From Fibrobacter sp. (GTDB taxonomy: Bacteria; Fibrobacterota; Fibrobacteria; Fibrobacterales; Fibrobacteraceae): a stretch of DNA of 64,000 nucleotides. Position 1 is the stretch's first letter. The number at the start of each line of letters is the position of its first letter. The position numbers were made by a program, and so were the translations under genes. Below the pieces are notes generated by a model. It was not told where the DNA came from and made no database searches. It was given only the letters and a program-made list of their open reading frames with translations. Positions 1 to 64,000 of the stretch are shown here, piece by piece. The stretch is taken from assembly GCA_017503015.1 (NCBI GenBank), contig JAFVTX010000050.1:1-64000 (forward strand), read 5' to 3'.

Positions 1-70
1 GAGGGGGAGGTATCCCCCTGGCTCGCACGCGCTTGCGCTTGTTGCTCACCACCCCCTCTTGCCGGAATCG
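1..70. repeat. Possible edge copy of a GC-rich intergenic repeat
   Basis: The first bases form a short palindrome (GGGGGA, 4-nt loop, TCCCCC) followed by GC-rich non-coding sequence. The same style of hairpin opens the larger repeats at 11.06 kb and 35.85 kb, so this may be a third, diverged copy cut by the window edge. The similarity is limited to the hairpin. Confidence 0.3.
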
Positions 71-92
71 CCCCGCAGGCAGCCTCGGGTAT

Positions 93-123
93 AAAAAATC
101 CCGCTTTCTTTCAGAAAGCGGGA
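93..123 (-). terminator. Rho-independent terminator of tRNA-Thr
   Basis: A hairpin with arms CCCGCTTTCT and AGAAAGCGGG lies just downstream of the minus-strand tRNA. On the minus strand it is followed by a T-run (the A-run at 93-98). Confidence 0.8.
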
Positions 124-129
124 CTTTCG

Positions 130-202
130 AGCCACCCAGCAGATTTGAACTGCCGACCTGCTGATTACGAATCAGCTGCTCTACCAGCTGAGCTAGAGTG
201 GC
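130..202 (-). tRNA. tRNA-Thr (CGT anticodon)
   Basis: On the minus strand the 73-nt sequence folds as a cloverleaf. The acceptor arms GCCACTC and GGGTGGC pair, the D-loop is AGCTCAGCTGGTAGAGC, the anticodon loop is TTCGTAA (anticodon CGT) and the T-loop is TTCAAAT. The CCA end is not encoded. A terminator hairpin follows directly. Confidence 0.95.
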
Positions 203-320
203 GTTGCGGGCTCAAAGATAGCAACAGGGCCTTTTTTTGTCAATATCGGGGCTGTTTCGGTTGGCAAGATTCCCGAATTTTTCTATGATTGCTCACAAAA
301 TTTCAAAATGGATGCATATT

Positions 321-1007
321 ATGGCTAACGAAGCAAATGCGAACAACTCTGAAATCAAGGAATTTTTTGTCCATCACGGCACCAAGGTCGTGGTGGCCCT
401 GGTGGTCATCCTCGTCGTAGTGGCGGGCGTGGTCCAGCTGAGGGATTCCCGCAAGGCCGCCTCCGCCGAACAGACGGAACTTTTGGGCGCGGGTATGACC
501 ATGCTCTACGCAAACGATAAGGACAACGCCCTGGCCGAATTCGAATCCAAGATTAACAGCCGTTCCCTGGAAGGCCTGGCTCTTGCCAAGGCATGCCTCT
601 ATGCGGGCAACATCAAGTACGAAAAGGGTGACCTGGACGGTGCCGCCGCCATGTTCCAGAAGTCTTTGGACAACGCCGGTTCTGTGGTGCTGGTCCGCTC
701 TGCCGCCCTCCACGGTCTTGCCTCCGTGAAGATGGAAAAAGAAGACTACGCCGCTGCCGCCAACCTGCTGGAAAAGTATGTGAGCGAGTTCGGCAAGCGC
801 ACCGGCGACAAGGAAGACCGCTTCCAGAAAGAAGAACCTGTGGACGAGGCCCCCATGGTGGCCGACGCCATGTGGAAGCTTACGCTGGTCTATCAGCAGC
901 AGGGTCTTGACGCCAAGGCCAAGAACACCGCCGAACGCCTGCTGGAAGTCTACGGCGACAACCAGAACTACGCCGACAAGGCCCAGAAGTTCCTGGCTTC
1001 CCTGTAG
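321..1007 (+). CDS. TPR-repeat membrane-anchored protein (YfgM/TPR_21-like)
   Basis: The protein has 228 residues from the ATG at 321. An in-frame ORF extends upstream to 237, but the extra sequence does not look coding. Residues 18-36 form one hydrophobic helix (VVVALVVILVVVAGVVQL). The rest is helical with TPR-like spacing (ALAKACLYAGNIKYEKGDL, AAMFQKSL, ALHGLASVKMEKEDYAAAANLLEKY). This architecture resembles YfgM-like proteins, in which a periplasmic TPR domain assists secreted protein folding at SecYEG. The family is inferred from architecture, and a generic TPR protein remains possible. No strong Shine-Dalgarno is visible before either start. Confidence 0.7.
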   Translation: MANEANANNSEIKEFFVHHGTKVVVALVVILVVVAGVVQLRDSRKAASAEQTELLGAGMTMLYANDKDNALAEFESKINSRSLEGLALAKACLYAGNIKYEKGDLDGAAAMFQKSLDNAGSVVLVRSAALHGLASVKMEKEDYAAAANLLEKYVSEFGKRTGDKEDRFQKEEPVDEAPMVADAMWKLTLVYQQQGLDAKAKNTAERLLEVYGDNQNYADKAQKFLASL

Positions 1008-1034
1008 TTCCGAAACGGTTCATTCAGTGTAATT

Positions 1035-1130
1035 GTCATGCCCGCCACCGTGCGGGCATCTCCTTTATGACGCCCCCCAGGCAGAGTTCACTTGTCATCC
1101 TGAGCCACGTATGTGGCGAAGGATCCAGGC
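1035..1130. repeat. Two REP-like palindromes (GTCATGCC and GTCATCCTGAGC types)
   Basis: Positions 1035-1063 hold GTCATGCCCGC, a short spacer, GCGGGCATCTCC. Positions 1094-1130 hold GTCATCCTGAGCCAC, a spacer, GTGGCGAAGGATCCAGG. Both belong to a dispersed intergenic family seen at a dozen places in this window. They lie between the convergent ends of the TPR gene and gmk. Confidence 0.7.
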
Positions 1131-1139
1131 CCGAAGAAT

Positions 1140-1697
1140 TTATTCCTTCAGTATGGCCCTGAGCTCGTCCGCCGCACGTTCCAGGTCGTCGTTCACGATG
1201 GTGTATTCGTACTTGCCCTTGGTCTTCGCGAACTCCATCTCTTTCTTGGCGTTGTGGAGTCGGGTCTGGATGACCTCTTCGGAATCGGTACCGCGACCCC
1301 GGAGCCTGCGTTCCAGTTCCTGTTCGCTGGGCGGCAAAATCAAGATGCCCGTGGCGTCGGGATAGACCTTGTCGAAGTTCACCTTGCCGAAAACGTCCAG
1401 GTCAAAGAGAACCCGCTTGCCCTGCTTGAGCATGTCTTCTACAAAACTCTTGGGCGTGCCGTAGTAGTTCCCGTGGACCAGGTTGTATTCCACCAGGGCG
1501 TCGTCCTTGATCATCTGTTCGAACTCTTCCTTGGTCTTGAAAAAGTAGTGGACCCCGTTCACTTCGCCCTCGCGGGGGGCGCGGGTGGTGGCGGAAATGG
1601 AATACACGATGTCGGGGAACTCCCCGATGACCTTGTCCTTCAGGGTGGTCTTGCCTGCGCCGCTGGCGGCGCTCATCACGAACAGCTTGGATTTCAT
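1140..1697 (-). CDS. gmk: Guanylate kinase
   Basis: The 185-residue protein phosphorylates GMP to GDP with ATP in the cytoplasm, a step of purine nucleotide supply. It begins with the P-loop SAASGAGKTTL at residues 9-19. GMP-binding features SATTRAPREGEVNGVHYFF, EYNLVHGNYYGTP and the lid-region arginines RRLRGRG follow. The length is slightly short but within the family range. The start codon overlaps the stop of the upstream glycosyltransferase in an ATGA arrangement (1694-1697), which indicates translational coupling. Confidence 0.96.
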   Translation of the reverse strand: MKSKLFVMSAASGAGKTTLKDKVIGEFPDIVYSISATTRAPREGEVNGVHYFFKTKEEFEQMIKDDALVEYNLVHGNYYGTPKSFVEDMLKQGKRVLFDLDVFGKVNFDKVYPDATGILILPPSEQELERRLRGRGTDSEEVIQTRLHNAKKEMEFAKTKGKYEYTIVNDDLERAADELRAILKE

Positions 1698-2605
1698 TTT
1701 TTATCCTCAATATACAACGGTCTCTGCTTGACTTCGTCATAGATGCGGCCGATGTATTCGCCCAAGATTCCAATGGAAATGAGCTGCACTCCGGCAAAGA
1801 ACACGATGGCCGTCATGAGGGATGCCCAGCCCGGCACTGTGGTGGCGGGGGAGAGGATTTTTTCCAGGATGGACCAGACGAAAACGCCGAAGGCAACGAG
1901 GGTGGCGAACAGTCCGATGTAGAAACTGACTTTCAGCGGGGCGGAACTGAATCCGGTGATGCCGTCCCCAGCTAGGTGGAGCATCTTACGCAGTGGGTAT
2001 TTGGACGAACCGGCAGTACGTTCGGCCCGGTCGTACTTGACGCCGATCTTCTTGAAACCTACCCAGCACACCAGCCCGCGCAAGAAACGGCTCCGTTCCG
2101 GCAGGTTTTTCAGCTGATCGACAACGCAGCGGTCCATCAGGCGGAAATCCCCGGTGTCGGGAGGAATCTCGATGTTGGTGAGCTTGCCGATGAGCCTGTA
2201 GAAGCAGTAGGCGGAAAAACGCTTGAATATGGTCTCGCCCTTGCGTTTGTTACGTTGTGCGTAAACCACCTGGTAGCCTTCACGCCATTTCTCGAGCATC
2301 TCGTGGATGAGGGCGGGAGGGTCCTGCAGGTCTCCGTCGATAATCACTACCGCATCACCTTGGGCATGGTCCAGCCCGGCGCTGAAAGCGGCTTGGTGCC
2401 CGAAATTTCGGCTGAAGTTCACCAACTTGTTGGCGGACCCTGCAGGAATCAGCCCTTCCAGGATTTCCCGGGTGCGGTCCTTGGAACCGTCGTTCACGAA
2501 AATCAGTTCGTGCTCGATTTCCTTGAGTTCTTCTTCCAGAACCCGGTAGGTTTCGGCAACGATTTCTTCTTCGTTATAGACGGGGATGATGACGGACAGG
2601 AGCAT
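1694..2605 (-). CDS. Family 2 glycosyltransferase, DPM1/GtrB-like, membrane-bound
   Basis: The protein has 303 residues. The N-terminal GT-A domain starts LLSVIIPVYNEEEIV and contains the nucleotide-binding FVNDGSKDRT, the DxD-like IIDGDLQDPP and the conserved GDFRLMDR. Two hydrophobic segments near the C terminus (about 228-250 and 262-285) match the polyprenyl-phosphate sugar synthases (GtrB, ArnC, DPM1-like), which transfer a sugar from a nucleotide to a lipid phosphate at the inner membrane. It sits downstream of a large membrane glycosyltransferase and overlaps gmk by 4 nt. The sugar substrate cannot be read from sequence. Confidence 0.88.
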   Translation of the reverse strand: MLLSVIIPVYNEEEIVAETYRVLEEELKEIEHELIFVNDGSKDRTREILEGLIPAGSANKLVNFSRNFGHQAAFSAGLDHAQGDAVVIIDGDLQDPPALIHEMLEKWREGYQVVYAQRNKRKGETIFKRFSAYCFYRLIGKLTNIEIPPDTGDFRLMDRCVVDQLKNLPERSRFLRGLVCWVGFKKIGVKYDRAERTAGSSKYPLRKMLHLAGDGITGFSSAPLKVSFYIGLFATLVAFGVFVWSILEKILSPATTVPGWASLMTAIVFFAGVQLISIGILGEYIGRIYDEVKQRPLYIEDKK

Positions 2606-2638
2606 ACGAGTAATATAGTAATAAGAGTTACGCCCTGT

Positions 2639-2666
2639 GGGCTAGTTTCTAGTTACTAGAGATGCT
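2639..2666. repeat. Degenerate heptad array H1
   Basis: Three in-phase 7-mers ending in CTAG (GGGCTAG, TTTCTAG, TTACTAG) and a fourth weaker unit lie between two minus-strand glycosyltransferase genes. The 7-nt phase and the CTAG core match the arrays at 8.99, 46.76 and 60.91 kb. Confidence 0.5.
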
Positions 2667-2713
2667 GAAAAAACATTCTAGCGATTAATAACTTGGAACT
2701 GCGTCGAGGCCGC

Positions 2714-5302
2714 TTACGGTATCAGCACCGGATTCACGAAGTCCACGTGGCTGCAGTCGATGCTTCCCTTGGCCATCGTCTTGAGGGTGAGTTTCTGCAC
2801 CCCTTCGATGTTTGCGGTCAGGGTGTGGAGACTCCCGGCCTTGAACACCGGCGTTTCGGCAAGCACGTTGCCGTCGCCCAGCACCTGTACGGACACGCCT
2901 TCGCTGCAGAGGGATTCATCGTCCAGGCCAACTCCCGCGCGGAAGGTCTTGAATGCGGCCGCAAGACCATAGACGGTCTCTGAGGCGGCGTGGGTGGCGA
3001 TCCCGTTTTCAAAGACCTGTCCGTTGATAGTCAGGGGCTTGCCTTCGATGCTCTTGTTCACGCCTATGTTGCCCCATTCTTGCTTGTGGGATTCGGGCTG
3101 TAAATCTGTCAGCTTCTTGACACCGTTCCCTTCGTTGAAGAAGGTCTTGTTCACCTGGGCCAGGACCTTGTTTCCGTCCAGGACGATGTAGCGGAAGGTG
3201 TTGTAGCCGGGCTGCAACTTGTCGTAACCCACCAAGATGTTGTATTCTCCGGGAACGAAGACGGTATCCTTCAGTAGCACCCTGTCGTGCACAATCCGGA
3301 GAGCCCAGTTTTTGGGAGCGCCCCTCTGTTCCTTCAGCTTGAAATTCAGGAGTAGCGGGGATCCGCTTGGATTTATCGCAGCGCTGTCGCCTGTGGTTAA
3401 GGTGGCATTGTCATTTCCCCTTACGACCACACCTCTCGTAGGTTCGGAAACCTGGATGATGTTTGTGGGGTCGTAGTTCTTGCGTCCGTTGAACTTTGCA
3501 ATCTGCACCCAGTAGTTGTTGGTGATCAATACGTTCTTGACCCCTTCCAGGTCCATTTCCCGTTCAAACACGTCGCAGGTGGTGGCAATACGGTGTTCCA
3601 CCGCCTTCTTGTGGTAGGTCTGGCTATCCCAGCAGTCCAGGCCGCGGATGTAATAGACCTCGCCGTTGTACTTGTCCAGCAGTTCCTTAATCTTGCCGTC
3701 GTTCATCTGGCGGACCTTGTCGTAGTGGTAGGCGGATACGCCGTAGGCGATAAAGTGCCAGGGCCTGCCGTAGATGAACAGCTTGTTCGTGGGCTGCTGT
3801 TCGTTCAGCCATTTCCAGATTTCCTGCTCCTCGGTGGTCAGGTGGTTCCGGTTGTACATAACGTTACGGTTGAAGTCCGGCTTGTAATGGAAAGTCCAGC
3901 CCGCAAAGAGAAGCGTAAAGAGGAGTCCCAGTACCAGCACCGCCGAGGTCTGTTTTTTGGTCTTGGAATCGGTACCGAAATATTCAATCAGGTGGGCTAC
4001 CGGCAGGGCCGCCAAAAAAGCCATGCTGGGAATCATCACCAGGCTGTAGCGCTGGTTGATTTCGATGCCGAAGTCGCCGGACACGTTTTCCAAAATCATG
4101 TAGGTCTGAATATGGTACAGGGCGAGGAATACGAGAACTTCCAGATAGAACTTGTTGCCCTTGCGGAAATCCATGACGGCGCGGTAAATCAGGTACAAAA
4201 GCCCTGCAAGGAACAGCCAGTTGAAATAGGTGAGGAAGGGATTCACCAGTTCGCCCTTGTCGTTCAGGGGTTTGGTCATGACTTTCCAGTTGTTCACCAG
4301 GTCCTCGAAAAAATGACCGTGGGCGGAAAATTCACCGCCCTGGAATCCGAATCCCTGGAAATAACTGATGGTGAGCAGTGCCGGTACCGAGAACAGGGAG
4401 AGGAGTACGAAAAAGACGGGAGCCTTGAAATCTTTCTTGTCCAGCATTTTTGGTAGGGCAAACAGGATAAAGGGCAGCAGGCAGAAAACCGTCTCTTGGC
4501 GGGTCTGGGCAAAGAAGGCGAGGGTGAGGGCGAGGAGCGCCCAGTGCCGGACAGTGTTGCGGTCAAAGGCCCAGCGGAACACCAGCAGGGAAAGGGCCGA
4601 AAGGAAAATGTACAGGGGTTCTACCGACATGGCACGGAATTGGAAAAGTACCGTAGGCTGTAGCGCCATGAGTAGGGCTGCAAAGAACGCCAGCAGGGGC
4701 TGCCTTGTCCAGGCCACGATGGCGAGGAACATCAAGAGGAAGGTGAGCGGTAGCATCAGCAGTTCGCCCTTGAAAATCCAGTGCAGGTCGTTTCCCAGCA
4801 GGGGCATGCCCAACGTGTAGAGGAACGCAAGTCCCTTGGTCTTGAAGCTGTTGCTCTTGTTGGTGCAGTTCAGCATGCCGTTCTCGAATTCGCCCTGGTT
4901 GCAAGTGCCGGATTGGTGATTGAGGTACATGTTCTGGGCCACCGACATGAACACGCTTTCGTCGCTCTGGACCCTGTGACGGGCCTCTATCTGGGTGCCG
5001 GCGAAGACGGCGATGGCGATGGCCGAAATCAGGGCGGCAAGGGCGATGGGCTTTTCGGGGAGGATTCCCTTCAGCCATTCACGAAAGTCCTTGTTCAGGG
5101 AGACAAACAGGGCGATGCCTGCCACCAGCTGCACCATAAAGAGGGGAAGGGGCAGGTTCAGGTCCAAAATGCGGATGGTGTCCTTGTGGCCCACGTTAGG
5201 GCCCAGGTAGATAAGGAAGGGAATGGCCAGGGCTATAACGAGCCCGATAATTCCCGCGGGGTGCAGTAAGTTCTTGAGTAGCAACGAAATAAAGTTTTTC
5301 AT
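2714..5302 (-). CDS. Polytopic glycosyltransferase (GT39/ArnT-like) fused to a C-terminal NPCBM domain
   Basis: The protein has 862 residues from the ATG at 5302. The ORF extends to 5428, but that extension covers the AT-rich promoter region. The first half is strongly hydrophobic with about a dozen membrane segments and carries a DE pair in an early loop (RVQSDESVFMSVAQNMY), as in the PMT/ArnT superfamily that uses lipid-linked sugars. After a soluble stretch, residues about 738-862 read as an NPCBM carbohydrate-binding module: ENGIATHAASETVYGL, GVGLDDES, VQVLGDGNVLAETPVF and SIDCSHVDFVNPVL. The DPM1-like enzyme downstream would plausibly supply a lipid-linked donor. The acceptor is unknown, and the fusion is unusual. 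Confidence 0.8.
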   Translation of the reverse strand: MKNFISLLLKNLLHPAGIIGLVIALAIPFLIYLGPNVGHKDTIRILDLNLPLPLFMVQLVAGIALFVSLNKDFREWLKGILPEKPIALAALISAIAIAVFAGTQIEARHRVQSDESVFMSVAQNMYLNHQSGTCNQGEFENGMLNCTNKSNSFKTKGLAFLYTLGMPLLGNDLHWIFKGELLMLPLTFLLMFLAIVAWTRQPLLAFFAALLMALQPTVLFQFRAMSVEPLYIFLSALSLLVFRWAFDRNTVRHWALLALTLAFFAQTRQETVFCLLPFILFALPKMLDKKDFKAPVFFVLLSLFSVPALLTISYFQGFGFQGGEFSAHGHFFEDLVNNWKVMTKPLNDKGELVNPFLTYFNWLFLAGLLYLIYRAVMDFRKGNKFYLEVLVFLALYHIQTYMILENVSGDFGIEINQRYSLVMIPSMAFLAALPVAHLIEYFGTDSKTKKQTSAVLVLGLLFTLLFAGWTFHYKPDFNRNVMYNRNHLTTEEQEIWKWLNEQQPTNKLFIYGRPWHFIAYGVSAYHYDKVRQMNDGKIKELLDKYNGEVYYIRGLDCWDSQTYHKKAVEHRIATTCDVFEREMDLEGVKNVLITNNYWVQIAKFNGRKNYDPTNIIQVSEPTRGVVVRGNDNATLTTGDSAAINPSGSPLLLNFKLKEQRGAPKNWALRIVHDRVLLKDTVFVPGEYNILVGYDKLQPGYNTFRYIVLDGNKVLAQVNKTFFNEGNGVKKLTDLQPESHKQEWGNIGVNKSIEGKPLTINGQVFENGIATHAASETVYGLAAAFKTFRAGVGLDDESLCSEGVSVQVLGDGNVLAETPVFKAGSLHTLTANIEGVQKLTLKTMAKGSIDCSHVDFVNPVLIP

Positions 5303-5339
5303 GTTGTTCGAAAAATTTCGGGGTTCTTTTTTTGAATTT

Positions 5340-5356
5340 ACGCAAATATAATTTTT
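5340..5356. promoter_or_regulatory. AT-rich divergent promoter region
   Basis: The only spacer between the divergent glycosyltransferase and transketolase genes is AT-rich and includes TATAAT at 5347-5352 on the plus strand. No good -35 is seen at 17 nt, so the assignment is tentative. Confidence 0.3.
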
Positions 5357-5452
5357 TCTCATATAGGGGCTCTGCGGCCCTAGAATACCTTGAGAAAAAG
5401 GCCCAAAAAAACTAGATTTGGGGCGCAAAAATTATACCCAAAGAGGCCCGTC

Positions 5453-7525
5453 GTGCAAGACTCATTAGTTACCAAAGCCGCAGACAATGTCCGTATCCTT
5501 TCCGCCGCCATGGTCCAAAAGGCCAAGTCCGGTCACCCGGGTGGCGCCATGGGAGCTGCCGACGCCATAACGCTTCTCTATTCCGAGTTCTTGCGCTTCG
5601 ACCCCGACGATCCGAACTGGATGGCCCGCGACCGGTTCTTTATGGACCCCGGCCACATGAGCCCGCTCCTCTATTCCGAACTGGCCCTGGTGGGTCGGCT
5701 CACCATGGACGACATCAAGAATTTCCGCCAGCTGGGTTCCCGCACGCCGGGCCACCCCGAGGTAGATGTGGCTCTCGGTATCGAGAATTCTTCGGGCCCT
5801 CTCGGCATTGGTCACGGCATCGCCCTGGGTGCAGCCATTGCGGAACGCTTCATGGTGGAACGTTTCGGCTCTATCTTGGAACACAAGACGGTGTGCCTGG
5901 TTTCTGACGGTGGCCTCGAAGAGGAAATCGCTTACGGCGTGGGCCGTATCGCCGGCCACCTCAAGCTTTCTAATTTGATTTTCTTCTACGACGCGAACCA
6001 GGTGCAGTTGAGCTGCAAGACCGAAGAGGTCATGAGCCACGACTTTGTGGCCCAGTATGAATCCTGGGGATTCCGCGTTATCGAATGCGACGGCAGCAAC
6101 ATCGCCGAACTCCGCAAGGCCTTCACGGCGGCTTGGGCAGAGAAGGAGCGCCCGGTGCTCGTTTACGGCCACACCACTATGGCCAAGGGCGCCGTTGCCG
6201 AAGATGGCCGTAGCTACGAGGGCGAGGTCAGCACTCACGGCCAGCCTCTGAATGCTGCCGGAGCATCTACCGAAGCCACCGTTAAGAACCTGGGTGGCAA
6301 CCCCGAAGATCCGTTCCAGATTTTCGACGACGTGAAGGCCGGCTTCGAAGCTCGTAAGCAGGAACTTCGCGGTATCGCCGCCGAATGGAAAAAGCAGAAG
6401 GCCGAATGGGACAAGGCTAACGCTGAAAAGTCCGCCACTCTGAACGAATGGCTCTCGGGCAAGGCTCCCAAGTTGGACCTTTCCAAGCTTCCCATTAAGG
6501 AAGGCGTGGCTACCCGCGTTACCAGCGGTACGGTGCTGGGCTACCTGGCCGAAAATTACCACAACATCATTTGCAGTTCCGCAGACCTTTCCAACTCCGA
6601 CAACACCCAGGCCTTCCTCAACAAGACGGGTATTTTCCGCCCGAACGATTTCAAGGGGGCCTTTGTGCAGGTGGGCGTGGCGGAACTGACCATGGGCGCC
6701 ATCTGTAACGGTATCGCCCTGCATGGCGGGCTCTACCCGATTTGTGCCACCTTCTTTGTGTTCAGCGACTTCATGAAGCCTGCCATCCGTATGGCGGCTC
6801 TCATGGGACTCCCCGTGAAGTACGTGTTTACTCACGACAGTTTCCGCGTGGGCGAAGACGGCCCCACGCACCAGCCTATAGAGCACGAAACTCAAATCCG
6901 CCTGCTGGAAGACCTCAAGAAAGAAAATGGCAAGTCCGAGATGCTGGTGCTCCGTCCGGCAGATGCCTTCGAGACTCTGGCGGCTTGGGAAATGGCTTTT
7001 GAGAACAACGACAGCCCCACGGCTCTCATTCTGACCCGTCAGGTGGTGAAGAGCCTCCCCGGCGAAAATCGCTACGAAGCCGCCAAGGCCTGCCGTAAGG
7101 GTGCCTACATTGTAAGCGACAACACCGCCGCCGGCGAAAAGCCGGATCTGACCCTGGTGGCCAACGGCTCCGACGTGCTGCTGGAACACGAAGCCGCCGA
7201 AGTCCTCCGCGGCGAAGGCAAGAAGGTCCGCGTGGTTTCCATGATTAGCCCGGCCCTGTTCCTCTCCCAGCCCAAGGATTTCCGCGACAAGATTTTGGTG
7301 CCCTGGACTCCGGTGTTTGCCCTGAGCAGCGGCCTCCCGGTGCTGTTCGACCGTGTGGTGGGCGGCTTCGGCAAGGCTTGCGGTCTGGAACGCTTTGGCG
7401 CTTCCGCTCCGGCCGGCGTGCTGGAGAAGGAATTCGGCTACGTGCCCGAGGCCGTGGTCAAGGCCGCCAAGGAATACCTGGCAGAATTCGCCCAGAACGT
7501 GGCAGATTTTAAGGCTAAGAACTAA
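5453..7525 (+). CDS. tkt: Transketolase
   Basis: The 690-residue protein starts at a GTG at 5453, preceded by AAAGAGG at a 6-nt spacing. An ORF open from 5390 adds residues that do not match the family. Transketolase moves two-carbon units in the non-oxidative pentose phosphate pathway using thiamine diphosphate. The N terminus has the typical AAMVQKAKSGHPGGAMGAAD, the diphosphate-binding region is VSDGGLEEEIAYGVGRIAGHLKLSNLIFFYDANQ, and the pyrimidine domain has HDSFRVGEDGPTHQPIEHE and PADAFET. The usual GDG triplet reads SDG here, a mild deviation. The gene stands alone and divergent from the glycosyltransferase run. Confidence 0.93.
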   Translation: MQDSLVTKAADNVRILSAAMVQKAKSGHPGGAMGAADAITLLYSEFLRFDPDDPNWMARDRFFMDPGHMSPLLYSELALVGRLTMDDIKNFRQLGSRTPGHPEVDVALGIENSSGPLGIGHGIALGAAIAERFMVERFGSILEHKTVCLVSDGGLEEEIAYGVGRIAGHLKLSNLIFFYDANQVQLSCKTEEVMSHDFVAQYESWGFRVIECDGSNIAELRKAFTAAWAEKERPVLVYGHTTMAKGAVAEDGRSYEGEVSTHGQPLNAAGASTEATVKNLGGNPEDPFQIFDDVKAGFEARKQELRGIAAEWKKQKAEWDKANAEKSATLNEWLSGKAPKLDLSKLPIKEGVATRVTSGTVLGYLAENYHNIICSSADLSNSDNTQAFLNKTGIFRPNDFKGAFVQVGVAELTMGAICNGIALHGGLYPICATFFVFSDFMKPAIRMAALMGLPVKYVFTHDSFRVGEDGPTHQPIEHETQIRLLEDLKKENGKSEMLVLRPADAFETLAAWEMAFENNDSPTALILTRQVVKSLPGENRYEAAKACRKGAYIVSDNTAAGEKPDLTLVANGSDVLLEHEAAEVLRGEGKKVRVVSMISPALFLSQPKDFRDKILVPWTPVFALSSGLPVLFDRVVGGFGKACGLERFGASAPAGVLEKEFGYVPEAVVKAAKEYLAEFAQNVADFKAKN

Positions 7526-7536
7526 AGGCTACTCTT

Positions 7537-7605
7537 GTCATGCCCGCCTTGAGCGGGCATCTCCATTACATCGGTTCGGCGATTCCTGGTCAAGCCAGGA
7601 ATGAC
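7537..7605. repeat. Pair of REP-like palindromes
   Basis: GTCATGCCCGC/GCGGGCATCTCC (7537-7564) is followed by an inverted-orientation element GATTCCTGG/CCAGGAATGAC (7581-7605). They fill the space between the convergent transketolase and MacA-like genes and could form stable hairpins on either transcript. Confidence 0.7.
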
Positions 7606-7614
7606 AATGAGCGA

Positions 7615-8868
7615 TTACTTTTTCTTTTTGCCCGGCGGGCTTGGCATAAAGGGGCTGCCCCCGCTTTTTTCGGAGGGGCCGACGGCACGGGCTTCTTGAC
7701 TCACGACTACGGAATCGCCCAGCTCTAGGCCTGCAAGGATTTGCACGTTCACGCCGTCGTTAAGGCCGGTGGTGACGGGGTGGGGAACCAGTTTGCCGTT
7801 CAGGTTTATCCAGACTTTGTCGCCGTCCTGTTTGGGCGGGCGGTTTGTCCCTTTCTTTGCGCCTTTTTGCGAGGCTCCTGGGAATCCGCCTGCGGCCGCG
7901 TCTGGCGGGGGCGGCAGTCCTTCGGGCTTTGCAAAGGCGGTGCCGCCAGCAGGGTTGAACTTCAGGGCCTTTACCGGAATGGTGAGGGCGTTTTTCACTT
8001 CTTTGGTGACGATGGTGCAGGTGGCCGTCATGCCGGGTAGAAGCTTGAGTTTCGGGTTCTTGGCGTTGATGACCACCGTGTAGGTGACCACGTTGCTTGT
8101 GGTGGTGGGGCTCAGGCGGACTTCTTGCACCTTGCCCGTAAAGGTTTCGTTCTGGAAGGCATCTACGGTGAAGGTGACCTTCTGGCCTTTTTTCACCGAG
8201 CCGATGTCCGCTTCATCTACGTCGGCCATGACCTCCATCTGCTTCAGGTCTTTTGCGATGACGAACAGGGTGGGCGTGCTCATGGAGGCGGCTACGGTCT
8301 GGCCTACATCTACGGCCCGCTTCAGCACCACGCCGTCGATGGGACTCTTGATGGTGGCGTAGCTCAGGTTCAGCTTGGCCTGGGCCACGTCGTTTTGGCT
8401 GCGCTCCAGGGCGTACTTGGCGGCGTTCATGTTGTATTCGGCCTGCTCCAGGTCAACGGCGCTGGCGCTGTTGGACTGAGACAGTGCCAAAATTCTCTGG
8501 TAGGTGTTGGCCTTGTACTGGTAGTCGATTTCGGCGGAATGGAGGGCGATTTCTGCCTGGTTCAAGGTGGACTGCAATTTGGACTTGTCCAGTTCCGCGA
8601 TGACCTGGCCTTTTTTGACTTTGGAATTGAAGTCCACGAAAATTTCGGCGATGTCGCCTGAAACCTGGGTGCCCACTTCCACCTGGTCCACGGGCTCCAG
8701 GGTGCCGGTGGCGGAGATGACTGTGGAAAGGGTCAGCTTGGTCACGGGGGCGCTGACAGGGACGCCTACTTCGCTTGCCGCAGAATTTCTGAAGAAAAAG
8801 AACTTCACGCCTACGGCAATGGCCGCAAGCACAAGGAGAACGACGAGTATCTTCAGCAGTTTCTTCAT
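7615..8868 (-). CDS. Periplasmic adaptor (membrane fusion) protein, MacA/HlyD family
   Basis: The protein has 417 residues from the ATG at 8868, after discarding a 22-residue upstream extension. An N-terminal anchor (LLKILVVLLVLAAIAVGVKFFFF) is followed by a biotinyl-lipoyl half (GTQVSGDIAEIFVDFNSKVKKGQVIAELD), an alpha-hairpin (LNQAEIALHSAEIDYQ to AQAKLNLSYATIKSPIDGVVLKRAVDVGQTV) and a beta-barrel. This is the layout of adaptors that link an inner-membrane ABC or RND pump to an outer-membrane channel. A Pro/Gly/Lys-rich insertion (about residues 330-360) and a Lys-rich tail are unusual. No pump gene follows, since the next gene is convergent, so the partner must be elsewhere. Confidence 0.88.
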   Translation of the reverse strand: MKKLLKILVVLLVLAAIAVGVKFFFFRNSAASEVGVPVSAPVTKLTLSTVISATGTLEPVDQVEVGTQVSGDIAEIFVDFNSKVKKGQVIAELDKSKLQSTLNQAEIALHSAEIDYQYKANTYQRILALSQSNSASAVDLEQAEYNMNAAKYALERSQNDVAQAKLNLSYATIKSPIDGVVLKRAVDVGQTVAASMSTPTLFVIAKDLKQMEVMADVDEADIGSVKKGQKVTFTVDAFQNETFTGKVQEVRLSPTTTSNVVTYTVVINAKNPKLKLLPGMTATCTIVTKEVKNALTIPVKALKFNPAGGTAFAKPEGLPPPPDAAAGGFPGASQKGAKKGTNRPPKQDGDKVWINLNGKLVPHPVTTGLNDGVNVQILAGLELGDSVVVSQEARAVGPSEKSGGSPFMPSPPGKKKK

Positions 8869-8990
8869 GGGTCGGTTGCAAAAATAAAAAGTATTCTCGT
8901 TACTAACACAAACTTTGATGCCCCGGAACCGCAATCCGTTGCATTTTTTATATTACCACCTACCATTGAAGCGTCTTGTCTCCAGCAAAC

Positions 8991-9040
8991 CTAAAGCCTA
9001 CAACCTACAACTTCTAACCCCTAGATCCTAGCCCCTAACC
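8991..9040. repeat. Degenerate heptad array H2, abutting a start codon
   Basis: Seven consecutive 7-mers in strict phase: CTAAAGC, CTACAAC, CTACAAC, TTCTAAC, CCCTAGA, TCCTAGC, CCCTAAC. One extra C separates the array from the ATG of the CDF transporter at 9041, so no Shine-Dalgarno can fit. See the finding on heptad arrays. Confidence 0.75.
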
Positions 9041-9961
9041 ATGACCCGTATCGTAAAAAAAGATGACAGTGCCGAAGTCCGCCGCGTGACGTGGGTGGGG
9101 CTTGGCTGGAACGCTGCTTTGACGGTGCTCAAGTTCCTGGCCGGTTTTTTCGGCGGGTCCCAGGCCCTGGTGGCAGACGCCATCCACAGTGCCTCTGACT
9201 TTGTGACGGACATCGCGGTTATCGTGGGGAGCCATTTCTGGAATTTGCCTCCCGATGCGGAACACCCTTACGGACATAGGCGTTTCGAAACTCTCGTGAC
9301 CCTGGGCATCGGGCTTTCGGTGGCCGCCGTGGGCGTGGGGCTCGGTTACAAGGCGGTCCAGACCCTTTTGCAGGGGGAGGGTTCGCACCCCGAAACCGTG
9401 GTGGCGGTGATGGCGCTGGCCTCCATTGTCATCAAGGAAATTCTCTTCCGTTATACCCGTGCCGAAGGTCGCAAGATTCGAAGCCAGGCCCTGGAAGCAA
9501 ACGCCTGGCACCACCGTAGCGATGCCTTCAGTTCTATCCCGGTGCTTATCGCGGTGGTCATTTTGCTGGTGTTTCCGCAACTCTGGTTTGCCGATGCGGT
9601 GGGCGCCTTGATCGTGGCCTTCTTTGTGCTGCGTTCGGCCTACGAGATTGCTTCTCCGGGGGCAAGGCAGCTGGTGGACCAGGGGGCAAGCGAACAGGTG
9701 GCCAAGAAACTTCTGGAAATCGCCCTCGGGCATTCGAAGGTGATGAGCGTCCACGGGTTCCGCACCCGCTATGTAGGCAGCGACCTGCATGTGGACCTGC
9801 ATATCGTGGTGGATGCCCAGATGAGCCTGCTGGAGGCTCACGACGTGGCCGAAGAGGTGGAGCAGCTGCTGATCCAGGCCGACGAGAACGTGGTGGACGC
9901 CCTGGTGCACGTGGACCCCTACGACCCCGCCCGCGCAGGCAAATCGGAAGAGATGGAATAG
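9041..9961 (+). CDS. Cation diffusion facilitator (CDF) metal transporter
   Basis: The protein has 306 residues. CDF proteins exchange divalent metal ions (Zn, Fe, Mn, Co) for protons across the inner membrane. Six hydrophobic segments are visible. The metal-site motifs are present: ADAIHSASDFVTD in helix 2 and ANAWHHRSDAFSS in helix 5 (HxxxD pattern in both). A cytoplasmic domain follows with histidines in VHGFRTRYVGSDLHVDLHIVVDAQMSLLEAHDVAEEVE. The His-type helices favour zinc-type or iron-type selectivity, but the metal cannot be fixed from sequence. No Shine-Dalgarno is present because a heptad array runs to the ATG. Confidence 0.93.
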   Translation: MTRIVKKDDSAEVRRVTWVGLGWNAALTVLKFLAGFFGGSQALVADAIHSASDFVTDIAVIVGSHFWNLPPDAEHPYGHRRFETLVTLGIGLSVAAVGVGLGYKAVQTLLQGEGSHPETVVAVMALASIVIKEILFRYTRAEGRKIRSQALEANAWHHRSDAFSSIPVLIAVVILLVFPQLWFADAVGALIVAFFVLRSAYEIASPGARQLVDQGASEQVAKKLLEIALGHSKVMSVHGFRTRYVGSDLHVDLHIVVDAQMSLLEAHDVAEEVEQLLIQADENVVDALVHVDPYDPARAGKSEEME

Positions 9962-10021
9962 CAAAAGTTTAACAGCACGGGCTTAACGTCAAACGGCATA
10001 TATCAACGTCATGGGTTCAAC

Positions 10022-10046
10022 GTCATTCCGGGCTTGACCCGGAATC
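10022..10046. repeat. REP-like palindrome (GTCATTCCGGG type)
   Basis: GTCATTCCGGG, a short spacer, CCCGGAATC. A shorter direct repeat TCAACGTCAT precedes it twice. It lies immediately before the TTG-start oxidoreductase gene. Confidence 0.7.
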
Positions 10047-10061
10047 TAGAAGAGAAAGAAA

Positions 10062-11036
10062 TTGAAGAACGAATATAAGGCATTCCTTGTAGGCAACGGA
10101 ACTATGGGCGGCCGCCATCGTGGCCGTTTCGAGGCTTGCGGTGTCAATTTTGTGGCTGTGGCTGACACTCAAGCCGAATTTGATGGAATTGCAGATAAAT
10201 TAAATCTTGAAAACGCGGTCGAGGCGGGGGTGGATTTCGCTGTCGTGGCATCCCCGGCCACAACCCACTACCGCTACGCAAAATTCTTTCTGGAGAGGCG
10301 AATCCCCGTCTTTGTGGAAAAGCCTCTGGCCACTACCACCGAACAGGCCCAAGAACTGGTGGACATGGCTACGGCGTCGGGGACTACCCTGTTTGTGGCC
10401 CAGTCGGAGTGCTTCAACCCCATCTTCCTGAACTTCCGCAAGCACTTTTTGGCGGAACTGAACGAGAGACGTGCTGATGGCGGGGCCGGCTTTGCGGCGG
10501 GAGGAATCGCCGCGATGGACGGGCACGGCTGCGATAAGGCTGGTAATGAACCGTGCCGGGGCGTGCATCTGGAATTTAGGCGCGAACACCGGTACTCCAG
10601 CCGCTGTCGCGATGTAAGCGTGATGCTGGACTTGCTTGTTCACGACCTGAGCATGTTCCTTACCATGTTTCCCTATGGCGATGTCCGTGTTGAAAGCAGG
10701 AATGAATCGCCCGACGGAAACTACGCCCAGGCGAAACTGAAGGTGGTGAGCGGGCCTTTCGCCGGAGCCTCTGCGGATTTTGTCGTTGACCGTGAAAGTG
10801 CTACGGATCTTCGAAACATCACGGTGAATTTTGCCCGGAATGGCGAATTGCCGTCATCGAACTATACGGTAAGCCTTGCCCGGTACACGCCGGAAGGCGA
10901 AATCGCCCACGTGCCCGATTCCCTGGACAACGAACACCGGTTCTTCTTGAAATTGCTGGCTGGTGCCTGCGGGGAGTGGGGCAGGCGTGCCGCCCAGAAC
11001 GCCGCGGATTGCGTTAGACTGTGCTGTGGGGTGTGA
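10062..11036 (+). CDS. Gfo/Idh/MocA-family oxidoreductase
   Basis: The protein has 324 residues and starts at TTG 10062. An in-frame TAG at 10047-10049 leaves no earlier start, and the Rossmann strand (KAFLVGNGTMGGRHRGRF) begins at once, so a later start would destroy the NAD(P) site. The family signature EKPLATT is at about residues 87-93. HDLSMFLTMFPYGDV matches the substrate-side helix with the conserved catalytic-region histidine. These enzymes oxidise or reduce sugars and related polyols. A Gly/Arg-rich stretch around residues 135-175 looks like an insertion. The gene is isolated, so the substrate is unknown. Confidence 0.82.
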   Translation: MKNEYKAFLVGNGTMGGRHRGRFEACGVNFVAVADTQAEFDGIADKLNLENAVEAGVDFAVVASPATTHYRYAKFFLERRIPVFVEKPLATTTEQAQELVDMATASGTTLFVAQSECFNPIFLNFRKHFLAELNERRADGGAGFAAGGIAAMDGHGCDKAGNEPCRGVHLEFRREHRYSSRCRDVSVMLDLLVHDLSMFLTMFPYGDVRVESRNESPDGNYAQAKLKVVSGPFAGASADFVVDRESATDLRNITVNFARNGELPSSNYTVSLARYTPEGEIAHVPDSLDNEHRFFLKLLAGACGEWGRRAAQNAADCVRLCCGV

Positions 11037-11055
11037 TTTTTTTGATTGAGTGAAA

Positions 11056-11205
11056 GGGGAAAGGCTTCCCCTCGCTTCAGCCCCGCCCCACCCTTAGTGT
11101 CAAGCCCGCGTAGGCGGGCTTCTCCTTTTTACACCCACCCAGGCGGGGCTTCCGCTACCCCTTCTAGCGGGCTTCAGACGCCAGCCCGCAACTCCTGGCT
11201 TACAT
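11056..11205 (+). repeat. Large GC-rich intergenic repeat, copy A, with nested REP
   Basis: The copy opens with GGGGAA-AGGC-TTCCCC, contains a REP-like palindrome at 11099-11125 (GTCAAGCCCGC, GCGGGCTTCTCC), and ends with a block including a 23-bp match (11150-11172) to the reverse complement of 35803-35825, then shared TCAGACGCC and CCCGCAAC. The REP is absent from the other copy, so it probably inserted here. Confidence 0.6.
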
Positions 11206-11208
11206 TTT

Positions 11209-12156
11209 TTATGGTATTAGATCTTTTATTTTAACACTAGTTTTGACTCGTTTGTATGTTCGTTTTTGCTTTCCCTTGTCTGGTCCTTTTTTGATAGTGT
11301 CCAAACGGACTGCCTCAAAAACGCCAAGAAAACGAACTTCATCTATTCCAAAATTATTTCGGACATGCATGAACACAATTCTTTTCATGCCTTTTTCGTT
11401 CCATGGTCCATCTGGAATGTTTTTGGTATTACATTTTTCCATATCCTTTGGAATTTCTTCTATGATGGTTCTATCTTCGTTTAATATGTTTTTCCAGCCA
11501 TTTCTTGTTATCACGGCCCCATCATCTAATTGTATTGCCAAATACGGACACCATAACATGTAAGAATTGTTTAGTTTGACGAAGCCTCTGCCAAGATTTT
11601 CAACAGAATGACCAACGATGTTGTATATTTCTGTTATTCCCTTATATGTAATGCAGTCATTTAAATCAAATACACCTTTTGAAATAGTTTCCTCTTTTCG
11701 TGTTTCTTCGTCCTTCCAGGATAATTTATTTTTCTTTTCGTATTCTTCAATTAGTTTCTTGATTTTTTTGACCTCGTTGTTAATCTGTGCGTCTATATTT
11801 TCAATTGTTTTTAAGGTCTTTTCATCTTTACCAATTTTTATTCTGCCTATTTTACAATTAACCGCATCTAGAATATCGTTTGCTCTATTGGCATCTAATT
11901 CCTGATTTGATTGTTTTTCATGCACCGGCTCATCAACTTCTATACCATAATTTAATTGAGGAAAATAAAGATCCAATAAATAATATTTCTTATTATCCGA
12001 ATCAGGATAATTTGGATTTTTTACATATTTTTGCGTTTCTGGAATTAGCTCCAGATTAGCAATCCTAGCATATATTGCGTTGATTACGAAATTCTCGTAT
12101 TTTTTCCCATTTGTTCGTTGATTGAGCATTAAAGCCAAATATTCAAGTTTGTCCAT
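11209..12156 (-). CDS. Putative modification-dependent restriction endonuclease (AbaSI/PvuRts1I-like)
   Basis: The protein has 315 residues and the start is supported by AAAGGAG 7 nt upstream. The N-terminal part (LNQRTNGKKYENFVINAIYARI, then YLLDLYFPQLNYGIEVDEPVH at residues 59-79) looks like a Vsr/PD-(D/E)xK-type nuclease core with D62, E73, D75, E76 and H79 as candidate catalytic residues. The C-terminal half (GFVKLNNSYMLWCPYLAIQLDDGAVITRNGWKNILNED) fits the SRA-like base-reading domain of AbaSI-type enzymes, which cut DNA containing 5-hydroxymethylcytosine or its glucosylated form, as in T-even phages. Length and domain order match that family. The gene is AT-rich and sits at the edge of an atypical island with no methyltransferase, as expected for a modification-dependent enzyme. 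The assignment is from recalled family features. Confidence 0.7.
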   Translation of the reverse strand: MDKLEYLALMLNQRTNGKKYENFVINAIYARIANLELIPETQKYVKNPNYPDSDNKKYYLLDLYFPQLNYGIEVDEPVHEKQSNQELDANRANDILDAVNCKIGRIKIGKDEKTLKTIENIDAQINNEVKKIKKLIEEYEKKNKLSWKDEETRKEETISKGVFDLNDCITYKGITEIYNIVGHSVENLGRGFVKLNNSYMLWCPYLAIQLDDGAVITRNGWKNILNEDRTIIEEIPKDMEKCNTKNIPDGPWNEKGMKRIVFMHVRNNFGIDEVRFLGVFEAVRLDTIKKGPDKGKQKRTYKRVKTSVKIKDLIP

Positions 12157-12269
12157 TTTGAGACTCCTTTACCAAATAGACTGAAGTTCGTTTTGAGGCT
12201 AATATCTTAAAAGAATATAGGTTGATTTTTTAGAAAAAGCAGTACTAGAGAATTTTTAACGAAAAAAAT

Positions 12270-12629
12270 TTATTTGTTTTCACATAGTATTTCATAAGCA
12301 AACATATTGTAACTGTATGTGGCAATAAATCCATTTTCATAATTACCTGCGTCATCATATTCGTGCGTTGATCGAATGAATAATTTGTCACCCTCTTCAA
12401 ACATACACTCTGCAATGACGTCAAATGAATTTATGTCAAATTCGTTTTTTCTGATCTGGGTTGTACATCTTTTTTGAACTATGTTCTTGTTTTTCGGATG
12501 AACATAATTTCCATTCAAAAATTTTTTGTGTAACTTTCCTGTTGCCGTATTGTAGATATTGACGCCACAATCTTCGGCTGCAAATAGGTTGATACTCAAC
12601 AGTAAAAATGAAATAATTATTCTTTTCAT
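12270..12629 (-). CDS. Small secreted protein of unknown function
   Basis: The protein has 119 residues with a clear signal peptide (MKRIIISFLLLSINLFAAED). A Shine-Dalgarno-like AGGA lies 6-7 nt before the ATG. The mature part is polar and has four cysteines (DCGVNIY, RCTTQ, ECMFEE, ILCENK) that could form disulfides. No family is recognised. It is AT-rich like its neighbours and is the last gene of the minus-strand series starting with the trypsin-like protease. Confidence 0.6.
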   Translation of the reverse strand: MKRIIISFLLLSINLFAAEDCGVNIYNTATGKLHKKFLNGNYVHPKNKNIVQKRCTTQIRKNEFDINSFDVIAECMFEEGDKLFIRSTHEYDDAGNYENGFIATYSYNMFAYEILCENK

Positions 12630-12710
12630 TATTTTTCCTCGCTGTTCTATTGAATTTTCGTTGTCTAATGAAATAATCGCATATGTGCTGACTTTTGTTG
12701 GATCGATTAA

Positions 12711-12899
12711 TTATTTTCGTGGAAACCTTTTTGAGTGTTTTAATCCAATTATTATTGCGATAATGGCTATTATACCTGCTATCATCATTATTAAACTTTC
12801 ATCACTAAATAATACAGATTCCTGTTTTTCAGTGTTCACTGTGGGTGTATTAGGCGTCTTTGTCGATGATGTGTTATTGTGAGTTTTGCGGAGAATCAA
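12711..12899 (-). CDS. Small single-pass membrane protein, hypothetical
   Basis: The protein has 62 residues. A Thr/Asn-rich N-terminal half is followed by one hydrophobic helix (LIMMIAGIIAIIAIIIGL) and a basic end (KHSKRFPRK). The start overlaps the end of the upstream secreted-protein gene by 26 nt, so expression would depend on coupling, and no separate ribosome site is seen. The plus strand also has an ORF here, but it lacks any membrane-protein logic or start signal. Confidence 0.45.
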   Translation of the reverse strand: MILRKTHNNTSSTKTPNTPTVNTEKQESVLFSDESLIMMIAGIIAIIAIIIGLKHSKRFPRK

Positions 12900-13335
12900 T
12901 GCTAAAGTTTATGTTATAATATTCGATAATTCTGAGAGAATCAACTCTTTGGAGTTGATTGTTGTTTTTCAAAAACTCTTCGTATTTTTTAAAAGATTCT
13001 TCAAATACGGAGTCAATGGCATAAGCATTCCTATGTCTATAGAAAGATTCTTCGTTTAAGAATTCTTCGTAAATAAGTTTCCTGTTGCGTATTCTTGAGT
13101 TCTCGTATCGATTATTTTCTAAGGAATCGTCGTTTAATGAATTGTTTCTTTGATAGAGATACCCCACTCTAGCCGTTCCATATGCAGGGTACCAATTATG
13201 CGCTCTTGATGCTTTTTCCGCCCCCTTAAAAGTTTTTTCAATCAATTTTGTAGGTATTCTGGCCGCAAAAGCGTCAATAGACATAGAACAAAATAGTGCC
13301 GTAGTAATAATAACCATTAATTGTCTATATGTCAT
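12874..13335 (-). CDS. Secreted protein of unknown function
   Basis: The protein has 153 residues from the ATG at 13335, chosen because AAAGGA lies 7 nt upstream and a signal peptide follows (MTYRQLMVIITTALFCSMSIDAFA, then ARIP). The ORF also allows a start at 13371. The mature part is rich in Asn, Glu, Arg and Tyr and contains a predicted helical stretch (EEFLNEESFYRHRNAYAIDSVFEESFKKYEEFL). No family is recognised. It follows the protease gene by about 40 nt and is probably cotranscribed. Confidence 0.6.
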   Translation of the reverse strand: MTYRQLMVIITTALFCSMSIDAFAARIPTKLIEKTFKGAEKASRAHNWYPAYGTARVGYLYQRNNSLNDDSLENNRYENSRIRNRKLIYEEFLNEESFYRHRNAYAIDSVFEESFKKYEEFLKNNNQLQRVDSLRIIEYYNINFSIDSPQNSQ

Positions 13336-13373
13336 ATTTTTTCCTTTGTTTGCGAAAACATTCTTCTCCAAAA

Positions 13374-14423
13374 TTACTGTCTTATATATTCTTCCATATC
13401 TTTTTCATCTACAGAATGAATAAAGTACGTGCAATCTTTAGGCTCGGCTTTTCCGTTGTTTTCTATTTTCAACACATCAAGAACGGCTCCTAGGAAATTG
13501 CTTTTTATGGCGTAATTCACATTTTGAGATGTAACATCTTTAGATGGTCTTAGAGAAGCAACTATAATGCCGATAACTTTATCGCCTCTGATTAAAGGCC
13601 CCCCTGAATTGCCCGGTTGGATGGCAGCGTCTATTTGATACGATTTTACATCGTCCCTCAACCCTTTCCTCGAAGAAATTATTCCCTTTGTGGCCTTCAA
13701 ACTTTGTCCTTGGACGCTTGTTTGTGGATATCCGTACGCAACCACATCTTCTCCGATGTCATAAATTTTTCGGTCAATAGCGCAAGCCGTTAATTTCTTT
13801 GTTGACCGAAGAATTGCCAAATCAAGGGCGACATCTTGATAAATGACCTCAAGATCTATAAAGTTTGTATCAAGCTCATCTTTTAAGGCATAAAGAAACT
13901 CGTTACCGTTAACTACATGCTGATTAGTGACAATAATGTTTGAATTAATAGCAAACCCACTTCCTGTTCCTGAATTGGATGTTCCGATATAATCAAAGAA
14001 TAATTGAGAATCGTACATTCTTGTGACGGATGCGTATTCATCTCCAAATTCTACGATAACGGATGCACGAGTAGTGTCGTTTGCATAATACCCCTTATAA
14101 ACAAGAATTTTTTCGTTGTTTTGGTCCATTCTTTCGGATTTATTCGTAATAATCAAGGAATATGTTCGCGGATTGTTCTTTTTGTTGTACAAAACTTCCA
14201 TATTCAGGTTTTTATCCGTTACTTGAACGTTTATTTTTCCAGACAAACCCGTGAAACGACCGTCTGTATAACTATAAGCGCGGGCCGAATAATAGAAGAC
14301 TCCCGCGTCTTTAAAAAACAATGTTTTTACAGATGGATTCGGTGAAGTTGTATTGTTTGATGGAACGGCCCACAGGAATTGTGTGCAAATTAAGCACAAC
14401 AGCGCAAGAGTTGTTTTCTTCAT
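13374..14423 (-). CDS. Secreted trypsin-like serine protease (S1, HtrA-type core, no PDZ)
   Basis: The protein has 349 residues. A signal peptide (MKKTTLALLCLICTQFLWAV) is followed by about 120 residues of beta-rich sequence without a known family. The protease core carries the full triad: H169 in VTNQHVV, D201 in ALDLAIL and S273 in GNSGGPL. After the core only about 50 residues remain, so there is no PDZ domain as in DegP/HtrA. Secretion to the periplasm or surface is expected. It heads an AT-rich minus-strand group of small secreted or membrane proteins that may be substrates or partners. A structured RNA candidate lies about 150 nt upstream on the same strand. Confidence 0.85.
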   Translation of the reverse strand: MKKTTLALLCLICTQFLWAVPSNNTTSPNPSVKTLFFKDAGVFYYSARAYSYTDGRFTGLSGKINVQVTDKNLNMEVLYNKKNNPRTYSLIITNKSERMDQNNEKILVYKGYYANDTTRASVIVEFGDEYASVTRMYDSQLFFDYIGTSNSGTGSGFAINSNIIVTNQHVVNGNEFLYALKDELDTNFIDLEVIYQDVALDLAILRSTKKLTACAIDRKIYDIGEDVVAYGYPQTSVQGQSLKATKGIISSRKGLRDDVKSYQIDAAIQPGNSGGPLIRGDKVIGIIVASLRPSKDVTSQNVNYAIKSNFLGAVLDVLKIENNGKAEPKDCTYFIHSVDEKDMEEYIRQ

Positions 14424-14483
14424 TCCCTGATCCTTTCTGCCAAAGGCAGTCTGCGAGCAGCGGTCTCGTTCTGAAAGCCGAAT

Positions 14484-14520
14484 GAGATTGCTTCACCCCT
14501 ATTCAGGGTTCGCAATGACA
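14484..14520. repeat. REP-like palindrome (AGATTGCTTC...GCAATGAC type)
   Basis: The minus strand reads GTCATTGCGAACCCTGA, a spacer, AGGGGTGAAGCAATCTC. This type is widespread in bacterial intergenic DNA. It lies between the RNA candidate and the protease start. Confidence 0.65.
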
Positions 14521-14576
14521 AGATGCCATATCTTTTCTTGGAAAACAAAAAAAGGTATGGTGTCGCTCGGCTTTTG

Positions 14577-14762
14577 TTGTGAAGGCTCTGGTAAACCTGC
14601 CGCTCAGAAGCACAACGGTAAGCGTAAACTCACCGTGGGCATACGCCCAACGACCCACACCCGATCGGTGTGAGTGTTCGTCTTCACCCTGAACGGCTAC
14701 GTACTTGTGTACAGACCAAAGTTTACCAGACTTTTCACAACGGGAACAAGAGTACTACTCTA
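14577..14762 (-). ncRNA. Candidate structured RNA, copy A
   Basis: A long-range stem pairs 14587-14596 with 14721-14730 (10 bp perfect) and 14577-14583 with 14734-14740 (7 bp perfect), separated by a GGC/CTT internal loop. Inside are hairpins at 14637-14648 (GGGC/GCCC) and 14650-14681 (ACGA and CCCACACC against their partners). The same scheme with different stem bases occurs at 35423-35640. The minus strand is favoured because one conserved pair is G-U there but A-C on the plus strand, and a T-run (14547-14553 as A) follows on the minus strand. It may be a leader of the protease gene or a free RNA. Confidence 0.55.
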
Positions 14763-14904
14763 ATTCAATATGTCACTAGAAATATATATAAAGAAAATGG
14801 AAAGGGGATACCCCGAAAATGGCAAAAAAACAGGATTATGGGAGATTCCGGGTCAAGCCCGCAACGCCTGGCCTGCAAAAAACACGCGAAATTTGCGATT
14901 ATTC

Positions 14905-15006
14905 TGCGCTTTTGGTAATATTTGTAATGTTTGTACTTTGCGTTTTTGGGAAAAATCTAAATCTTGATACATTGCGTTTTTGGCAAAATTTTAGTATATT
15001 GCATAA
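14905..15006 (+). repeat. Three phased direct repeats (34-bp period) upstream of the ATPase gene
   Basis: TGCG(C/T)TTTTGG occurs at 14905, 14939 and 14973, spaced exactly 34 bp, about three helical turns. The third copy overlaps the -35 region of the promoter proposed at 14972-15000. This spacing suits a protein binding one face of the helix, perhaps a regulator of the ATPase gene. Confidence 0.5.
14972..15000 (+). promoter_or_regulatory. Candidate promoter of the DUF4143 ATPase gene
   Basis: TTGCGT at 14972-14977 and TATATT at 14995-15000 are separated by 17 nt. The expected transcript start is near 15007, close to the GGAGG ribosome site at 15009-15013. Confidence 0.5.
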
Positions 15007-15020
15007 ATGGAGGCATCCAG

Positions 15021-16385
15021 ATGATTACCTTTGAACGCAAGATTTACCAAAAACTGCTGCAATGGAAAGCGGAATCACAGGGTAACGAAGCGCTTCTCAT
15101 AGAAGGGGCCCGTCGAGTCGGTAAAAGCACCGTCGTGGAAACTTTCGCACAAAGAGAATACAAATCCTACATTCTCATCGATTTTAACGATTGCGAAGTA
15201 TCTGTCAAGAAGGCTTTCGACAAGTTGAACGACCTGAACAATTTCTTCGCGGTTCTCTCCTACACATACGGAGTGACGCTTTATCCGCGGAATTCTTTAA
15301 TCATTTTTGATGAAGTGCAAAAATTCCCAAAGGCTCGCCAAAGCATCAAGAAACTTGTCAAAGACGGTCGGTTTGATTATATAGAAACAGGATCACTCAT
15401 TTCAATAAACGAAAATGTAAAGGATATAACCATTCCTTCGGAAGAGACGTCCATCCAGATGTTTCCGATGGATTTTGAGGAGTTTTGCACAGCCTTTGGA
15501 AAATCAAACATTTGTGAATACATACGGCAATGCTTTTTTGACAGTAAGCCGTTGGAACAGGGTCTGCACGACGACGCCATGCAGTTATTTAAGTTGTATA
15601 TGCTTATCGGCGGGATGCCACAATCCATTGCGGAATATCTGGAACACTCCTTCAGTTTTGAATATAGTGACCGACGCAAGCGAAGTATAATTAGTCTATA
15701 CAAGAAGGATATTCAGAAAATCAAAGGGGCCTACCGATCCAAGGTTCTTTCAACCTTTGAACAGATTCCGGCTTTTCTCTCCAAACACGAAAAGCGAGTG
15801 ACTTTGTCAAAAATCAAGAATGGAATTAATACCAAGAACACATACGAGAATACCTTTATGTGGCTTGGCAATTCCATGATAACAAACAACTGTCTCAGAT
15901 GTTCCGACCCAAATGTGGGCATGGCTTTGAACAGCGATGATTCTGCAATTAAGTGTTATATGGGCGATACCGGACTCCTTTTTTCGCTCGCTTTTAACGA
16001 AAATACAATCACAAACGAGCAACTCTACAAGCAGATTATGAATGACAAGCTTGCGATAAACAAGGAAATGCTTTATGAAAATGCGATTGCACAGATGCTT
16101 GTGGCTAACGGGCATAAGCTGTATTTTTACACACGTTATAATCCAATTTTGCATAGGAACGACTTGGAAATAGATTTCCTGCTGAGTGATATGGGATCTG
16201 CGGGGGGCAAAGTTGTCCCCGTTGAAGTCAAGTCGTCCAAGAATTACACTACGACTTCATTGACCGATTTCAATCGCCTTTACAAAAAGAGAATTGCCAA
16301 GTCGTTCATTATCCACCCGAAAAAATATTCCATAAAAGAAGACGGAACAATTTGCATCCCTCCCTATATGACTATCTGCTTGTAA
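15021..16385 (+). CDS. AAA-type ATP-binding protein with C-terminal DUF4143
   Basis: The protein has 454 residues from the ATG at 15021, with GGAGG 7 nt upstream. Walker A is EGARRVGKST near residue 30 and Walker B is LIIFDEVQ near residue 98. The C-terminal part (LEIDFLLSD, VVPVEVKSSKNY) is typical of DUF4143, whose fold resembles a PD-(D/E)xK nuclease. These proteins are common, often multi-copy and mobile in gut bacteria, and their role is not settled. The gene closes the AT-rich region and has its own promoter with three phased repeats. Confidence 0.88.
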   Translation: MITFERKIYQKLLQWKAESQGNEALLIEGARRVGKSTVVETFAQREYKSYILIDFNDCEVSVKKAFDKLNDLNNFFAVLSYTYGVTLYPRNSLIIFDEVQKFPKARQSIKKLVKDGRFDYIETGSLISINENVKDITIPSEETSIQMFPMDFEEFCTAFGKSNICEYIRQCFFDSKPLEQGLHDDAMQLFKLYMLIGGMPQSIAEYLEHSFSFEYSDRRKRSIISLYKKDIQKIKGAYRSKVLSTFEQIPAFLSKHEKRVTLSKIKNGINTKNTYENTFMWLGNSMITNNCLRCSDPNVGMALNSDDSAIKCYMGDTGLLFSLAFNENTITNEQLYKQIMNDKLAINKEMLYENAIAQMLVANGHKLYFYTRYNPILHRNDLEIDFLLSDMGSAGGKVVPVEVKSSKNYTTTSLTDFNRLYKKRIAKSFIIHPKKYSIKEDGTICIPPYMTICL

Positions 16386-16415
16386 AAACGGTTTCTCTGG
16401 AGAAGTTCTTTATAT

Positions 16416-16445
16416 AAAAAAATCCCGCGAACCATCGCGGGACTT
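16416..16445 (-). terminator. Terminator downstream of glgP
   Basis: The hairpin TCCCGCGA/TCGCGGGA has an A-run on its left, so a T-run on the minus strand. It may also stop the plus-strand ATPase transcript. Confidence 0.7.
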
Positions 16446-16453
16446 TGTGTAAA

Positions 16454-16481
16454 GGAGATCCCCGCCTTTGCGGGGATGACA
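16454..16481. repeat. REP-like palindrome (GATCCCCGC...GCGGGGATGAC)
   Basis: A perfect inverted repeat of the GTCATCCCCGC type between the terminator and the glgP stop codon. Confidence 0.75.
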
Positions 16482-16488
16482 ATTAGGA

Positions 16489-18963
16489 TTACAGCTTGAT
16501 GCTGCAGGGCTTGGCGTTCCAGATTTCTTCGGCGTACTGCTTGATGGTACGGTCGGAACTGAACTTGCCCATGCGAGCCACGTTGAGGATAGCCTTCTCG
16601 GCCCAGGCCTTCTTGTTCTGGTATTCCTTTGCCACCTTGGCCTGCATATCTACGTAGCTGCGGAAGTCGGCGCAGAGCATGTAGGGGTCGTGAGTCAGGA
16701 GTTTGTCTGCAATGTGCTTGAACAGTTCCGGACGGTCGGGGCTGAAGAAGCCAGAACCGATCAGGTCGATAACGCGGCGCAGGTCGTCGTCCTTCTCGTA
16801 GAAGTCGCGGGGGCGGTAACCCTTGGCCAGCAAGTCGGTCACTTCTTCAACGGTGAGGCCGAAGATGAAGATGTTTTCGTCGCCTACTTCTTCCTTCATT
16901 TCCACGTTGGCGCCGTCCAGCGTACCGATGGTGAGTGCGCCGTTCAAGGCGAACTTCATGTTTCCGGTACCCGAGGCTTCGGTGCCCGCGGTAGAAATCT
17001 GTTCGGAAAGGTCTGCTGCCGGAATGATCTTCTCGGCGAAGGACACGCGGTAGTTTTCCAGGAACACCATCTTCAGCTTGCCCTTGCAGACCGGGTCGGC
17101 GTCGATGATGGCGGCCACGGCGTTGGCAAGGCGGATAATCTGCTTGGCCATCCAGTAACCGGGAGCGGACTTACCGCCGATCATGATGGTGCGGGGCATG
17201 ATTTCCTTGCCGTCCTTCAGCTGGATATACAGGTGGATGGCATGCAAGATGTTCAGGAGCTGGCGCTTGTATTCGTGAATGCGCTTCACCTGTACGTCAA
17301 AGAACGTGTTGGTATCCACGTCCACGCCCTGAGTTTCCTTCAGGTACTTGGCCAGGCGTTCCTTATTCTGCTTCTTGACCGCCATGAATTCCTTCTGGAA
17401 GGCGGCGTCCTTGGCGAACTTTTCCAGCTTCTTCAGGTCATCCAGGTCCTTCACCCAGCTGTCACCGATCTTCTTGGTGATGAGTTCGGACATGGCGGGG
17501 TTGGCCTTGCGGACCCAGCGACGCGGCGTCACGCCGTTGGTCTTGTTGTTGAACTTTTCGGGCCACAGTTCGTAGAAGTCCTTGAAGAGGGTGGTCTTCA
17601 GCAGGTCGCTGTGGAGGGCGGCCACGCCGTTCACGGCAAAGGAACCCACGATGGAGAGGTAGGCCATGCGGACCATCTTGCAGCCGCCTTCTTCGATAAG
17701 GCTCATGCGGGCAAGGCGGTCGTTGTCGCCGGGCCACTTCATGCTGACCATGCGGAGGAACCGGGCGTTGATTTCGTAGATGATCTGCAGGTGGCGGGGC
17801 AGCAGGTTCTCGAACAGGCTGACGGGCCACTTTTCCAGAGCTTCCGGCATCAGGGTGTGGTTCGTGTAGGCGAAGGTGTGGGTCACAATGTCCCAGGCCT
17901 CGTCCCATTCCAGACCTTCGATGTCCAGAAGGATACGCATCATTTCGGCAATGGAAATTGCCGGGTGGGTGTCGTTCAGCTGGATCGCCACCTTCTCGGG
18001 GAACTTCTTCCAGTCATTCTTGTGGAGCTTCTTGAAACGCTTGATGATATCCTGCAGGGAGGCGGAGCACAGGAAGTACTGCTGCTTCAGGCGCAGTTCC
18101 TTGCCGTTCATGGAGGAATCGTTGGGGTACAGCACCTTGGAGATGGTCTCGGAAAGTTCCATGTCCTGCACGGCGGCGATGTAGTCGCCGTTGTTGAAGT
18201 AGCTGAGACCGAAGTCGTCCGTCGATTTGGCGCTCCAGAGACGCAGGTTGTTCACGGTGTTGTTCTTGTAGCCCGGAATCGGAGTGTCGTACGGCAGGGC
18301 CAGCACGTAGTCCTTGGTTTCCCAGCGGTTGCGGAGCTTGCCGTTTTCGTCGGTCCAGCTCACCACGTAACCGTAGAAGGGCACCTTGATGGCGTTGGCC
18401 GGGCGGGCGATTTCCCAGGGGTTCGGCAGGCGCAGCCAGTTGTCGGGCTGTTCTTCCTGTTCGCCGTTCACGATCTTCTGGCTGAACATACCGTATTCGT
18501 AGCGGATGCCCATACCGGTGGCGGGCAATTCCAGAGTGGCCATAGAATCCAGGAAGCAGGCGGCCAAGCGGCCGAGACCGCCGTTACCGAGACCCGCGTC
18601 CACTTCCTGCTCGCGGAGTTCTTCCAGGGTCATGCCCAGTTCGTCCAGGGCTTCTACTACGGCCTGTTCCACATCCAGGTTCAGCACGGAGTTGCCGAGG
18701 GTACGGCCAATCAAGAATTCCAGGGACAGGTAATAGACGCGCTTCACGTCCTTCTCGTAATAAGTCTCCTGGGTCTTGATCCAGCGGTCCACCAGACGGT
18801 CGCGCACGGCGTAAGCCACGGCCAGGAACTTCTCATGGTCGGTGACGGTGTCCATGCTGCGGGCCAGCGTGTGGTTGATATGGTCGGTGAACGCCTTGCG
18901 GAAGGATTCCGCGTCGGTTCCGAGAACCGGGGCTTCTACAGCCTTCTTAGATGCTTTTGCCAT
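16489..18963 (-). CDS. glgP: Glycogen/maltodextrin phosphorylase
   Basis: The 824-residue protein is a typical GT35 phosphorylase that releases glucose-1-phosphate from glycogen, which Fibrobacter stores in quantity. Conserved blocks include VYYLSLEFLIGRTLGNSVLNL near the N terminus, the active-site region EVDAGLGNGGLGRLAACFLDS, KMVFLENYRVSFAEKIIPAADLSEQIST, and the pyridoxal-phosphate lysine in EASGTGNMKFALNGALTIGTLDGANVEM (about residue 670). The gene is monocistronic. An orphan terminator lies upstream at 19070-19108, hinting at a structured leader or attenuator on its transcript. Confidence 0.96.
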   Translation of the reverse strand: MAKASKKAVEAPVLGTDAESFRKAFTDHINHTLARSMDTVTDHEKFLAVAYAVRDRLVDRWIKTQETYYEKDVKRVYYLSLEFLIGRTLGNSVLNLDVEQAVVEALDELGMTLEELREQEVDAGLGNGGLGRLAACFLDSMATLELPATGMGIRYEYGMFSQKIVNGEQEEQPDNWLRLPNPWEIARPANAIKVPFYGYVVSWTDENGKLRNRWETKDYVLALPYDTPIPGYKNNTVNNLRLWSAKSTDDFGLSYFNNGDYIAAVQDMELSETISKVLYPNDSSMNGKELRLKQQYFLCSASLQDIIKRFKKLHKNDWKKFPEKVAIQLNDTHPAISIAEMMRILLDIEGLEWDEAWDIVTHTFAYTNHTLMPEALEKWPVSLFENLLPRHLQIIYEINARFLRMVSMKWPGDNDRLARMSLIEEGGCKMVRMAYLSIVGSFAVNGVAALHSDLLKTTLFKDFYELWPEKFNNKTNGVTPRRWVRKANPAMSELITKKIGDSWVKDLDDLKKLEKFAKDAAFQKEFMAVKKQNKERLAKYLKETQGVDVDTNTFFDVQVKRIHEYKRQLLNILHAIHLYIQLKDGKEIMPRTIMIGGKSAPGYWMAKQIIRLANAVAAIIDADPVCKGKLKMVFLENYRVSFAEKIIPAADLSEQISTAGTEASGTGNMKFALNGALTIGTLDGANVEMKEEVGDENIFIFGLTVEEVTDLLAKGYRPRDFYEKDDDLRRVIDLIGSGFFSPDRPELFKHIADKLLTHDPYMLCADFRSYVDMQAKVAKEYQNKKAWAEKAILNVARMGKFSSDRTIKQYAEEIWNAKPCSIKL

Positions 18964-19069
18964 AAAATTAAGCCTATGGTTTTAGGGTTGAAAATTCACG
19001 AGGGAAAATTTAGAAATCTTTGCCTGGATATGGGCGGGCCCCGCTTCGCGGGTCGGGCCCTTGCGCTAT

Positions 19070-19108
19070 AAAAAGGCCTGATGTTCGCCCTGCTCACCGG
19101 CCTTTTTT
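19070..19108. terminator. Terminator-like hairpin between divergent genes
   Basis: AAAAAGGCC pairs with GGCCTTTTTT across a 20-nt loop. No gene ends here: glgP starts at 18963 leftwards and the lipoprotein starts at 19213 rightwards. It may be an attenuator in the glgP leader or may end an unrecognised short RNA. A second hairpin (CCCGC TTC GCGGG) lies beside it at about 19040. Confidence 0.5.
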
Positions 19109-19115
19109 GCGTTCA

Positions 19116-19135
19116 AAAGGGGCACATGCCCCTTT
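19116..19135. promoter_or_regulatory. 20-bp palindrome AAAGGGGCA/TGCCCCTTT
   Basis: A perfect inverted repeat with a 2-nt centre in the divergent region between glgP and the phosphatase lipoprotein. It could be a protein-binding site; the tiny loop makes an RNA hairpin less likely. Confidence 0.35.
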
Positions 19136-19212
19136 CGAATGGCACAGCCACTTCACGCCCTCCCGCAAATGCAAGAAAAAATTAAATTAAGGAAAATAAA
19201 CGCGAGGAAATT

Positions 19213-20196
19213 ATGGACTGGAGCAAAAATACAATCAAGTTTTTAAGTGCTGCCTGCATTGCCGTTTTTTTAATTTCGGCCACTGCCTGCGGAGACGATT
19301 CTTCAAGCGGATCTCCCGCAGACCCGAATACAGAACAGACTTCTGGATCTTCTTCGGGAACAGAATCGGGTGACGGGGCAGGAACCGAGCAATCTTCCAC
19401 AAGCGAAGCGTTGATATCTGCCACCATTACCACAGAAAGGTCTCTGCCCGTGGTTGCCGACAGCAATGGGTTTTTCGACGTAGCCGATATCTACAAGGCC
19501 GCTCCGTCTAGTTATAAGATAGCCTTCGTGCTGCGCCATGCGGAACGTGAATCGGGCCTTGGGCAAGAATCTCCCTTGACCGAAGTAGGGGTGCAGCAGG
19601 CGATTGATCTTGGAAAAAAACTTGCAGGTGGTGATGAGTCGTTCTATTATGCTTCTACAGACTTTATCCGCACTCGCGAAACGTGTAATAATATCGCCAA
19701 GGGTCGCGGTGAAACAGGTAGTGTCACGGAAACCCAGGCCGATTTGCTGAACGGAAGCTATTTCTTGACCGTTTCTTCGGACAGTTTGGACGCCTTTGCG
19801 TTGAAGAAGGGTGGTGGCTGGAAAATAATTTCAGCATATGCATATGGCGAGGATTATTACGCCGAGCAGATGAAGCCTCTTTTCTATGACTTTTTTGAGC
19901 GAGGAAACCAATTCATCATGGAGAATATCGTTGCCAATATGAATCAGTGGAAAAGAGTCAGCGTCCTTGTGACACATGATATCCTGATTGAGCCTCTGGT
20001 AGTCTATGCCAGTAACAGAACTGTAGATGTGAATTACTATAAGAGCCGTCGTTGGGTAAACTACATGACTGGAATTGCCGTAGTTCTTAACGGGAATAGT
20101 CAGGTGGAACTGTACCCTGTTCGGGGTACGGAAATCGGCTTCATGATGCAGGGCCAGACGACGTCTGTTTCCACCGATTCGACGGACGTAAAATAG
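19213..20196 (+). CDS. Lipoprotein with histidine phosphatase domain
   Basis: The protein has 327 residues with GAGGAAAT before the ATG. The signal sequence ends in a lipobox (LISATAC), followed by a Ser/Gly/Glu-rich linker to about residue 65. The phosphatase domain has the catalytic RHAER (variant of RHGE), the conserved TEVGVQQAIDLGKKL, TRETCNN and the second histidine in VLVTHD. This superfamily hydrolyses phosphate esters through a phosphohistidine. The lipid anchor puts the enzyme in the periplasm or at the surface. The next gene follows by 9 nt and is probably cotranscribed. Confidence 0.85.
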   Translation: MDWSKNTIKFLSAACIAVFLISATACGDDSSSGSPADPNTEQTSGSSSGTESGDGAGTEQSSTSEALISATITTERSLPVVADSNGFFDVADIYKAAPSSYKIAFVLRHAERESGLGQESPLTEVGVQQAIDLGKKLAGGDESFYYASTDFIRTRETCNNIAKGRGETGSVTETQADLLNGSYFLTVSSDSLDAFALKKGGGWKIISAYAYGEDYYAEQMKPLFYDFFERGNQFIMENIVANMNQWKRVSVLVTHDILIEPLVVYASNRTVDVNYYKSRRWVNYMTGIAVVLNGNSQVELYPVRGTEIGFMMQGQTTSVSTDSTDVK

Positions 20197-20205
20197 AATC
20201 AAAAT

Positions 20206-20931
20206 ATGAAAGTCGCATTGCTTGGTTCTACCGGTCTTGTGGGGAAAAATGTCTTGAGCCTGCTTGCAAGGCTTCCGCAGGTGGTACATGTCTATTGCCC
20301 GGTGCGAACGGTGCCGGACTTACAAGCCCTTGGAATTACTCGGGGGGAATCCAAGATACACTTTGAAATGGTGGATTTTGAACAAGTAAGCGGAACCTAC
20401 CGCCAGGTCCTTATGGCGGGGTTTCTCGGTTGCGATGCGGTAATATGCTGCCTTGGCACGACTAAAAAGCAGGCGGGCAGCAAAGTTGCACAAGAAAAAG
20501 TGGATGTTCGGCTTCCTCTTTCGCTGGCGGCCATTGCAAAAAGTGCAGGAGTCAAGAATTTTCTGTGCGTCAGCGCCCAGGGGGCAGACAGCCATTCGCC
20601 TTTTTTTTACAACCGTCTCAAGGGCATGCTGGAAGAAGGCCTTACCATGATGAATTTCGAGACGCTTACCCTGGTGCGGCCCTCCCTGCTTTTAGGCAAG
20701 CACAAGGACAGACGCTTCGGTGAAGAACTTCTGCAAAAGACCATCGGTGCCCATCCGGAATGGATCCCGGCCTATGTGCGGCCTGTTCACGCCGAAACCG
20801 TAGCTGCCCATCTGGTAGCATCCCTCTTGAAACCGCCTACGGACCATATCTGCGCCACCGACTGCGTCAAGGGCAAGCGAATCATCTACAACCGCATACT
20901 CGCCCAGACGAAAGTGGCCGAACTTTTTTAA
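20206..20931 (+). CDS. NAD(P)-binding Rossmann protein, HTATIP2/NmrA-like
   Basis: The protein has 241 residues starting with the dinucleotide-binding motif ALLGSTGLVGKNVLSLL. CDAVICCLGTTKKQAGSK, the serine in NFLCVSAQGAD and the motif YNRLKGMLEEGL (YxxxK) are as in atypical short-chain dehydrogenases of the HTATIP2/YbjT group. LTLVRPSLLLGKH is also typical. The substrate is unknown. It lies 9 nt after the phosphatase lipoprotein and upstream of polA. Confidence 0.82.
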   Translation: MKVALLGSTGLVGKNVLSLLARLPQVVHVYCPVRTVPDLQALGITRGESKIHFEMVDFEQVSGTYRQVLMAGFLGCDAVICCLGTTKKQAGSKVAQEKVDVRLPLSLAAIAKSAGVKNFLCVSAQGADSHSPFFYNRLKGMLEEGLTMMNFETLTLVRPSLLLGKHKDRRFGEELLQKTIGAHPEWIPAYVRPVHAETVAAHLVASLLKPPTDHICATDCVKGKRIIYNRILAQTKVAELF

Positions 20932-20932
20932 T

Positions 20933-20960
20933 TTCACATTCCACACTCCACATTTCACAT
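20933..20960. repeat. Degenerate heptad array H3 upstream of polA
   Basis: Four in-phase 7-mers: TTCACAT, TCCACAC, TCCACAT, TTCACAT, followed by a T-run up to the polA ATG at 20968. No Shine-Dalgarno is present. Confidence 0.65.
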
Positions 20961-20967
20961 TTTTTTC

Positions 20968-23790
20968 ATGTCCGAAAAAACTTTACTGCTCCTTGATTCT
21001 TACGCGCTTGCGTTCCGCATGTTTTACGCCTATAGCCAGAACCCGCTGGTGAACAGCAAGGGCGAAGACGTCTCCATGATGCACGGCTACTGGGGAGCGG
21101 TACTCCGTATTCTGGCAAAGCACAAGCCAACCCATTTTGCCATCGCTCGGGACGTGGCCCACACCAAGACATTCAGGCACGATCTTTACCCGGACTACAA
21201 GGCCAATCGCGGGCCCATGCCCGAAGAAATGGCCGCCCAGATGCCTCTTTTAGGAGAGAGCATGGAGGCCAGCGGAATCCCGCTGCTTTCGGAGCCCGGC
21301 TACGAGGCCGACGACGTGATGGCCAGCGTGGCTACCGCTGCGGTGGAGGCAGGCTTTGACCATGTGGTGATTCTTTCCAAGGACAAGGACATGTCCCAGA
21401 TCGTGTCCGACAAGATTCACCTGTTCCATTTGACCAAGGGTGCCGACGGCATAGACTTTGGCCCTGACCAGGTGGTGGAAAAATACGGCCTCCCGCCGGA
21501 AAAGATTCGGGATTATCTGGCGCTCATGGGGGACGCCAGCGATAACGTCCCGGGAGTTCCGAAGGTTGGCCCCAAGACTGCCATACAGCTGCTGAACGAT
21601 TTCGGCGATATGGACAACCTGTACGCCAATCTGGACAAGGTGACCAAGAAGGGACTTCACGACAATCTGGAGCAGAATAGGGAAAAGGCGTTTTTGAGCC
21701 GAGAACTGGTGACGCTCCAGACCAAGCGGGCCTTTAGCGGGAGCCTTTCTGCCCTGGAATACAACGGAATCCATGTGGACACCCTGGCGGAGATTTTCAA
21801 GGAACACGAAATCAACAGCCTGCTTCGCTTGCTGGAAAAAGTTCCCGGCAAGGCGGGGTTCGTGCACGATGGCGACAATCAGCAGGGCGAGTTTCCGGAG
21901 GGCGACCGCATCGCTGCTGTCGATGACGTTCTCCCCACCTACATTTGCGTTGATTCCGCCGAAAAGTTCCAACAGATGATGGCTGAATTTGCGGCGGCTA
22001 CAGAAATCGGCGTGGATACGGAAACCGACGGTCTGGATTCTATGGCCTGCAATCTGGTGGGGCTGTGCCTTGCCGCCGCAAGCGAAGATGGCTCTGTTCC
22101 CAAGGGCTACTACGTTCCCCTTGCCCATACCGACGACATCGGGTTCCCCGTAGGCAATTTCGATAGTGCTGCCGTAAAGGAATGGTTCCTGGCCTTTTGG
22201 GATGAATCTTGCGAGGTCGTTGACGGCAAGCATCGCCGCACTTTCGTTTTTCATAACGCAAAGTTCGACTTGCATGTGCTTTCCCGAGCTTTTGGACTTT
22301 CCATTCCGCAAATTACTGCGGCTAAGATAGTAGATACCCTCATTGCCGCCTGGATGCTTTCGCCGGGTCAGACGGGCCTCGGGCTGGACAACCAGGTGAT
22401 GCAGCGCCTGAACCACGAGATGATTCCCATAGAAAATCTCATCGGGCGTGGCAAGAGCCAGATTCCTTTCAACCGCGTTCCTGTGAAGGATGCCGCCGAA
22501 TACGGCGCCGAAGATGCGGTCTATACGCTCCGCCTCTGGAGGCCTCTGCTGCAAGAGCTCCAGAAGATGGACTACGAGAAGTTTTTCTACAGCCAGGAAA
22601 TGCCCCTGCTGAAGGTGCTGTACCAGATGGAGGGCGTTGGGGCCTACGTGGATACGGCGGTCCTCAAGAATCTGGAAGTGGAACTTGCCGGTCGTATTGA
22701 AAAACTGGAAAAAGAAATCTGCGACATGGCGGGGCTGGAATTCAACATCGGTAGCCCAAAACAGCTGGGCGAGGTGCTGTTCGATACCTTGGGACTCCCC
22801 GAAATCAAGAAACGCAGCACCGACGCCGCCGTGCTGGAGGAACTTTCCGTCAGTGCACCGCACCCCATCGTTTTTGCCATCATAGAGTACCGCGAACTCA
22901 AGAAGATGCAGAGCACCTACGTATCAGTGCTCCCGACGCTGGTGAACCCGAGGACAAAGCGGATTCACACCAGCTTTATCCAGTGGGGGACGGCTACGGG
23001 TCGCCTTTCCAGCCGAGATCCCAACTTGCAGAACATTCCGGTCCGTAGCGATTTGGGCAAAAAGATACGTGCCGCATTCGTTCCCGAGAACCCGGACAAT
23101 GTCATCTTGGCTGTGGACTACTCTCAGATTGAGCTCCGCATGTTGGCCCACCTGAGCGGCGACCCCGCCCTTATCGAAAGCTACAAGGAAGGAATCGACA
23201 TTCACGCCCGCACGGCCGCCGCCATCTACGGAGTAGAATTGGACGCCGTCACCGCAGACATGCGTCGCGACGCCAAGGTGGTGAACTTCGGCATCCTCTA
23301 CGGCATGACGGCTTTCCGCCTGTCTCGGGACTTGAAAATCCCCATGGCCCAGGCCAGGGATTTTATCACCGGGTATTTCGGCATGTATCAGGGAGTGCAA
23401 AAGTTTATCGACGACACCAAGGCCTACGCCCACAAGAACGGCTATGTGGAAACCCTTTCGGGCCGCCGCCGCTACATCGCGGGCATTGACAGTTCCGACC
23501 GCATGGAAAGCCAGATGGCGGAACGCATGGCGGTAAACACCCCGGTGCAGGGTAGTGCCGCAGACCTCATCAAGATTGCAATGATCCGCATTCAGGAGCG
23601 TATCAACCGGGAAAATCTCCCCCTGAAGATGATGCTCCAGGTCCACGACGAACTGGTTTTCGAGTGCCCCAAGGACCGTCTGGAAGAACTTTCTGCCATG
23701 GTGAAGGCCGAAATGGAAGGGGCCATGGAACTGAGGGTGCCCCTGGTGGCAAGCGTCGGTTCTGGGGAAAATTGGCTTGAGGCTCACTAA
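20968..23790 (+). CDS. polA: DNA polymerase I
   Basis: The protein has 940 residues and all three domains. The 5'-3' exonuclease occupies about residues 1-290 (LLLDSYALAFRMFYAY, EADDVMASVA, GDASDNVPGVPKVGPKTA). The 3'-5' exonuclease keeps its acidic residues (VDTETDGLD near 348, FHNAKFDLHVL, YGAEDAVYTL), so proofreading should be active. The polymerase domain has motif A VDYSQIELRMLAHLSGD near 711, motif B RRDAKVVNFGILYGMTAF and motif C MLQVHDELVFE near 888. It repairs gaps and processes Okazaki fragments. The start directly follows a heptad array. Confidence 0.97.
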   Translation: MSEKTLLLLDSYALAFRMFYAYSQNPLVNSKGEDVSMMHGYWGAVLRILAKHKPTHFAIARDVAHTKTFRHDLYPDYKANRGPMPEEMAAQMPLLGESMEASGIPLLSEPGYEADDVMASVATAAVEAGFDHVVILSKDKDMSQIVSDKIHLFHLTKGADGIDFGPDQVVEKYGLPPEKIRDYLALMGDASDNVPGVPKVGPKTAIQLLNDFGDMDNLYANLDKVTKKGLHDNLEQNREKAFLSRELVTLQTKRAFSGSLSALEYNGIHVDTLAEIFKEHEINSLLRLLEKVPGKAGFVHDGDNQQGEFPEGDRIAAVDDVLPTYICVDSAEKFQQMMAEFAAATEIGVDTETDGLDSMACNLVGLCLAAASEDGSVPKGYYVPLAHTDDIGFPVGNFDSAAVKEWFLAFWDESCEVVDGKHRRTFVFHNAKFDLHVLSRAFGLSIPQITAAKIVDTLIAAWMLSPGQTGLGLDNQVMQRLNHEMIPIENLIGRGKSQIPFNRVPVKDAAEYGAEDAVYTLRLWRPLLQELQKMDYEKFFYSQEMPLLKVLYQMEGVGAYVDTAVLKNLEVELAGRIEKLEKEICDMAGLEFNIGSPKQLGEVLFDTLGLPEIKKRSTDAAVLEELSVSAPHPIVFAIIEYRELKKMQSTYVSVLPTLVNPRTKRIHTSFIQWGTATGRLSSRDPNLQNIPVRSDLGKKIRAAFVPENPDNVILAVDYSQIELRMLAHLSGDPALIESYKEGIDIHARTAAAIYGVELDAVTADMRRDAKVVNFGILYGMTAFRLSRDLKIPMAQARDFITGYFGMYQGVQKFIDDTKAYAHKNGYVETLSGRRRYIAGIDSSDRMESQMAERMAVNTPVQGSAADLIKIAMIRIQERINRENLPLKMMLQVHDELVFECPKDRLEELSAMVKAEMEGAMELRVPLVASVGSGENWLEAH

Positions 23791-23793
23791 TGA

Positions 23794-23997
23794 CCGTTCG
23801 CGCTAAGGTAGGGTGCTACTTCTCTGGTCGGCGCTCACTCTCGCCTTCGACGACTCGTTGATATGAGTCGCCTGCGGCTCACGGATGCCCGTTCGCGCTA
23901 AAGCATGGGGCTACTTCTCTGGTCGGCGCTCACTCTCGCCTTCGACGACTCGTTGATGCGAGTCGCCTGCGGCTCACGGATGCCCGTTCGCGCTAGA
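23794..23997 (+). repeat. Tandem 95-bp repeat (two units plus partial third)
   Basis: CCGTTCGCGCTA recurs at 23794, 23889 and 23984, giving an exact 95-bp period with few differences between units. Each unit contains an inverted repeat CGACTC/GAGTCG around GTTGAT. It starts 3 nt after the polA stop codon and ends about 35 nt before the next lipoprotein start, so it fills the whole spacer. No convincing coding frame is seen. Confidence 0.85.
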
Positions 23998-24030
23998 ATG
24001 TTTTATATATTTCTAAAAAAAGGAGCGGTT

Positions 24031-24678
24031 ATGCGACTTGGAAAATTTTTTGCCTTGCTTTTGATGGCACTGCCTGTTCTCGCTATTGTCGCTTGTGGCG
24101 AAACGGTTTCCTCTACCGACGCCAGTGCCAATGGCGGCCTTGACGCCGTTCCCGGATACCACCCCGGAAAGGTTTATTCTTCTAAGGCAGACCTAGTTTC
24201 CTCGTCGTCTCAAGCGCCTACGTCTGGTGCGGAAAGTTCCGCTACCGAGGGAAGCAGCACTTCTGAGAATTCCAGTTCTTCCGAAGAAACTTCCAGTTCC
24301 TCGGTGGACTTTTCCGAGTCCAACATCCAGGTAGACGAAAGTGGTGTTGCGGTCATTACGGAGGAATATTTGGATGACGTTGCCTCCGGCAAGGCGGCGG
24401 AACTCGACAACTCGTGGGACCTGTTGGAAAACCAAGGCGAAGACGTAGAAGGGTTCGTAGGGAGCAGAAGCTTGAAATTTACCGTGGACGACCTGGATTT
24501 TGCGCGGGGTCATTACTATTGCTTGACGGAATCCCAGGAATGGTTCGAAATCACCAAGGAAAAATTGCAGGAATCCAAGCTCCCGTTCCTGTGGGATGGT
24601 CCGGCATACGAGGCCAGGGCGGGCTTTACCCTGGATTTTGCCAATGTTTGCGAATCGATCTATATTGCAACAGAATAG
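24031..24678 (+). CDS. Ser-rich-linker lipoprotein, paralog 1
   Basis: The protein has 215 residues from the ATG at 24031, with AGGAG 6 nt upstream. The signal sequence ends in a lipobox (VLAIVAC). GYHPGKVYSSKAD is followed by a Ser/Glu-rich linker (about 50-95), typical of Fibrobacter surface lipoproteins, and then a globular C-terminal domain of about 110 residues (FARGHYYCLTESQEWFEITKEKLQ to FANVCESIYIATE). The adjacent gene at 24808 has the same plan: GFDPGKYSSKAD, Ser linker, DYYCFSGEGEWLKLDRAKLGE, EDLCSAVYIMRK. The two conserved cysteines suggest a disulfide. No known family is recognised. Confidence 0.72.
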   Translation: MRLGKFFALLLMALPVLAIVACGETVSSTDASANGGLDAVPGYHPGKVYSSKADLVSSSSQAPTSGAESSATEGSSTSENSSSSEETSSSSVDFSESNIQVDESGVAVITEEYLDDVASGKAAELDNSWDLLENQGEDVEGFVGSRSLKFTVDDLDFARGHYYCLTESQEWFEITKEKLQESKLPFLWDGPAYEARAGFTLDFANVCESIYIATE

Positions 24679-24730
24679 ATTGAATAAAAACGCCAAAATT
24701 TGTCGAATTTCGCCAAATTGTGTACAAATG

Positions 24731-24746
24731 TGTGAAATTATTCACA
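24731..24746. promoter_or_regulatory. CRP/FNR-family operator (TGTGA-N6-TCACA)
   Basis: TGTGAAATTATTCACA is a perfect palindrome matching the textbook CRP-type half-sites. It lies about 70 nt before the second lipoprotein start, upstream of a candidate promoter TTGCTA-N17-TATGTT (24753-24781). The site centre would be near -50. Confidence 0.5.
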
Positions 24747-24807
24747 TAGCTATTGCTATTTTGTTTATAAAAATATATGTTGTATAGACCCATTGTTCGG
24801 AGGTTCT

Positions 24808-25584
24808 ATGCAATTGACAAAAATTCTGTTGCCAACTACAGCTCTGACTATAACCATTGGGCTTTTTGCCTGCTCTAGTTCGGTTTCTCCTTCGGAAGGC
24901 TCGGATGATGCAATTGCTTCCGAAGAAGACGGCCTGGAACCGTTTATTCCCGGCTTTGATCCGGGTAAGTATTCATCCAAGGCGGACGAACCCTCCAGTT
25001 CTGCTAGCGATGTAACTTCTAGCGAGTCCGAAGGACAGTCTGCTACTTCCGGTGAGGAATCTTCGGAATCCGGCGCAGAATCGGCCTCCTCTGGTGATGA
25101 CAGCTCTGCGAGCAAGGGCGACGATTCTGCCTCTTCTGGAGATGGTAGTTCTGCAAGCAGGGATGATGAATCTTCGTCTTCTGAAGACGCTTCGTCTGCT
25201 TCGGCCGGAGAATCGACCATGGCTGACAATGGCGACATTACTGCTGGTAAGGATCTCATGGATGGCGTGGACGAAGGTACAAGTAACCAGCTGAATGAAA
25301 ATGTTGCCGCCTGTGCCACGGCAGAAGGTTGTCCCGAAGGTTTTGAAGAATTAAATGGTGGCTTGGTTGTAGATAAGGATGGCTCTGGAAATTTGGATTT
25401 CAACTCCTTTGACGAAAACGACTACTATTGCTTCTCTGGAGAGGGGGAGTGGTTGAAGCTGGATCGTGCAAAGTTGGGAGAGTTTATTCCCCATTTTAAG
25501 AATGGTGCGGCATGGGGTAACCTGAGTCACTTTGAAATCCGCTTCGAAGACCTCTGCAGTGCGGTCTACATTATGCGGAAATAA
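24808..25584 (+). CDS. Ser-rich-linker lipoprotein, paralog 2
   Basis: The protein has 258 residues from the ATG at 24808, with GGAGG 5 nt upstream; a TTG at 24793 is a weaker alternative. The lipobox is GLFAC. A Ser/Glu/Asp-rich linker runs from about 50 to 140. The C-terminal domain shares YYC, EWL, LC.A.YI and overall length with the neighbour at 24031, which points to duplication and divergence of the linker. A CRP-type palindrome and promoter precede it, so it is probably regulated separately from paralog 1. Function unknown. Confidence 0.72.
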   Translation: MQLTKILLPTTALTITIGLFACSSSVSPSEGSDDAIASEEDGLEPFIPGFDPGKYSSKADEPSSSASDVTSSESEGQSATSGEESSESGAESASSGDDSSASKGDDSASSGDGSSASRDDESSSSEDASSASAGESTMADNGDITAGKDLMDGVDEGTSNQLNENVAACATAEGCPEGFEELNGGLVVDKDGSGNLDFNSFDENDYYCFSGEGEWLKLDRAKLGEFIPHFKNGAAWGNLSHFEIRFEDLCSAVYIMRK

Positions 25585-25607
25585 TAAACTTGTTTGAGAG
25601 AAAATGG

Positions 25608-25630
25608 AGGACCCTTCGGGGTCCTTTTTT
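25608..25630 (+). terminator. Rho-independent terminator
   Basis: GGACCC TTCG GGGTCC followed by six T residues, 24 nt after the second lipoprotein stop. Confidence 0.85.
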
Positions 25631-26666
25631 ATTCCCGCTTAATCACGTCCTTTTGGGCGGTCACATGGGGCATGAACCGCTTCATGAAGGGTATGATTCC
25701 CAAGTATAAAAGCATGGTGACCACGAAGACGAAGGCGAGTGAAACGCCTTTGGACCAGTGAATGTGAAATTCCCGCAGAATCTTGATAATGGCCCACTGT
25801 ACCCAGCCGTGGGTCACGAGAATCATGATGGAATATCGCCCGAAATAAGACACCAGGGGAATCTTCTTGATGGCCTTGGACAAAAGGAGTATGCCCAGCG
25901 CTCCGGATAGTCCGCAAAGGTAAGTGCTCCAGAAGGGCAGCTGGAAATGGTTTTGTACATAGCTTACCGTGGAGTCCGACAGGAGGTACACCAGGCCAAA
26001 GCCCAGGAGGGCCAAGGGGATGTTCAGCTTGTCCAACTTGTTCGGCTTGAGAAGAGCCGTATAGCGGAAGGCAAAATGCCCGGCGCAGAAATAGGGGATG
26101 GCCGTCATGGCGGTGTCCATGAACATGGGCAGATTGATGCCTTTTCGCCCGAGAAAGAATCCCAGGCCGCCAACGGCCAATGACAGGGCCACAAGTCCCA
26201 AGTTGGAAAATTTTGGCGGAAGCTTCTTTGCCGCGAGGTAAATTCCGTAAAAAATCAGGTTGGTCCAGAAAAGCCCCAGCAGAAACCAGATGGGAAAATT
26301 CGGGAAATATCCCTGCCAAATGAAAGAATACCACACGCTACAGCCGGGGCTTGGCCGCAGGTGGAAGTGGGCGAGGATGAACGGCAAAATGCAGGAAGTG
26401 GTAATGAAAAAGAAGGTGAAGGGGATCAGCAGCTTGTTGACTTTCCGCAGGCAAAAATCGAAGAATCCGGCGTAGCTCTTGAAGAACAGCCCCGAAAGAA
26501 AAAAGTACAGGGGCATGCGGAAGGTGGAAAGGGGAAGTTTCAGCGGGTAGGTGTCCAGCCCCCAGGTGCTTGCCACATGGTGCCACACCACCAGCATGAT
26601 GCAGAGGCCTTTGGCAAGGTCCACAAAGGCGTAGCGGGGCTTTTCGGTAGGTAGGGCAGAGGGCAT
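25629..26666 (-). CDS. Membrane acyltransferase, acyltransferase-3 (OafA/WecH) family
   Basis: The protein has 345 residues. Ten or so hydrophobic segments follow the signature VDLAKGLCIMLVVWHHVAS, with the catalytic-type histidine at about residue 29, and the conserved RMPLYFFLSGLFF. Such enzymes acetylate surface sugars or lipids across the inner membrane. It starts 9 nt after the alpha/beta hydrolase gene, so the two form an operon. The acceptor is unknown. Confidence 0.88.
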   Translation of the reverse strand: MPSALPTEKPRYAFVDLAKGLCIMLVVWHHVASTWGLDTYPLKLPLSTFRMPLYFFLSGLFFKSYAGFFDFCLRKVNKLLIPFTFFFITTSCILPFILAHFHLRPSPGCSVWYSFIWQGYFPNFPIWFLLGLFWTNLIFYGIYLAAKKLPPKFSNLGLVALSLAVGGLGFFLGRKGINLPMFMDTAMTAIPYFCAGHFAFRYTALLKPNKLDKLNIPLALLGFGLVYLLSDSTVSYVQNHFQLPFWSTYLCGLSGALGILLLSKAIKKIPLVSYFGRYSIMILVTHGWVQWAIIKILREFHIHWSKGVSLAFVFVVTMLLYLGIIPFMKRFMPHVTAQKDVIKRE

Positions 26667-26675
26667 TTGGTGCTT

Positions 26676-27488
26676 TTAGGGTGCGGACAAGAATTCGAGG
26701 ATTTTGGTCTTGAATTCGGGCAGCTCGTCGAATACGGCGTGGCCGTAACCTTCGTACATCTGCAATTCGCAGGGGGTGCCGGCAGCCTTTAGCCTGTCGT
26801 AGATTTTTTGGGAGGCTTCGGGGGTGACCACCTGGTCCTTGCTTGCGGCAAGAATGAGGGTGGGGCACTTGATGTTTTCCAGTCCGTTACGGGTGTCCAC
26901 AAAATCGCAGGCGTCGGAGAAAACGGCAAAGCGGTCCATCTCTTCGGCAGAGACATCCTTGTACATGACCTGGAGGGCCCTGCCGTAACGTTTGGCGAAA
27001 GGTTCCGAGAAGCAGTCCCGGATAAAGGCTTTCACTAGACCGTCGCCATCGTGGGCCCTGGCAAGCCTTGTCCATTCTCCGATTACCTTGAGTTGTTGGG
27101 GCTCAGCCTTGGAGGTGGAACAGCCGAGTACGAGTTTCCAGACCAGTTTCGGGTAATTTGCCGCCAAATGCTGGGCCACCATGCCTCCCTGGGACACTCC
27201 GTAAAGGGCTACGTCCTTGAGGCCGAGGGCACGCAGGGCAAGTGCCTGGTCCCGGGCCATGTCTTCTACGGAGTAGCCGGGGTTGGCGTCCTTTCGCCGG
27301 TCGAAAAAGTAAAGCGTGTAGCCTTCGGTGAACATCTTGAAGGGCACTTGCAGGGCGTCTGCAGATTTCATGACGCTCCTGATGGCAAGACCCGGAATGA
27401 CCACCAGCGGGCGAGGGCCAGTTCCGAACTGGGCGTATTCCATTTCAAATCCGTCGGTGCAGACATTGTGTACAAGTTTATCACTCAT
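26676..27488 (-). CDS. Alpha/beta hydrolase
   Basis: The protein has 270 residues and no signal peptide. The nucleophile elbow is GVSQGG at about residue 110, the acid is the Asp in LILAASKDQVVTPEAS, and the histidine is in YEGYGHAVFDELPEF, so a complete triad is present. The oxyanion region is LVVIPGLA. The closest look is to general esterase/lactonase-like hydrolases; the substrate is unknown. It is the first gene of a two-gene unit with the membrane acyltransferase. Confidence 0.87.
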   Translation of the reverse strand: MSDKLVHNVCTDGFEMEYAQFGTGPRPLVVIPGLAIRSVMKSADALQVPFKMFTEGYTLYFFDRRKDANPGYSVEDMARDQALALRALGLKDVALYGVSQGGMVAQHLAANYPKLVWKLVLGCSTSKAEPQQLKVIGEWTRLARAHDGDGLVKAFIRDCFSEPFAKRYGRALQVMYKDVSAEEMDRFAVFSDACDFVDTRNGLENIKCPTLILAASKDQVVTPEASQKIYDRLKAAGTPCELQMYEGYGHAVFDELPEFKTKILEFLSAP

Positions 27489-27543
27489 ACCCTAAAAGAT
27501 AGATACATCTTTCACAAAAGGGGATGCTATTTCTTATTTTTTT

Positions 27544-27616
27544 GTCATCCCCGCGAACACTTTCGTCGTCATCCTCGCGACCTGTGGTGAGCGTAGTCGA
27601 ACCAAGGCGAGGATCT
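27544..27616. repeat. REP-like elements, mosaic
   Basis: A half element GTCATCCCCGCGAAC is followed by a full element GTCATCCTCGC, GTAGTCGAACC, GCGAGGATC. They sit in the divergent spacer upstream of the MBL lipoprotein and stop just before its AAGGAGT ribosome site. Confidence 0.6.
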
Positions 27617-27634
27617 TGTAAATAAGGAGTCTAT

Positions 27635-28555
27635 ATGAACAAGTTCTTTGCCATCCTCGGAACCATCTCGCTTTCGATGCTTGCCGCCGCCTGCAGCGAC
27701 ACCAAGACCGCCAAGGAAACTGCCGCACCAGCAAATACTGCTGTCGCGGAATCCGAGACGCCCGCTGCCGATGCTTCGGCTGGCTCAGCAACCGCCCCAC
27801 AGGTCGAGGGCACCAAGACGATTACGCTTTCAACCGGTGCAAGCGTCACCTGGATTCAGGACAACGCGGGCAACAAGCTGAACCCGCGCAGCCTTTTTAG
27901 CGACGCCAGCGATTCCCTCTACAACAGCCTGAACATGCCCGACGGAATCCCGGCTAGCGTGAGCACGTTCCTCGTGAAGGTTGACGGCAAGTACATCTTG
28001 TTCGACGCAGGCCTCGGGGCTTTCGGCGGACAGCTCATGAACCGCCTTGCCGCTCTCGGCGTGAACCCCGACAGCATCGGGCTTGTCTACCTCACACATT
28101 TCCATGTGGACCACATCTCGGGCCTTGTCGCAAAGGATGATGCCGGCAACGACACGAAGGTTTTCAAGAACGCCGCCGTATATGCGGGCAAGGTGGAATA
28201 TGACGCCTGGATGAACGACATCCCGAAAAACGACTTGCAAAAGAACATCATGGCGCTCTACAAGGATAGCCTTCACTTGTTCGCATTTGGCGACACGCTC
28301 CCCCACGGAGTGCTCGCGATGGACGCCATCGGGCATACGCCGGGCCATACCGCATTCCAGCTAGCAAACCTGCTTGTCGTCGGTGATTTGATGCACGGTT
28401 ACGCCCTGCAGAAGGACCACCCCGAAATCAACTCCAACTACGACATGGACAAGCCGAAATCCGCCGAGAGCCGCAAGCGCATCATGCAATACGCAAGCGA
28501 CAACAAACTCCTGATGGCCGGCATGCACCTGCCCCCTCCGGGATTTGCGGAATAA
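27635..28555 (+). CDS. MBL-fold metallohydrolase lipoprotein
   Basis: The protein has 306 residues with AAGGAGT before the ATG. The signal sequence has a lipobox (LAAACS), then an Ala/Pro/Thr-rich linker. The metallo-beta-lactamase fold shows THFHVDHISG (HxHxDH), the third histidine in IGHTPGHTAF and the bridging Asp in VVGDLMHG, so a dinuclear zinc site is expected. It resembles the lactonase and general hydrolase groups more than true beta-lactamases. Anchoring places it in the periplasm or outer membrane. The terminal residues lack the usual last histidine position, though HLPPPG may provide it. Confidence 0.88.
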   Translation: MNKFFAILGTISLSMLAAACSDTKTAKETAAPANTAVAESETPAADASAGSATAPQVEGTKTITLSTGASVTWIQDNAGNKLNPRSLFSDASDSLYNSLNMPDGIPASVSTFLVKVDGKYILFDAGLGAFGGQLMNRLAALGVNPDSIGLVYLTHFHVDHISGLVAKDDAGNDTKVFKNAAVYAGKVEYDAWMNDIPKNDLQKNIMALYKDSLHLFAFGDTLPHGVLAMDAIGHTPGHTAFQLANLLVVGDLMHGYALQKDHPEINSNYDMDKPKSAESRKRIMQYASDNKLLMAGMHLPPPGFAE

Positions 28556-28557
28556 TC

Positions 28558-29157
28558 CTAAATAGACATCGCTGCCATAAACAGCCGCGGCGATATACAG
28601 AACGAAAGCGTGAAGTAGAACTTCTGAGAATTTACCAAATACCCAAATTCATAATTCGCAAGCCATAGCGAAGGCATGCCGCCGATACGGATTGACGCTC
28701 CGTATTCAAAGCCGGTTTCCTTTTCCCAACCAATTTCGGGCCCTACGATAACAGAAAGATAAAGTCCCGTTTTCCATAGGTACCGCAAATTAGGCTGGAA
28801 AAAGCCCCCTTGTTGATGACCGTCGTAGTCGTAGATGAACCTAATCCGATTCATCCATATCAGCACGTGCGGAGGGCCCCATGTCCCATACACGGATTTC
28901 GGTCTTGCGGGTTCGTACAAGACGCTGGACCTGCCCAATACCACATCCACTCCAGCAGAAAAAATCCCCGGGCCAGTACCAACCGCGACGCCCCAAAGAC
29001 TGGGAACAAATCCTTCCGGGAACATAAAGAAGTTCGGCTTCTTTTGGGAGTCGTACTCCACATAATCCGGGTCCTTTTCTTGCTCCAAATCTATTGCCAG
29101 GGAATACCCCGGCAAGGATAAGGCCAAAACGAGAATCAGATTCCAAACAAACTTCAT
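28558..29157 (-). CDS. Exported protein, possible outer-membrane beta-barrel
   Basis: The protein has 199 residues and a signal peptide (MKFVWNLILVLALSLPGYSLA). The mature part is rich in aromatic residues and alternating strands (GVAVGTGPGIFSAGVDVVLG, LRYLWKTGLYLSVIVGPEIGWE, FEYGASIRIGGM), suggesting a small barrel. The end (RLFMAAMSI) lacks the classical final aromatic residue. It is convergent with the MBL lipoprotein, leaving only 2 nt between the stops. No family is recognised. Confidence 0.6.
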   Translation of the reverse strand: MKFVWNLILVLALSLPGYSLAIDLEQEKDPDYVEYDSQKKPNFFMFPEGFVPSLWGVAVGTGPGIFSAGVDVVLGRSSVLYEPARPKSVYGTWGPPHVLIWMNRIRFIYDYDGHQQGGFFQPNLRYLWKTGLYLSVIVGPEIGWEKETGFEYGASIRIGGMPSLWLANYEFGYLVNSQKFYFTLSFCISPRLFMAAMSI

Positions 29158-29178
29158 GGTGTTATGAATATAAAAAAA

Positions 29179-29202
29179 GATCCCCGCCTGCGCGGGGATG
29201 AC
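29179..29202. repeat. REP-like palindrome (GATCCCCGC...GCGGGGATGAC)
   Basis: A perfect inverted repeat just upstream of the exported-protein gene, same family as 16454-16481. A half element (GTCGAGAATGACATTCCTGTC) follows. Confidence 0.75.
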
Positions 29203-29310
29203 ATTAGGGCGTCGAGAATGACATTCCTGTCAATTTAGCCTTGATGTTTCGCATCCAAGCCTCTGCGGTTCGGTCATGGGCAAGCAAGCTTGCCCGCGAC
29301 TCTCGCCTTG

Positions 29311-32300
29311 CTAGGCCTTAACAGTCGTGAAGGCGAATGCCTCTCCATCAGCGTCGTTGGCTTCGAGGCCATCGGCTGCGGCAGCCCAGGCAATCTTCAC
29401 AGTCTGAGTTTCGCCGGCGATATAAGCTTCATTCTCAGCCACGGCCTGCTTGAAGACTTCGCTTGCAGAGAACAGCGTCACTTCGATCTTGTCGGTGATG
29501 GCGTAGTTCTGGTCCTTACGGCGGTTCTGGATGCGGTTCACGAGTTCGCGGGCCACGCAGGCGCGGCGGAGTTCGTCCGTGATCTTGAGGTCCAGAGCCA
29601 CGGTGAAGTGCTGGTTGGCTTCCACGGCCATGCCGTCGGCCACGATGCGGTTGAGCATGAGGCAGTCGGCACCGACTTCACCGAAGTCGAACTTGATGGT
29701 TTCGCCATTCTGCAGAGCCTTGATTTCATCGACGGTCAGCGAATTCAGCTTGGCAGAAATCACCTTCATATTCTTCGCGTAATCCGGGCCCTTCGCCTTG
29801 ATGGCAAGGAAGTTCGGCTTTGCGGAGAGCTTCACGAGCTTCGTCTCATCTTCGAGGAACTTCATTTCGCGAACGTTGAGTTCTTCGAGGATCAAATCCT
29901 TCATGGTCTCGGCGACGTTCTTTTCTTCGGTGCCGTGAGCAACGACCGTCATGCTGGCAATCGGCATACGGTTCTTTACGTTATTCGTAGCGCGAATCAC
30001 GCGGCCCATTTCGACCATACCACGCACCATGGCGATGCGTTCCACGAGCTTTTCGTCCATCAGGGACTTGTCGGCGCTGGGGAATTCGCAGAGGTGCACG
30101 CTCACCGGAGCATTGGCATCCACTTCGCGAACGAGAATCTGGTAGATTTCTTCGGCGAGGAGCGGGAGGAACGGAGCGAGAATCTTGGAGAAGTCCACCA
30201 AGACCTTGTACATGGTGGCGTAGGCGGCGTTCTTGTCGCCATCGTTTTCGCTCTTCCAGAAACGGCGACGGCTGCGGCGCACGTACCAGTTCGTGAGGTC
30301 ATCTACCGCGGCAATCACGGCGGGCACCACGTTGTACAGGCGGTAAGCCTTCATTTCCACTTCGACCTTGGCAGCCAAATCCTGCAATGTTGCAAGCATC
30401 CAGCGGTCAAGTTCATTCTCGCTCTTGACTTCCTGACCCGGCTTCCAGTTCAACTGGCCCTTGGCGGCGTCGGCGTTGTGGTTAGACACAAAGAATGCCA
30501 CGGCGTTCCAAAGCGGGAGCATCACCTGCTTCACGATGCCCTTCACGCCTTCTTCGCTAAAGCGCAGGTCTTCGGCCTTCAAGGCGGCAGAGTTGATCAT
30601 GAACAAGCGAATGGCGTCGGCACCCGTGCGTTCGATGAGGTCGTTCGGGTCCGGATAGTTGCGCTTGGACTTACTCATCTTGGAGCCGTCCTCAGCCAAG
30701 ATAATACCGTTCACAATCACGTTCTTGAATGCGGGCTTCTGGAACAGGGCGTTAGAAAGCACGGTCAGCGTGTAGAACCAACCACGAGTCTGGTCAAGGC
30801 CTTCGGCAATGAAGTCCGCCGGGAAGCTGCGTTCTACCAGTTCCTTGTTTTCGAACGGGTAATGGCGGCTGGCATACGGCATGGAGCCGGATTCAAACCA
30901 GCAGTCAAACACTTCGGGCGTGCGGCGGTAAACCTTGCCGTCCTTTTCAATCGTGAGCTTGTCAACAAAGTGCTTGTGCAAGTCGTCCAGCTTCACGCCG
31001 GTGAGCTGCTGCAGTTCTTCGATGGAGCCGACAGCAATCGTGTCGCCGTCGTCGCTGAGCCACACCGGAATCGGCGTACCCCAGAAACGGTTACGGGAAA
31101 GGTTCCAGTCGCGGGCGCCTTCGAGCCACTTGCCAAAGCGTCCGTTCTTGATGTGGTCCGGCACCCAGTTCACGGTCTGGTTGTTTTCGACCATCCATTC
31201 CTTCAGGGTCTTGGTGATACCGTCCTTGCTTGTGACAGGGGCGTCAATCTTCAGGAACCATGTCTTGAGGGCGCGGTAAATCAGAGGAACGCCGGTACGC
31301 CAGCAGTGCGGGTAGCTATGGACAATCACGTCCTGCTTGAACACGCGGCCCTGTTCCTTGAAGTAGCGGATAATTTCCTTGTCGGCTTCCTTCGCACCGA
31401 GGCCCTTCCACATCGGGACCTTGTCGGTGAACTTGCCTTCGGTATCCAGCGGGTCGAAAAGGCCGAGGTCGAGTTCAGCGCCCTTCTGGAAGTCTTCTTC
31501 ACCGAAGGAAGGAGCGGTATGCACGGCGCCGGTACCGTCTTCGGTACTCACGTAGTCGGCGGGGTAAATCTTGTAGTGGCGGGACAGCTGGTCTGGCGTC
31601 ACGAATGCATCGGAAATGCGGGAAAGCGGCTCGTAGTCCTTGCCCACGAGTTCGGAGCCCTTGCAGGTATCCACGATGTTCGGGTTCTTGAAGTAGGCGG
31701 CGGTGCGGCTTGCGGCAATCCAGTACTTCTTGCCGTCCTGCTCCACCAGGTTGTAGTCCATGTCCGGGCCCACAACGATGCAGAAGTTGGAGTACAGCGT
31801 CCACGGGGTCGTCGTCCACACGAGGATGCTCGTATCCTTGAACTTGGGCTCGCTCGAGTTGATCGGGAAAATCAGCGTGAGGGACGGGTCCTGACGGTCC
31901 TTATAGCCCTGGTTGGTTTCGAAGTTCGAAAGCGGAGTCGCGAGAGCCGGGCTGTACGGCTGGATGCGGTAGCCCTGGTAGATGAGGCCCTTGTCAAAGC
32001 ACTGCTTGAACACCCACCACACAGATTCCATGAAGTTCTTATCCATGGTCTTGTAGCCCTTGTCGAAGTCCACCCAGCGGCCCATGCGGCGAACAGTCTT
32101 CTTCCATTCGCTGGTGTACTTGAGCACCTTGCCGCGGCAGGTTTCGTTGAACTTGTCGACACCGAGCTTCTGGATTTCGGCAACGCCCGCGAGACCGAGT
32201 TCGTTCTGGACGAGAGATTCAATCGGAAGGCCGTGGCAGTCCCAACCGAAACCGCGCGGAACCTTCTTGCCCTTCATAGTCCAGTAACGCGGAACGATAT

Positions 32301-32496
32301 CCTTGATGGTACCGGCAAGCAAGTGACCGTAGTGCGGAAGACCCGTTGCAAACGGAGGGCCATCGTAGAAAGTGTACGGTTCAGTTTCCGGACGGGAGTC
32401 CAGCGACTTCTTGAACGATTCATCCTTATCCCACAGGGCGAGCACACGCTCTTCGATCTGCGGGAAGGTCTCTTCTTTCTTTACTTCACGAAACAT
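29311..32496 (-). CDS. ileS: Isoleucine-tRNA ligase, eukaryotic-like (type 2)
   Basis: The protein has 1061 residues. The HIGH signature reads HYGH at 55-58 inside YDGPPFATGLPHYGHLLAGT, and the KMSKS loop is GSKMSKSKRNYPDP near residue 605. The CP1 editing domain (WTTTPWTLYSN, GTGAVHTAPSFGEED) is present, so misactivated valine should be cleared. The GPPFATGLPHYGH form and the KMSKS followed by NYPDP are those of the eukaryotic-type IleRS found in some bacteria, often linked with pseudomonic acid resistance. The C terminus lacks a cysteine zinc finger. A 55-bp fragment of this gene is duplicated at 35863-35917. Confidence 0.96.
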   Translation of the reverse strand: MFREVKKEETFPQIEERVLALWDKDESFKKSLDSRPETEPYTFYDGPPFATGLPHYGHLLAGTIKDIVPRYWTMKGKKVPRGFGWDCHGLPIESLVQNELGLAGVAEIQKLGVDKFNETCRGKVLKYTSEWKKTVRRMGRWVDFDKGYKTMDKNFMESVWWVFKQCFDKGLIYQGYRIQPYSPALATPLSNFETNQGYKDRQDPSLTLIFPINSSEPKFKDTSILVWTTTPWTLYSNFCIVVGPDMDYNLVEQDGKKYWIAASRTAAYFKNPNIVDTCKGSELVGKDYEPLSRISDAFVTPDQLSRHYKIYPADYVSTEDGTGAVHTAPSFGEEDFQKGAELDLGLFDPLDTEGKFTDKVPMWKGLGAKEADKEIIRYFKEQGRVFKQDVIVHSYPHCWRTGVPLIYRALKTWFLKIDAPVTSKDGITKTLKEWMVENNQTVNWVPDHIKNGRFGKWLEGARDWNLSRNRFWGTPIPVWLSDDGDTIAVGSIEELQQLTGVKLDDLHKHFVDKLTIEKDGKVYRRTPEVFDCWFESGSMPYASRHYPFENKELVERSFPADFIAEGLDQTRGWFYTLTVLSNALFQKPAFKNVIVNGIILAEDGSKMSKSKRNYPDPNDLIERTGADAIRLFMINSAALKAEDLRFSEEGVKGIVKQVMLPLWNAVAFFVSNHNADAAKGQLNWKPGQEVKSENELDRWMLATLQDLAAKVEVEMKAYRLYNVVPAVIAAVDDLTNWYVRRSRRRFWKSENDGDKNAAYATMYKVLVDFSKILAPFLPLLAEEIYQILVREVDANAPVSVHLCEFPSADKSLMDEKLVERIAMVRGMVEMGRVIRATNNVKNRMPIASMTVVAHGTEEKNVAETMKDLILEELNVREMKFLEDETKLVKLSAKPNFLAIKAKGPDYAKNMKVISAKLNSLTVDEIKALQNGETIKFDFGEVGADCLMLNRIVADGMAVEANQHFTVALDLKITDELRRACVARELVNRIQNRRKDQNYAITDKIEVTLFSASEVFKQAVAENEAYIAGETQTVKIAWAAAADGLEANDADGEAFAFTTVKA

Positions 32497-32524
32497 AGTT
32501 TCCTCGGAACAGTGGAATGCAAGG

Positions 32525-32570
32525 TGTCATCCTGAGCGAAGCCCGTCAGGGCGTAGTCGAAGGATCCAGG
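32525..32570. repeat. REP-like element (GTCATCCTGAGC...GGATCCAGG)
   Basis: GTCATCCTGAGCGAAGCCC, spacer, GGGCGTAGTCGAAGGATCCAGG, just upstream of ileS. Same type as 1094-1130 and 56065-56150. Confidence 0.7.
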
Positions 32571-32638
32571 CTAGCATTAACCACATGGACATTAAATTTT
32601 CGGCGGTAAATTTAGAAAATAGAGGAGGCTATGGCAAA

Positions 32639-32889
32639 CTAGCCTATCTTAAACTGCAGGATTTCTTCGGCAGTCTGTTTATCGACAGTTTTTTCCGACA
32701 TGCTCGGCATACTGCCCCTATTCCAGCAAGTTTTACTTGCCTTTCGGTGGATTTTTGTAAGGATTTGGAGGAGCCATGTACTGTTCCCTCACAACCCCAT
32801 TGTAAGGACTTATCTACGGCAATCGCAAATAGATGACCGCCTACGCCACTATATTTAGGCTTTTCCACAAGATTCTTGTTATTCTATCT
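32639..32889 (-). pseudogene. Remnant of a GNAT-like acetyltransferase gene
   Basis: On the minus strand the frame ending near 32644 reads NLVEKPKYSGVGGHLFAIAVDKSLQWGCEGTVHG, which fits the acetyl-CoA-binding loop and following helix of a GNAT fold. It is cut by a stop just upstream, and the C-terminal end (SMPSMSEKTVDKQTAEEILQFKIG, stop at 32639-32641) lies in a different frame, so at least one frameshift and one nonsense change are present. No intact start is visible as far as 33076. It lies between ileS and the FISUMP gene. Confidence 0.5.
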
Positions 32890-33076
32890 AAATACCAGTG
32901 AATTTTTTTGCGATTGTGGATGTATCACTTGGAACATATATCCATTGCAAGAAAGATTTTGATGATTCCAATAACGCCTGTTACACAATTGACACAGAAT
33001 ACATCTACAAAAAAATGTCTACTTGTGGCACCAATTTACGTCCTCAAAGAAAGTCTTCTTTCAACCACACGGTCCT
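32890..33076. other. AT-rich spacer, probably further degenerate coding sequence
   Basis: No intact ORF with a plausible start is seen. All minus-strand frames carry stops, and short peptide-like stretches suggest this is the decayed 5' part of the GNAT-like remnant. Confidence 0.35.
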
Positions 33077-35320
33077 CTAATCCTTTATGCAACGTATATT
33101 CAGAAATATATCAGGCAGGTTATACAGACGTTCTTTCGAAATGTATAGAGTACGATTAATCATGATGTAAACAAATTGGTTGTATTCATCTATTGTAGAC
33201 GTCCAAAATCTGTTTCCAAATGGATAGACGGAGAATCCAAATTTATCGTTTCCACCGCCATCTCTCCAAAGTAATTTTGAACTAAGTGAGCGTCCGGCAT
33301 GATTTCCTCCTGCATTCCATTGTCTTCCACCGGCCACAGATATCAATTTATTCCATTCCGATTCCGTTGGCAAATGCCATCCTTCCGGGCATATTCCTCG
33401 CAAAGGATGTTTCAAAAAGAGTTCTTGTTGTTTGCGGTTCTGATTCTGAAAATCCGCTTCTGATATATTCAATGCTGCAAAGCCGTTATAGAGCCTACCA
33501 AAAAGATTGCATACATTTTCATTGTTGTCAGTACATTTGCTGTTTTTTAATGCAGGCTCACTTCCGTAATAATTGAGATTTTCGGCCATCCAAACTTGGT
33601 CTCCAATTTGTACAGAACGATACACATGGTCATCTCTAAAATCTTTAAAGTAAGTGTAGTGGGGAATTATTTCCCCAGCTATGATTTTCCCAGGAGCAAA
33701 TTGCAAATTTTTAGTATTTACTTCTGTTGTATTTTGCCATTCTTCATCAAAACAGACTGTAAGAGCATATTCAGTCAATTCATTTTCTTTAGTACATATT
33801 CCAACTTCTTTTTCTACAAGATAGGGTTTTCTCAGTAATTTCTTTTTTCGTTCACATACAAGTGTGGTAGAATCTGTTCCATTGAAATAGGATATCATCC
33901 AATTTGATTCTGCATCATTACAGAGGTCCTGACCGATGGAATCAAGCAACGCTGGTTCAGGATTTATTAATTTGCCTCTATGTTTATCACAAATAAACAA
34001 ATCGGAATTAATTTTTTTCACCCAACTAAATTTAGGATTTTCACAAGATTTATGACTAGCCAATTCAAATTGGTCTAGACGACGATATTTACCTGTTTGT
34101 GCATTACACAGAAATGGAGTAGTCGCTGTTTCGCTGTATTTCAATCCAGTAGGTAGTTCCTTGATTTGAGCTGAGTCGCCTGTTGTACAGGTTAAATCCA
34201 AATAATGAGGATAATCGTTTAAAATCTGAGAACAAGAAAAAATATTGACCCCAAAATTTTCTTCAACATATTTATCTATAGCAGGAAACAATATGCAAGC
34301 TCCCTTCACATTTGAGAGCGGTATGTCACCATAGCTCGCATAATAATCCGTTATTTTTTTTGCAAGTTCTTTTTCTTCAATTTTTTCATATTTTTGAACA
34401 AATTTAACTTTTTCAATCCATACATCATCCATTTCAAACCATGGAGTCTTTTCTAGTTCGAGGCTGAATTTTCTTATTATATTTTCAAAAGGCTTTTGTG
34501 TTCTTTTCACCTTCATTTTCTTAGTAACATCTACTTCGATTTTTCCGGAAATACATTCTTTTTTCATATTCTTTGAGAATTCATCTAAATAAGAAAGACA
34601 TTTCTTTTTTTTCTTGGCTGATCCGTCAAAAGAACAAATTATTGACTCACGAAAATAGCCCTTACTATGATGATACTGAGCGTCATTTTCTATAGAAGCC
34701 TTGATAACCGAGTATATTCCTTCCCACTTTTCGAGACACTCTTTCTTGGGCAACTTTTCCTTGACAACCGTATCAATTTCTGCAGTGATAGGGAATTCGA
34801 CAAGACCCTTTTGGTCCAATTCTTTCAAATAGTTCAACTGGCTTTCCATATCTAACTTGCTTACGTATAAACTACACACGCTTATATTTTCTTTCGAGTT
34901 GCAGAAATTACCTTTGTAATGATCTATATCTTCCATAGAAGTTGATTTCATCCAATCAATACATGCGCTCACATCAAATTCCGATTTTCCAGAACAAATT
35001 TGAGCGATGTATTTATCTACAAATTCAGGAGAGCATTCAGAAGATTCATCCTTGCTACAATTATTGTATTTGTCTAGACCTAGTATCCATTTATACCCTG
35101 TTAACGGGCCACCATAAATAAATTCAGCATCTTTAATAGATAAGGATGCCGGCAAGTAAACTCCACGAACATTCATTTTTTGTTTTAAATTCTGCGCAGT
35201 CTTATAGTCGCCTTTATCAATGGCGTTTTTCAGGCCGGGATGAACTTCTGCTAGCACGTATGGCACTGATATGAACGCAAAGACAATTGCGAGCAGATGT
35301 CTGCATATTGCTATGGGCAT
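33077..35320 (-). CDS. Secreted protein with C-terminal FISUMP (TIGR02145) domain
   Basis: The protein has 747 residues and a strong ribosome site (AAGGAG 6 nt before the ATG). A signal peptide (MPIAICRHLLAIVFAFISVPYVLA) precedes about 530 residues of Lys/Glu/Cys-rich sequence with no recognised family. The C-terminal ~180 residues are the Fibrobacter succinogenes major paralogous domain: VYRSVQIGDQVWMAENLNY, GRLYNGFAA, GICPEGWHLPTESEWNKL and a final FLNIRCIKD. The function of that domain is unknown. The gene is much more AT-rich than its neighbours and is preceded on its strand by copy B of the structured RNA. Confidence 0.88.
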   Translation of the reverse strand: MPIAICRHLLAIVFAFISVPYVLAEVHPGLKNAIDKGDYKTAQNLKQKMNVRGVYLPASLSIKDAEFIYGGPLTGYKWILGLDKYNNCSKDESSECSPEFVDKYIAQICSGKSEFDVSACIDWMKSTSMEDIDHYKGNFCNSKENISVCSLYVSKLDMESQLNYLKELDQKGLVEFPITAEIDTVVKEKLPKKECLEKWEGIYSVIKASIENDAQYHHSKGYFRESIICSFDGSAKKKKKCLSYLDEFSKNMKKECISGKIEVDVTKKMKVKRTQKPFENIIRKFSLELEKTPWFEMDDVWIEKVKFVQKYEKIEEKELAKKITDYYASYGDIPLSNVKGACILFPAIDKYVEENFGVNIFSCSQILNDYPHYLDLTCTTGDSAQIKELPTGLKYSETATTPFLCNAQTGKYRRLDQFELASHKSCENPKFSWVKKINSDLFICDKHRGKLINPEPALLDSIGQDLCNDAESNWMISYFNGTDSTTLVCERKKKLLRKPYLVEKEVGICTKENELTEYALTVCFDEEWQNTTEVNTKNLQFAPGKIIAGEIIPHYTYFKDFRDDHVYRSVQIGDQVWMAENLNYYGSEPALKNSKCTDNNENVCNLFGRLYNGFAALNISEADFQNQNRKQQELFLKHPLRGICPEGWHLPTESEWNKLISVAGGRQWNAGGNHAGRSLSSKLLWRDGGGNDKFGFSVYPFGNRFWTSTIDEYNQFVYIMINRTLYISKERLYNLPDIFLNIRCIKD

Positions 35321-35422
35321 ATAAACTCCTTGGTTAATTTCGTTGGAGTTCCGCCCCTGCTAGACAAGGAACTTCGCCAAATTTTGTATGAATACAAAAA
35401 AGGCGCAGATCGTTGCGTTTAC

Positions 35423-35640
35423 CTAGATGAGGCTGTGCATGCCTAATAGACGATAAACACAAACGACCCACGCCCCAAACGGGCTGTTGCCCTTGGTCTA
35501 TACGACCAAAAACCGACCGAAAAGTCGGCACGACAAACTGAAGCATACCGTAAAAACGGCATACCTGCGTGAGCGTTCGTCCTGTTCCCGTCTATTTGAA
35601 ATTTGCACATTTCATCTAGAGAACAAGAGCAAAAACTCTT
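35423..35640 (-). ncRNA. Candidate structured RNA, copy B
   Basis: Nested stems are visible: 35423-35430 with 35612-35619 (8 bp), 35434-35438 with 35605-35609 (5 bp) separated by a GGC/TT loop, 35445-35452 with 35589-35596 (8 bp), and ACGA-CCCACGC (35463-35473) with GCGTGAG and TCGT (35567-35580). Inside the last stem sit four small hairpins (GGGC/GCCC, TTGGTC/GACCAA, CCGAC/GTCGG, CCGT/ACGG). The plan matches 14577-14762 with different bases in the stems. A T-run follows on the minus strand (A-run 35396-35401), about 75 nt before the FISUMP start codon. Confidence 0.6.
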
Positions 35641-35756
35641 TCACTCTCTAAAAATAACTTAAATATGGGCAAAACGCTCAGCAAATTTACAAAAATAGAC
35701 GATTTTGTGAAGAAAACGGCTATTTTGAGCCAAATTGTAAAGCCTAAGGAGGATTT

Positions 35757-35868
35757 TGGGCGGGTGGGGGTAAGCGGGGCGTTGCGGGTGCGGCGTCTGA
35801 GCGCCCGCTAGAAGGGGTAGCGGAAAACGCTGCCAGGCGGTTGCAGCGAGGGGGAGCCTTCCCCCTTC
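35757..35868 (-). repeat. Large GC-rich intergenic repeat, copy B
   Basis: The reverse complement begins GGGGGA AGGC TCCCCC and includes the 23-bp block 35803-35825 identical to 11150-11172, then TCAGACGCC and CCCGCAAC. It lacks the REP insertion of copy A. Confidence 0.6.
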
Positions 35869-35917
35869 CACATCGGGACCTTGTCGGTGAACTTGCCTTC
35901 GGTATCGAGCGGGTCGA
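35863..35917 (-). repeat. Duplicated 55-bp fragment of ileS
   Basis: Positions 35863-35917 equal 31403-31457 inside ileS in the same orientation, with a single mismatch (35907 versus 31447). The fragment encodes nothing here. It is bounded on the left by the large repeat and on the right by a REP-like element starting GGTCGACAGGCTCA. Confidence 0.9.
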
Positions 35918-35955
35918 CAGGCTCACCGACATTGTAAGATCCCTGAGCTTGCCGA
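35911..35955. repeat. REP-like element (GGTCGACAGGCTCA...TGAGCTTGCCGAAGGG)
   Basis: Imperfect inverted repeat of a second REP type. Its left edge coincides with the end of the ileS duplicate. After it, TTAAATTTTCGGGCGTAAA (near 35994) resembles TTAAATTTTCGGCGGTAAA (near 32590), a further shared motif of unknown role. Confidence 0.5.
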
Positions 35956-36039
35956 AGGGATTGCACAATCCATCGCCAACGCAACCTAACGTTAAATTTT
36001 CGGGCGTAAAGATAGAAAAAGGAGCGAAAAGCGTTCTTT

Positions 36040-37401
36040 CTAGGGCTTGCTTTTTTCGTATTTTGCCCTTATCCACTCGGGGCTGCGGGCGCGGGTTTCA
36101 ATACTTACGCCGTCGATTACGCCATTCCAGGTCTCGGTCCTTATTTCGTTGCCGCCCACGCGGAATGGAACGCTCCGGTTCAGGTCATTTGGAACAAATT
36201 CCTGTGCATTGCCTACGGGCTTGCCGTTTACGAACATGCTCACCATGTGGTCCTTCGAAACGAGTACGAGGAACGCCCATTCTCCCACAGGGACGCTGCT
36301 TGAATCGCCGAAGAAAATGGCTTCGGGATAGTTGGGCATACTTTTCATTACGGTGAATGAACCGGTGTTCGACTCAAAATGCCACTGGAACCGCGACGTG
36401 GAATCGCTCCAGTAGGCGCGCTGGCAGAACAGGGCCTGGTGCTCTCCGTTTGGACCGTTCCATTTTGTCCACAGCGAAAGGGTGAAGTCTCCGCCAGTGG
36501 GGTTGAGGGTGTCCAGGTCTATATACTGCCCCGGTTCAAGCAGTACGCCATTGCCGCTTACGCCCTCTACATAATTTACACTGTCTGCAATTTTTCCGTT
36601 GTGGTCAAACACGTATTCGTCGCCGTTCATTTCGATGTCTATCGTGGTCCATCCGGTATTGGCCCCGCTTACGTCGTCGGCGTGGGAAGATGTGAATCCG
36701 TAGGTTTCCCCAAGCAGGTCAAGGTCTGGATTCCAAAGGTGTCCTCCGTAGTTCTCCAGTTGCGGAAGTACCAGCGTGTCGCCGGCGTCCTGTATCGAGA
36801 ACGGGATGTAACCCGTCACCGAAACACTTTCTGAATAAATTAACGTTTCTTGTATGCCGGGTGGAATCGAATCGAAACGGAAGGATCCGTCTGCCTGCAC
36901 TTCGGCCATGAGGCGTGTTCCGCCGATACGGACCAATCCAGACGTTGCACCAGAAATGCTTCCCCGGACAGCCTTGTTTGTGCCGATGCGGATTTCCTCT
37001 GTCTTTTGAGTTGGCGGGAGAGAAAGGCCCGAAAGTGCACCCGATTCGGCGTACAGGTAGAGCTCCGGCGTGGCCTGCTTGCCGATATGTTCATCGTCGG
37101 CGGGCATCTTGAATTCAAACTGGGCGTTGGAATCGGCAAAGGTTTCCAGGGAATCGACAATTTCAATGCCGTTGTCCCAATACAGCGCAAGCCGTGCGGC
37201 GGGCATTTTTTTGCCCTGCATGTTGACTACGGTTCCGCAGAATACTACCGAGTCTGGTTCCTGTGCAACAGAATTTCCGATATCGGTAACGCCGCCAGCC
37301 ACATCGTTGCTGTTTGAACAAGCGAGGAGGACAAGGGGTGCAGCAAGGGTGGGCATCCACCCACGGCAAGGTTGTCTAAGCCAAACTATCAAACGATTCA
37401 T
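36040..37401 (-). CDS. Lipoprotein with C-terminal LamG-like domain, partner of a TIGR02147 protein
   Basis: The protein has 453 residues. The signal region ends in LVLLAC (C28; a start at Met16 would give a more usual signal length). VAGGVTDIGN follows right after the lipobox. Residues about 50-220 contain two beta-rich carboxypeptidase-regulatory-like units (GTVVNMQGKKMPAARLALY, RGSISGATSGLVRI). Residues 230-450 form a concanavalin-type LamG fold (GVLLEPGQYIDLDTLNPTGGDFTLSLWTKWN, WAFLVLVSKDHMVSMFVNGKPVG), likely sugar-binding. The ATG overlaps the stop of the TIGR02147 gene in an ATGA, so they are translated together. Confidence 0.8.
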   Translation of the reverse strand: MNRLIVWLRQPCRGWMPTLAAPLVLLACSNSNDVAGGVTDIGNSVAQEPDSVVFCGTVVNMQGKKMPAARLALYWDNGIEIVDSLETFADSNAQFEFKMPADDEHIGKQATPELYLYAESGALSGLSLPPTQKTEEIRIGTNKAVRGSISGATSGLVRIGGTRLMAEVQADGSFRFDSIPPGIQETLIYSESVSVTGYIPFSIQDAGDTLVLPQLENYGGHLWNPDLDLLGETYGFTSSHADDVSGANTGWTTIDIEMNGDEYVFDHNGKIADSVNYVEGVSGNGVLLEPGQYIDLDTLNPTGGDFTLSLWTKWNGPNGEHQALFCQRAYWSDSTSRFQWHFESNTGSFTVMKSMPNYPEAIFFGDSSSVPVGEWAFLVLVSKDHMVSMFVNGKPVGNAQEFVPNDLNRSVPFRVGGNEIRTETWNGVIDGVSIETRARSPEWIRAKYEKSKP

Positions 37402-38243
37402 CCTTCGTCCTCCTTCGTGAGCATCTTGCTCATCGGGAACGCCACAAGCATCATTTCGTAAATACGCTCCACGTTGGTGTCGTTGGACGCGCGGGCTATA
37501 ATTTTTTTGCGGGCTTCCTCAAGAATTTCTACGGCGTAGTCATAGGAACTTTTGCTCATGGCAAGGGTCGTGAATGTAGCAAAGCGTTCGTCCTTGGGCA
37601 TGGATTCCACTGCACCTATGGCGTGCTGTATGTACTCGTGTCGGATTTGCCGGAGTGCAATGGGTGGAATTTCTGCGGCGTCCAGCATTTGCGAAGTCAG
37701 TTCGTAGCGGTCGCCCTCTTTTTTCAAGAGTCCCCATTCCAGCAGGTTTTTCACCGCCTTGCGGGCTTCTTCTGTCGTTATTTGCGGCGTGAGCGACCGT
37801 GCCAGCACGCGGTAGTCTTCGTGCCAGTCCAGGTCAACGGCGAGTTCGCGTATGATAGGGTAGTACCACTTGCTAAAGTAAGCCTGCTCGCGGGTGGTGA
37901 CATGGGTGAACTCGATCTGCTTGCGGATTTGCAGAATCTGTTTCCACGCCTGCTCCCGGATGTCCACCTGCTCTGCCTGGTTGTATTGCACCAGCGCCTC
38001 GAAGTATTCTTTTTGCAGGGGCTCGAAGTCCATGGCCTTCGAAATTTTCTCGATGGACTTGTGCGTAAGGTTGAATCGCCCGCGAATTACATTCAGGCAG
38101 TAAGAGGAACTGCTGAATCCGGCTTTTGCCGCAAAGAAACGGTGGGAAAACACGGAGCGCATTTTTTTCTGCTCTTCGAAATAATCCTGCATGAACTTGC
38201 GGAAATCGTCGTAGTCGAATAGATGTTCCAGTGCGATACTCAC
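37398..38243 (-). CDS. TIGR02147-family protein (putative HTH regulator)
   Basis: The protein has 281 residues. The N terminus (YDDFRKFMQDYFEEQKK, then FFAAKAGFSSSSYCLNVIRGRFNLTHKSIEKISKAMDF) reads like an XRE-type helix-turn-helix. The middle (YFEALVQYNQAEQVDIREQAWKQI, YPIIRELAVD) and C-terminal blocks fit TIGR02147/DUF4423, a family first seen as a large paralogous set in Fibrobacter. It has no signal peptide, so it is cytoplasmic. It overlaps a lipoprotein gene by 4 nt and is divergent from a secreted metallopeptidase gene with a palindrome between them. DNA binding is inferred, not shown. Confidence 0.82.
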   Translation of the reverse strand: MSIALEHLFDYDDFRKFMQDYFEEQKKMRSVFSHRFFAAKAGFSSSSYCLNVIRGRFNLTHKSIEKISKAMDFEPLQKEYFEALVQYNQAEQVDIREQAWKQILQIRKQIEFTHVTTREQAYFSKWYYPIIRELAVDLDWHEDYRVLARSLTPQITTEEARKAVKNLLEWGLLKKEGDRYELTSQMLDAAEIPPIALRQIRHEYIQHAIGAVESMPKDERFATFTTLAMSKSSYDYAVEILEEARKKIIARASNDTNVERIYEMMLVAFPMSKMLTKEDEG

Positions 38244-38314
38244 GCTCCAAAAGATATAAAATTTTTACACATAAATCAATAAATTTTGTAAATATTTAGT
38301 GTTTTTGATTTTAG

Positions 38315-38334
38315 TGTGTAATAAAAATTACACA
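38315..38334. promoter_or_regulatory. Palindrome TGTGTAAT-AAAA-ATTACACA
   Basis: A perfect 8-bp-arm inverted repeat in the AT-rich divergent spacer between the TIGR02147 gene and the metallopeptidase. A half-site TTACACA also occurs at 38265-38271. It is a candidate operator for the adjacent regulator. Confidence 0.5.
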
Positions 38335-38461
38335 AATGGAGGCGAAAATAGGTTTTTTACACGCTTTTAACACGGAATCTTTTTCTACAGGTGACAAAAA
38401 ACTGGGATTTGGGGCAAAGGGATTCTATTTATTGCGCAGGACAATGTCAGGAGTGTTATTT

Positions 38462-40984
38462 ATGCAGAAAAAAATGACAGGATGGATTATGCTGGCGGCA
38501 CTTGTCGCCGGAATGGGAGCGGATGTATTTGCCGCCAATGGCGATGCTTACACATGGCCCGGCTACCGCAGCGACTTGGATTACGACACAAAATCGAATC
38601 TGGGCGACATTCAGCCGCCGACCAAGTTCAATAACAATTGTTCGGGCGTTACCGGAAAGAAGGCCGGTAAATGGTGGGCGTTTTATTGGGGCAAGGACCG
38701 CGACAGCCGCATTACTGACGTGACAATTGATTCAATTCTCAAGAAGTACGATACTGACTTTGAGTATTTGTACAATGGGATGGGCTGGGCGCCGGATGCC
38801 CAGGCGCAAGAAGGCCAATACAGTGCCGTTTACTACTATGGCTCGGGTACATGTGCCGGTGGAGCAAAGGAAGACACGACGGGCGGTTGGCAGACATGGG
38901 TTGCGGGCTACACGGCCGTGGCAGCCTCGTTCTATCCGCTGTACAGTTTCAATACGAGTTGCCCTTACCACGATCGTGTGGCGCAGATGGATGCGATGAT
39001 TCACGAGGGAATACACTCGATGACGAACGGCTACCCCGGTGCAAAGGATGCGCACTGGTTTCAGGAAGCGGGTAACACATGGATTCAGCAGGATATGTTC
39101 AGTCACCGTGATGGCGTTTACAGCGGCATGGGGTTCCTGAATGCGGCGACGGTCATCGCTCCCTTCATGCCGATTGAAACATATTCGGGCTGGCTGATTG
39201 ACGGCACGTTCGGTGGTCCGGGCGGTGGTGCCGATAATGGCGGTGTTACGGGCAAGAATCAGAGGTACCTCTTGGGTGGCTCGCAGTACAGCAACATTTT
39301 CCCCACCTTCATGGGAACTTGGCTGGGTACGGGATCTGTCCGCTGGATTTACGGGAATGCTTACGGCAAAACAAAGTACTTGCTCGAAACGTACGCCCTC
39401 GACAAGGGGCTCGGCGAAGCGGGCGTTCGTCGCCTGATTACAGAATTCCGCGCAAGGCTTGCACTCCTGGACATGAAGAAATGGTCAAACGAGATCAAGT
39501 CCCTGCTGAATAATAATTTTGGTAGCAATACCTACTGGGAACAGGATTATTGGGACAACAAGAACTACAGCTACACCTGGAAAATGACACCGTACCAGAG
39601 CGTGACCGCGAACGGCGATTACCTCGTCCCGAACCAGGACATTACTCCGGGCTGGTCGGGCGCGAACTATATCCCGCTCAAGGTGCAGAGCGGAGCCAAG
39701 CAGGTGAGTGTGAGCTTTTACCCGAACGGCAGCAATTCCAACAATACCAACATGAATTTTTTGATTTGCTATCGCGCCACCGATGGGACCCCCGTTTACA
39801 GCGAACCTATTACCGGTGAAGGCACGGCGACGCTTCGGCTTGACAAGGCTCCTTCTTCGACAGGCGGGACGCAGATGGTCTTTGCCGTGGTTGTGAATAC
39901 CGACTTCCAATATACGGGCAATACGGAAATACGAAAAAAACACTATGACTACAAGTTGAAACTTGAAAGTGGCATCAGCGGTGCAGGTGATGCGTACACC
40001 AAGTATTACAACGACTTTAAGTTGGATTATGACTGGCCTGAAATTGGCGATAGCCCCACTCCCACGTCGAGCAGTTCTTCGGGAACGCCGGTATCCAGCA
40101 GTTCTTCCAGTGTGGTAACACCGGGCGGTTCCTCCAGCTCTGCGCAGCCCGCAAGTTCCAGTAGCGTCGTTATCGGCAGAGTCGATACATACAACGTGAA
40201 GGTGTCGCTCCCCATAGATGACAACTACACTCCCGTCACTGTAAACTTTGACGTGGCCGAGGTGGCCGCAAAGTTGGGGCTTTCCGCTTTGACTATTTCC
40301 CAGGCTACTTTCTTTGCCCAGGAATCCGACGGCACGGTTGTCACGAAATCCACGGCCAAGGAACCTGGACATTGGTTTGGCAAGGACGGTTCTGTGGTGG
40401 CATGGGGCGAAAAAGCCTATGTGTTTTCGGAGGCGGATGTTTCCAAGGGAACGCTTTCTATTGGGCATTACCCCAACCGCGTGAACAATGGCGAGACCTA
40501 CAGTTTTACGCAGGGGCTTTCCTATAACGGGAAACAGGTGCTGTTTAGGGTTTCGGTGACGCTCACTAACGGCAAGGATGGTGCCGAGATTGTTGTGGAA
40601 GAGTCCAGCAGTTCTACTGCTTCGTCTTCAGCCGGGCTAGCGGCTTCGAGTTCGTCGAGCGGTGCAAATGTAAGTTCGTCAAGTGCCGTCACCAGCGGGA
40701 TGGCGGTCCTTATGGATGGCTTGAACGGCCCGGCGAGGAACATGGGGGTTTCTTACCGGCACGGGATGATTATGGTGCAGTACTCGCTCCCCCAGAGGGA
40801 CAACGTGAAAATCAGCCTGTTTACGGGTTATGGCGCCCTTGTGGCGCAAGAAATCACGGGCCGGTTGAATGCCGGAGTGCACACGTATTCCTTTGACTTG
40901 GCGGGGCTACCTGCGGGCATGTACATCGTAAAGGTTTCCTCCGGCAGTTACCGTGAGGCAAGACCGATTAGCATTACACGCTAA
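38462..40984 (+). CDS. Secreted zinc metallopeptidase-like protein with Ser linkers, DUF4859 and T9SS-type sorting tail
   Basis: The protein has 840 residues from the ATG at 38462, with CAGGAG 9 nt upstream; the ORF stays open to 38336. A signal peptide (IMLAALVAGMGADVFA) is followed by a catalytic-looking region with HEGIH at 181-185 (HExxH pattern) and FQEAGN about 20 residues later, a gluzincin-like zinc site of the DUF6055 kind. Two Ser-rich linkers flank a domain like DUF4859 (VKVSLPIDDNYTPVTVNFDV to GKQVLFRVSVTL). The C-terminal ~75 residues (KISLFTGYGALVAQE, LAGLPAGMYIVKV) match type IX secretion sorting domains. It is likely exported to the surface. Confidence 0.8.
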   Translation: MQKKMTGWIMLAALVAGMGADVFAANGDAYTWPGYRSDLDYDTKSNLGDIQPPTKFNNNCSGVTGKKAGKWWAFYWGKDRDSRITDVTIDSILKKYDTDFEYLYNGMGWAPDAQAQEGQYSAVYYYGSGTCAGGAKEDTTGGWQTWVAGYTAVAASFYPLYSFNTSCPYHDRVAQMDAMIHEGIHSMTNGYPGAKDAHWFQEAGNTWIQQDMFSHRDGVYSGMGFLNAATVIAPFMPIETYSGWLIDGTFGGPGGGADNGGVTGKNQRYLLGGSQYSNIFPTFMGTWLGTGSVRWIYGNAYGKTKYLLETYALDKGLGEAGVRRLITEFRARLALLDMKKWSNEIKSLLNNNFGSNTYWEQDYWDNKNYSYTWKMTPYQSVTANGDYLVPNQDITPGWSGANYIPLKVQSGAKQVSVSFYPNGSNSNNTNMNFLICYRATDGTPVYSEPITGEGTATLRLDKAPSSTGGTQMVFAVVVNTDFQYTGNTEIRKKHYDYKLKLESGISGAGDAYTKYYNDFKLDYDWPEIGDSPTPTSSSSSGTPVSSSSSSVVTPGGSSSSAQPASSSSVVIGRVDTYNVKVSLPIDDNYTPVTVNFDVAEVAAKLGLSALTISQATFFAQESDGTVVTKSTAKEPGHWFGKDGSVVAWGEKAYVFSEADVSKGTLSIGHYPNRVNNGETYSFTQGLSYNGKQVLFRVSVTLTNGKDGAEIVVEESSSSTASSSAGLAASSSSSGANVSSSSAVTSGMAVLMDGLNGPARNMGVSYRHGMIMVQYSLPQRDNVKISLFTGYGALVAQEITGRLNAGVHTYSFDLAGLPAGMYIVKVSSGSYREARPISITR

Positions 40985-40996
40985 AGACTTTGCTAT

Positions 40997-41032
40997 CGGG
41001 TCCCGAAATTATCCATGGGACACGGGGACCCG
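40997..41032 (+). terminator. Inverted repeat after the metallopeptidase gene
   Basis: CGGGTCCC and GGGACCCG form a perfect 8-bp stem with a 20-nt loop, 13 nt after the stop. There is no clear T-run, so termination is only probable. Confidence 0.5.
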
Positions 41033-41080
41033 TATTATTCCAATTTGGAATATCATTTTTTGTAAAAATAATACTATCGT

Positions 41081-41110
41081 GTGACATTTCTGGCGCAAAG
41101 CGGGTATATT
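41081..41110 (+). promoter_or_regulatory. Promoter of the sugar porter gene
   Basis: GTGACA (41081-41086) and TATATT (41105-41110) with an 18-nt spacer. The expected transcript start near 41117 leaves room for GGGAGG before the ATG at 41142, which supports that start. Confidence 0.6.
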
Positions 41111-41141
41111 AGAGAAGATGGTTCAATTCAAGGGAGGCCTG

Positions 41142-42530
41142 ATGTCCAACGCAAATCCGCAAATGAAACACATAGTGCTCATAACCCTGTCCGCCGCCAT
41201 TGGCGGGTTTCTGTTCGGGTTTGACTCGTCCGTCATCAACGGGGCAAACGGGGCGTTAAAGGCACACTTTAACGCGACGGACTATGAACTGGCCTGGTCT
41301 GTCTCCCTGGCCCTTATTGGGGCTGCTATCGGTGCGTTTTTTGCCGGGCGGATTGCCGACGCCTTCGGCCGCGTGCGTTGTATGCTTTTTGCTTCAGACC
41401 TGTTCCTGTTGAGCGCAATCGGGTCGGGCATTCCTTTTGGCATCCCGGACTTTATTATGTGGCGTATCATCGGGGGGCTCGGTATTGGAATGGCAAGCAT
41501 TATCGCACCGATCTACATTGCAGAAACTGCGCCAGCCCACTTGCGTGGACGCTTGGGCTCATTGCAACAGTTCGCTATCGTGATAGGAATTTTTGTAGCG
41601 CTCCTTTCGAACTACCTCATCGTACGCATTGCGGGTTCGGCAAACAATCCGATGTTCGGCCACATCAAGGCATGGCAGGTGATGTTCTGGGTCGAAATTA
41701 TCCCGTCGGTAATTTACGGCTATGCCGCCTGGAAGCTCCCTGAATCGCCCCGTTACCTGATTCACAAAGGGCTTCTGGACGAAGCCAAGAAAGTCATTGC
41801 CAAGATCAATCCCGAAGGGGTTGACGAAGAGGTTGAAAAGATTCAGGGTTCCTTCAGCAATAAAAAGCCCGCCAAGTTCACCGATTTGTTGGAGGTCATT
41901 AACAAGAAGGAGCGGATCACTCCGGTTTTGTGGGCTGGCTTGGGCCTTGCTATTTTGCAGCAGCTGGTTGGCATCAACGTTATCTTCTACTACGGCACCA
42001 TGCTCTGGCAGAGTGTGGGCTTTGGTGAAAGCGACGCGTTCCTCACCAGCGTGATTTCTAGCGCCATCAACTTGGTGATGACCGTTGCCGCCATTTTGCT
42101 TGTGGACAAGCTAGGCCGTAAACCCCTTCTGCTTATCGGTAGCGTTGGCATGGCGGTGACCTTGAGTACCCTTACGATTTGCTTTATGAGTAGCGGTGGC
42201 GCAGCCCTGTCTGATTCGGCTGCCTTTGTGGCCCTGATAGCGGCAAACCTCTACATCGCCTTCTTTGCGGCGACCTGGGGCCCTGTGATGTGGGTGATGC
42301 TGGGCGAAATGTTCAACAATCGTATCCGCACTATCGCCATCGCCATTTGCGGGTTGGCCCAGTGGTTTGCAAACTTCGTGGTCACCTGGACATTCCCCGT
42401 GCTCACGGGCGAAGACGGCTTTGGCGTTGGTCCCACCTACGGTATCTATTCGTTCTTTGCCATATTCAGCATCTTCTTCGTGGCAAAATTTATCAAGGAA
42501 ACCAAGGGTAAACAGCTAGAAGATATGTAA
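41142..42530 (+). CDS. MFS sugar porter (XylE/GalP-like)
   Basis: The protein has 462 residues. The start at 41142 is preferred because GGGAGG lies 6 nt upstream; ATG 41118 is also in frame but falls near the expected transcript start. Twelve membrane segments are visible. The sugar porter signatures are RIADAFGRVR between helices 2 and 3, LGIGMASIIAPIYIAETAPAHLRGRLGSLQQ, PESPRYLIHKG after helix 6 and LQQLVGINVIFYYGTMLW in helix 7. These porters move hexoses or pentoses with protons. The sugar cannot be assigned from sequence. Confidence 0.92.
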   Translation: MSNANPQMKHIVLITLSAAIGGFLFGFDSSVINGANGALKAHFNATDYELAWSVSLALIGAAIGAFFAGRIADAFGRVRCMLFASDLFLLSAIGSGIPFGIPDFIMWRIIGGLGIGMASIIAPIYIAETAPAHLRGRLGSLQQFAIVIGIFVALLSNYLIVRIAGSANNPMFGHIKAWQVMFWVEIIPSVIYGYAAWKLPESPRYLIHKGLLDEAKKVIAKINPEGVDEEVEKIQGSFSNKKPAKFTDLLEVINKKERITPVLWAGLGLAILQQLVGINVIFYYGTMLWQSVGFGESDAFLTSVISSAINLVMTVAAILLVDKLGRKPLLLIGSVGMAVTLSTLTICFMSSGGAALSDSAAFVALIAANLYIAFFAATWGPVMWVMLGEMFNNRIRTIAIAICGLAQWFANFVVTWTFPVLTGEDGFGVGPTYGIYSFFAIFSIFFVAKFIKETKGKQLEDM

Positions 42531-42541
42531 TTGCGAATTGA

Positions 42542-43786
42542 TTAATGCAAGTGCATAATCACGGGCCGGTTCTTGCCGGCCTCTGTCTTATGGATGGTAA
42601 GCTTGCCCGTGCTGTCGTAGCTGAACTGTTCGCCGACGCGTTCGCCGTTTACGAAGGAGAGGCTATCTCGTAGGACGCCGCTTTTGTACCAGTTGCGTAA
42701 AATTCCGTTCCGCTTGCCCTCTTTCCAGAAGGCTTCGCTTGCAAGTTTCCCGCCTAGGCTGTCGGGGTAGAAACTCCGGCTTATGGCAATCTCGCCGTTT
42801 TCCCAGATTTCTTCGTAACGCAGGTCGTGCCCTTTCTTGTAGTACCACAGGGTGGCGCCCTTGACGGCGCGATCCAAGACGGCGCTACTGTCCAGGGTCC
42901 CGCCTGGAACGCCCGCCACAAAGGATGTCTCGGCGCAAATCATCCCGTAGTTGTATTCGCACTGGCCGTATCCGATTCCCGTCCCGTTCACGAACTCGCT
43001 TTCGATTACAAGGTGCAGGTGGCCGTCGTCCAGCCGCCAGACGGAATCCCTTGCTCCCATTTTCCAACGCTCCCGTCTGTAGGGGAGTAACCCGTCTTCG
43101 GAAGGAAGGTAGAATTCACGAGGGCCATCCAGCACGCCGTCCGTGTAGCCTTCTGTAACAAGCCAGGAATTCTTTTCGTCTGCGGCGTAGGTGATTTGCG
43201 GCCCGTTAAATACTCCGTATCGGCAGCTCGTGGAATGTCTTCGCTTTCCGTTCTCGTAATACTCCATGATGATTCCCGCACTGTCGCCACCATGGCAGCT
43301 GTTTTCTTCTTGGATCTTTCCGTTCTTGGACCATTTTTTCCACACGCCTACGGTGTCGCCCTTGTCGTTGTAATGTTCCTCGAAGGCCTTGTTGCCGTTG
43401 TAATGAAACCCTTCCCAGTCCCCTACGGGGTGGTCGTCTTTGTAATAACGGACCGCTTCCACTTTCTTGTCGCCGTAATAACTGGTCCATTTGCCTTCGC
43501 GTTTGCCCTTTTTGTACTGGCCAACCATCACAACGTTTCCAAGCCCGGTCCAGCGTTTGATTTCACCGTGGGGAACGTTGTCCTTGTAAGGGATCTCGAA
43601 TTCCTTGATTCCGTTGTTGTACCACTCGTTCCGCTTCAGGATTTCGCCGTCGGGATACACCCATACGGAGGTTTTCTTGACCCCGTTGGCGTGTCGTTCC
43701 ACCACCTGTTCTTCGGCTCTTTCTACGGTACAGCCGCAAAAGAAGGCGAAAACACAAAAAAAAGTGGCAAAATGGAGGAATCTCAT
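42542..43786 (-). CDS. Lipoprotein with MORN-variant (YwqK-type) repeats
   Basis: The protein has 414 residues from the ATG at 43786, since the ORF upstream of it overlaps the divergent gene. The lipobox is FFCGC. Many 20-24-residue repeats of the MORN-variant type follow (GEIKRWTGLGNVVMVGQYKKGKREGKWTSYY, DWEGFHYNGNKAFEEHYNDKGDTVGVWKKWSKNGKIQEE, NGILRNWYKSGVLRDSLSFVNGERVGEQFSYDSTGKL). Such beta-repeat proteins are often called YwqK antitoxins by homology, but no toxin is present here and a surface or periplasmic scaffold is as likely. Confidence 0.82.
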   Translation of the reverse strand: MRFLHFATFFCVFAFFCGCTVERAEEQVVERHANGVKKTSVWVYPDGEILKRNEWYNNGIKEFEIPYKDNVPHGEIKRWTGLGNVVMVGQYKKGKREGKWTSYYGDKKVEAVRYYKDDHPVGDWEGFHYNGNKAFEEHYNDKGDTVGVWKKWSKNGKIQEENSCHGGDSAGIIMEYYENGKRRHSTSCRYGVFNGPQITYAADEKNSWLVTEGYTDGVLDGPREFYLPSEDGLLPYRRERWKMGARDSVWRLDDGHLHLVIESEFVNGTGIGYGQCEYNYGMICAETSFVAGVPGGTLDSSAVLDRAVKGATLWYYKKGHDLRYEEIWENGEIAISRSFYPDSLGGKLASEAFWKEGKRNGILRNWYKSGVLRDSLSFVNGERVGEQFSYDSTGKLTIHKTEAGKNRPVIMHLH

Positions 43787-43820
43787 GGCATTCAAGGTAG
43801 AAAAAAGGTAATTTCTTTTT

Positions 43821-44609
43821 GTGGAAGAATTGAAAAACAAGTCTATCAAGGAAACTTTCCGCTCCAAGCTGAAAACTCCCTGGGTATGGATGGTGGTGGC
43901 CCTGACGGTAGGGCTCACTATATTGTTTTCCCTTTCCCAGAAACCCCAGATGGTCCTTTATTCCCAGTACATCAAGTCCCTTTCGGACTTTCAGCTGCTG
44001 GACGCCAGGCTTTCAAAGGATATGGAACGAGCCCGTAGCGGTTACGGTCTGGACACCATGAGAATCTTGTCCGAGACCATGACCCTCAGGGAAATGGCGG
44101 TATCCTTCGCCCGCCAGATGGACGAGCTGCAGGGGTTCGGTTTTGAGCGACCGAGTTCTGCTTTGGTAAGCCGTTTCGAGCGGGAGGTCTTGGGCAAGGT
44201 TTCTACGGCCAGGCGTTATTTGACGGTCAGGACCCAGTGGCTGAGTTCCTGGCAGCAACTGTCTTATGTGGTAAACAGCCTGCCCGACAACCAGGAATAC
44301 GTGGTCCGGGAACTTCTGGATTCTGCCAGAGCGGGGTTCCCGGTGGTGCGGCCCGAAGGTCTTGGACTTCCGGATAGTATTACGCCCCAGTTGGATATGC
44401 TTCTGAACATCAACGTGGATCTTTCTCATGCCTGGGCCCGCATCGACAACGATGCCGCCATGCTGAACAGCGAGGAACTCATACAATTTTTCCAGATGGA
44501 ACGGCTAAACGAAATCGCCCTGAACGCAAAGATTCCCCTGGTCTTCTACTTCTTGACCTTGGTGCTTCTTTTAGCTACATTTTTCTTTATGTTCCGTTCC
44601 AAGCAATAG
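43821..44609 (+). CDS. Two-pass membrane protein of unknown function
   Basis: The protein has 262 residues with a GTG start at 43821. One membrane helix lies near the N terminus (WMVVALTVGLTILFSL) and one at the C terminus (IPLVFYFLTLVLLLATFFFMF). About 190 mainly helical, coiled-coil-like residues between them would face the periplasm (LLDARLSKDMERARSGYG, RFEREVLGKVSTARRYL). The shape resembles sensor input domains, but no kinase or other output follows. It is first of a tight three-gene unit (gap 6 nt, then a 4-nt overlap). Confidence 0.65.
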   Translation: MEELKNKSIKETFRSKLKTPWVWMVVALTVGLTILFSLSQKPQMVLYSQYIKSLSDFQLLDARLSKDMERARSGYGLDTMRILSETMTLREMAVSFARQMDELQGFGFERPSSALVSRFEREVLGKVSTARRYLTVRTQWLSSWQQLSYVVNSLPDNQEYVVRELLDSARAGFPVVRPEGLGLPDSITPQLDMLLNINVDLSHAWARIDNDAAMLNSEELIQFFQMERLNEIALNAKIPLVFYFLTLVLLLATFFFMFRSKQ

Positions 44610-44615
44610 TTTTCG

Positions 44616-45128
44616 ATGCCCAGATTTCGTTCAAGACGCTCTATCTATTTCAATTTTGCCTTGCTGTTCTTGTTGGCGGTGGTCTGGTGCGTGTCCTACG
44701 CGGGGCCTGTGTTGCAGAGCTTTTTCAAGGAAGAACACCTTTTTTATGGACAGGTCTCCTATGCCGCTATCCCGAGCGTCTTTGGAGGCAGCAACGTTCC
44801 GTTTTTGGACAAGACTTTCTTTAGGATAAACGGTGACGACAGCGCTACCTTTGTCCTGTACGCGTCAGAAGAAATGCTGGACGAAATGTCGGATTGGTTC
44901 AGCTTTGCCGCCATCAACGTGGGGGATGTTCCTCTGGAAATCAGTGCCGTTAGGCTGTCTGACAACCGCTATATCGTCAAGTCCTTGGCCTCGACCTACG
45001 GTGAACTGGACTGGGAAACGGTGTCGGAATACCAGCTGGTCAACTCCCTGATAGCCCTTGGAATCATTGGGGTCTGTTCTGTCGGTTTCCTGATATTCTT
45101 TATCCTCGCCATAAGAAACAAAAGATGA
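44616..45128 (+). CDS. Two-pass membrane protein of unknown function
   Basis: The protein has 170 residues. Helices at about 10-30 (FNFALLFLLAVVWCVSYAG) and 140-165 (LVNSLIALGIIGVCSVGFLIFFILA) bracket a periplasmic beta-rich domain of about 110 residues (ATFVLYASEEMLDEMSDWFSFAAINVG). The layout mirrors the preceding gene, suggesting that the two products interact in the membrane. No family is recognised. Its stop overlaps the next start in ATGA. Confidence 0.65.
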   Translation: MPRFRSRRSIYFNFALLFLLAVVWCVSYAGPVLQSFFKEEHLFYGQVSYAAIPSVFGGSNVPFLDKTFFRINGDDSATFVLYASEEMLDEMSDWFSFAAINVGDVPLEISAVRLSDNRYIVKSLASTYGELDWETVSEYQLVNSLIALGIIGVCSVGFLIFFILAIRNKR

Positions 45129-45874
45129 AACCTCTTTGGGTGCTGTTGCTTGCCGTATCCCTGGCCCTCGGGGCTAGTCGGGATCCCTTGACGGTTTCGG
45201 TTCTGCCGACAAAGGCTACCGGCACTGTGTTGCGGGTACCTGTTGGAATCTGGTGGCCTGAATACGATTCAAAGGCCAAGGCGTCGTTTCCTGGACATGC
45301 AGCGAAAAAGGATGTGGTGGTCTGGTTCCACGGCGGCATGACCAGCGGCAACTGTCAAAAGGGCTTGGTGGCGGGGGAGGCCTTTTCAGATATTTTCCTG
45401 GATGTGGTGGTGTTGAGCGCTTCGGCCTGCAAGGAAAACCATTGGGCGACGGAGGTTATGGTTTCTGCGGTGGATGCGGCCCTGGATTCCATTGCCAGGA
45501 GGCGGAGGGGATTTGTAGAAGAGGTCTCCCTTGTGGGCGTCTCTGACGGCTCTCTTGGGGTTCTGGTTTATTCTATGTACGGGAAACGCCGGGTGAAGAA
45601 CCGGCTTTTGGTAAGTTCCTATGGCAAACTGTTGGGGGAGGCCCCCGCTGTTGCGGCATTTCCTAAGATGAACTCTGGAAGGTGGCGCTTTTTGCAGGGC
45701 GGTGCCGACAGGCTCTATCCTCCGTCGGAGACAATCCCCTGGATTCAGGATTTTTGCAGGAATGTGGGGGCGGACTGCGACCTGAGGTATGACCCCTCTG
45801 GGGAGCATGACTGGAGCTATTGGCAAGGCCACCACCTGGATTGGATTCGGGAAGCGTTCCCTTTCAAGAAATAA
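45125..45874 (+). CDS. Secreted alpha/beta hydrolase
   Basis: The protein has 249 residues with a signal peptide (MKPLWVLLLAVSLALGASR). The oxyanion motif is VVWFHGGM, the nucleophile serine is in LVGVSDGSLG, and a histidine near the end (SGEHDWSYWQ) completes a likely triad. Four cysteines in the mature part suggest disulfides. The substrate is unknown. Coupling to two membrane proteins by overlap and short spacing suggests one shared periplasmic task. Confidence 0.75.
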   Translation: MKPLWVLLLAVSLALGASRDPLTVSVLPTKATGTVLRVPVGIWWPEYDSKAKASFPGHAAKKDVVVWFHGGMTSGNCQKGLVAGEAFSDIFLDVVVLSASACKENHWATEVMVSAVDAALDSIARRRRGFVEEVSLVGVSDGSLGVLVYSMYGKRRVKNRLLVSSYGKLLGEAPAVAAFPKMNSGRWRFLQGGADRLYPPSETIPWIQDFCRNVGADCDLRYDPSGEHDWSYWQGHHLDWIREAFPFKK

Positions 45875-45887
45875 TCGGGCTACCCCC

Positions 45888-45916
45888 TTGACAAAACGGG
45901 CTTTTTTTTCAAAATT
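45888..45916 (+). promoter_or_regulatory. Promoter of tRNA-Leu
   Basis: TTGACA at 45888-45893, a 17-nt spacer and AAAATT at 45911-45916, ending 11 nt before the tRNA. The -10 is weak. Confidence 0.45.
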
Positions 45917-45927
45917 TGGTGCACCAC

Positions 45928-46011
45928 GCGGATGTGGTGGAACTGGTAGACACGCTAGATTCAGGTTCTAGTGCTCGCGAGGGCATGAAGGTTCAAGTCC
46001 TTTCATCCGCA
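45928..46011 (+). tRNA. tRNA-Leu (CAG anticodon)
   Basis: 84 nt with acceptor arms GCGGATG and CATCCGC plus discriminator A. The anticodon loop TTCAGGT sits in the CTAGA/TCTAG stem, there is a long variable arm typical of leucine tRNAs, and the T-loop is TTCAAGT. The CCA end is not encoded. Confidence 0.95.
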
Positions 46012-46018
46012 CTGAAGG

Positions 46019-46045
46019 CCCGCCGACTCGTTCGGCGGGTTTTTC
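46019..46045 (+). terminator. Terminator of tRNA-Leu
   Basis: CCCGCCG, 7-nt loop, CGGCGGG, followed by five T residues. Confidence 0.88.
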
Positions 46046-46078
46046 TGTTTTCTTCATTCTGTTGATAACACCAGCATT

Positions 46079-46147
46079 GTCATGCCCGCGAAGGCGGGCA
46101 TCTACTGGCGAGATCTGTGTATGGATCCTCGCCTACGCGAGGATGAC
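46079..46147. repeat. Two REP-like palindromes
   Basis: GTCATGCCCGC/GCGGGCATC (46079-46103) and, in inverse orientation, GATCCTCGC/GCGAGGATGAC (46124-46147). Confidence 0.75.
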
Positions 46148-46151
46148 GTTC

Positions 46152-46193
46152 CTTGAACTTCGAACCTCGAACCTGTTTCCTACATTTCAGCCC
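46152..46193. repeat. Degenerate heptad array H4, abutting a start codon
   Basis: Six units in phase: CTTGAAC, TTCGAAC, CTCGAAC, CTGTTTC, CTACATT, TCAGCCC, ending exactly at the GNAT ATG (46194). The last three are weak. No Shine-Dalgarno is present. Confidence 0.6.
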
Positions 46194-46760
46194 ATGATTC
46201 TAGACGAAATTCCCGAAACGGAACTGCCTGGCGAGCGGGTTGTTCTTCGGGTGCTACACGAACCTGATGCGGCAGGTCTTTACCGCCTGATTGATGCTTC
46301 CCGCGAGCATCTCTCGCGGTTCCTGCCCTGGCCTCCTGATTGTAATTCCGTCGAAGACGTTATGGACCGTCTGGAAACCTGGGAGATGCAGGCCCAGATG
46401 GGTAACGGAGCCTGCTGGGGCGTTTTTGAGAAAACCGCCGGCGGGGATAGTCTTGCGGGCTGCATCTTTATCGGCTGGGTTCATCCAGAGCACCGCTCGG
46501 CCACTGTCAGTTACTGGCTTGGGCAGAACTTTACAGGTCGCGGCCTCGCGACGGAATCCCTGAACCTCCTGAGCAAGTTCTGCTTCGAAGCCTTGAAATT
46601 GAACCGCCTGGAAATTACGGCTTCTGTAGAAAATAAGGCAAGCATCGCTCTTGCCAAGCGGTGCGGCTTCAAGGAAGAAGGCGTTTCTAGGGACTTTGAA
46701 TGCCTGCGTGGACAATTCCACGACCACCTGCGCCTGTCGAAACTTGCTTGTGATAACTAG
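46194..46760 (+). CDS. GNAT acetyltransferase, RimJ/RimL type
   Basis: The protein has 188 residues from the ATG at 46194; the ORF continues upstream only through repeats. It has the RimL-like layout: LPGERVVLRVLHEPDAAGLYRLI, the strand WVHPEHRSATVSYWLG, the acetyl-CoA loop NFTGRGLATESLNLL, and NRLEITASVENKASIALAKRCGFKEEG. Such enzymes acetylate protein N termini (ribosomal) or small amines. The target is unknown. It is flanked by heptad arrays on both sides, and the second one includes its stop codon. Confidence 0.87.
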   Translation: MILDEIPETELPGERVVLRVLHEPDAAGLYRLIDASREHLSRFLPWPPDCNSVEDVMDRLETWEMQAQMGNGACWGVFEKTAGGDSLAGCIFIGWVHPEHRSATVSYWLGQNFTGRGLATESLNLLSKFCFEALKLNRLEITASVENKASIALAKRCGFKEEGVSRDFECLRGQFHDHLRLSKLACDN

Positions 46761-46796
46761 CCCCTAGATCCTAGTCTCTAATTCCTAATCTGGTTA
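46755..46796. repeat. Degenerate heptad array H5
   Basis: AACTAGC, CCCTAGA, TCCTAGT, CTCTAAT, TCCTAAT in strict phase, plus a weak sixth unit. The first unit contains the TAG stop of the GNAT gene. The units match H2 (CCCTAGA, TCCTAGC) closely. Confidence 0.7.
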
Positions 46797-46861
46797 CTTA
46801 GGTAAACGATATTTAACCATCGGATAGTGCCTTTGCCCCCCTAGACTTCTATTTTTAGGGT

Positions 46862-47710
46862 ATGGAAAATGGAGAAAGTGTAAAATTGACAGAGCCCGAT
46901 GTGCTGCAATACACGAATTTTCGCGTGTATCTTCGGGACTACTACGAATACAAGAAGAAGACCCAGCCGGCCTTCAGTTTGCGTTTTTTTGCCGAAAAAG
47001 CGGGACTTTCCAGTCACGCCCACCTGAAACTGACTATCGACGGCAAGAGAAACATTACCAAGAGTACGGTCACAAAGCTTATCCACGGTCTCGGACTTAT
47101 TAAGCAGCGGGCCACTTACTTCGAGAACCTGGTGTTCTTTAACCAGGCCACCGACGACGAAGAAAAGAAGGTCTATTACGAGCAACTGGTCAAGGCTAGC
47201 CCCCATTCTAAGCTCCACAAGATGGACCAGGCCCAGCTCCGTATCTTTAGGGAATGGCACCATTCCGTCATTCTGGAAATGGTGTCCCTGAAGGGGTTCC
47301 GCCCTATTCCCGACTGGGTTTCCAAGCGTCTCGATGGCAAGGTGACTCCTGCCCAGGTGCAGGAATCCTTCAACCTCCTTCTGGAACTTGGCCTCCTGGT
47401 CAAGACGGCCAACGGATTTCGCCAGCGGGACCCTATGATCACTACCGATGACGAGGTCCAGGACCTGATGGTAAAGCAGTACCACCAGCAGATGTTGGAG
47501 ATGTCTAGGGATAAGTTGTCCGAACTGGCAAGCCAGGACAGGGACTTTTCGGCCCTCACTTTCAGCATAAGGCGCAAAGATTTCCCCAATTTGAAAAAAC
47601 AAATCCAACTAATGCGCAAAGAACTACTAGATTTTTCAGCCGATGCTGGAGAAGGAGACGACGTAGTTCAGGTTAATATCCAGCTGTTCCCCCTAACACG
47701 AGGAATGTAA
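46862..47710 (+). CDS. TIGR02147-family protein, second copy
   Basis: The protein has 282 residues, paralogous to 37398-38243. Shared landmarks are FRVYLRDYYEYKKK, FFAEKAGLSSHAHLKLTIDGKRNITKSTVTKLIHGLGL, TYFENLVFFNQA, and FREWHHSVILEMV with NLLLELGLLVK. The N-terminal block again resembles a helix-turn-helix, and there is no signal peptide. The TAA stop shares its last A with the ATG of the downstream lipoprotein gene (47710), so the pair is translationally coupled, exactly as at the other locus. Confidence 0.82.
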   Translation: MENGESVKLTEPDVLQYTNFRVYLRDYYEYKKKTQPAFSLRFFAEKAGLSSHAHLKLTIDGKRNITKSTVTKLIHGLGLIKQRATYFENLVFFNQATDDEEKKVYYEQLVKASPHSKLHKMDQAQLRIFREWHHSVILEMVSLKGFRPIPDWVSKRLDGKVTPAQVQESFNLLLELGLLVKTANGFRQRDPMITTDDEVQDLMVKQYHQQMLEMSRDKLSELASQDRDFSALTFSIRRKDFPNLKKQIQLMRKELLDFSADAGEGDDVVQVNIQLFPLTRGM

Positions 47711-48981
47711 TGCGCTTTGCGGGGTTTAAATTTGGGGTTTTGATGGCTATGGCGGGTGTTGCCATGGCTTTTGTGGCTTGTTCTAGTGATGATAAGTCTG
47801 TGGCGGGTATCGAAATCGGGAACCCGTCCTTGGCCTTTACGGCAGATTTCTCTGTTGATTATTCCGAAATTTCCTCTAATTCTCTTGCTAAGGCGGCTGC
47901 CAAGGATGAACCTCTGCTGCTGGATTCCTTCGCCTTGGATTTCTTTGAGGTCCGCTCTTACTCCAGTTACTATGTGGCAGTAGACATCGATGTGGCAAAG
48001 GGCGTGCAGCTTTGGCCCGGTGAAGATCTTGCGGATTCTTCCTTGAAGGTTTCCTTTACTGACGCCGACCAGGTGGCAGAGCCTTTCAAGAATATACAAT
48101 TGGAAGACAAGGGTTACTTGAAAGAGATGGGTGTTTCCTTTAGGCCGGCTAAAGGAATGTCCGACATCCGCGGAAGGTTGTTGATAAACGGCAACTATGT
48201 TCCCGTCCAGTATTCCCTCTCTTGGTTCGAACAGTTTGAATTACGGTATCACCACTCTCAGATAGAAAAGGTTTCGGACAGTGCTGCGAATTTGTCCGTA
48301 GTGTTCTATCCCCGCTATTTTGTAGATGGAATAGATTTCTCTACGGTCGAGGTTGCAGAGGATGGTGTTGTCTATCTTGATGAGGCGCGTAATGCTTCAA
48401 TATGGGCGAAGCTGAACCAACAGTTCATCTCCAGCTTCAGACCGCTTCGATACGGATACACCGCTGTCGATGGTAATACTTCTGAGGATTATGTCCTGGA
48501 CATTTGGGAAGGAATAATTGGTTCCTTGAGTGATAATACCATTACGAATGGGGATTTTTCCAAGGATTTTTATGGTTGGATTGTCTTTGACCAGTTCGAC
48601 GGAAAATCCATTGCCTCTGTAAAAAAGGAAGGTAATGGAGAGCAGATTGCAAAAATCCAGGTGACTGAAGGTGGCAAGTATTCTTATAGTGTTCAACTCA
48701 TTCAAGAAAATGTGGCTCTCCTTGCCGGCAAAAAGTACAAGTGCGTGTTTACCATCTGGTCCGATGTAGAGGGGCAAATTACCGCCAGAATCGGTGCCTA
48801 CGATGATTACGAGACCATCGGCTTCCAGAAACATGTAGATGTGGGAACTTCGGGCAAGTCTGTAGAAATCGAATTTGTCCCGAAGGAGAGCACCCCCTTC
48901 GCCCGCTTTGAACTGAACCTTGGCGGTGAAGAACGGACCTTCTACATCAAGGCCGTAAAGATTTACCGCCTGCAAGAATAA
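47710..48981 (+). CDS. Lipoprotein with C-terminal CBM4_9-like domain, partner of a TIGR02147 protein
   Basis: The protein has 423 residues. The lipobox is FVAC with C24, then the motif VAGIEIGN, shared with the lipoprotein at 36040-37401. The middle (about 45-270) is beta-rich and unrecognised (SFALDFFEVRSYSSYYVAVDI, DIRGRLLINGNYVPVQYSL). The C-terminal 150 residues resemble a carbohydrate-binding CBM4_9 jelly roll (ITNGDFSKDFYGWIVFDQF, LLAGKKYKCVFTIWSD, FARFELNLGGEERTFYIKAVKIY). A sugar-binding outer-surface or periplasmic receptor role is inferred. Confidence 0.75.
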   Translation: MRFAGFKFGVLMAMAGVAMAFVACSSDDKSVAGIEIGNPSLAFTADFSVDYSEISSNSLAKAAAKDEPLLLDSFALDFFEVRSYSSYYVAVDIDVAKGVQLWPGEDLADSSLKVSFTDADQVAEPFKNIQLEDKGYLKEMGVSFRPAKGMSDIRGRLLINGNYVPVQYSLSWFEQFELRYHHSQIEKVSDSAANLSVVFYPRYFVDGIDFSTVEVAEDGVVYLDEARNASIWAKLNQQFISSFRPLRYGYTAVDGNTSEDYVLDIWEGIIGSLSDNTITNGDFSKDFYGWIVFDQFDGKSIASVKKEGNGEQIAKIQVTEGGKYSYSVQLIQENVALLAGKKYKCVFTIWSDVEGQITARIGAYDDYETIGFQKHVDVGTSGKSVEIEFVPKESTPFARFELNLGGEERTFYIKAVKIYRLQE

Positions 48982-48995
48982 AGCGTTTTTCTTTC

Positions 48996-49022
48996 GTCAT
49001 GGCGGACTTGATCCGCCATCTT
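48996..49022. repeat. REP-like palindrome (GTCATGGCGGA...TCCGCCATC)
   Basis: GTCATGGCGGA, 5-nt loop, TCCGCCATC, 15 nt after the lipoprotein stop. Confidence 0.75.
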
Positions 49023-49124
49023 GCATTCGTTAGATTGTAAAATTTCAAAAATCTGAAGATTTTTAGGCATGTTTTCGGTGAAAAAAGCGTCTATACAAGT
49101 AGATGCTCTTTTTTGTGAGGAAAT

Positions 49125-49832
49125 ATGCTTGAATCCTGGTCCAATCTTGTTTTTGGAATGGAATGCCTTGGCTGTGGTTCTGCTTCGGAGAATCTTGACC
49201 CGTGGCTGTGCCCTGAATGCCGGAAGGCCCTTGTCGGGCTTTCAAAGGAGACTCGACATCCTTCGGACGATGTGGTCTGCCTGTTCCCTATGGAAGAATT
49301 GACCCGACGGTTAATACACCTGTTGAAATACCGGGGCATTCCCGGAATGGCGACATACCTGGTAAAGCACTCCTGCGTTATGCAGGGACGCTCTGAAAAC
49401 TTGTTTCCGGAATTTGTGCGGCCGCTTTACTTTGTGCCGGTGCCACTCCATAGGGCCCGTTTTCGTGAACGGGGCTATAATCAGGCAGAAATGATAGCTC
49501 GTGCTTTGGCTACGTTGACGGGTGGTCAGGTATGTCGCTGGTTAAAGCGCAAGACATTTAGGGTGTCCCAGACAAAACTCTCCCAACAGGGACGGCAGCA
49601 AAATGTGGCAGGTGCCTTTGAACCGGCGCTTCCAAGAAAACTCCCTTCTTGTGGGACGGTAATCATTGTAGATGATGTTTATACCACTGGGGCGACTACG
49701 GGTGCGTGCCTTGATGCCTTAGGTAAGGATTTTCCCTTGAATACGAAGGTATGCACCCTGCTTTACGATATGCCCCTTAGCGCTACGATGGATTATGTGG
49801 CTGACCGAAGGGCCTTTTGGAAGGTGGATTAG
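49125..49832 (+). CDS. ComF-family phosphoribosyltransferase-like protein
   Basis: The protein has 235 residues with GAGGAAAT before the ATG. Cys pairs (MECLGCGS, LCPECRKA) form the N-terminal zinc motif. LIHLLKYRGIPGMA, VPVPLHRARFRERGYNQAE and the PRPP-binding VIIVDDVYTTGATTGAC are family hallmarks. ComF proteins are tied to DNA uptake in transformable bacteria, but many non-competent species keep them, and no other competence gene is in the window. Confidence 0.9.
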   Translation: MLESWSNLVFGMECLGCGSASENLDPWLCPECRKALVGLSKETRHPSDDVVCLFPMEELTRRLIHLLKYRGIPGMATYLVKHSCVMQGRSENLFPEFVRPLYFVPVPLHRARFRERGYNQAEMIARALATLTGGQVCRWLKRKTFRVSQTKLSQQGRQQNVAGAFEPALPRKLPSCGTVIIVDDVYTTGATTGACLDALGKDFPLNTKVCTLLYDMPLSATMDYVADRRAFWKVD

Positions 49833-49867
49833 TGATGAGTCTTGAGTTGTGAGTAATGAGTTGTGAG
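49833..49867. repeat. Degenerate heptad array H6
   Basis: TGATGAG, TCTTGAG, TTGTGAG, TAATGAG, TTGTGAG in strict phase directly after the comF-like stop codon. The core TGAG is the reverse complement of CTCA, akin to units in H8. Confidence 0.65.
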
Positions 49868-49909
49868 AACTGATAATATAAATGTATTGTTTTGATGAAA
49901 ATAATGCAT

Positions 49910-49938
49910 TTGACTTGATGAATTTTTGTGGGTATATT
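49910..49938 (+). promoter_or_regulatory. Strong sigma-70-type promoter of the outer-membrane protein gene
   Basis: TTGACT (49910-49915), 17-nt spacer, TATATT (49933-49938). The downstream AAAGGAGGTT ribosome site is near ideal, so high expression is expected. Confidence 0.75.
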
Positions 49939-49981
49939 ACAGGTGTAAACAAACAAGAATCTAATTCAAAGGAGGTTCATC

Positions 49982-50692
49982 ATGAAAAAGACATTCTTTA
50001 CTGCTGCTATTCTCGCTGCCGCTACCGCTTTTGCCGCCGATAACGTCCAGACTACAACACCCCAGCCTGTCGCCCAGCCGAAAGACAAGAGTTGGACACA
50101 TTTCGTGGGTGCTGGTGTTACGGTTCCCGCCTCTAAGTACAATGTAGAGGGATCGGATTTCTCCCTGGTGAGCGCTGGGCTAAACCTCAGTTATATGGGA
50201 ATCAGTAAGAGCGGCTTTGCGGTTCGTGCGGACTTGAGTTCTGGCGCTACGTTTACGGACGATGTCAAGTACAACGAAAAGGAAGATGCCGATGTTGGCA
50301 CCTACGTTGCGGGCGAAGTCGGGCTTGGCTACGGGTTCGTGAATACACCGGACTGGACCGTTGCCGTTTTCGCAACAGTCGGTGTTGAAGGCTCCGTGTT
50401 TACGAGGGACACGGAAACCTACAAGCATCCGGACCTTGGAAAGGTGGACTGGACAAGATCTGTGACGCTTGGTGCCCTGACCCTTGGTGGCGACTTGGTT
50501 GTCCGTAAGGCTCTCGGCAATCATGTGGGCGTGTTCGCTTCTGTGGGCGGCCGTTGGGCACCTGTTGCAGTGTGGCTGCTTACTGACGAATATGACAACG
50601 ACGATGTCAATCGCAAGGATACCTTCAAGTCCGACAAGAGCGATGGCGGATTCACGGTAGTGCCTACTGTAGGAGCCATGTGGAATTTTTAG
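49982..50692 (+). CDS. Outer-membrane beta-barrel protein
   Basis: The protein has 236 residues. A signal peptide (MKKTFFTAAILAAATAFAA) and a short Pro/Gln linker precede a barrel-like domain of alternating strands (THFVGAGVTVPASKY, LVSAGLNLSYMGI, GEVGLGYGFV, GALTLGGDLVVRK, GVFASVGGRWAPVAVWLL). The last residue is Phe (TVGAMWNF), the classical signal for BAM-mediated insertion. It has the strongest promoter and ribosome site in the window, suggesting an abundant protein. Its role is unknown. Confidence 0.8.
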   Translation: MKKTFFTAAILAAATAFAADNVQTTTPQPVAQPKDKSWTHFVGAGVTVPASKYNVEGSDFSLVSAGLNLSYMGISKSGFAVRADLSSGATFTDDVKYNEKEDADVGTYVAGEVGLGYGFVNTPDWTVAVFATVGVEGSVFTRDTETYKHPDLGKVDWTRSVTLGALTLGGDLVVRKALGNHVGVFASVGGRWAPVAVWLLTDEYDNDDVNRKDTFKSDKSDGGFTVVPTVGAMWNF

Positions 50693-50781
50693 GGATCGTG
50701 AGGTTCTCGTTTACGACCTACTATGAAAAGGAGGTTGAAAAAGAAAAGTGCCCTTATGTAAAATTAGCGAACAAAAGAAAA

Positions 50782-50806
50782 AACGCCCTCATGGGGCGTT
50801 TTTTTA
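50782..50806. terminator. Bidirectional terminator
   Basis: AACGCCC TCAT GGGGCGTT with T-runs on both strands. It serves the outer-membrane protein gene (+) and tRNA-Ser (-). Confidence 0.85.
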
Positions 50807-50887
50807 CGGAGGAAGAGGGACTCGAACCCCCAAGCCTGACGGCGGCGGTTTTCAAGACCGCTGACTTACCAATTAGCCTATTCCTCC
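50807..50887 (-). tRNA. tRNA-Ser (TGA anticodon)
   Basis: On the minus strand GGAGGAA pairs with TTCCTCC, the discriminator is G as usual for serine, the anticodon loop CTTGAAA gives TGA, the variable region is extended (CGCCGTCAGGCTT) and the T-loop is TTCGAGT. Confidence 0.92.
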
Positions 50888-50951
50888 AAAGGGCGGGTAA
50901 AGAATAAAAAACTACAGGGTCACTGTCAACACTTTTTCTATCTTTGGCGCC

Positions 50952-52064
50952 ATGAAGGGAGAATGTGACGACAACTCTATGGAATCAGGTCGGATTCTAG
51001 ATTTGCTGTTTTCGTACATGCCGAAGATTGCGGCAGAACGAAAAATGGACAATCTGTTGATTCTCATGGCCGATTTAGGCCGTTCCATGGTGTCTGCCGA
51101 TCGCTGTTCCCTTTGGCTTATTGATAAAGATACCCGAGAACTCTGGACCAAGGTGGCTCACGGGGTGGACCAGCTCCGGATTCCTCTGGATGCAGGCTTC
51201 GTTGGATATTCCGTACGGACTGGGGAGCCTCTGCTGATAGAGGACGCTTACCAAGACCCCAGGTTTGACCGTCGCAGTGATGAAAAAACTCATTACCACA
51301 CCACGTCCGTGCTGACCGTCCCTCTTTTTGATACGGAAGGAACTGTGATGGGGGCATTTCAGGCCATCAACAAGCAAGGAAACATGCCGGTGTTTTCTCG
51401 CCAAGATCTAGAACGCCTCATTCTTACCGCCGTCTATTCCGCAAAAACCGTAGAATCCGCCCGCCTGATTGCCGAGCAGGAGGCTACCCAGCGTGAAATT
51501 ATCCATATCCTGGGTGAGGCGTCCGAGTACCGCAGTCAGGAGACGGGGGACCATATCCAGCGGGTGGCGGAAATATCTTACATTCTGGCCAAACACTATG
51601 GTCTTTCCGAAGAAGAGGCCGAACGCATCAGGCTTGCCGCTCCTATGCATGACTTGGGGAAAATTGGTATTCCCGATTCTGTGCTGAACAAGCCCGGCAA
51701 GCTTTCCGAGGTGGAATACGGGGTGATGAAGTCCCATTCCATCATTGGCGAAGAAATGCTCAAGACTTCAAAGAGGGAGCTTTTGCGGTTTGCCTCCGCC
51801 ATTGCCGGTTCCCATCATGAACGCTGGGACGGCACGGGCTACCCCCGCGGGTTAAAGGGGGAAATGATTCCCCTGGCTGGTCGGATTTGTGCAGTGGCAG
51901 ATGTGCTGGATGCCCTGTCCAGCCCCCGTTGTTACAAGGAACCCTGGCCCGAAGAACGGATTCGTGAGGAATTTAGGGCTCAGCGTGGAACGCAATTTCA
52001 GCCAGAGTTGGTGGATTTGCTTTTGGCCCATTGGGACGAATTTTACGGGCCTTACCGTCACTGA
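50952..52064 (+). CDS. GAF-HD-GYP phosphodiesterase
   Basis: The protein has 370 residues. A GAF domain spans about 20-170 (SADRCSLWLIDKDTRELWTKVA, DAGFVGYSVRTGEPLLIEDAYQDPRFD, SVLTVPLFDTEGTVMGAFQAIN). An HD-GYP domain follows with HD in MHDLGKIGIPDSVLNKPGKLS near residue 231, SHHERWDGTGYPRGLKGEMIPLAGRICAVADVLDAL near 290, and the GYP triplet intact. Such proteins degrade cyclic di-GMP (or cGAMP), with the GAF sensing a ligand. The gene is single, between tRNA-Ser and tRNA-Phe. Confidence 0.93.
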   Translation: MKGECDDNSMESGRILDLLFSYMPKIAAERKMDNLLILMADLGRSMVSADRCSLWLIDKDTRELWTKVAHGVDQLRIPLDAGFVGYSVRTGEPLLIEDAYQDPRFDRRSDEKTHYHTTSVLTVPLFDTEGTVMGAFQAINKQGNMPVFSRQDLERLILTAVYSAKTVESARLIAEQEATQREIIHILGEASEYRSQETGDHIQRVAEISYILAKHYGLSEEEAERIRLAAPMHDLGKIGIPDSVLNKPGKLSEVEYGVMKSHSIIGEEMLKTSKRELLRFASAIAGSHHERWDGTGYPRGLKGEMIPLAGRICAVADVLDALSSPRCYKEPWPEERIREEFRAQRGTQFQPELVDLLLAHWDEFYGPYRH

Positions 52065-52096
52065 TTGGCGGGTAATCATGAAATGTAAGAAAAAGA

Positions 52097-52125
52097 AAAG
52101 CTTCGGTCGTTAAACCGAAGCTTTT
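52097..52125 (-). terminator. Terminator of tRNA-Phe
   Basis: A perfect 12-bp stem AAAAGCTTCGGT/ACCGAAGCTTTT with a 5-nt loop. On the minus strand a T-rich run follows. Confidence 0.88.
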
Positions 52126-52127
52126 CG

Positions 52128-52200
52128 TGGTTCCGATTGGAATTGAACCAACGACACGCGGATTTTCAGTCCACTGCTCTACCAACTGAGCTACAGAACC
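52128..52200 (-). tRNA. tRNA-Phe (GAA anticodon)
   Basis: 73 nt. GGTTCTG pairs with CGGAACC, the discriminator is A, the D-loop is AGCTCAGTTGGTAGAGC, the anticodon loop CTGAAAA reads GAA and the T-loop is TTCAATT. Confidence 0.95.
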
Positions 52201-52314
52201 AATTTGGTAGCCCAAAAATAGATGATAGTGTGCGTTTTGTCAAGGGTAAATAGAATATTACTAGCATTTTTTGGAAAAAACATATAAATTTAGGTAGTAT
52301 ATAGAGGACTTGCA

Positions 52315-54777
52315 ATGCATATCTATAGTTGTATTTTCAAATTGTACCTAGCCGTACTTTGTATGGCGTGTTTCTTTGCTTGTTCCAATGGTGGAGGTGC
52401 GACCAAACCGATTGAAGAGGGCTCCGAAAATGGGGATACGGTGAATTCCGGTTCCTCGACTGCTCCAGGAGACAGTGCCGGTTATACTCGAGTGATTACA
52501 GAAACTGGGGATACCATTTACGTGAAGGATACGGTGACCGTGTATCCGGATACGTCCTTGCGCTGGATTGGCAATTCTGCAGTGGTTATTACCGAAATTG
52601 CGTCCCTCAACCTGGATTGGCTTGACATGGATGGAGACGATCCGTCTTGGGTAGAAGTTTATAATGCCGGTACAGTTTCTGCGAACCTCAAGGGCTGGGC
52701 TTTGGTAGAAAATCTGAAGGAGCCCAAGAAGTGGGTGATGGGTGACGAAGTGATTGCCGCCAAGTCATTCCGCACGATATTCTGTGACAAGAAGAATATT
52801 TCGTCTGTAGCTGGAATTGCTGACGGTAAGAATGCTGATGGTAAGATTTTGCGCAGTCGTCCCCACACCAATTGGAAGATGGACAAAAAGGGCGGAACGA
52901 TTTACCTAGTTGATCCTAGTAATGGGATTCGTGATTCAGTCGCTTATCCTGAACTAGCCGGTGGCGTTAGCTGGGGAATTGTAGATGGAGGCGATTGGAA
53001 GTATTTTGGTACGCCGACTCCAGAACAACCGAATACAGAGGCTACGGCGTATGATGGTATGGCTCCGTCGGTAGATTTTAGTTCTATCAAGTCCGGTTTC
53101 TACAATGGCCCGGAAGTGACGATTAACCCGCCTAGTGTAGAAGCTGGCGTGACCCTTCGCTGTACCACGGACGGATCTGCGCCTACGGCATCTTCGGAAG
53201 AATTTAATTCCCCCAAAACGTTCTCCAAGAATACGCCGCTCCGTTGTTCTGCTTTCAAGAACGGAACCCTTACAAAGGAGGTTATTACCAAGACAATCTT
53301 TGTAGGTGAGACGGTAAAGATGCCTGTGGTGGCAGTCAGTGTAGATCCTGTATTCTTCCAGAAACATTATGTGCATGCTAGTACCGATGGTTGTGGCCCT
53401 AAGTGCGCTCCGACCGGATTGTTCGAAGATGTGGAACTGCCGGTGCATGTGGAATATTTCCCAAATGGCAGTAGCTCAGATGGCCCTGCATTTGGCGTGA
53501 ATGCTGGCATTTCCTTAATGGGTAACTGGAGCCGCTTGGAGAATAAGAAATCTGTAGCCATCGTGATGCGTGAAGAATATGAGGATGGAAAAATCCACTA
53601 CCCGTTATTTGAAACTCGCAAGGAGACCGCAAATACCTTTAGGGGCTTTAACTTGCGCAACAATGGTAACCGCTATGTGAGTGACTATTTGGAAGACGCC
53701 ATGGCGGGAGCTTTGCTTGAAGGAACAAACGTAGATTATCAAAGAAGTCGCCAGGTGGTTGTGTATTACAATGGCAAGTACTATGGAATCCATGATATGC
53801 GCGAACGTGAAAACAAGCACTTTGTGGAAACTAACTACGGTATAGATGCCAACTCAGTAGAAATTATTAAACATTTGGGACATGATATTTCCAGCAACAT
53901 GGGCTCTACAAGTAATTGGACGGACTTGTTGGATTTGGTAAACAAGAACGATGCTGTTTCGGATGCCGATTATGCTACCGTAAAGACCATGATGGATGTG
54001 GGCAGCTTTGCAGAATACATGGCTTTTGAAATTTATATGCACAATGGAGACTGGCCGGGAAACAACGTGCGCGCTTGGCGTAGCCCTGACCAACCATACA
54101 AGTTTATGGTATATGATTTGGATCATGGAATGGATTGGAGCTGGACTGCTTGTGGAGAGTTCTCTACAAATGAGCAAGCGACTGGAACCAATATGTTCAA
54201 TTGGATTGCTTCTGGCGGATGCAAACATGAGACTGATAATAGAAGTTTTGCTAGTATTTTCAATCACCTAATCAAGAATGCTAACTTTAAGCGTCTGTTC
54301 ATTAATCGCTCTGCAATCTTGTTCCAGAACTATGTGAATTCGAACAGGGTCAAGGCAACTTTGGAGGCTATGGCACAAACATTGAATAGTGACGAGACTA
54401 CGAGAGACCTTGACGAAATGGAACGTAGGGATTACTATAACGCCTGTGGGGACAAGTTCAGTATTTCTGGGTCTTGTATGAAAACTTGGGCGACAAATCG
54501 CGATGGTACGGTGATTAGTGATTACAAGCAAAAGTTCGGCTTGGGCGACATGATTACCGTGAACATCAATGCTTCGGGCGGATCGGTGCTAGTGGACGGA
54601 ATGAAACTGCCTTCCTCATCTTATGCGGGACAGTTCTTTTCTGGCAATGCAATTGAATTGACTGCAGTACCTGCTGCAGGAGGCATGTTTACGGGTTGGA
54701 GTGACGGCGTCACGGACAATCCGCGTATTGTGACGCCTGCGGCGGGTGCCACCTACACCGCCAACTTTAGTAAGTAG
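52315..54777 (+). CDS. CotH-family lipoprotein with lamin-tail, chitobiase-like and InlB-type repeat domains
   Basis: The protein has 820 residues with GAGGAC before the ATG. The lipobox is CFFAC. Domains in order: lamin-tail (about 85-200, ITEIASLNLDWLDMDGDDPSWVEVYNAG), a chitobiase/CHB_HEX-like sandwich (about 245-325, GPEVTINPPSVEAGVTLRCTTDGSAPT), CotH kinase (about 335-690, MPVVAVSVDPVFFQ, FRGFNLRNNGNRYVSDYLEDAMAG, VVYYNGKYYGIHDMRERENKHF, FMVYDLDHGMDWSW) and an InlB-like repeat (about 740-820, VNINASGGSVLVDG, MFTGWSDGVTDNPRIV). CotH proteins are atypical kinases that phosphorylate proteins in spores and surfaces. Anchored export suggests an extracytoplasmic substrate. Confidence 0.9.
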   Translation: MHIYSCIFKLYLAVLCMACFFACSNGGGATKPIEEGSENGDTVNSGSSTAPGDSAGYTRVITETGDTIYVKDTVTVYPDTSLRWIGNSAVVITEIASLNLDWLDMDGDDPSWVEVYNAGTVSANLKGWALVENLKEPKKWVMGDEVIAAKSFRTIFCDKKNISSVAGIADGKNADGKILRSRPHTNWKMDKKGGTIYLVDPSNGIRDSVAYPELAGGVSWGIVDGGDWKYFGTPTPEQPNTEATAYDGMAPSVDFSSIKSGFYNGPEVTINPPSVEAGVTLRCTTDGSAPTASSEEFNSPKTFSKNTPLRCSAFKNGTLTKEVITKTIFVGETVKMPVVAVSVDPVFFQKHYVHASTDGCGPKCAPTGLFEDVELPVHVEYFPNGSSSDGPAFGVNAGISLMGNWSRLENKKSVAIVMREEYEDGKIHYPLFETRKETANTFRGFNLRNNGNRYVSDYLEDAMAGALLEGTNVDYQRSRQVVVYYNGKYYGIHDMRERENKHFVETNYGIDANSVEIIKHLGHDISSNMGSTSNWTDLLDLVNKNDAVSDADYATVKTMMDVGSFAEYMAFEIYMHNGDWPGNNVRAWRSPDQPYKFMVYDLDHGMDWSWTACGEFSTNEQATGTNMFNWIASGGCKHETDNRSFASIFNHLIKNANFKRLFINRSAILFQNYVNSNRVKATLEAMAQTLNSDETTRDLDEMERRDYYNACGDKFSISGSCMKTWATNRDGTVISDYKQKFGLGDMITVNINASGGSVLVDGMKLPSSSYAGQFFSGNAIELTAVPAAGGMFTGWSDGVTDNPRIVTPAAGATYTANFSK

Positions 54778-54798
54778 TAGTTTTTCTACATTTGCCGT

Positions 54799-55497
54799 GT
54801 GATTAGCCCCGTTCGTAAAATGTTCGACGGCATTGCCGGTCGTTATGATTTCTTGAACCACTTCCTGAGTTGTGGCCAAGATATCCTGTGGCGTCGCTAT
54901 TGCTGTCGTCAGTTGAAAAAATACGGAGCTGGTCGTCGGTTGCTTGATCTCTGCGGTGGCACGGGCGACTTTGCGGTAACATTTGAAAAGTTCAATGGCC
55001 GGCCAGATGTGGCCGTACTTGGAGACTTTTCCTTTGGCATGTTGAAAGGAGTGTCGGGTAAAAAGACTGTGGCGATTCCTGTGCAACTGGACGCTATGCG
55101 GATTCCTTTTGCGGATGAATCCTTTGATGTGGTTTTGAATGGCTTTGGAATGCGCAATGTCCCCGACGCCCGTGGGGCATTGCAAGAGAGCTTTCGTGTT
55201 CTTGCGCCTGGGGGCTACCTGTGCGTACTGGAATTCTTTGCACCACAAAATCCGTTCAATCGGTTCTTTTATGGGGTTCTGGCTCCGATTTTTATCCCGC
55301 TGTTTGGAGCCTTCTTTAGTGGTAAGAAAGAGGCATACGAGTACCTGGTAAATTCTATCAAGCGTTTCTTGCCTGTGAAGGACTTTTGCCGTATGGCTGA
55401 AGAATGCGGATTCCAGGTGGCGAAGGTGAAGAGTTTCAACGGAGGAATCTCTTACGGGGTTTTCTTGAAAAAACCTCTGGAGGCTTTCCGTGGCTAG
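54799..55497 (+). CDS. menG: Demethylmenaquinone methyltransferase (UbiE/MenG)
   Basis: The protein has 232 residues with a GTG start at 54799; an ATG at 54820 is inside the family-conserved MFDGIAGRYDFLNHFLSCGQD. The SAM-binding site is LLDLCGGTGDFAVTF, and FGMRNVPDARGALQESFRVLAPGGYLCVLEF is typical. The enzyme methylates demethylmenaquinone (or the ubiquinone precursor), the last step of quinone synthesis. ubiX overlaps it by 8 nt and ubiA follows, so this is a quinone cluster. Menaquinone is expected in an anaerobe using fumarate reductase. Confidence 0.92.
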   Translation: MISPVRKMFDGIAGRYDFLNHFLSCGQDILWRRYCCRQLKKYGAGRRLLDLCGGTGDFAVTFEKFNGRPDVAVLGDFSFGMLKGVSGKKTVAIPVQLDAMRIPFADESFDVVLNGFGMRNVPDARGALQESFRVLAPGGYLCVLEFFAPQNPFNRFFYGVLAPIFIPLFGAFFSGKKEAYEYLVNSIKRFLPVKDFCRMAEECGFQVAKVKSFNGGISYGVFLKKPLEAFRG

Positions 55498-56074
55498 ATT
55501 TATCCTTGGGGTAACTGGGGCCAGCGGGGCAATTTATGCGACCCGCACGGCCATGTATTTGAAAAAGTTTGGTCACGAAGTATCACTTATTGTGACAAAA
55601 CCTGGACGCGACGTGGTGGAATACGAAGGACTGGGCGCCCTTTTTGACTATGCCGACCGGGTGTTCAATGTGGACGATTTTTTTGCGGAATGTGCCAGCG
55701 GAAGTGCCGATTACTCTGGTATGGCGGTGGTGCCTTGCTCCATGGGTACCTTGGGCCGTATTGCGGCAGGAACTTCCGACAACCTGCTGGTGCGCAGTGC
55801 TGATGTCTGTCTCAAGGAGCGCAGGGCGCTGGTGATTGTTCCTCGGGAAATGCCCTACAACTTGATACACCTGGAGAATATGGAACGGGTGACCCGTGCA
55901 GGAGCCGTTGTAATTCCGGCTTCGCCGCAGTTTTACAGCAGGCCGACCTCCATTGAGGAACTTGTGGACACTGTGGTGGCAAAAATCCTGAAGCATTTGG
56001 GGGCGGGTTCGGCTGTGGACTGTGCCGGGATTGTGAAACCATGGGAATCTCCGCACACCCACTTGTCATCCTGA
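55490..56074 (+). CDS. ubiX: Flavin prenyltransferase UbiX
   Basis: The protein has 194 residues. It makes prenylated FMN, the cofactor of UbiD-type decarboxylases. The FMN-binding start ILGVTGASGAIYATRTAMYLKK is followed by VVPCSMGTLGRIAAGTSDNLLVRSADVCLKERRALVIVPREMPYN and the later RAGAVVIPASPQFYSRP. All hallmarks are present. It overlaps menG by 8 nt. Its last codons and the TGA stop lie in a REP-like element (TCATCCTGA), so the C terminus may have been changed by the insertion. No ubiD is in the window. Confidence 0.93.
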   Translation: MARFILGVTGASGAIYATRTAMYLKKFGHEVSLIVTKPGRDVVEYEGLGALFDYADRVFNVDDFFAECASGSADYSGMAVVPCSMGTLGRIAAGTSDNLLVRSADVCLKERRALVIVPREMPYNLIHLENMERVTRAGAVVIPASPQFYSRPTSIEELVDTVVAKILKHLGAGSAVDCAGIVKPWESPHTHLSS

Positions 56075-56150
56075 GCCCCGTAGGGGCGATATACAAGACT
56101 TGGGGCTTTAGCCCCATAGTCGCGTTAGGTTCGAAGGAGCAGGATCCAGT
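56065..56150. repeat. REP-like composite element overlapping the ubiX stop
   Basis: GTCATCCTGAGCCCCGTAGGGGCG at the left and AGGTTCGAAGGAGCAGGATCCAG at the right enclose an inner inverted repeat (GACTTGGGGC, GCCCCATAGTC). The ubiX stop is supplied by the left end. Confidence 0.65.
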
Positions 56151-56180
56151 CCCAAGTCTTGAATAAGCGATAAATGATTT

Positions 56181-57074
56181 ATGTTAAAGAAAATTCTAGA
56201 GTTCGGTCACTTGGTGCGCTTTAGCCATTCGCTATTTGCGATGCCCTTTGCCATAGGTTCCATGTGGGTCGCGGCTCGGGGTTTCCGCGGCATGGATGCC
56301 GCAGAGGCGGTCAAGATTGTAGCGTTGATTGTGGGCTGTATGGTGACCGCCCGCAACAGCGCCATGAGCTTTAACCGCATAGCCGACGCCGATATCGATG
56401 CCAAGAACCCGCGTACCGCAGGGCGCCACTTGCCTGCAGGGCGTCTCAGCAAGGCGTCGGTTATTGCCTTTCTGGCCGTAAACGGCGTACTGTTCGTTTT
56501 ATTTGCGGCACTCTTGCAACCTCTCGCCGGCCTGCTGGCTTTGCCCGTTTGGTTGTTGTTGTTGTCCTATTCTTACTGGAAACGTTTTAGCTGGCTTTGC
56601 CACTGGTTTTTGGGCTTTGCTATCGGAATGAGCCCCTTGGGAGCCTGGATAGCCATCCGGGGCGAGTTTGCCGTGTTCCCGATTTTTCTCCTGGTGATTC
56701 TGATGTTGTGGATGGGCGGTTTCGACATTATCTACGCTACCCAGGACGAAGAAATTGACCGAGAGATGGGCCTCCATTCGGTGCCGGCCCGGTTCGGCCG
56801 CAAGCGTGCCCTGCAGATAGCTTTCTGGAGTCATGTGGCCATGCTCGCCCTATGCGTTTTCTTTGGCGTGTTTTGGAGTATGGGAGCCCCTTGGTGGGTG
56901 GTGACGGGCCTAATGACCGCGGCAATCCTCTATATCCATTTGTTCCGAAAGTCCGATGACCTGGATGCCATGAATAGGGATTTCTTTTTGGCCAACGTGG
57001 CTATCAGCGTGTTGGTGATGGTCGGACTTATTGTGTGGATTTGCATGGGAGGTAACGTCGATGCCCTTTATTAA
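56181..57074 (+). CDS. ubiA: UbiA-family prenyltransferase
   Basis: The protein has 297 residues and about eight or nine membrane helices. The first Asp-rich motif is NRIADADIDAKNPRTAGRHLPAG and the second is IIYATQDEEIDREMGLHSVPARFG, which together bind the polyprenyl diphosphate and magnesium. The enzyme attaches the isoprenoid tail to an aromatic quinone precursor. UbiA, UbiX and MenG together fit the futalosine menaquinone route (where the UbiA-like enzyme is called MqnP) or a ubiquinone-type route. The former is more likely in an anaerobe. Confidence 0.9.
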   Translation: MLKKILEFGHLVRFSHSLFAMPFAIGSMWVAARGFRGMDAAEAVKIVALIVGCMVTARNSAMSFNRIADADIDAKNPRTAGRHLPAGRLSKASVIAFLAVNGVLFVLFAALLQPLAGLLALPVWLLLLSYSYWKRFSWLCHWFLGFAIGMSPLGAWIAIRGEFAVFPIFLLVILMLWMGGFDIIYATQDEEIDREMGLHSVPARFGRKRALQIAFWSHVAMLALCVFFGVFWSMGAPWWVVTGLMTAAILYIHLFRKSDDLDAMNRDFFLANVAISVLVMVGLIVWICMGGNVDALY

Positions 57075-57288
57075 ACGCCCCGACGGAAAGTTTAGCACCG
57101 AAGATAAAATCAAGATGTTTCAGCAGATGGGTTCTGTAAGTGCCGTTATTGCCTTGGTGTTGATAGTCCTGATTGAAACGGGTATTGCCGGCGAACAGAA
57201 GCCCCTGGCCGAAATGGGCCTTACCGCCATGATTGTGGTGCTGGCAGTTTCCCTCGGCGGAAGCCTTTACTTTAAGCGGAAACTGTAG
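57061..57288 (+). CDS. Small two-pass membrane protein, hypothetical
   Basis: The protein has 75 residues from the ATG at 57061, inside the end of ubiA (14-nt overlap) with GGGAGGT 8 nt upstream. Two hydrophobic stretches (VSAVIALVLIVLIETGIAG and GLTAMIVVLAVSLGGSLYF) follow a basic N terminus. No family is recognised. Coupling to ubiA suggests a membrane role linked to quinone synthesis, without proof. Confidence 0.7.
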   Translation: MPFIKRPDGKFSTEDKIKMFQQMGSVSAVIALVLIVLIETGIAGEQKPLAEMGLTAMIVVLAVSLGGSLYFKRKL

Positions 57289-58167
57289 TTATATTTCCAG
57301 ATCTGCACTGTACACCGTTTCGACGGTTCCGTCGTCGCATTGAAACCGTAGGCTGCCGTCATCGTTCATGTCGATGATGCGGCCTTTTTTTCTTTGCGCA
57401 CCCGCGCCGTTTTCACGATTCTGGTCGGTGCAGCGGTTATTTACGACGATAGTGCCTTGAGTTCCAATGAACTGGTCCATCTTGCGCCAGGCGGCGACCC
57501 AGGGGCGGATGCCGAATGCCTTGAATTGTCCGATGGCCCGTTCCAGATTTGCTACGAGCATTTGTAAGAGCTTTTCGCGGTTGATGTTTTGCCCGCATAT
57601 ATTCTTGAGCGTCGTAACAGCTCGACCCAGATGGGCGTAATCAGCGGGATCGCTGTTCACGTTGATGCCGACTCCCATGCTGACGGCTGGGATTGACGCG
57701 CTACTCGACTCCGCGGACTTGATATAAACTAATTCGGTGAGTATCCCGCAGAACTTGTGCTTGCCGCAGAGAACGTCGTTTGGCCACTTGACGGACACCT
57801 TGCCGATGTCCAGATTGCCACGTCCCTGTACGTTAGAATCGTCCTGCAGGTTTTTGAAAACTTCGGCAAAGGTAAGGGCCGCCACCTGGGTGATTTGAGG
57901 CGCTGAAGAAAGAGAAATCCCTTCTAGCGGAATCAGGATGTTGAAATAGAGGTTCCTGCCGGCGGGGGAGTCCCAGGTGCGTTCGTGCCTGCCTCGACCT
58001 GCGGTCTGCGTGTCGGCTACAATCAGAGTGCCGGGGGCGATTTCTCCTGCAGAGGCCATTGCCTTCATTAGGGAATGGGTGCTTTCAAGAGTTTCAAAAA
58101 GCAGGGCGGGCGCATTGCCAAAACCTGTGAGTTGCCAATCCGTGAATTTGCGTTCAGATATATACAT
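57289..58167 (-). CDS. birA: Biotin-[acetyl-CoA-carboxylase] ligase, catalytic domain only
   Basis: The protein has 292 residues from the ATG at 58167 (a TTG at 58179 is also possible). The biotinyl-AMP site GRGRHERTWDSPAGRNLYFN, VKWPNDVLCGKHKFCGILTEL and VGVGINVNSDP are family hallmarks. The N-terminal DNA-binding domain of bifunctional BirA is absent, so this is a monofunctional class I ligase. Residues 190-240 contain the usual C-terminal helix, and the end carries the small SH3-like cap (GRIIDMNDDGSLRFQCDDGTVETV). Its stop is 1 nt from the convergent small membrane gene. Confidence 0.93.
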   Translation of the reverse strand: MYISERKFTDWQLTGFGNAPALLFETLESTHSLMKAMASAGEIAPGTLIVADTQTAGRGRHERTWDSPAGRNLYFNILIPLEGISLSSAPQITQVAALTFAEVFKNLQDDSNVQGRGNLDIGKVSVKWPNDVLCGKHKFCGILTELVYIKSAESSSASIPAVSMGVGINVNSDPADYAHLGRAVTTLKNICGQNINREKLLQMLVANLERAIGQFKAFGIRPWVAAWRKMDQFIGTQGTIVVNNRCTDQNRENGAGAQRKKGRIIDMNDDGSLRFQCDDGTVETVYSADLEI

Positions 58168-58177
58168 GTTAGGCGTC

Positions 58178-58208
58178 AATTCCGAATTCTGAAATCCGAA
58201 TTCCGAAT
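58178..58208. repeat. Degenerate heptad array H7
   Basis: AATTCCG, AATTCTG, AAATCCG, AATTCCG in strict phase, upstream of birA on its strand and ending at the stop of the broken secreted-protein gene. Confidence 0.65.
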
Positions 58209-58633
58209 CACTCCTCGTCCTCTTGCTGCTCCTGCAGTTCCTTCAGGGCTTCTTCGGGGAAGATGGCGAAGAATTCCCGCTTGCGGTCTTCGAACAGCTG
58301 CAGTATGCGTTCCTATTCGAACTGCTCGCGGTCGATGTTCTGCATAAAGAATTCGTCACGGGCGAAATCCCTGGTGGTCATCAGCTTCTTGATGTCTTCG
58401 GAAAGGTCTACCATGTCCCACAAGATATAGTAAGACCCTACATCTAGACTACCGAAAATGTCCACGTTGAGAAGTACCGTGTTGGCCTTGCTGGAATCCA
58501 CCAGCTGGATGTTGGATTCACGCTTTTCCGGGCGGAAAATTTGCACGTCACTTACGGGCTTGGACAAGTCCTGAGCCCAGAGAGCCGACGCCACAAATAA
58601 AACGGCAAAAATGTGTGGAACCTTGAATTCCAT
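58208..58633 (-). pseudogene. Small secreted protein gene interrupted by an in-frame TAG
   Basis: The frame starts at ATG 58633 with a signal peptide (MEFKVPHIFAVLFVASALWA) and runs 106 codons to TAG at 58313-58315. It then continues in the same frame for 34 more codons with strong coding character (ERILQLFEDRKREFFAIF, EEALKELQEQQEDEE) to TGA at 58208-58210. The full product would have 141 residues. CAG to TAG (Gln) is the simplest change. The truncated 106-residue protein may still be made. No family is recognised. Confidence 0.7.
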
Positions 58634-58735
58634 ACCTACAATATAAAATGAATTTTCCGAAAAAAGAACCGGATTTGGCGAAAAAAGGCGTTTGACGGAA
58701 ATTTGTGCTTCCCGTCAACGCATTTTTGGCAGTTT

Positions 58736-59398
58736 TTAAATCATCCGCAAGATTTCTTGGGTGGTCTGTTCGGCGAAACTGTTGTCTTGTACAAAGCGGC
58801 GCACTTCGGTGGGGTTTATCCTGGCGTATTCGGACAGGGCCTTGCCGATGCCGTTACGGATGTAGTATTCGTCATCCTTGGCGCAGGTAAGGCAGAACTG
58901 CCGGAGCAGGGGCCAGTCGGTGCGGTCCTTGTACTGGATCTGGAAGATAATGGCGCTACGGCGAACCCAGATGTTCGGGTCCCGAATCCAGGAGGCGATC
59001 TTGGCGTGGAGCGCAGGCAAGCGCAGGGCCAGGTCTCCTAGGATGCAGGCGGCGATAGTGTCCACCGTGTCTTTCCAGGCGCGGGTCTTAATCAGTTTCT
59101 TTAAAAAGTTGAGGTGCTGCCCTCCTAGCATGCCCTTGTGCCTGAACAGGTAGTCGCAGGCGGCGTACTGGATTTCCCGATAGGGCTGAGCCCACATGTC
59201 CTCTATCCGGCTCACCAGCTCCGCATCGTTCTTGGGAGGGTTCTTGTCGAATATGGGGTATGTCACTTCCCGACGGGGGACCAGTTTCACTCCGAGGAAG
59301 TCGAATTGCTCACGGGCCTTTTTGGACATTTCGTGAGATTCTTCTTCGTTGGCGATGGAACGCAGTGCCAGAAGGATATCTTGAGTGAATCGTAACAT
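58736..59398 (-). CDS. DNA alkylation repair protein, AlkD-like HEAT repeats
   Basis: The protein has 220 residues, all helical, with HEAT-like units (YREIQYAACDYLFRHKGML, DTIAACILGDLALRLPALHAKIASWIRDPNIWVRRSAIIFQIQYKD, DDEYYIRNGIGKALSEYARINPTEVRRFVQD). WAQPYREIQYAACDYL, WIRDPNIWVRRSAI and YYIRNGIGKALSEYA match the AlkD family, which removes bulky or cationic alkyl bases through a base-excision route. It stands alone on the minus strand. Confidence 0.88.
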   Translation of the reverse strand: MLRFTQDILLALRSIANEEESHEMSKKAREQFDFLGVKLVPRREVTYPIFDKNPPKNDAELVSRIEDMWAQPYREIQYAACDYLFRHKGMLGGQHLNFLKKLIKTRAWKDTVDTIAACILGDLALRLPALHAKIASWIRDPNIWVRRSAIIFQIQYKDRTDWPLLRQFCLTCAKDDEYYIRNGIGKALSEYARINPTEVRRFVQDNSFAEQTTQEILRMI

Positions 59399-59550
59399 TT
59401 GAACTCAAAAATAGTCCTAAAAAAATTTTTTTTCTAGGTCTTGACAAGCATTTTTTTTAACTTTTTTTTGGAATTTTGAAAAATTTTGCGAAAAAAAGAC
59501 AAAAAACACCCTTGACAACGGAAAAAAGGGAACGCTTTTGCACGGCCCAC
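59399..59550. other. AT-rich spacer upstream of the AlkD-like gene
   Basis: Very AT-rich, with long A and T runs and two TTGACA hexamers (near 59444 and 59513) lacking good -10 partners. No gene is seen. On the minus strand it should hold the promoter of the AlkD-like gene. Confidence 0.4.
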
Positions 59551-59576
59551 AAAAAAAGACCCCCTTGCGGAGGTCT
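59551..59576 (-). terminator. Terminator of tRNA-Cys
   Basis: GACC.CC/GG.GGTC hairpin with a T-run on the minus strand (A-run 59551-59557). The stem is imperfect. Confidence 0.6.
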
Positions 59577-59580
59577 CGAG

Positions 59581-59653
59581 AGGCAACGATCAGACTCGAA
59601 CTGATGAATAAGGCTTTTGCAGAGCCGCCCCTTACCAACTTGGGTACGTCGCC
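59581..59653 (-). tRNA. tRNA-Cys (GCA anticodon)
   Basis: 73 nt. GGCGACG pairs with CGTTGCC, the discriminator is U as usual for cysteine, the anticodon loop CTGCAAA reads GCA and the T-loop is TTCGAGT. Confidence 0.94.
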
Positions 59654-59727
59654 AATGTGAGGCCTAATATAGGTAATGAAACCCCTTTTTCCAAGGGCAA
59701 AGGGCTAAAAAAACTAATTTTTAGGCC

Positions 59728-60261
59728 ATGTTTGACGGATTCAAGGCGAAAATGGGCTCTTTTTTGGTGAGCCTCTGGCTAAGGAGTCTCAGGGTTCGCC
59801 TGGAGACCCCCGAGGAGTTCGGTCCGGGCATTCTTGGAACTTGGCACAGGGATCTGCTTGCCAGCTGCGCCGCTTTCAAGGACATGGGGGTCCACGCTTT
59901 TGTTTCCCAGTCCAAGGATGGGGATTTCTTTAGCGCTACCGCCAAACGACTAGGGTATGTTGTCACAAGGGGGTCTGACAGCCACGGGGCCCTCAACGTG
60001 CGTCACCTGCTGGAATCTTTAAAGTCGGGACAGTTTGCAGGCATGGCTCTGGACGGCCCGCACGGCCCAGCAGGGATTGTAAAGCCTGGATCCCTTTGGC
60101 TGTCAAGGAAATCGGGACGGCCGTTGTGGGAAATCCAGGTGCAGTACGGCCGGCATTTCACCTTGCATACTTGGGACAGGTTTATAATTCCCTTGCCTAT
60201 GTCAACAATTGTCGTGAGAATTAAGTATTTTTGTCATAAACAAGAGGAAAATGTACCGTGA
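59728..60261 (+). CDS. Lysophospholipid acyltransferase-like protein (DUF374)
   Basis: The protein has 177 residues. LGTWHRDLLASCAAF gives the acyltransferase histidine, VSQSKDGDFFSATAKRLGYVVTRGSDSHG the conserved serine/arginine block, and MALDGPHGPAGIVKPGSLWLSRKSGRPLW the DUF374 signature. Family members are thought to acylate lipid intermediates such as lipid A precursors. The last codons overlap the exonuclease start (GTGA), coupling the two. The lipid acceptor is unknown. Confidence 0.87.
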   Translation: MFDGFKAKMGSFLVSLWLRSLRVRLETPEEFGPGILGTWHRDLLASCAAFKDMGVHAFVSQSKDGDFFSATAKRLGYVVTRGSDSHGALNVRHLLESLKSGQFAGMALDGPHGPAGIVKPGSLWLSRKSGRPLWEIQVQYGRHFTLHTWDRFIIPLPMSTIVVRIKYFCHKQEENVP

Positions 60262-60905
60262 TTGCTTTAGCTCCAAAATTCGTGGCTTTTGACTTGGAAA
60301 CGACGGGCCTTGATAACAAGAAAGACGAAATCATTGAAATCGGTGCCGTAAAATTCACTGTAGAAACCAAGAACGGCAAGGTGGTGCCCAAGCTGCTTTC
60401 CGAGTTTGAAACCTTCGTAAAGCCCAACATGCTGATCCCTGCCGAGGCTTCCAACGTGAACCACATCTATGACAAGGATGTGGAGAACGCGCCTCCTGTA
60501 GGCGAGTGCCTCAAGGGCTTTACGGCATTCTGTGGTCAGGGTTCTATCTTGATTGCCCACAATGCAAACTTCGATGCCAGTTTTTTGCGGGTGGCATACG
60601 CCAAGAATCCCCAGTTGGTACCGGGGAATCCGGTGATTGACAGTCTTGTTGTTTCAAGAACAATCCTGCCGGAGCTGGAAAACCATAAGCTGGGGTACAT
60701 GGCGAACTTGTTCAAGCGACGTAACGAGATTGCCATGAGCATTGATTCCGAAAAGATGCACCGCGCCGTCTACGACTGCGAGATGCTTATGGAAGTTTTC
60801 GTGGCCATCCTCCGCCGCCGGTTCAAGGAAAAGGACTGGGAACTGGGGAATATCATGGCCAACATGGCCAAGTACAAGGGCACTCCGCAGTTTATTAATA
60901 AGTGA
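60258..60905 (+). CDS. DnaQ-like 3'-5' exonuclease (DEDDh)
   Basis: The protein has 215 residues with a GTG start that overlaps the upstream stop by 4 nt; GAGGAAAA lies 8-9 nt upstream. The DEDDh residues are all present: D and E in VAFDLETTGLD, D in LIAHNANFDASFL, and H with D in HRAVYDCEML. It is of the stand-alone epsilon or PolC-exonuclease type. It could proofread for DNA polymerase III or process RNA/DNA ends; no polymerase domain is fused. Confidence 0.9.
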   Translation: MIALAPKFVAFDLETTGLDNKKDEIIEIGAVKFTVETKNGKVVPKLLSEFETFVKPNMLIPAEASNVNHIYDKDVENAPPVGECLKGFTAFCGQGSILIAHNANFDASFLRVAYAKNPQLVPGNPVIDSLVVSRTILPELENHKLGYMANLFKRRNEIAMSIDSEKMHRAVYDCEMLMEVFVAILRRRFKEKDWELGNIMANMAKYKGTPQFINK

Positions 60906-60912
60906 TTAGGAC

Positions 60913-60996
60913 TATGAGGTTTGAGGTCGGCTATCCTAACCCCGAGCCTCGCACCTCGTGCCTCCCAAACCCCTAAATCCTAGCCCCTAGTCTCTA
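60913..60996. repeat. Degenerate heptad array H8 (longest)
   Basis: Twelve 7-mers in unbroken phase: TATGAGG, TTTGAGG, TCGGCTA, TCCTAAC, CCCGAGC, CTCGCAC, CTCGTGC, CTCCCAA, ACCCCTA, AATCCTA, GCCCCTA, GTCTCTA. It lies between the exonuclease stop and the shared terminator before rpmB. Confidence 0.7.
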
Positions 60997-61012
60997 AACA
61001 ATACACAAAATA

Positions 61013-61040
61013 CCGCCAAAGAGGACTTTGGCGGCTTTTC
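61013..61040. terminator. Terminator between convergent exonuclease and rpmB genes
   Basis: CCGCCAAA, 6-nt loop, TTTGGCGG followed by CTTTTC on the plus strand and by TATTTTG on the minus strand. Confidence 0.75.
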
Positions 61041-61058
61041 AGTTTTGTTTGGCGAGAA

Positions 61059-61280
61059 TTAGATGCCGAGTTCCTGGGCAACAGCCTGGATACCGCACTT
61101 GCTGATAGTGCGGAGACCGGCAGCGCTCACGCGGAGGGTAACCCAACGATCTTCTTCGGGGATATAGAAGCGCTTCTTCTGGAGGTTGGGAAGCTGCTTC
61201 ATCAACTTCTTACGGTTGGAGTGGGAAACCATGTTGCCCACGAGGCCGGCTTTTCCGGTGACTTCACAAATACGGCTCAT
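61059..61280 (-). CDS. rpmB: Ribosomal protein bL28
   Basis: The protein has 73 residues from the ATG at 61280 with GGAG 8 nt upstream; the ORF extends to 61340 without family match. It has SRICEVTGKAG, NMVSHSNRKKLMKQLPNLQKKRFYIPEEDRWVTLRVSAAGLRTI, as in bL28 of the large subunit. One cysteine remains of the zinc-type set, so this is a non-zinc form. It lies downstream of ispH. Confidence 0.95.
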   Translation of the reverse strand: MSRICEVTGKAGLVGNMVSHSNRKKLMKQLPNLQKKRFYIPEEDRWVTLRVSAAGLRTISKCGIQAVAQELGI

Positions 61281-61336
61281 AATAAAACTCCGTTGTTTTT
61301 TACGGACACCAATTTTAGTTAAATGTGGATGAATTG

Positions 61337-62281
61337 TCAAGACTGGGGTGCGTCTTGAAGTTCCTTTGGCAGGTTAAATTTGGTAGATTCCACCAATTTG
61401 ACGAAATTTTCCACCTCTACGGGGGTGAATTTCGCCTTTATCCAGTCCACGACCTCCTGGACAAGGATTTCGGGGGCACTGGCACCACTGGAAAGCCCTA
61501 CGGTCTCCACCCCCTGGAACCATTCCGGGTCCAGGTCGTGGACGGACTCGATCAGGTGGCTCTTGATGCCCTGTTCCAGCCCCAGTTCCATGAGTCGGGA
61601 AGAATTGGAGGAGTTCTTTGCCCCTACCACCAGGAGCAGTTCCACCTGGGAACACAGGTCCAAAACGGCGGCCTGACGGTTTCCGGTGGCGTAGCACAGG
61701 TCTCCGGCTTCGGGCCCGATGATGTTCGGAAATTTTTCTTTCAGCTTGGCGATAATCTTGCGGGTCTCGGCTACGGAGAGGGTGGTCTGGGTGATGTAGG
61801 CGATTTCCTTGCCGTCGTGGAAAGAGAGCTTTTCGATGTCTTCTTCGTTCCGGATGAGGGTGATGGCGCCTTCAGGGAGCTGCCCCAGGGTGCCTTCCAC
61901 CTCGGCGTGTCCGGCATGCCCGATCAGGATAATGTGGCGCCCGGCGTTAAAATGGCGCTTGGCGCTGAAATGGACCTTGCGGACCAGGGGGCAGGTGGCG
62001 TCCACCACCTTCAGATGTCTGTTTTCGGCGTCCTGGTAGATGTGGTCCGCCACTCCGTGGGCCGAAAAGATGACTACGGAACCTTCGGGAACTTCGTCTA
62101 CCTCATCAACGAAGATGACCCCCTTGGATTTTAGGGTTTCAACAACGTAGCGGTTGTGGACTATCTCGTGTCGCACGTAGATTGGGGAGCCGAATTTTTC
62201 CAGGGCCTTTTCCACCACGTGGATGGCCCGGTCAACACCGGCGCAGAATCCGCGAGGGGTGGCAAGAATCAGTTTCTTCAT
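61337..62281 (-). CDS. ispH: 4-hydroxy-3-methylbut-2-enyl diphosphate reductase
   Basis: The protein has 314 residues. It makes IPP and DMAPP in the last step of the MEP isoprenoid pathway with an iron-sulfur cluster. The three cluster cysteines are visible in PRGFCAGVDRA (C13), DATCPLVRKVHF and GDLCYATGNRQ. The proton-relay Glu is in GHAGHAEVEGTLGQ, and SSNSSRL plus GLSSGASAPEILVQEV are typical. It lies 4 nt after waaA in a minus-strand operon and would supply the isoprenoids used by ubiA. Confidence 0.97.
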   Translation of the reverse strand: MKKLILATPRGFCAGVDRAIHVVEKALEKFGSPIYVRHEIVHNRYVVETLKSKGVIFVDEVDEVPEGSVVIFSAHGVADHIYQDAENRHLKVVDATCPLVRKVHFSAKRHFNAGRHIILIGHAGHAEVEGTLGQLPEGAITLIRNEEDIEKLSFHDGKEIAYITQTTLSVAETRKIIAKLKEKFPNIIGPEAGDLCYATGNRQAAVLDLCSQVELLLVVGAKNSSNSSRLMELGLEQGIKSHLIESVHDLDPEWFQGVETVGLSSGASAPEILVQEVVDWIKAKFTPVEVENFVKLVESTKFNLPKELQDAPQS

Positions 62282-62285
62282 GTTT

Positions 62286-63473
62286 TTAGCCTTGTGCCTT
62301 GAGCAGGTCTTTCAAAAAATCTACAAGTTTCTGGTATGATTCCGTAATTTTCAGCCGTTCCCGTTCCAAGAAGGACTGGACCATCCGGATGTCGGCTTTG
62401 TTCCGGTCGGCAAAGCCTGCGGTGGTCTGGAGCTGAGTCAGCACTCCTTCGCGGACCAGGGTGCAGACGGTTTCCCTTTGCCCTCTGGAGTAAGGACCGA
62501 CGCAGGTGGCCACGCCGTTCTGGAGAGGTTCCCAGAAGTCGTGGACCCCGAGGGTCAGGCTGAAGGAGCCTCCCACTACGGCAGACTTTGACATCTTCAA
62601 GATTTCCGGGACAAGCCCGAACTTGGTGACCAGGGCGACGGCGCCCTTTTGAACCAGGGGCCACTCCGTTACAATCAGTTCCTGTTCCAGAAGAGCCTTG
62701 CGGAAGGTTTCCACCTCTTCGAGCCTGCGGGGAACAAGCACTACGGATTCCTGGTGCTTGATGGAAGAAAGGATCATGCGGCTGAGGCTTGCCCATTCGG
62801 CAAAGTGCATGGACAGGAATGCCGTATCTACGGTGGGGTTCTCGGGGGCGGTGATTTCTTTGCCGGACTTGGCCCAAGAGAGCAGTTTCCAGTCCCCGCC
62901 GATAAAGGCCTTTGCAGGACAGGTTCCGTCGAAGGCAGACTGGATTCGGTTTGAATCGGCTCCGGTCTGCATGGCGGCGAACCCTACGGAACTGTAATCC
63001 AGGAAGGGCAGCGCCCTGTGGAACCTGCCGGAAACGATGGCTACGGAAGGCTTCAGCGAAAGCCGCCGCATGGCGGAGAGGTAGCCCGGCCAGAGTTCGT
63101 TTTCTCCCAGGATAAGACCGATAGGCTTTACCTTGGAGATGAACTTCGCCAGGGAGGAGGGCGTGTCGGCGGGGGCCAGGGCGGCTTCGATGTCCTTGCC
63201 CGAATTCTTTAGGAAATGGACAACTTCTGGCTTCTGCGTCGTGATGAGAATCTTTGGGCAGTTGGGCAGGTCCTGCTGCAGGAATCCGGCGAGGGAGAGG
63301 AGCATCCGGCATTCGCCGAGGCTTGCACCATGTAGCCAGAGGAACGGACCTTCGGGCCAGTCGCCGTCCAGCCTTTCTGAAATATGGAACCGGTTTTCGA
63401 TGGCGGGGACCTTTGCGGTGGCGCCAGCCACAATTCCTGCCACTTCGCGGACTATGCTGAATGCGTTGAACAT
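62286..63473 (-). CDS. waaA: Kdo transferase (3-deoxy-D-manno-octulosonic acid transferase)
   Basis: The protein has 395 residues. The GT30 signature LWLHGASLGECRMLLSLAGFL near residue 47, ILITTQKPEVVHFL, LILGENELWPGYLSAM and VVGGSFSLTLGVHDFWEPLQNGVATCVGPYSRGQ match Kdo transferases that attach Kdo to lipid IVA. It implies a lipopolysaccharide outer membrane. The gene starts right at the end of a methyltransferase gene and is followed 4 nt later by ispH. Confidence 0.93.
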   Translation of the reverse strand: MFNAFSIVREVAGIVAGATAKVPAIENRFHISERLDGDWPEGPFLWLHGASLGECRMLLSLAGFLQQDLPNCPKILITTQKPEVVHFLKNSGKDIEAALAPADTPSSLAKFISKVKPIGLILGENELWPGYLSAMRRLSLKPSVAIVSGRFHRALPFLDYSSVGFAAMQTGADSNRIQSAFDGTCPAKAFIGGDWKLLSWAKSGKEITAPENPTVDTAFLSMHFAEWASLSRMILSSIKHQESVVLVPRRLEEVETFRKALLEQELIVTEWPLVQKGAVALVTKFGLVPEILKMSKSAVVGGSFSLTLGVHDFWEPLQNGVATCVGPYSRGQRETVCTLVREGVLTQLQTTAGFADRNKADIRMVQSFLERERLKITESYQKLVDFLKDLLKAQG

Positions 63474-64000
63474 CTACGCTCCAAAGAAAACTTTTCTACT
63501 GTACAACAGGAAAATTAACAAAATGACCCATAGCCAGGTAGAAAAATCCGCCCGTAGGGTTTGGAAAAAAGTTCTAGGTTGCGCGGTTGCCACAAAATTT
63601 CGTGGATTTGGAAAAAACGCCCAGGTTTTTGCACTCCATTCTATCCATTTTTCTTGAAAGGTGGTTTTCAGGAACTGGTCTTCTGCCTTCGATAGGGCGA
63701 ATTCTAGGGCGAAAAGGGTGGCAAAAAAAGGAATGGTCCAAAGGTCAAAACCAAGGTGAAAAATGATGGCTGCGCTGGCGATGAAACTGTTGGAAACGTA
63801 GAGCGGGTGCCGCATCAGGGAGTAAGCTCCGGTGGTGACTAGGGTGGGGGCAGCGTGGGTGTTTCCGCGGGTGTGTTCGCCGATGGTGCGCCTTGCAAAA
63901 ATCCGGAGCAGGATGCCTACGGCAAGGAGGATTGCCGCTACTATGGTGGGCCCATATTTTAGAGGGGATGGGGGCACGACGATAAGTCCGAGACCTAGCA
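63474..64000 (-). CDS. Isoprenylcysteine-carboxyl-methyltransferase-like membrane protein, 5' end beyond window
   Basis: At least 175 residues are readable. The frame stays open past the GTG at 63977 to the window edge (LGLGLIVVP), so the real start is probably outside. GAYSLMRHPLYVSNSFIASA and KAEDQFLKTTFQEKWIEWS match the ICMT/PEMT-like membrane methyltransferases, in which RHPxY binds SAM. Several membrane helices precede and follow. The substrate is unknown. It abuts waaA. Confidence 0.8.
   Translation of the reverse strand, partial: LGLGLIVVPPSPLKYGPTIVAAILLAVGILLRIFARRTIGEHTRGNTHAAPTLVTTGAYSLMRHPLYVSNSFIASAAIIFHLGFDLWTIPFFATLFALEFALSKAEDQFLKTTFQEKWIEWSAKTWAFFPNPRNFVATAQPRTFFQTLRADFSTWLWVILLIFLLYSRKVFFGA

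Follow-up and report, generated by a model that had tools for sequence, protein, structure and literature searches.

Leader elements and their genes in the window

The window analysed here, a 64-kb stretch of Fibrobacter DNA, carries on its minus strand two genes that are each preceded by a copy of the same structured RNA (all feature coordinates below refer to this strand). Specifically, copy A, which runs from 14752 to 14547, lies upstream of a secreted trypsin-like peptidase gene (13374..14423; PF13365, E 3.7e-19), and copy B, from 35629 to 35396, lies upstream of a gene for a Fib_succ_major (FISUMP) domain protein (33077..35320; PF09603, E 9.8e-22) with the Shine-Dalgarno sequence AAGGAG at 35326..35331. 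The family model recovers the two at 14548-14752(-) (50.1 bits, E 2.5e-9) and 35396-35629(-) (85.7 bits, E 4e-17), with no third copy in the 64 kb. These are the same copies and gene starts (14423 and 35320) that a sequence-only reading of this DNA had named, and the covariance-model search of Fibrobacterota that it had proposed bore out its claim of a structured RNA with compensatory changes: many covarying homologues were recovered, with covariation far above that of shuffled and slid controls. With respect to extent, the RNA is present in the interval given by that reading (14577-14762), but its 3′ end was missed, because the terminator and U-tract are part of the element and carry it to 14547 and 35396; the promoter-like box at 14786-14780 also falls outside. 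The terminator, the logic of the switch, the copy number and the restriction-modification targets described below had all gone unseen.

The RNA has a fixed geometry relative to a promoter-like box and the gene. In copy A, a promoter -10-like box, TATATTT, occupies 14780..14786 and is followed by GACATA (14769..14774) at the presumed transcript start, while in copy B a promoter-like TTATTTTTA (35649..35657) takes the TATATTT position. Across the family, TATATTT occurs 10-110 nt upstream of the RNA in 46 of 110 copies and farther upstream in 3 of 110, with preferred distances of 25-34 and ~61-66 nt before the model start, and all 63 intervals that run from terminator to start codon lack it. GACATAG follows it at a fixed 4-7 nt, again at the presumed transcript start, and in the window's own genome the combination TATATTTN4-7GACATA occurs solely at four copies of this RNA; GACATAG may act as an operator at the DNA level, as a feature of the start site or as an RNA element of the 5′ end. 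A same-strand gene with a ribosome-binding site lies downstream, mostly across a gap of 40-115 nt (median ~70 nt). This sequence signature is the one expected of an attenuator, namely a 5′ leader with a promoter-like box upstream and none directly before the gene. Ribosome-mediated attenuation of the trp type was considered and ruled out, since a conserved leader peptide is absent from the 84 leaders inspected (Shine-Dalgarno-preceded reading frames of at least 6 amino acids occur in 14 of them, at scattered positions).

The interval between terminator and gene has features of its own. In copy A, a dispersed repeat (CATTGCGAACCCTGAA..GGGTGAAGCAATC) lies within 14423-14546 and recurs near other copies (L008, L010). 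In several other leaders (L018, L008, L006, L004), short hairpins just past the terminator would be able to pair with the Shine-Dalgarno sequence, as with GACTCCG...CGGAGGC before the ATG in L018, and these may represent a second level of control.

The element is far from confined to the two copies first described. A BLAST search with copy B brought up additional full-length copies in its own genome, whose count was 11 on reading the loci and is at least 12 by model; one of these loci holds an additional second, diverged RNA unit. A covariance model built from 7 trimmed own-genome copies, with the terminator tail omitted (R1), matches 41 of 61 genomes of the family and 30 of 30 in the genus. 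A second model built from 69 copies (R2) matches 80 of the 151 Fibrobacterota genomes sampled. Within the window's genus it matches 66 of 67 genomes; elsewhere, its matches fall in several other genera of the same family (g2, g3, g10 and one g5) and in 3 genomes of two other families. Fibrobacter genomes typically carry 3 to 20 copies, and the maximum is 21 model matches in a single genome. Most other Fibrobacterota genera give zero R2 matches and so also act as a negative control for this model. Among 84,980 GTDB species genomes, the core pattern is confined to records with Fibrobacter or Fibrobacterales in their name, and the RNA is absent from 50,697 phage records, 72,556 plasmid records and the IMG/VR viral contigs.

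In the homologues from the two other families, the sequence has diverged and, as judged by eye, the helix order, the complementary H1 and H2 loops and the U-tract before the gene are kept. The genes behind these diverged homologues (L156-L166; G065, G090, G098) appear by eye to be mostly of surface type rather than restriction systems. As the sequence-only reading had surmised, the RNA has no counterpart among known families: at the gathering score, the only Rfam 15 matches in the window are tRNAs, and at E values up to 5 across 11 loci nothing falls on the RNA, the one chance-level snoRNA match lying outside it. Taken together, these results define a large and previously uncatalogued RNA family in Fibrobacter and its relatives.

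Fold and covariation

The fold was examined in 69 short-form copies aligned with MAFFT on sequence alone. The named structure comprises helix A-A′, helix B, hairpin H1, helix C (between the H1 and H2 loops), helices D and E, and hairpin H2. Paired cells make up 87.9% of it versus 74.3% in shuffled alignments, double changes are seen at 32 of 46 pairs, and the covariation score is 0.378 versus 0.148, with none of 500 shuffles reaching the real value; shifting the partner by one column lowers pairing to 47-49%. The stem order first described for the window copies, with an outer stem (B), a GGC-type asymmetric loop, an inner stem (C), a further stem (D) and a core (E), is all present, as are the CACAC/GTGTG of copy A and the CACGC/GCGTG of copy B, both of which lie in core E. 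The strongly conserved core sequence includes GRCGARC and GUCGUUUGUGCUUAU.

Helices B, C, D and E together form a long-range rod with very strong covariation. Helix B (14735..14741 with 14576..14582 in copy A; UAGAUGA at 35612..35618 with UCAUCUA at 35424..35430 in copy B) covaries at 7 of 7 pairs, and helix D (GCCGUUCAG at 14689..14697 with CUGAGCGGC at 14599..14607; 35590..35596 with GUCUAUU at 35445..35451) at 6 of 6. The orientation of the functional molecule is also evident from the pairing, as G-U outnumbers A-C by 135 to 17 in E and by 120 to 4 in the terminator, which identifies the minus strand as the RNA. The choice of strand made earlier from a conserved wobble agrees with this, as 67 of the 69 copies have the wobble as U-G on the minus strand.

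The two strands of helix C lie in the loops of H1 (14718..14734 in copy A, 35598..35613 in copy B) and H2 (AGG..CCU at 14583..14598; AGGC..GCCU at 35430..35444), and they fall into discrete classes, including CUACCAC/GUGGUAG, CUGGUAA/UUACCAG, CGACCAA/UUGGUCG and CGGCAAA/UUUGCCG. The third pair of H2 covaries by itself (GC 22, UG 16, CG 9, UA 8), which indicates that H2 is a real hairpin and makes a loop-loop contact the probable form of helix C for at least part of the cycle. In copies of the CUGGUAA class, C could also be a plain helix of 12 bp. A pseudoknot formed by C was rejected, as C is nested in the rod by its order and the covarying H2 pair favours the loop-loop contact.

Outside the rod, helix A-A′ pairs the CUUAUUCUC strand with GAGAAUAAG, with 92-93% of cells paired and covarying in the family alignment. 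In copy A, strand A (CUUGUUCCC, 14742..14750) pairs imperfectly with A′ (GGGUGAAG, 14682..14689); the corresponding strands of copy B are CUUGUUCUC (35619..35627) and GGGAACAGG (35581..35589). The conserved AACAAGAG flank noted at the outset exists, but it is not passive, as its complement holds strand A (CUUGUUCUC), the partner of the internal A′. A small 5′ hairpin, P0, is found at 14750..14760 in copy A (GAG UAGUA CUC) and at 35626..35639 in copy B (AGAG UUUUUG CUCU); its partner is invariant, so covariation is uninformative here.

Predicted terminator and antiterminator states

The antiterminator hairpin E is formed by a 5′ strand (GACGAACACUCACACC at 14667..14682 in copy A; 35567..35581 in copy B) and by E′ (GGUGUGGGUCGU at 14650..14661; GCGUGGGUCGU at 35463..35473). 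In copy B these are separated by a multi-hairpin insert of the long subtype (35474..35566), with inserts of a similar kind in L004-L008 and other long-form copies, while copy A has extra hairpins of its own at 14615..14648. The 3′ strand of E and a conserved linker that extends it can also pair with the tail right before the U-tract, in a 17-bp helix whose 3′ strand lies at 14554..14573 in copy A and 35402..35423 in copy B, followed by U-tracts at 14547..14553 and 35396..35401. This intrinsic terminator helix is 94.8% paired in the 69 copies, with double changes at 11 pairs and 0 of 500 shuffles equal to it on any measure. The rod and the terminator are therefore mutually exclusive through their common strand.

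The covariation of this common strand follows both partners at once. At columns 78/93/182 (E 5′, E′ and terminator 3′ strand), 62 copies have G-C-G and 4 have A-U-A, and at columns 76/95/180 the order is reversed, with A-U-A in 63 copies and G-C-G in 2. Since E′ covaries with both partners, both the antiterminator and the terminator states are conserved under selection, and this three-way covariation is, at the level of sequence, the strongest single evidence for a switch. The leader therefore has the two elements that distinguish an attenuator, a pair of mutually exclusive helices with a common strand, one of them an intrinsic terminator, and both of them conserved.

Folding models suggest a part for A-A′ in the choice between these states. 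When growing prefixes of the transcript were folded, A-A′ was present in 64 of 69 copies once E had been transcribed, and it was lost, with the rod formed, in ~60 of 69 once B′ had been transcribed; A-A′ excludes the rod in these models. In a nested nearest-neighbour energy model, whose terms cover neither pseudoknots, loop-loop or tertiary contacts nor kinetics, the terminator lies a median of 13.1 kcal/mol above the free fold, whereas it is level (median -0.2) with E when A-A′ is held. The expectation that the terminator would appear in the full-length minimum free energy (MFE) fold failed, as it does so in only 3 of 71 copies; the full-length MFE fold of copy B forms the terminator. As the rod wins the free fold in most copies, the modelled default could be ON, and the terminator would then come into play only in response to a signal. 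From these models we read the element as a poised three-state attenuator in which A-A′ would serve as anti-antiterminator, the rod as antiterminator and the terminator as the off state. Alternatively, A-A′ could exist alongside the rod as a true pseudoknot instead of replacing it.

Several loci carry two such units in series. These tandem attenuators (L010:1511-2020; L131, L139, L140, L148, L162) lie mostly before m5C methyltransferase genes and consist of a full unit followed by a second A-H1-A′ unit with its own E/E′/terminator set (GACTCGCC / GGCGAGGAGTGAGTC / CTCCTCGCC plus a T-run).

In terms of mechanism, helix A-A′ around H1 would form first, in the 5′ part of the transcript, as an anti-antiterminator. 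With A-A′ held, B and D would be blocked and E would be about as stable as the terminator, such that RNA polymerase could stop. Formation of the rod, perhaps nucleated by the H1-H2 loop-loop contact, would instead lock E, disfavour the terminator by ~13 kcal/mol and let transcription reach the gene. On this view, a ligand, protein or trans RNA would turn the gene off if it favoured A-A′ and on if it released strand A or stabilised the rod.

Targets, rival readings and related systems

The genes downstream of these leaders were counted without retrieval bias by taking all copies found in 11 genomes (n=78). Within 2 kb, 18 of the 78 lead a PF02384 or PF01555 (N6/N4 methyltransferase) gene, against 0.13 expected (P 2.9e-32), and none has such a gene on the opposite strand or on the downstream side; conversely, 18 of the 64 PF02384/PF01555 genes in these genomes sit behind the RNA. 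Annotation of 71 representative downstream proteins with Pfam and PADLOC identified N6, N4/N6, HsdM, type III Mod, m5C, D12-class and EcoRI-type methylases, along with type IIG enzymes, a Tsp45I endonuclease, a type ISP enzyme, UvrD-type helicase-nucleases and Fib_succ_major proteins. One target is MAD2 of the methylation-associated defence system (MADS), with 802 bits versus the NCBI cut-off of 720. The restriction-modification targets thus span the unrelated types I, II, IIG, III and m5C. Among the fetched enumerated leaders, ~40% stand before genes for restriction or defence and roughly one in four before lipoprotein-like genes, figures that come from a rough sorting by motif in which tandem units are counted twice. 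Copies A and B both belong to the surface/secreted group, and the earlier statement that the RNA precedes secreted proteins, which is true of both, describes only part of the family's targets. Restriction genes account for fewer than half of the enumerated targets, which leaves a single physiological theme unproven.

Two further patterns were seen among the downstream genes. A conserved 810-aa protein (MSLFEKLQKASSEEDVKAEYIKAL...) with, by eye, an NPPY methylase motif and a GAYYTP segment typical of such enzymes lies behind the RNA at seven loci (L090:711-3140 and homologues in L013, L041, L062, L092, L098 and L102), and is unmatched in Pfam, PADLOC and NCBIfam. In addition, a pair of RNAs ~1.8 kb apart recurs across species (G012:C9, G036:C1, G038:C3, G045:C48, G047:C5), and in the pairs that were read the first copy leads a DUF4417-like gene (G036, G045, G047) and the second a type III-like methylase (G036, G047).

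Given these sequence features, we consider it very likely that the element is a cis-acting leader RNA family that controls the downstream gene through the choice of intrinsic terminator or antiterminator, and the best reading is of an RNA that is riboswitch-like in anatomy and used as a shared switch. A narrower form of this leader attenuator, a strict riboswitch whose conserved core binds a metabolite and so sets the terminator, is possible: the multi-helix fold, strongly conserved core, several copies per genome and overlap with the terminator are the usual riboswitch layout, whereas the targets have no metabolic pathway in common and strand A (CUCUURUUCUC), among the best-conserved stretches, may be a contact for protein or RNA. 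Because the same switch stands before unrelated restriction-modification and defence genes and before surface or secreted genes, one signal could set all of them. The broader proposal that a single signal of infection or stress, be it a molecule, a protein or an RNA, sets restriction-modification, other defence operons and surface proteins across Fibrobacter is doubtful at present, and we offer it tentatively.

Readings in which the RNA acts other than on its own gene fit less well. A free-standing trans-acting sRNA of ~200 nt, with the downstream gene having its own start, would explain the promoter-like box at one end and the strong terminator at the other, and the A and A′ sequences, being conserved between copies, could pair in trans. 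Such an sRNA is nonetheless improbable, given the lack of a promoter-like box between terminator and start codon, the same-strand gene behind nearly every copy, the non-random bias of targets towards methyltransferases, and a terminator strand whose complementarity to E′ is maintained along with that of the antiterminator; the terminated leader could act in trans as a by-product. The place of the RNA ahead of long operons, such as those for restriction systems and large surface proteins, would also suit a processive-antitermination RNA of the put/EAR type that modifies RNA polymerase, but a terminator of its own that shares a strand with the antiterminator is the logic of local attenuation and renders this quite improbable. 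The many dispersed copies per genome, some of them before horizontally mobile restriction systems, and the similarity of some long-form copies for ~50 nt past the terminator recall a mobile element, an attC-like recombination site or a repeat spread as DNA. That origin is extremely improbable in view of the lack of matches in phage, plasmid and viral records, the fixed geometry to promoter and gene, and the strand-specific covariation (G-U, not A-C), which a function in DNA does not predict.

Control of restriction-modification is usually seen as a matter for each system one by one, through C proteins, methylase autorepression or antisense RNAs. If the attenuator reading is true, separately acquired and unrelated defence operons (types I, II, IIG, III, m5C and MADS) would come under one control at the RNA level, which opens the directly testable question of the signal sensed in Fibrobacter, a cellulose degrader of ecological importance; its genomes also gain a large family of RNAs that had not been catalogued. 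A search of the open literature, with subscription journals outside its scope, found no published structured RNA in Fibrobacter and no attenuated or structured leader common to restriction-modification systems.

Among generally known systems, the closest in logic are protein-dependent attenuators such as the PyrR type and transcription-terminating riboswitches, which likewise are 5′ leaders with an antiterminator exclusive of an intrinsic terminator and occur in several copies per genome; the PyrR type also has a third, upstream helix able to block the antiterminator. The Fibrobacter RNA differs from these in its long-range rod, its probable loop-loop contact and its lack of an Rfam match, and in that it stands before restriction-modification and surface-protein genes instead of the genes of a metabolic pathway. 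Two small hairpins with mutually complementary loops, here H1 and H2, are also a feature of purine- and lysine-type aptamers. In the Fibrobacter RNA, by contrast, a large D-E arm lies between the hairpins and the 5′ strand A pairs into this arm; the sequence is unlike theirs, and the Rfam models give no match on it. With respect to restriction-modification itself, EcoRI and Eco29kI are controlled by system-specific antisense RNAs from reverse promoters, in a review of such control that leaves riboswitches unmentioned (PMC3874152). The likeness to these systems lies in the RNA-based control of a restriction-modification operon, whereas the Fibrobacter leader is structured, would act in cis and is common to many unrelated systems.
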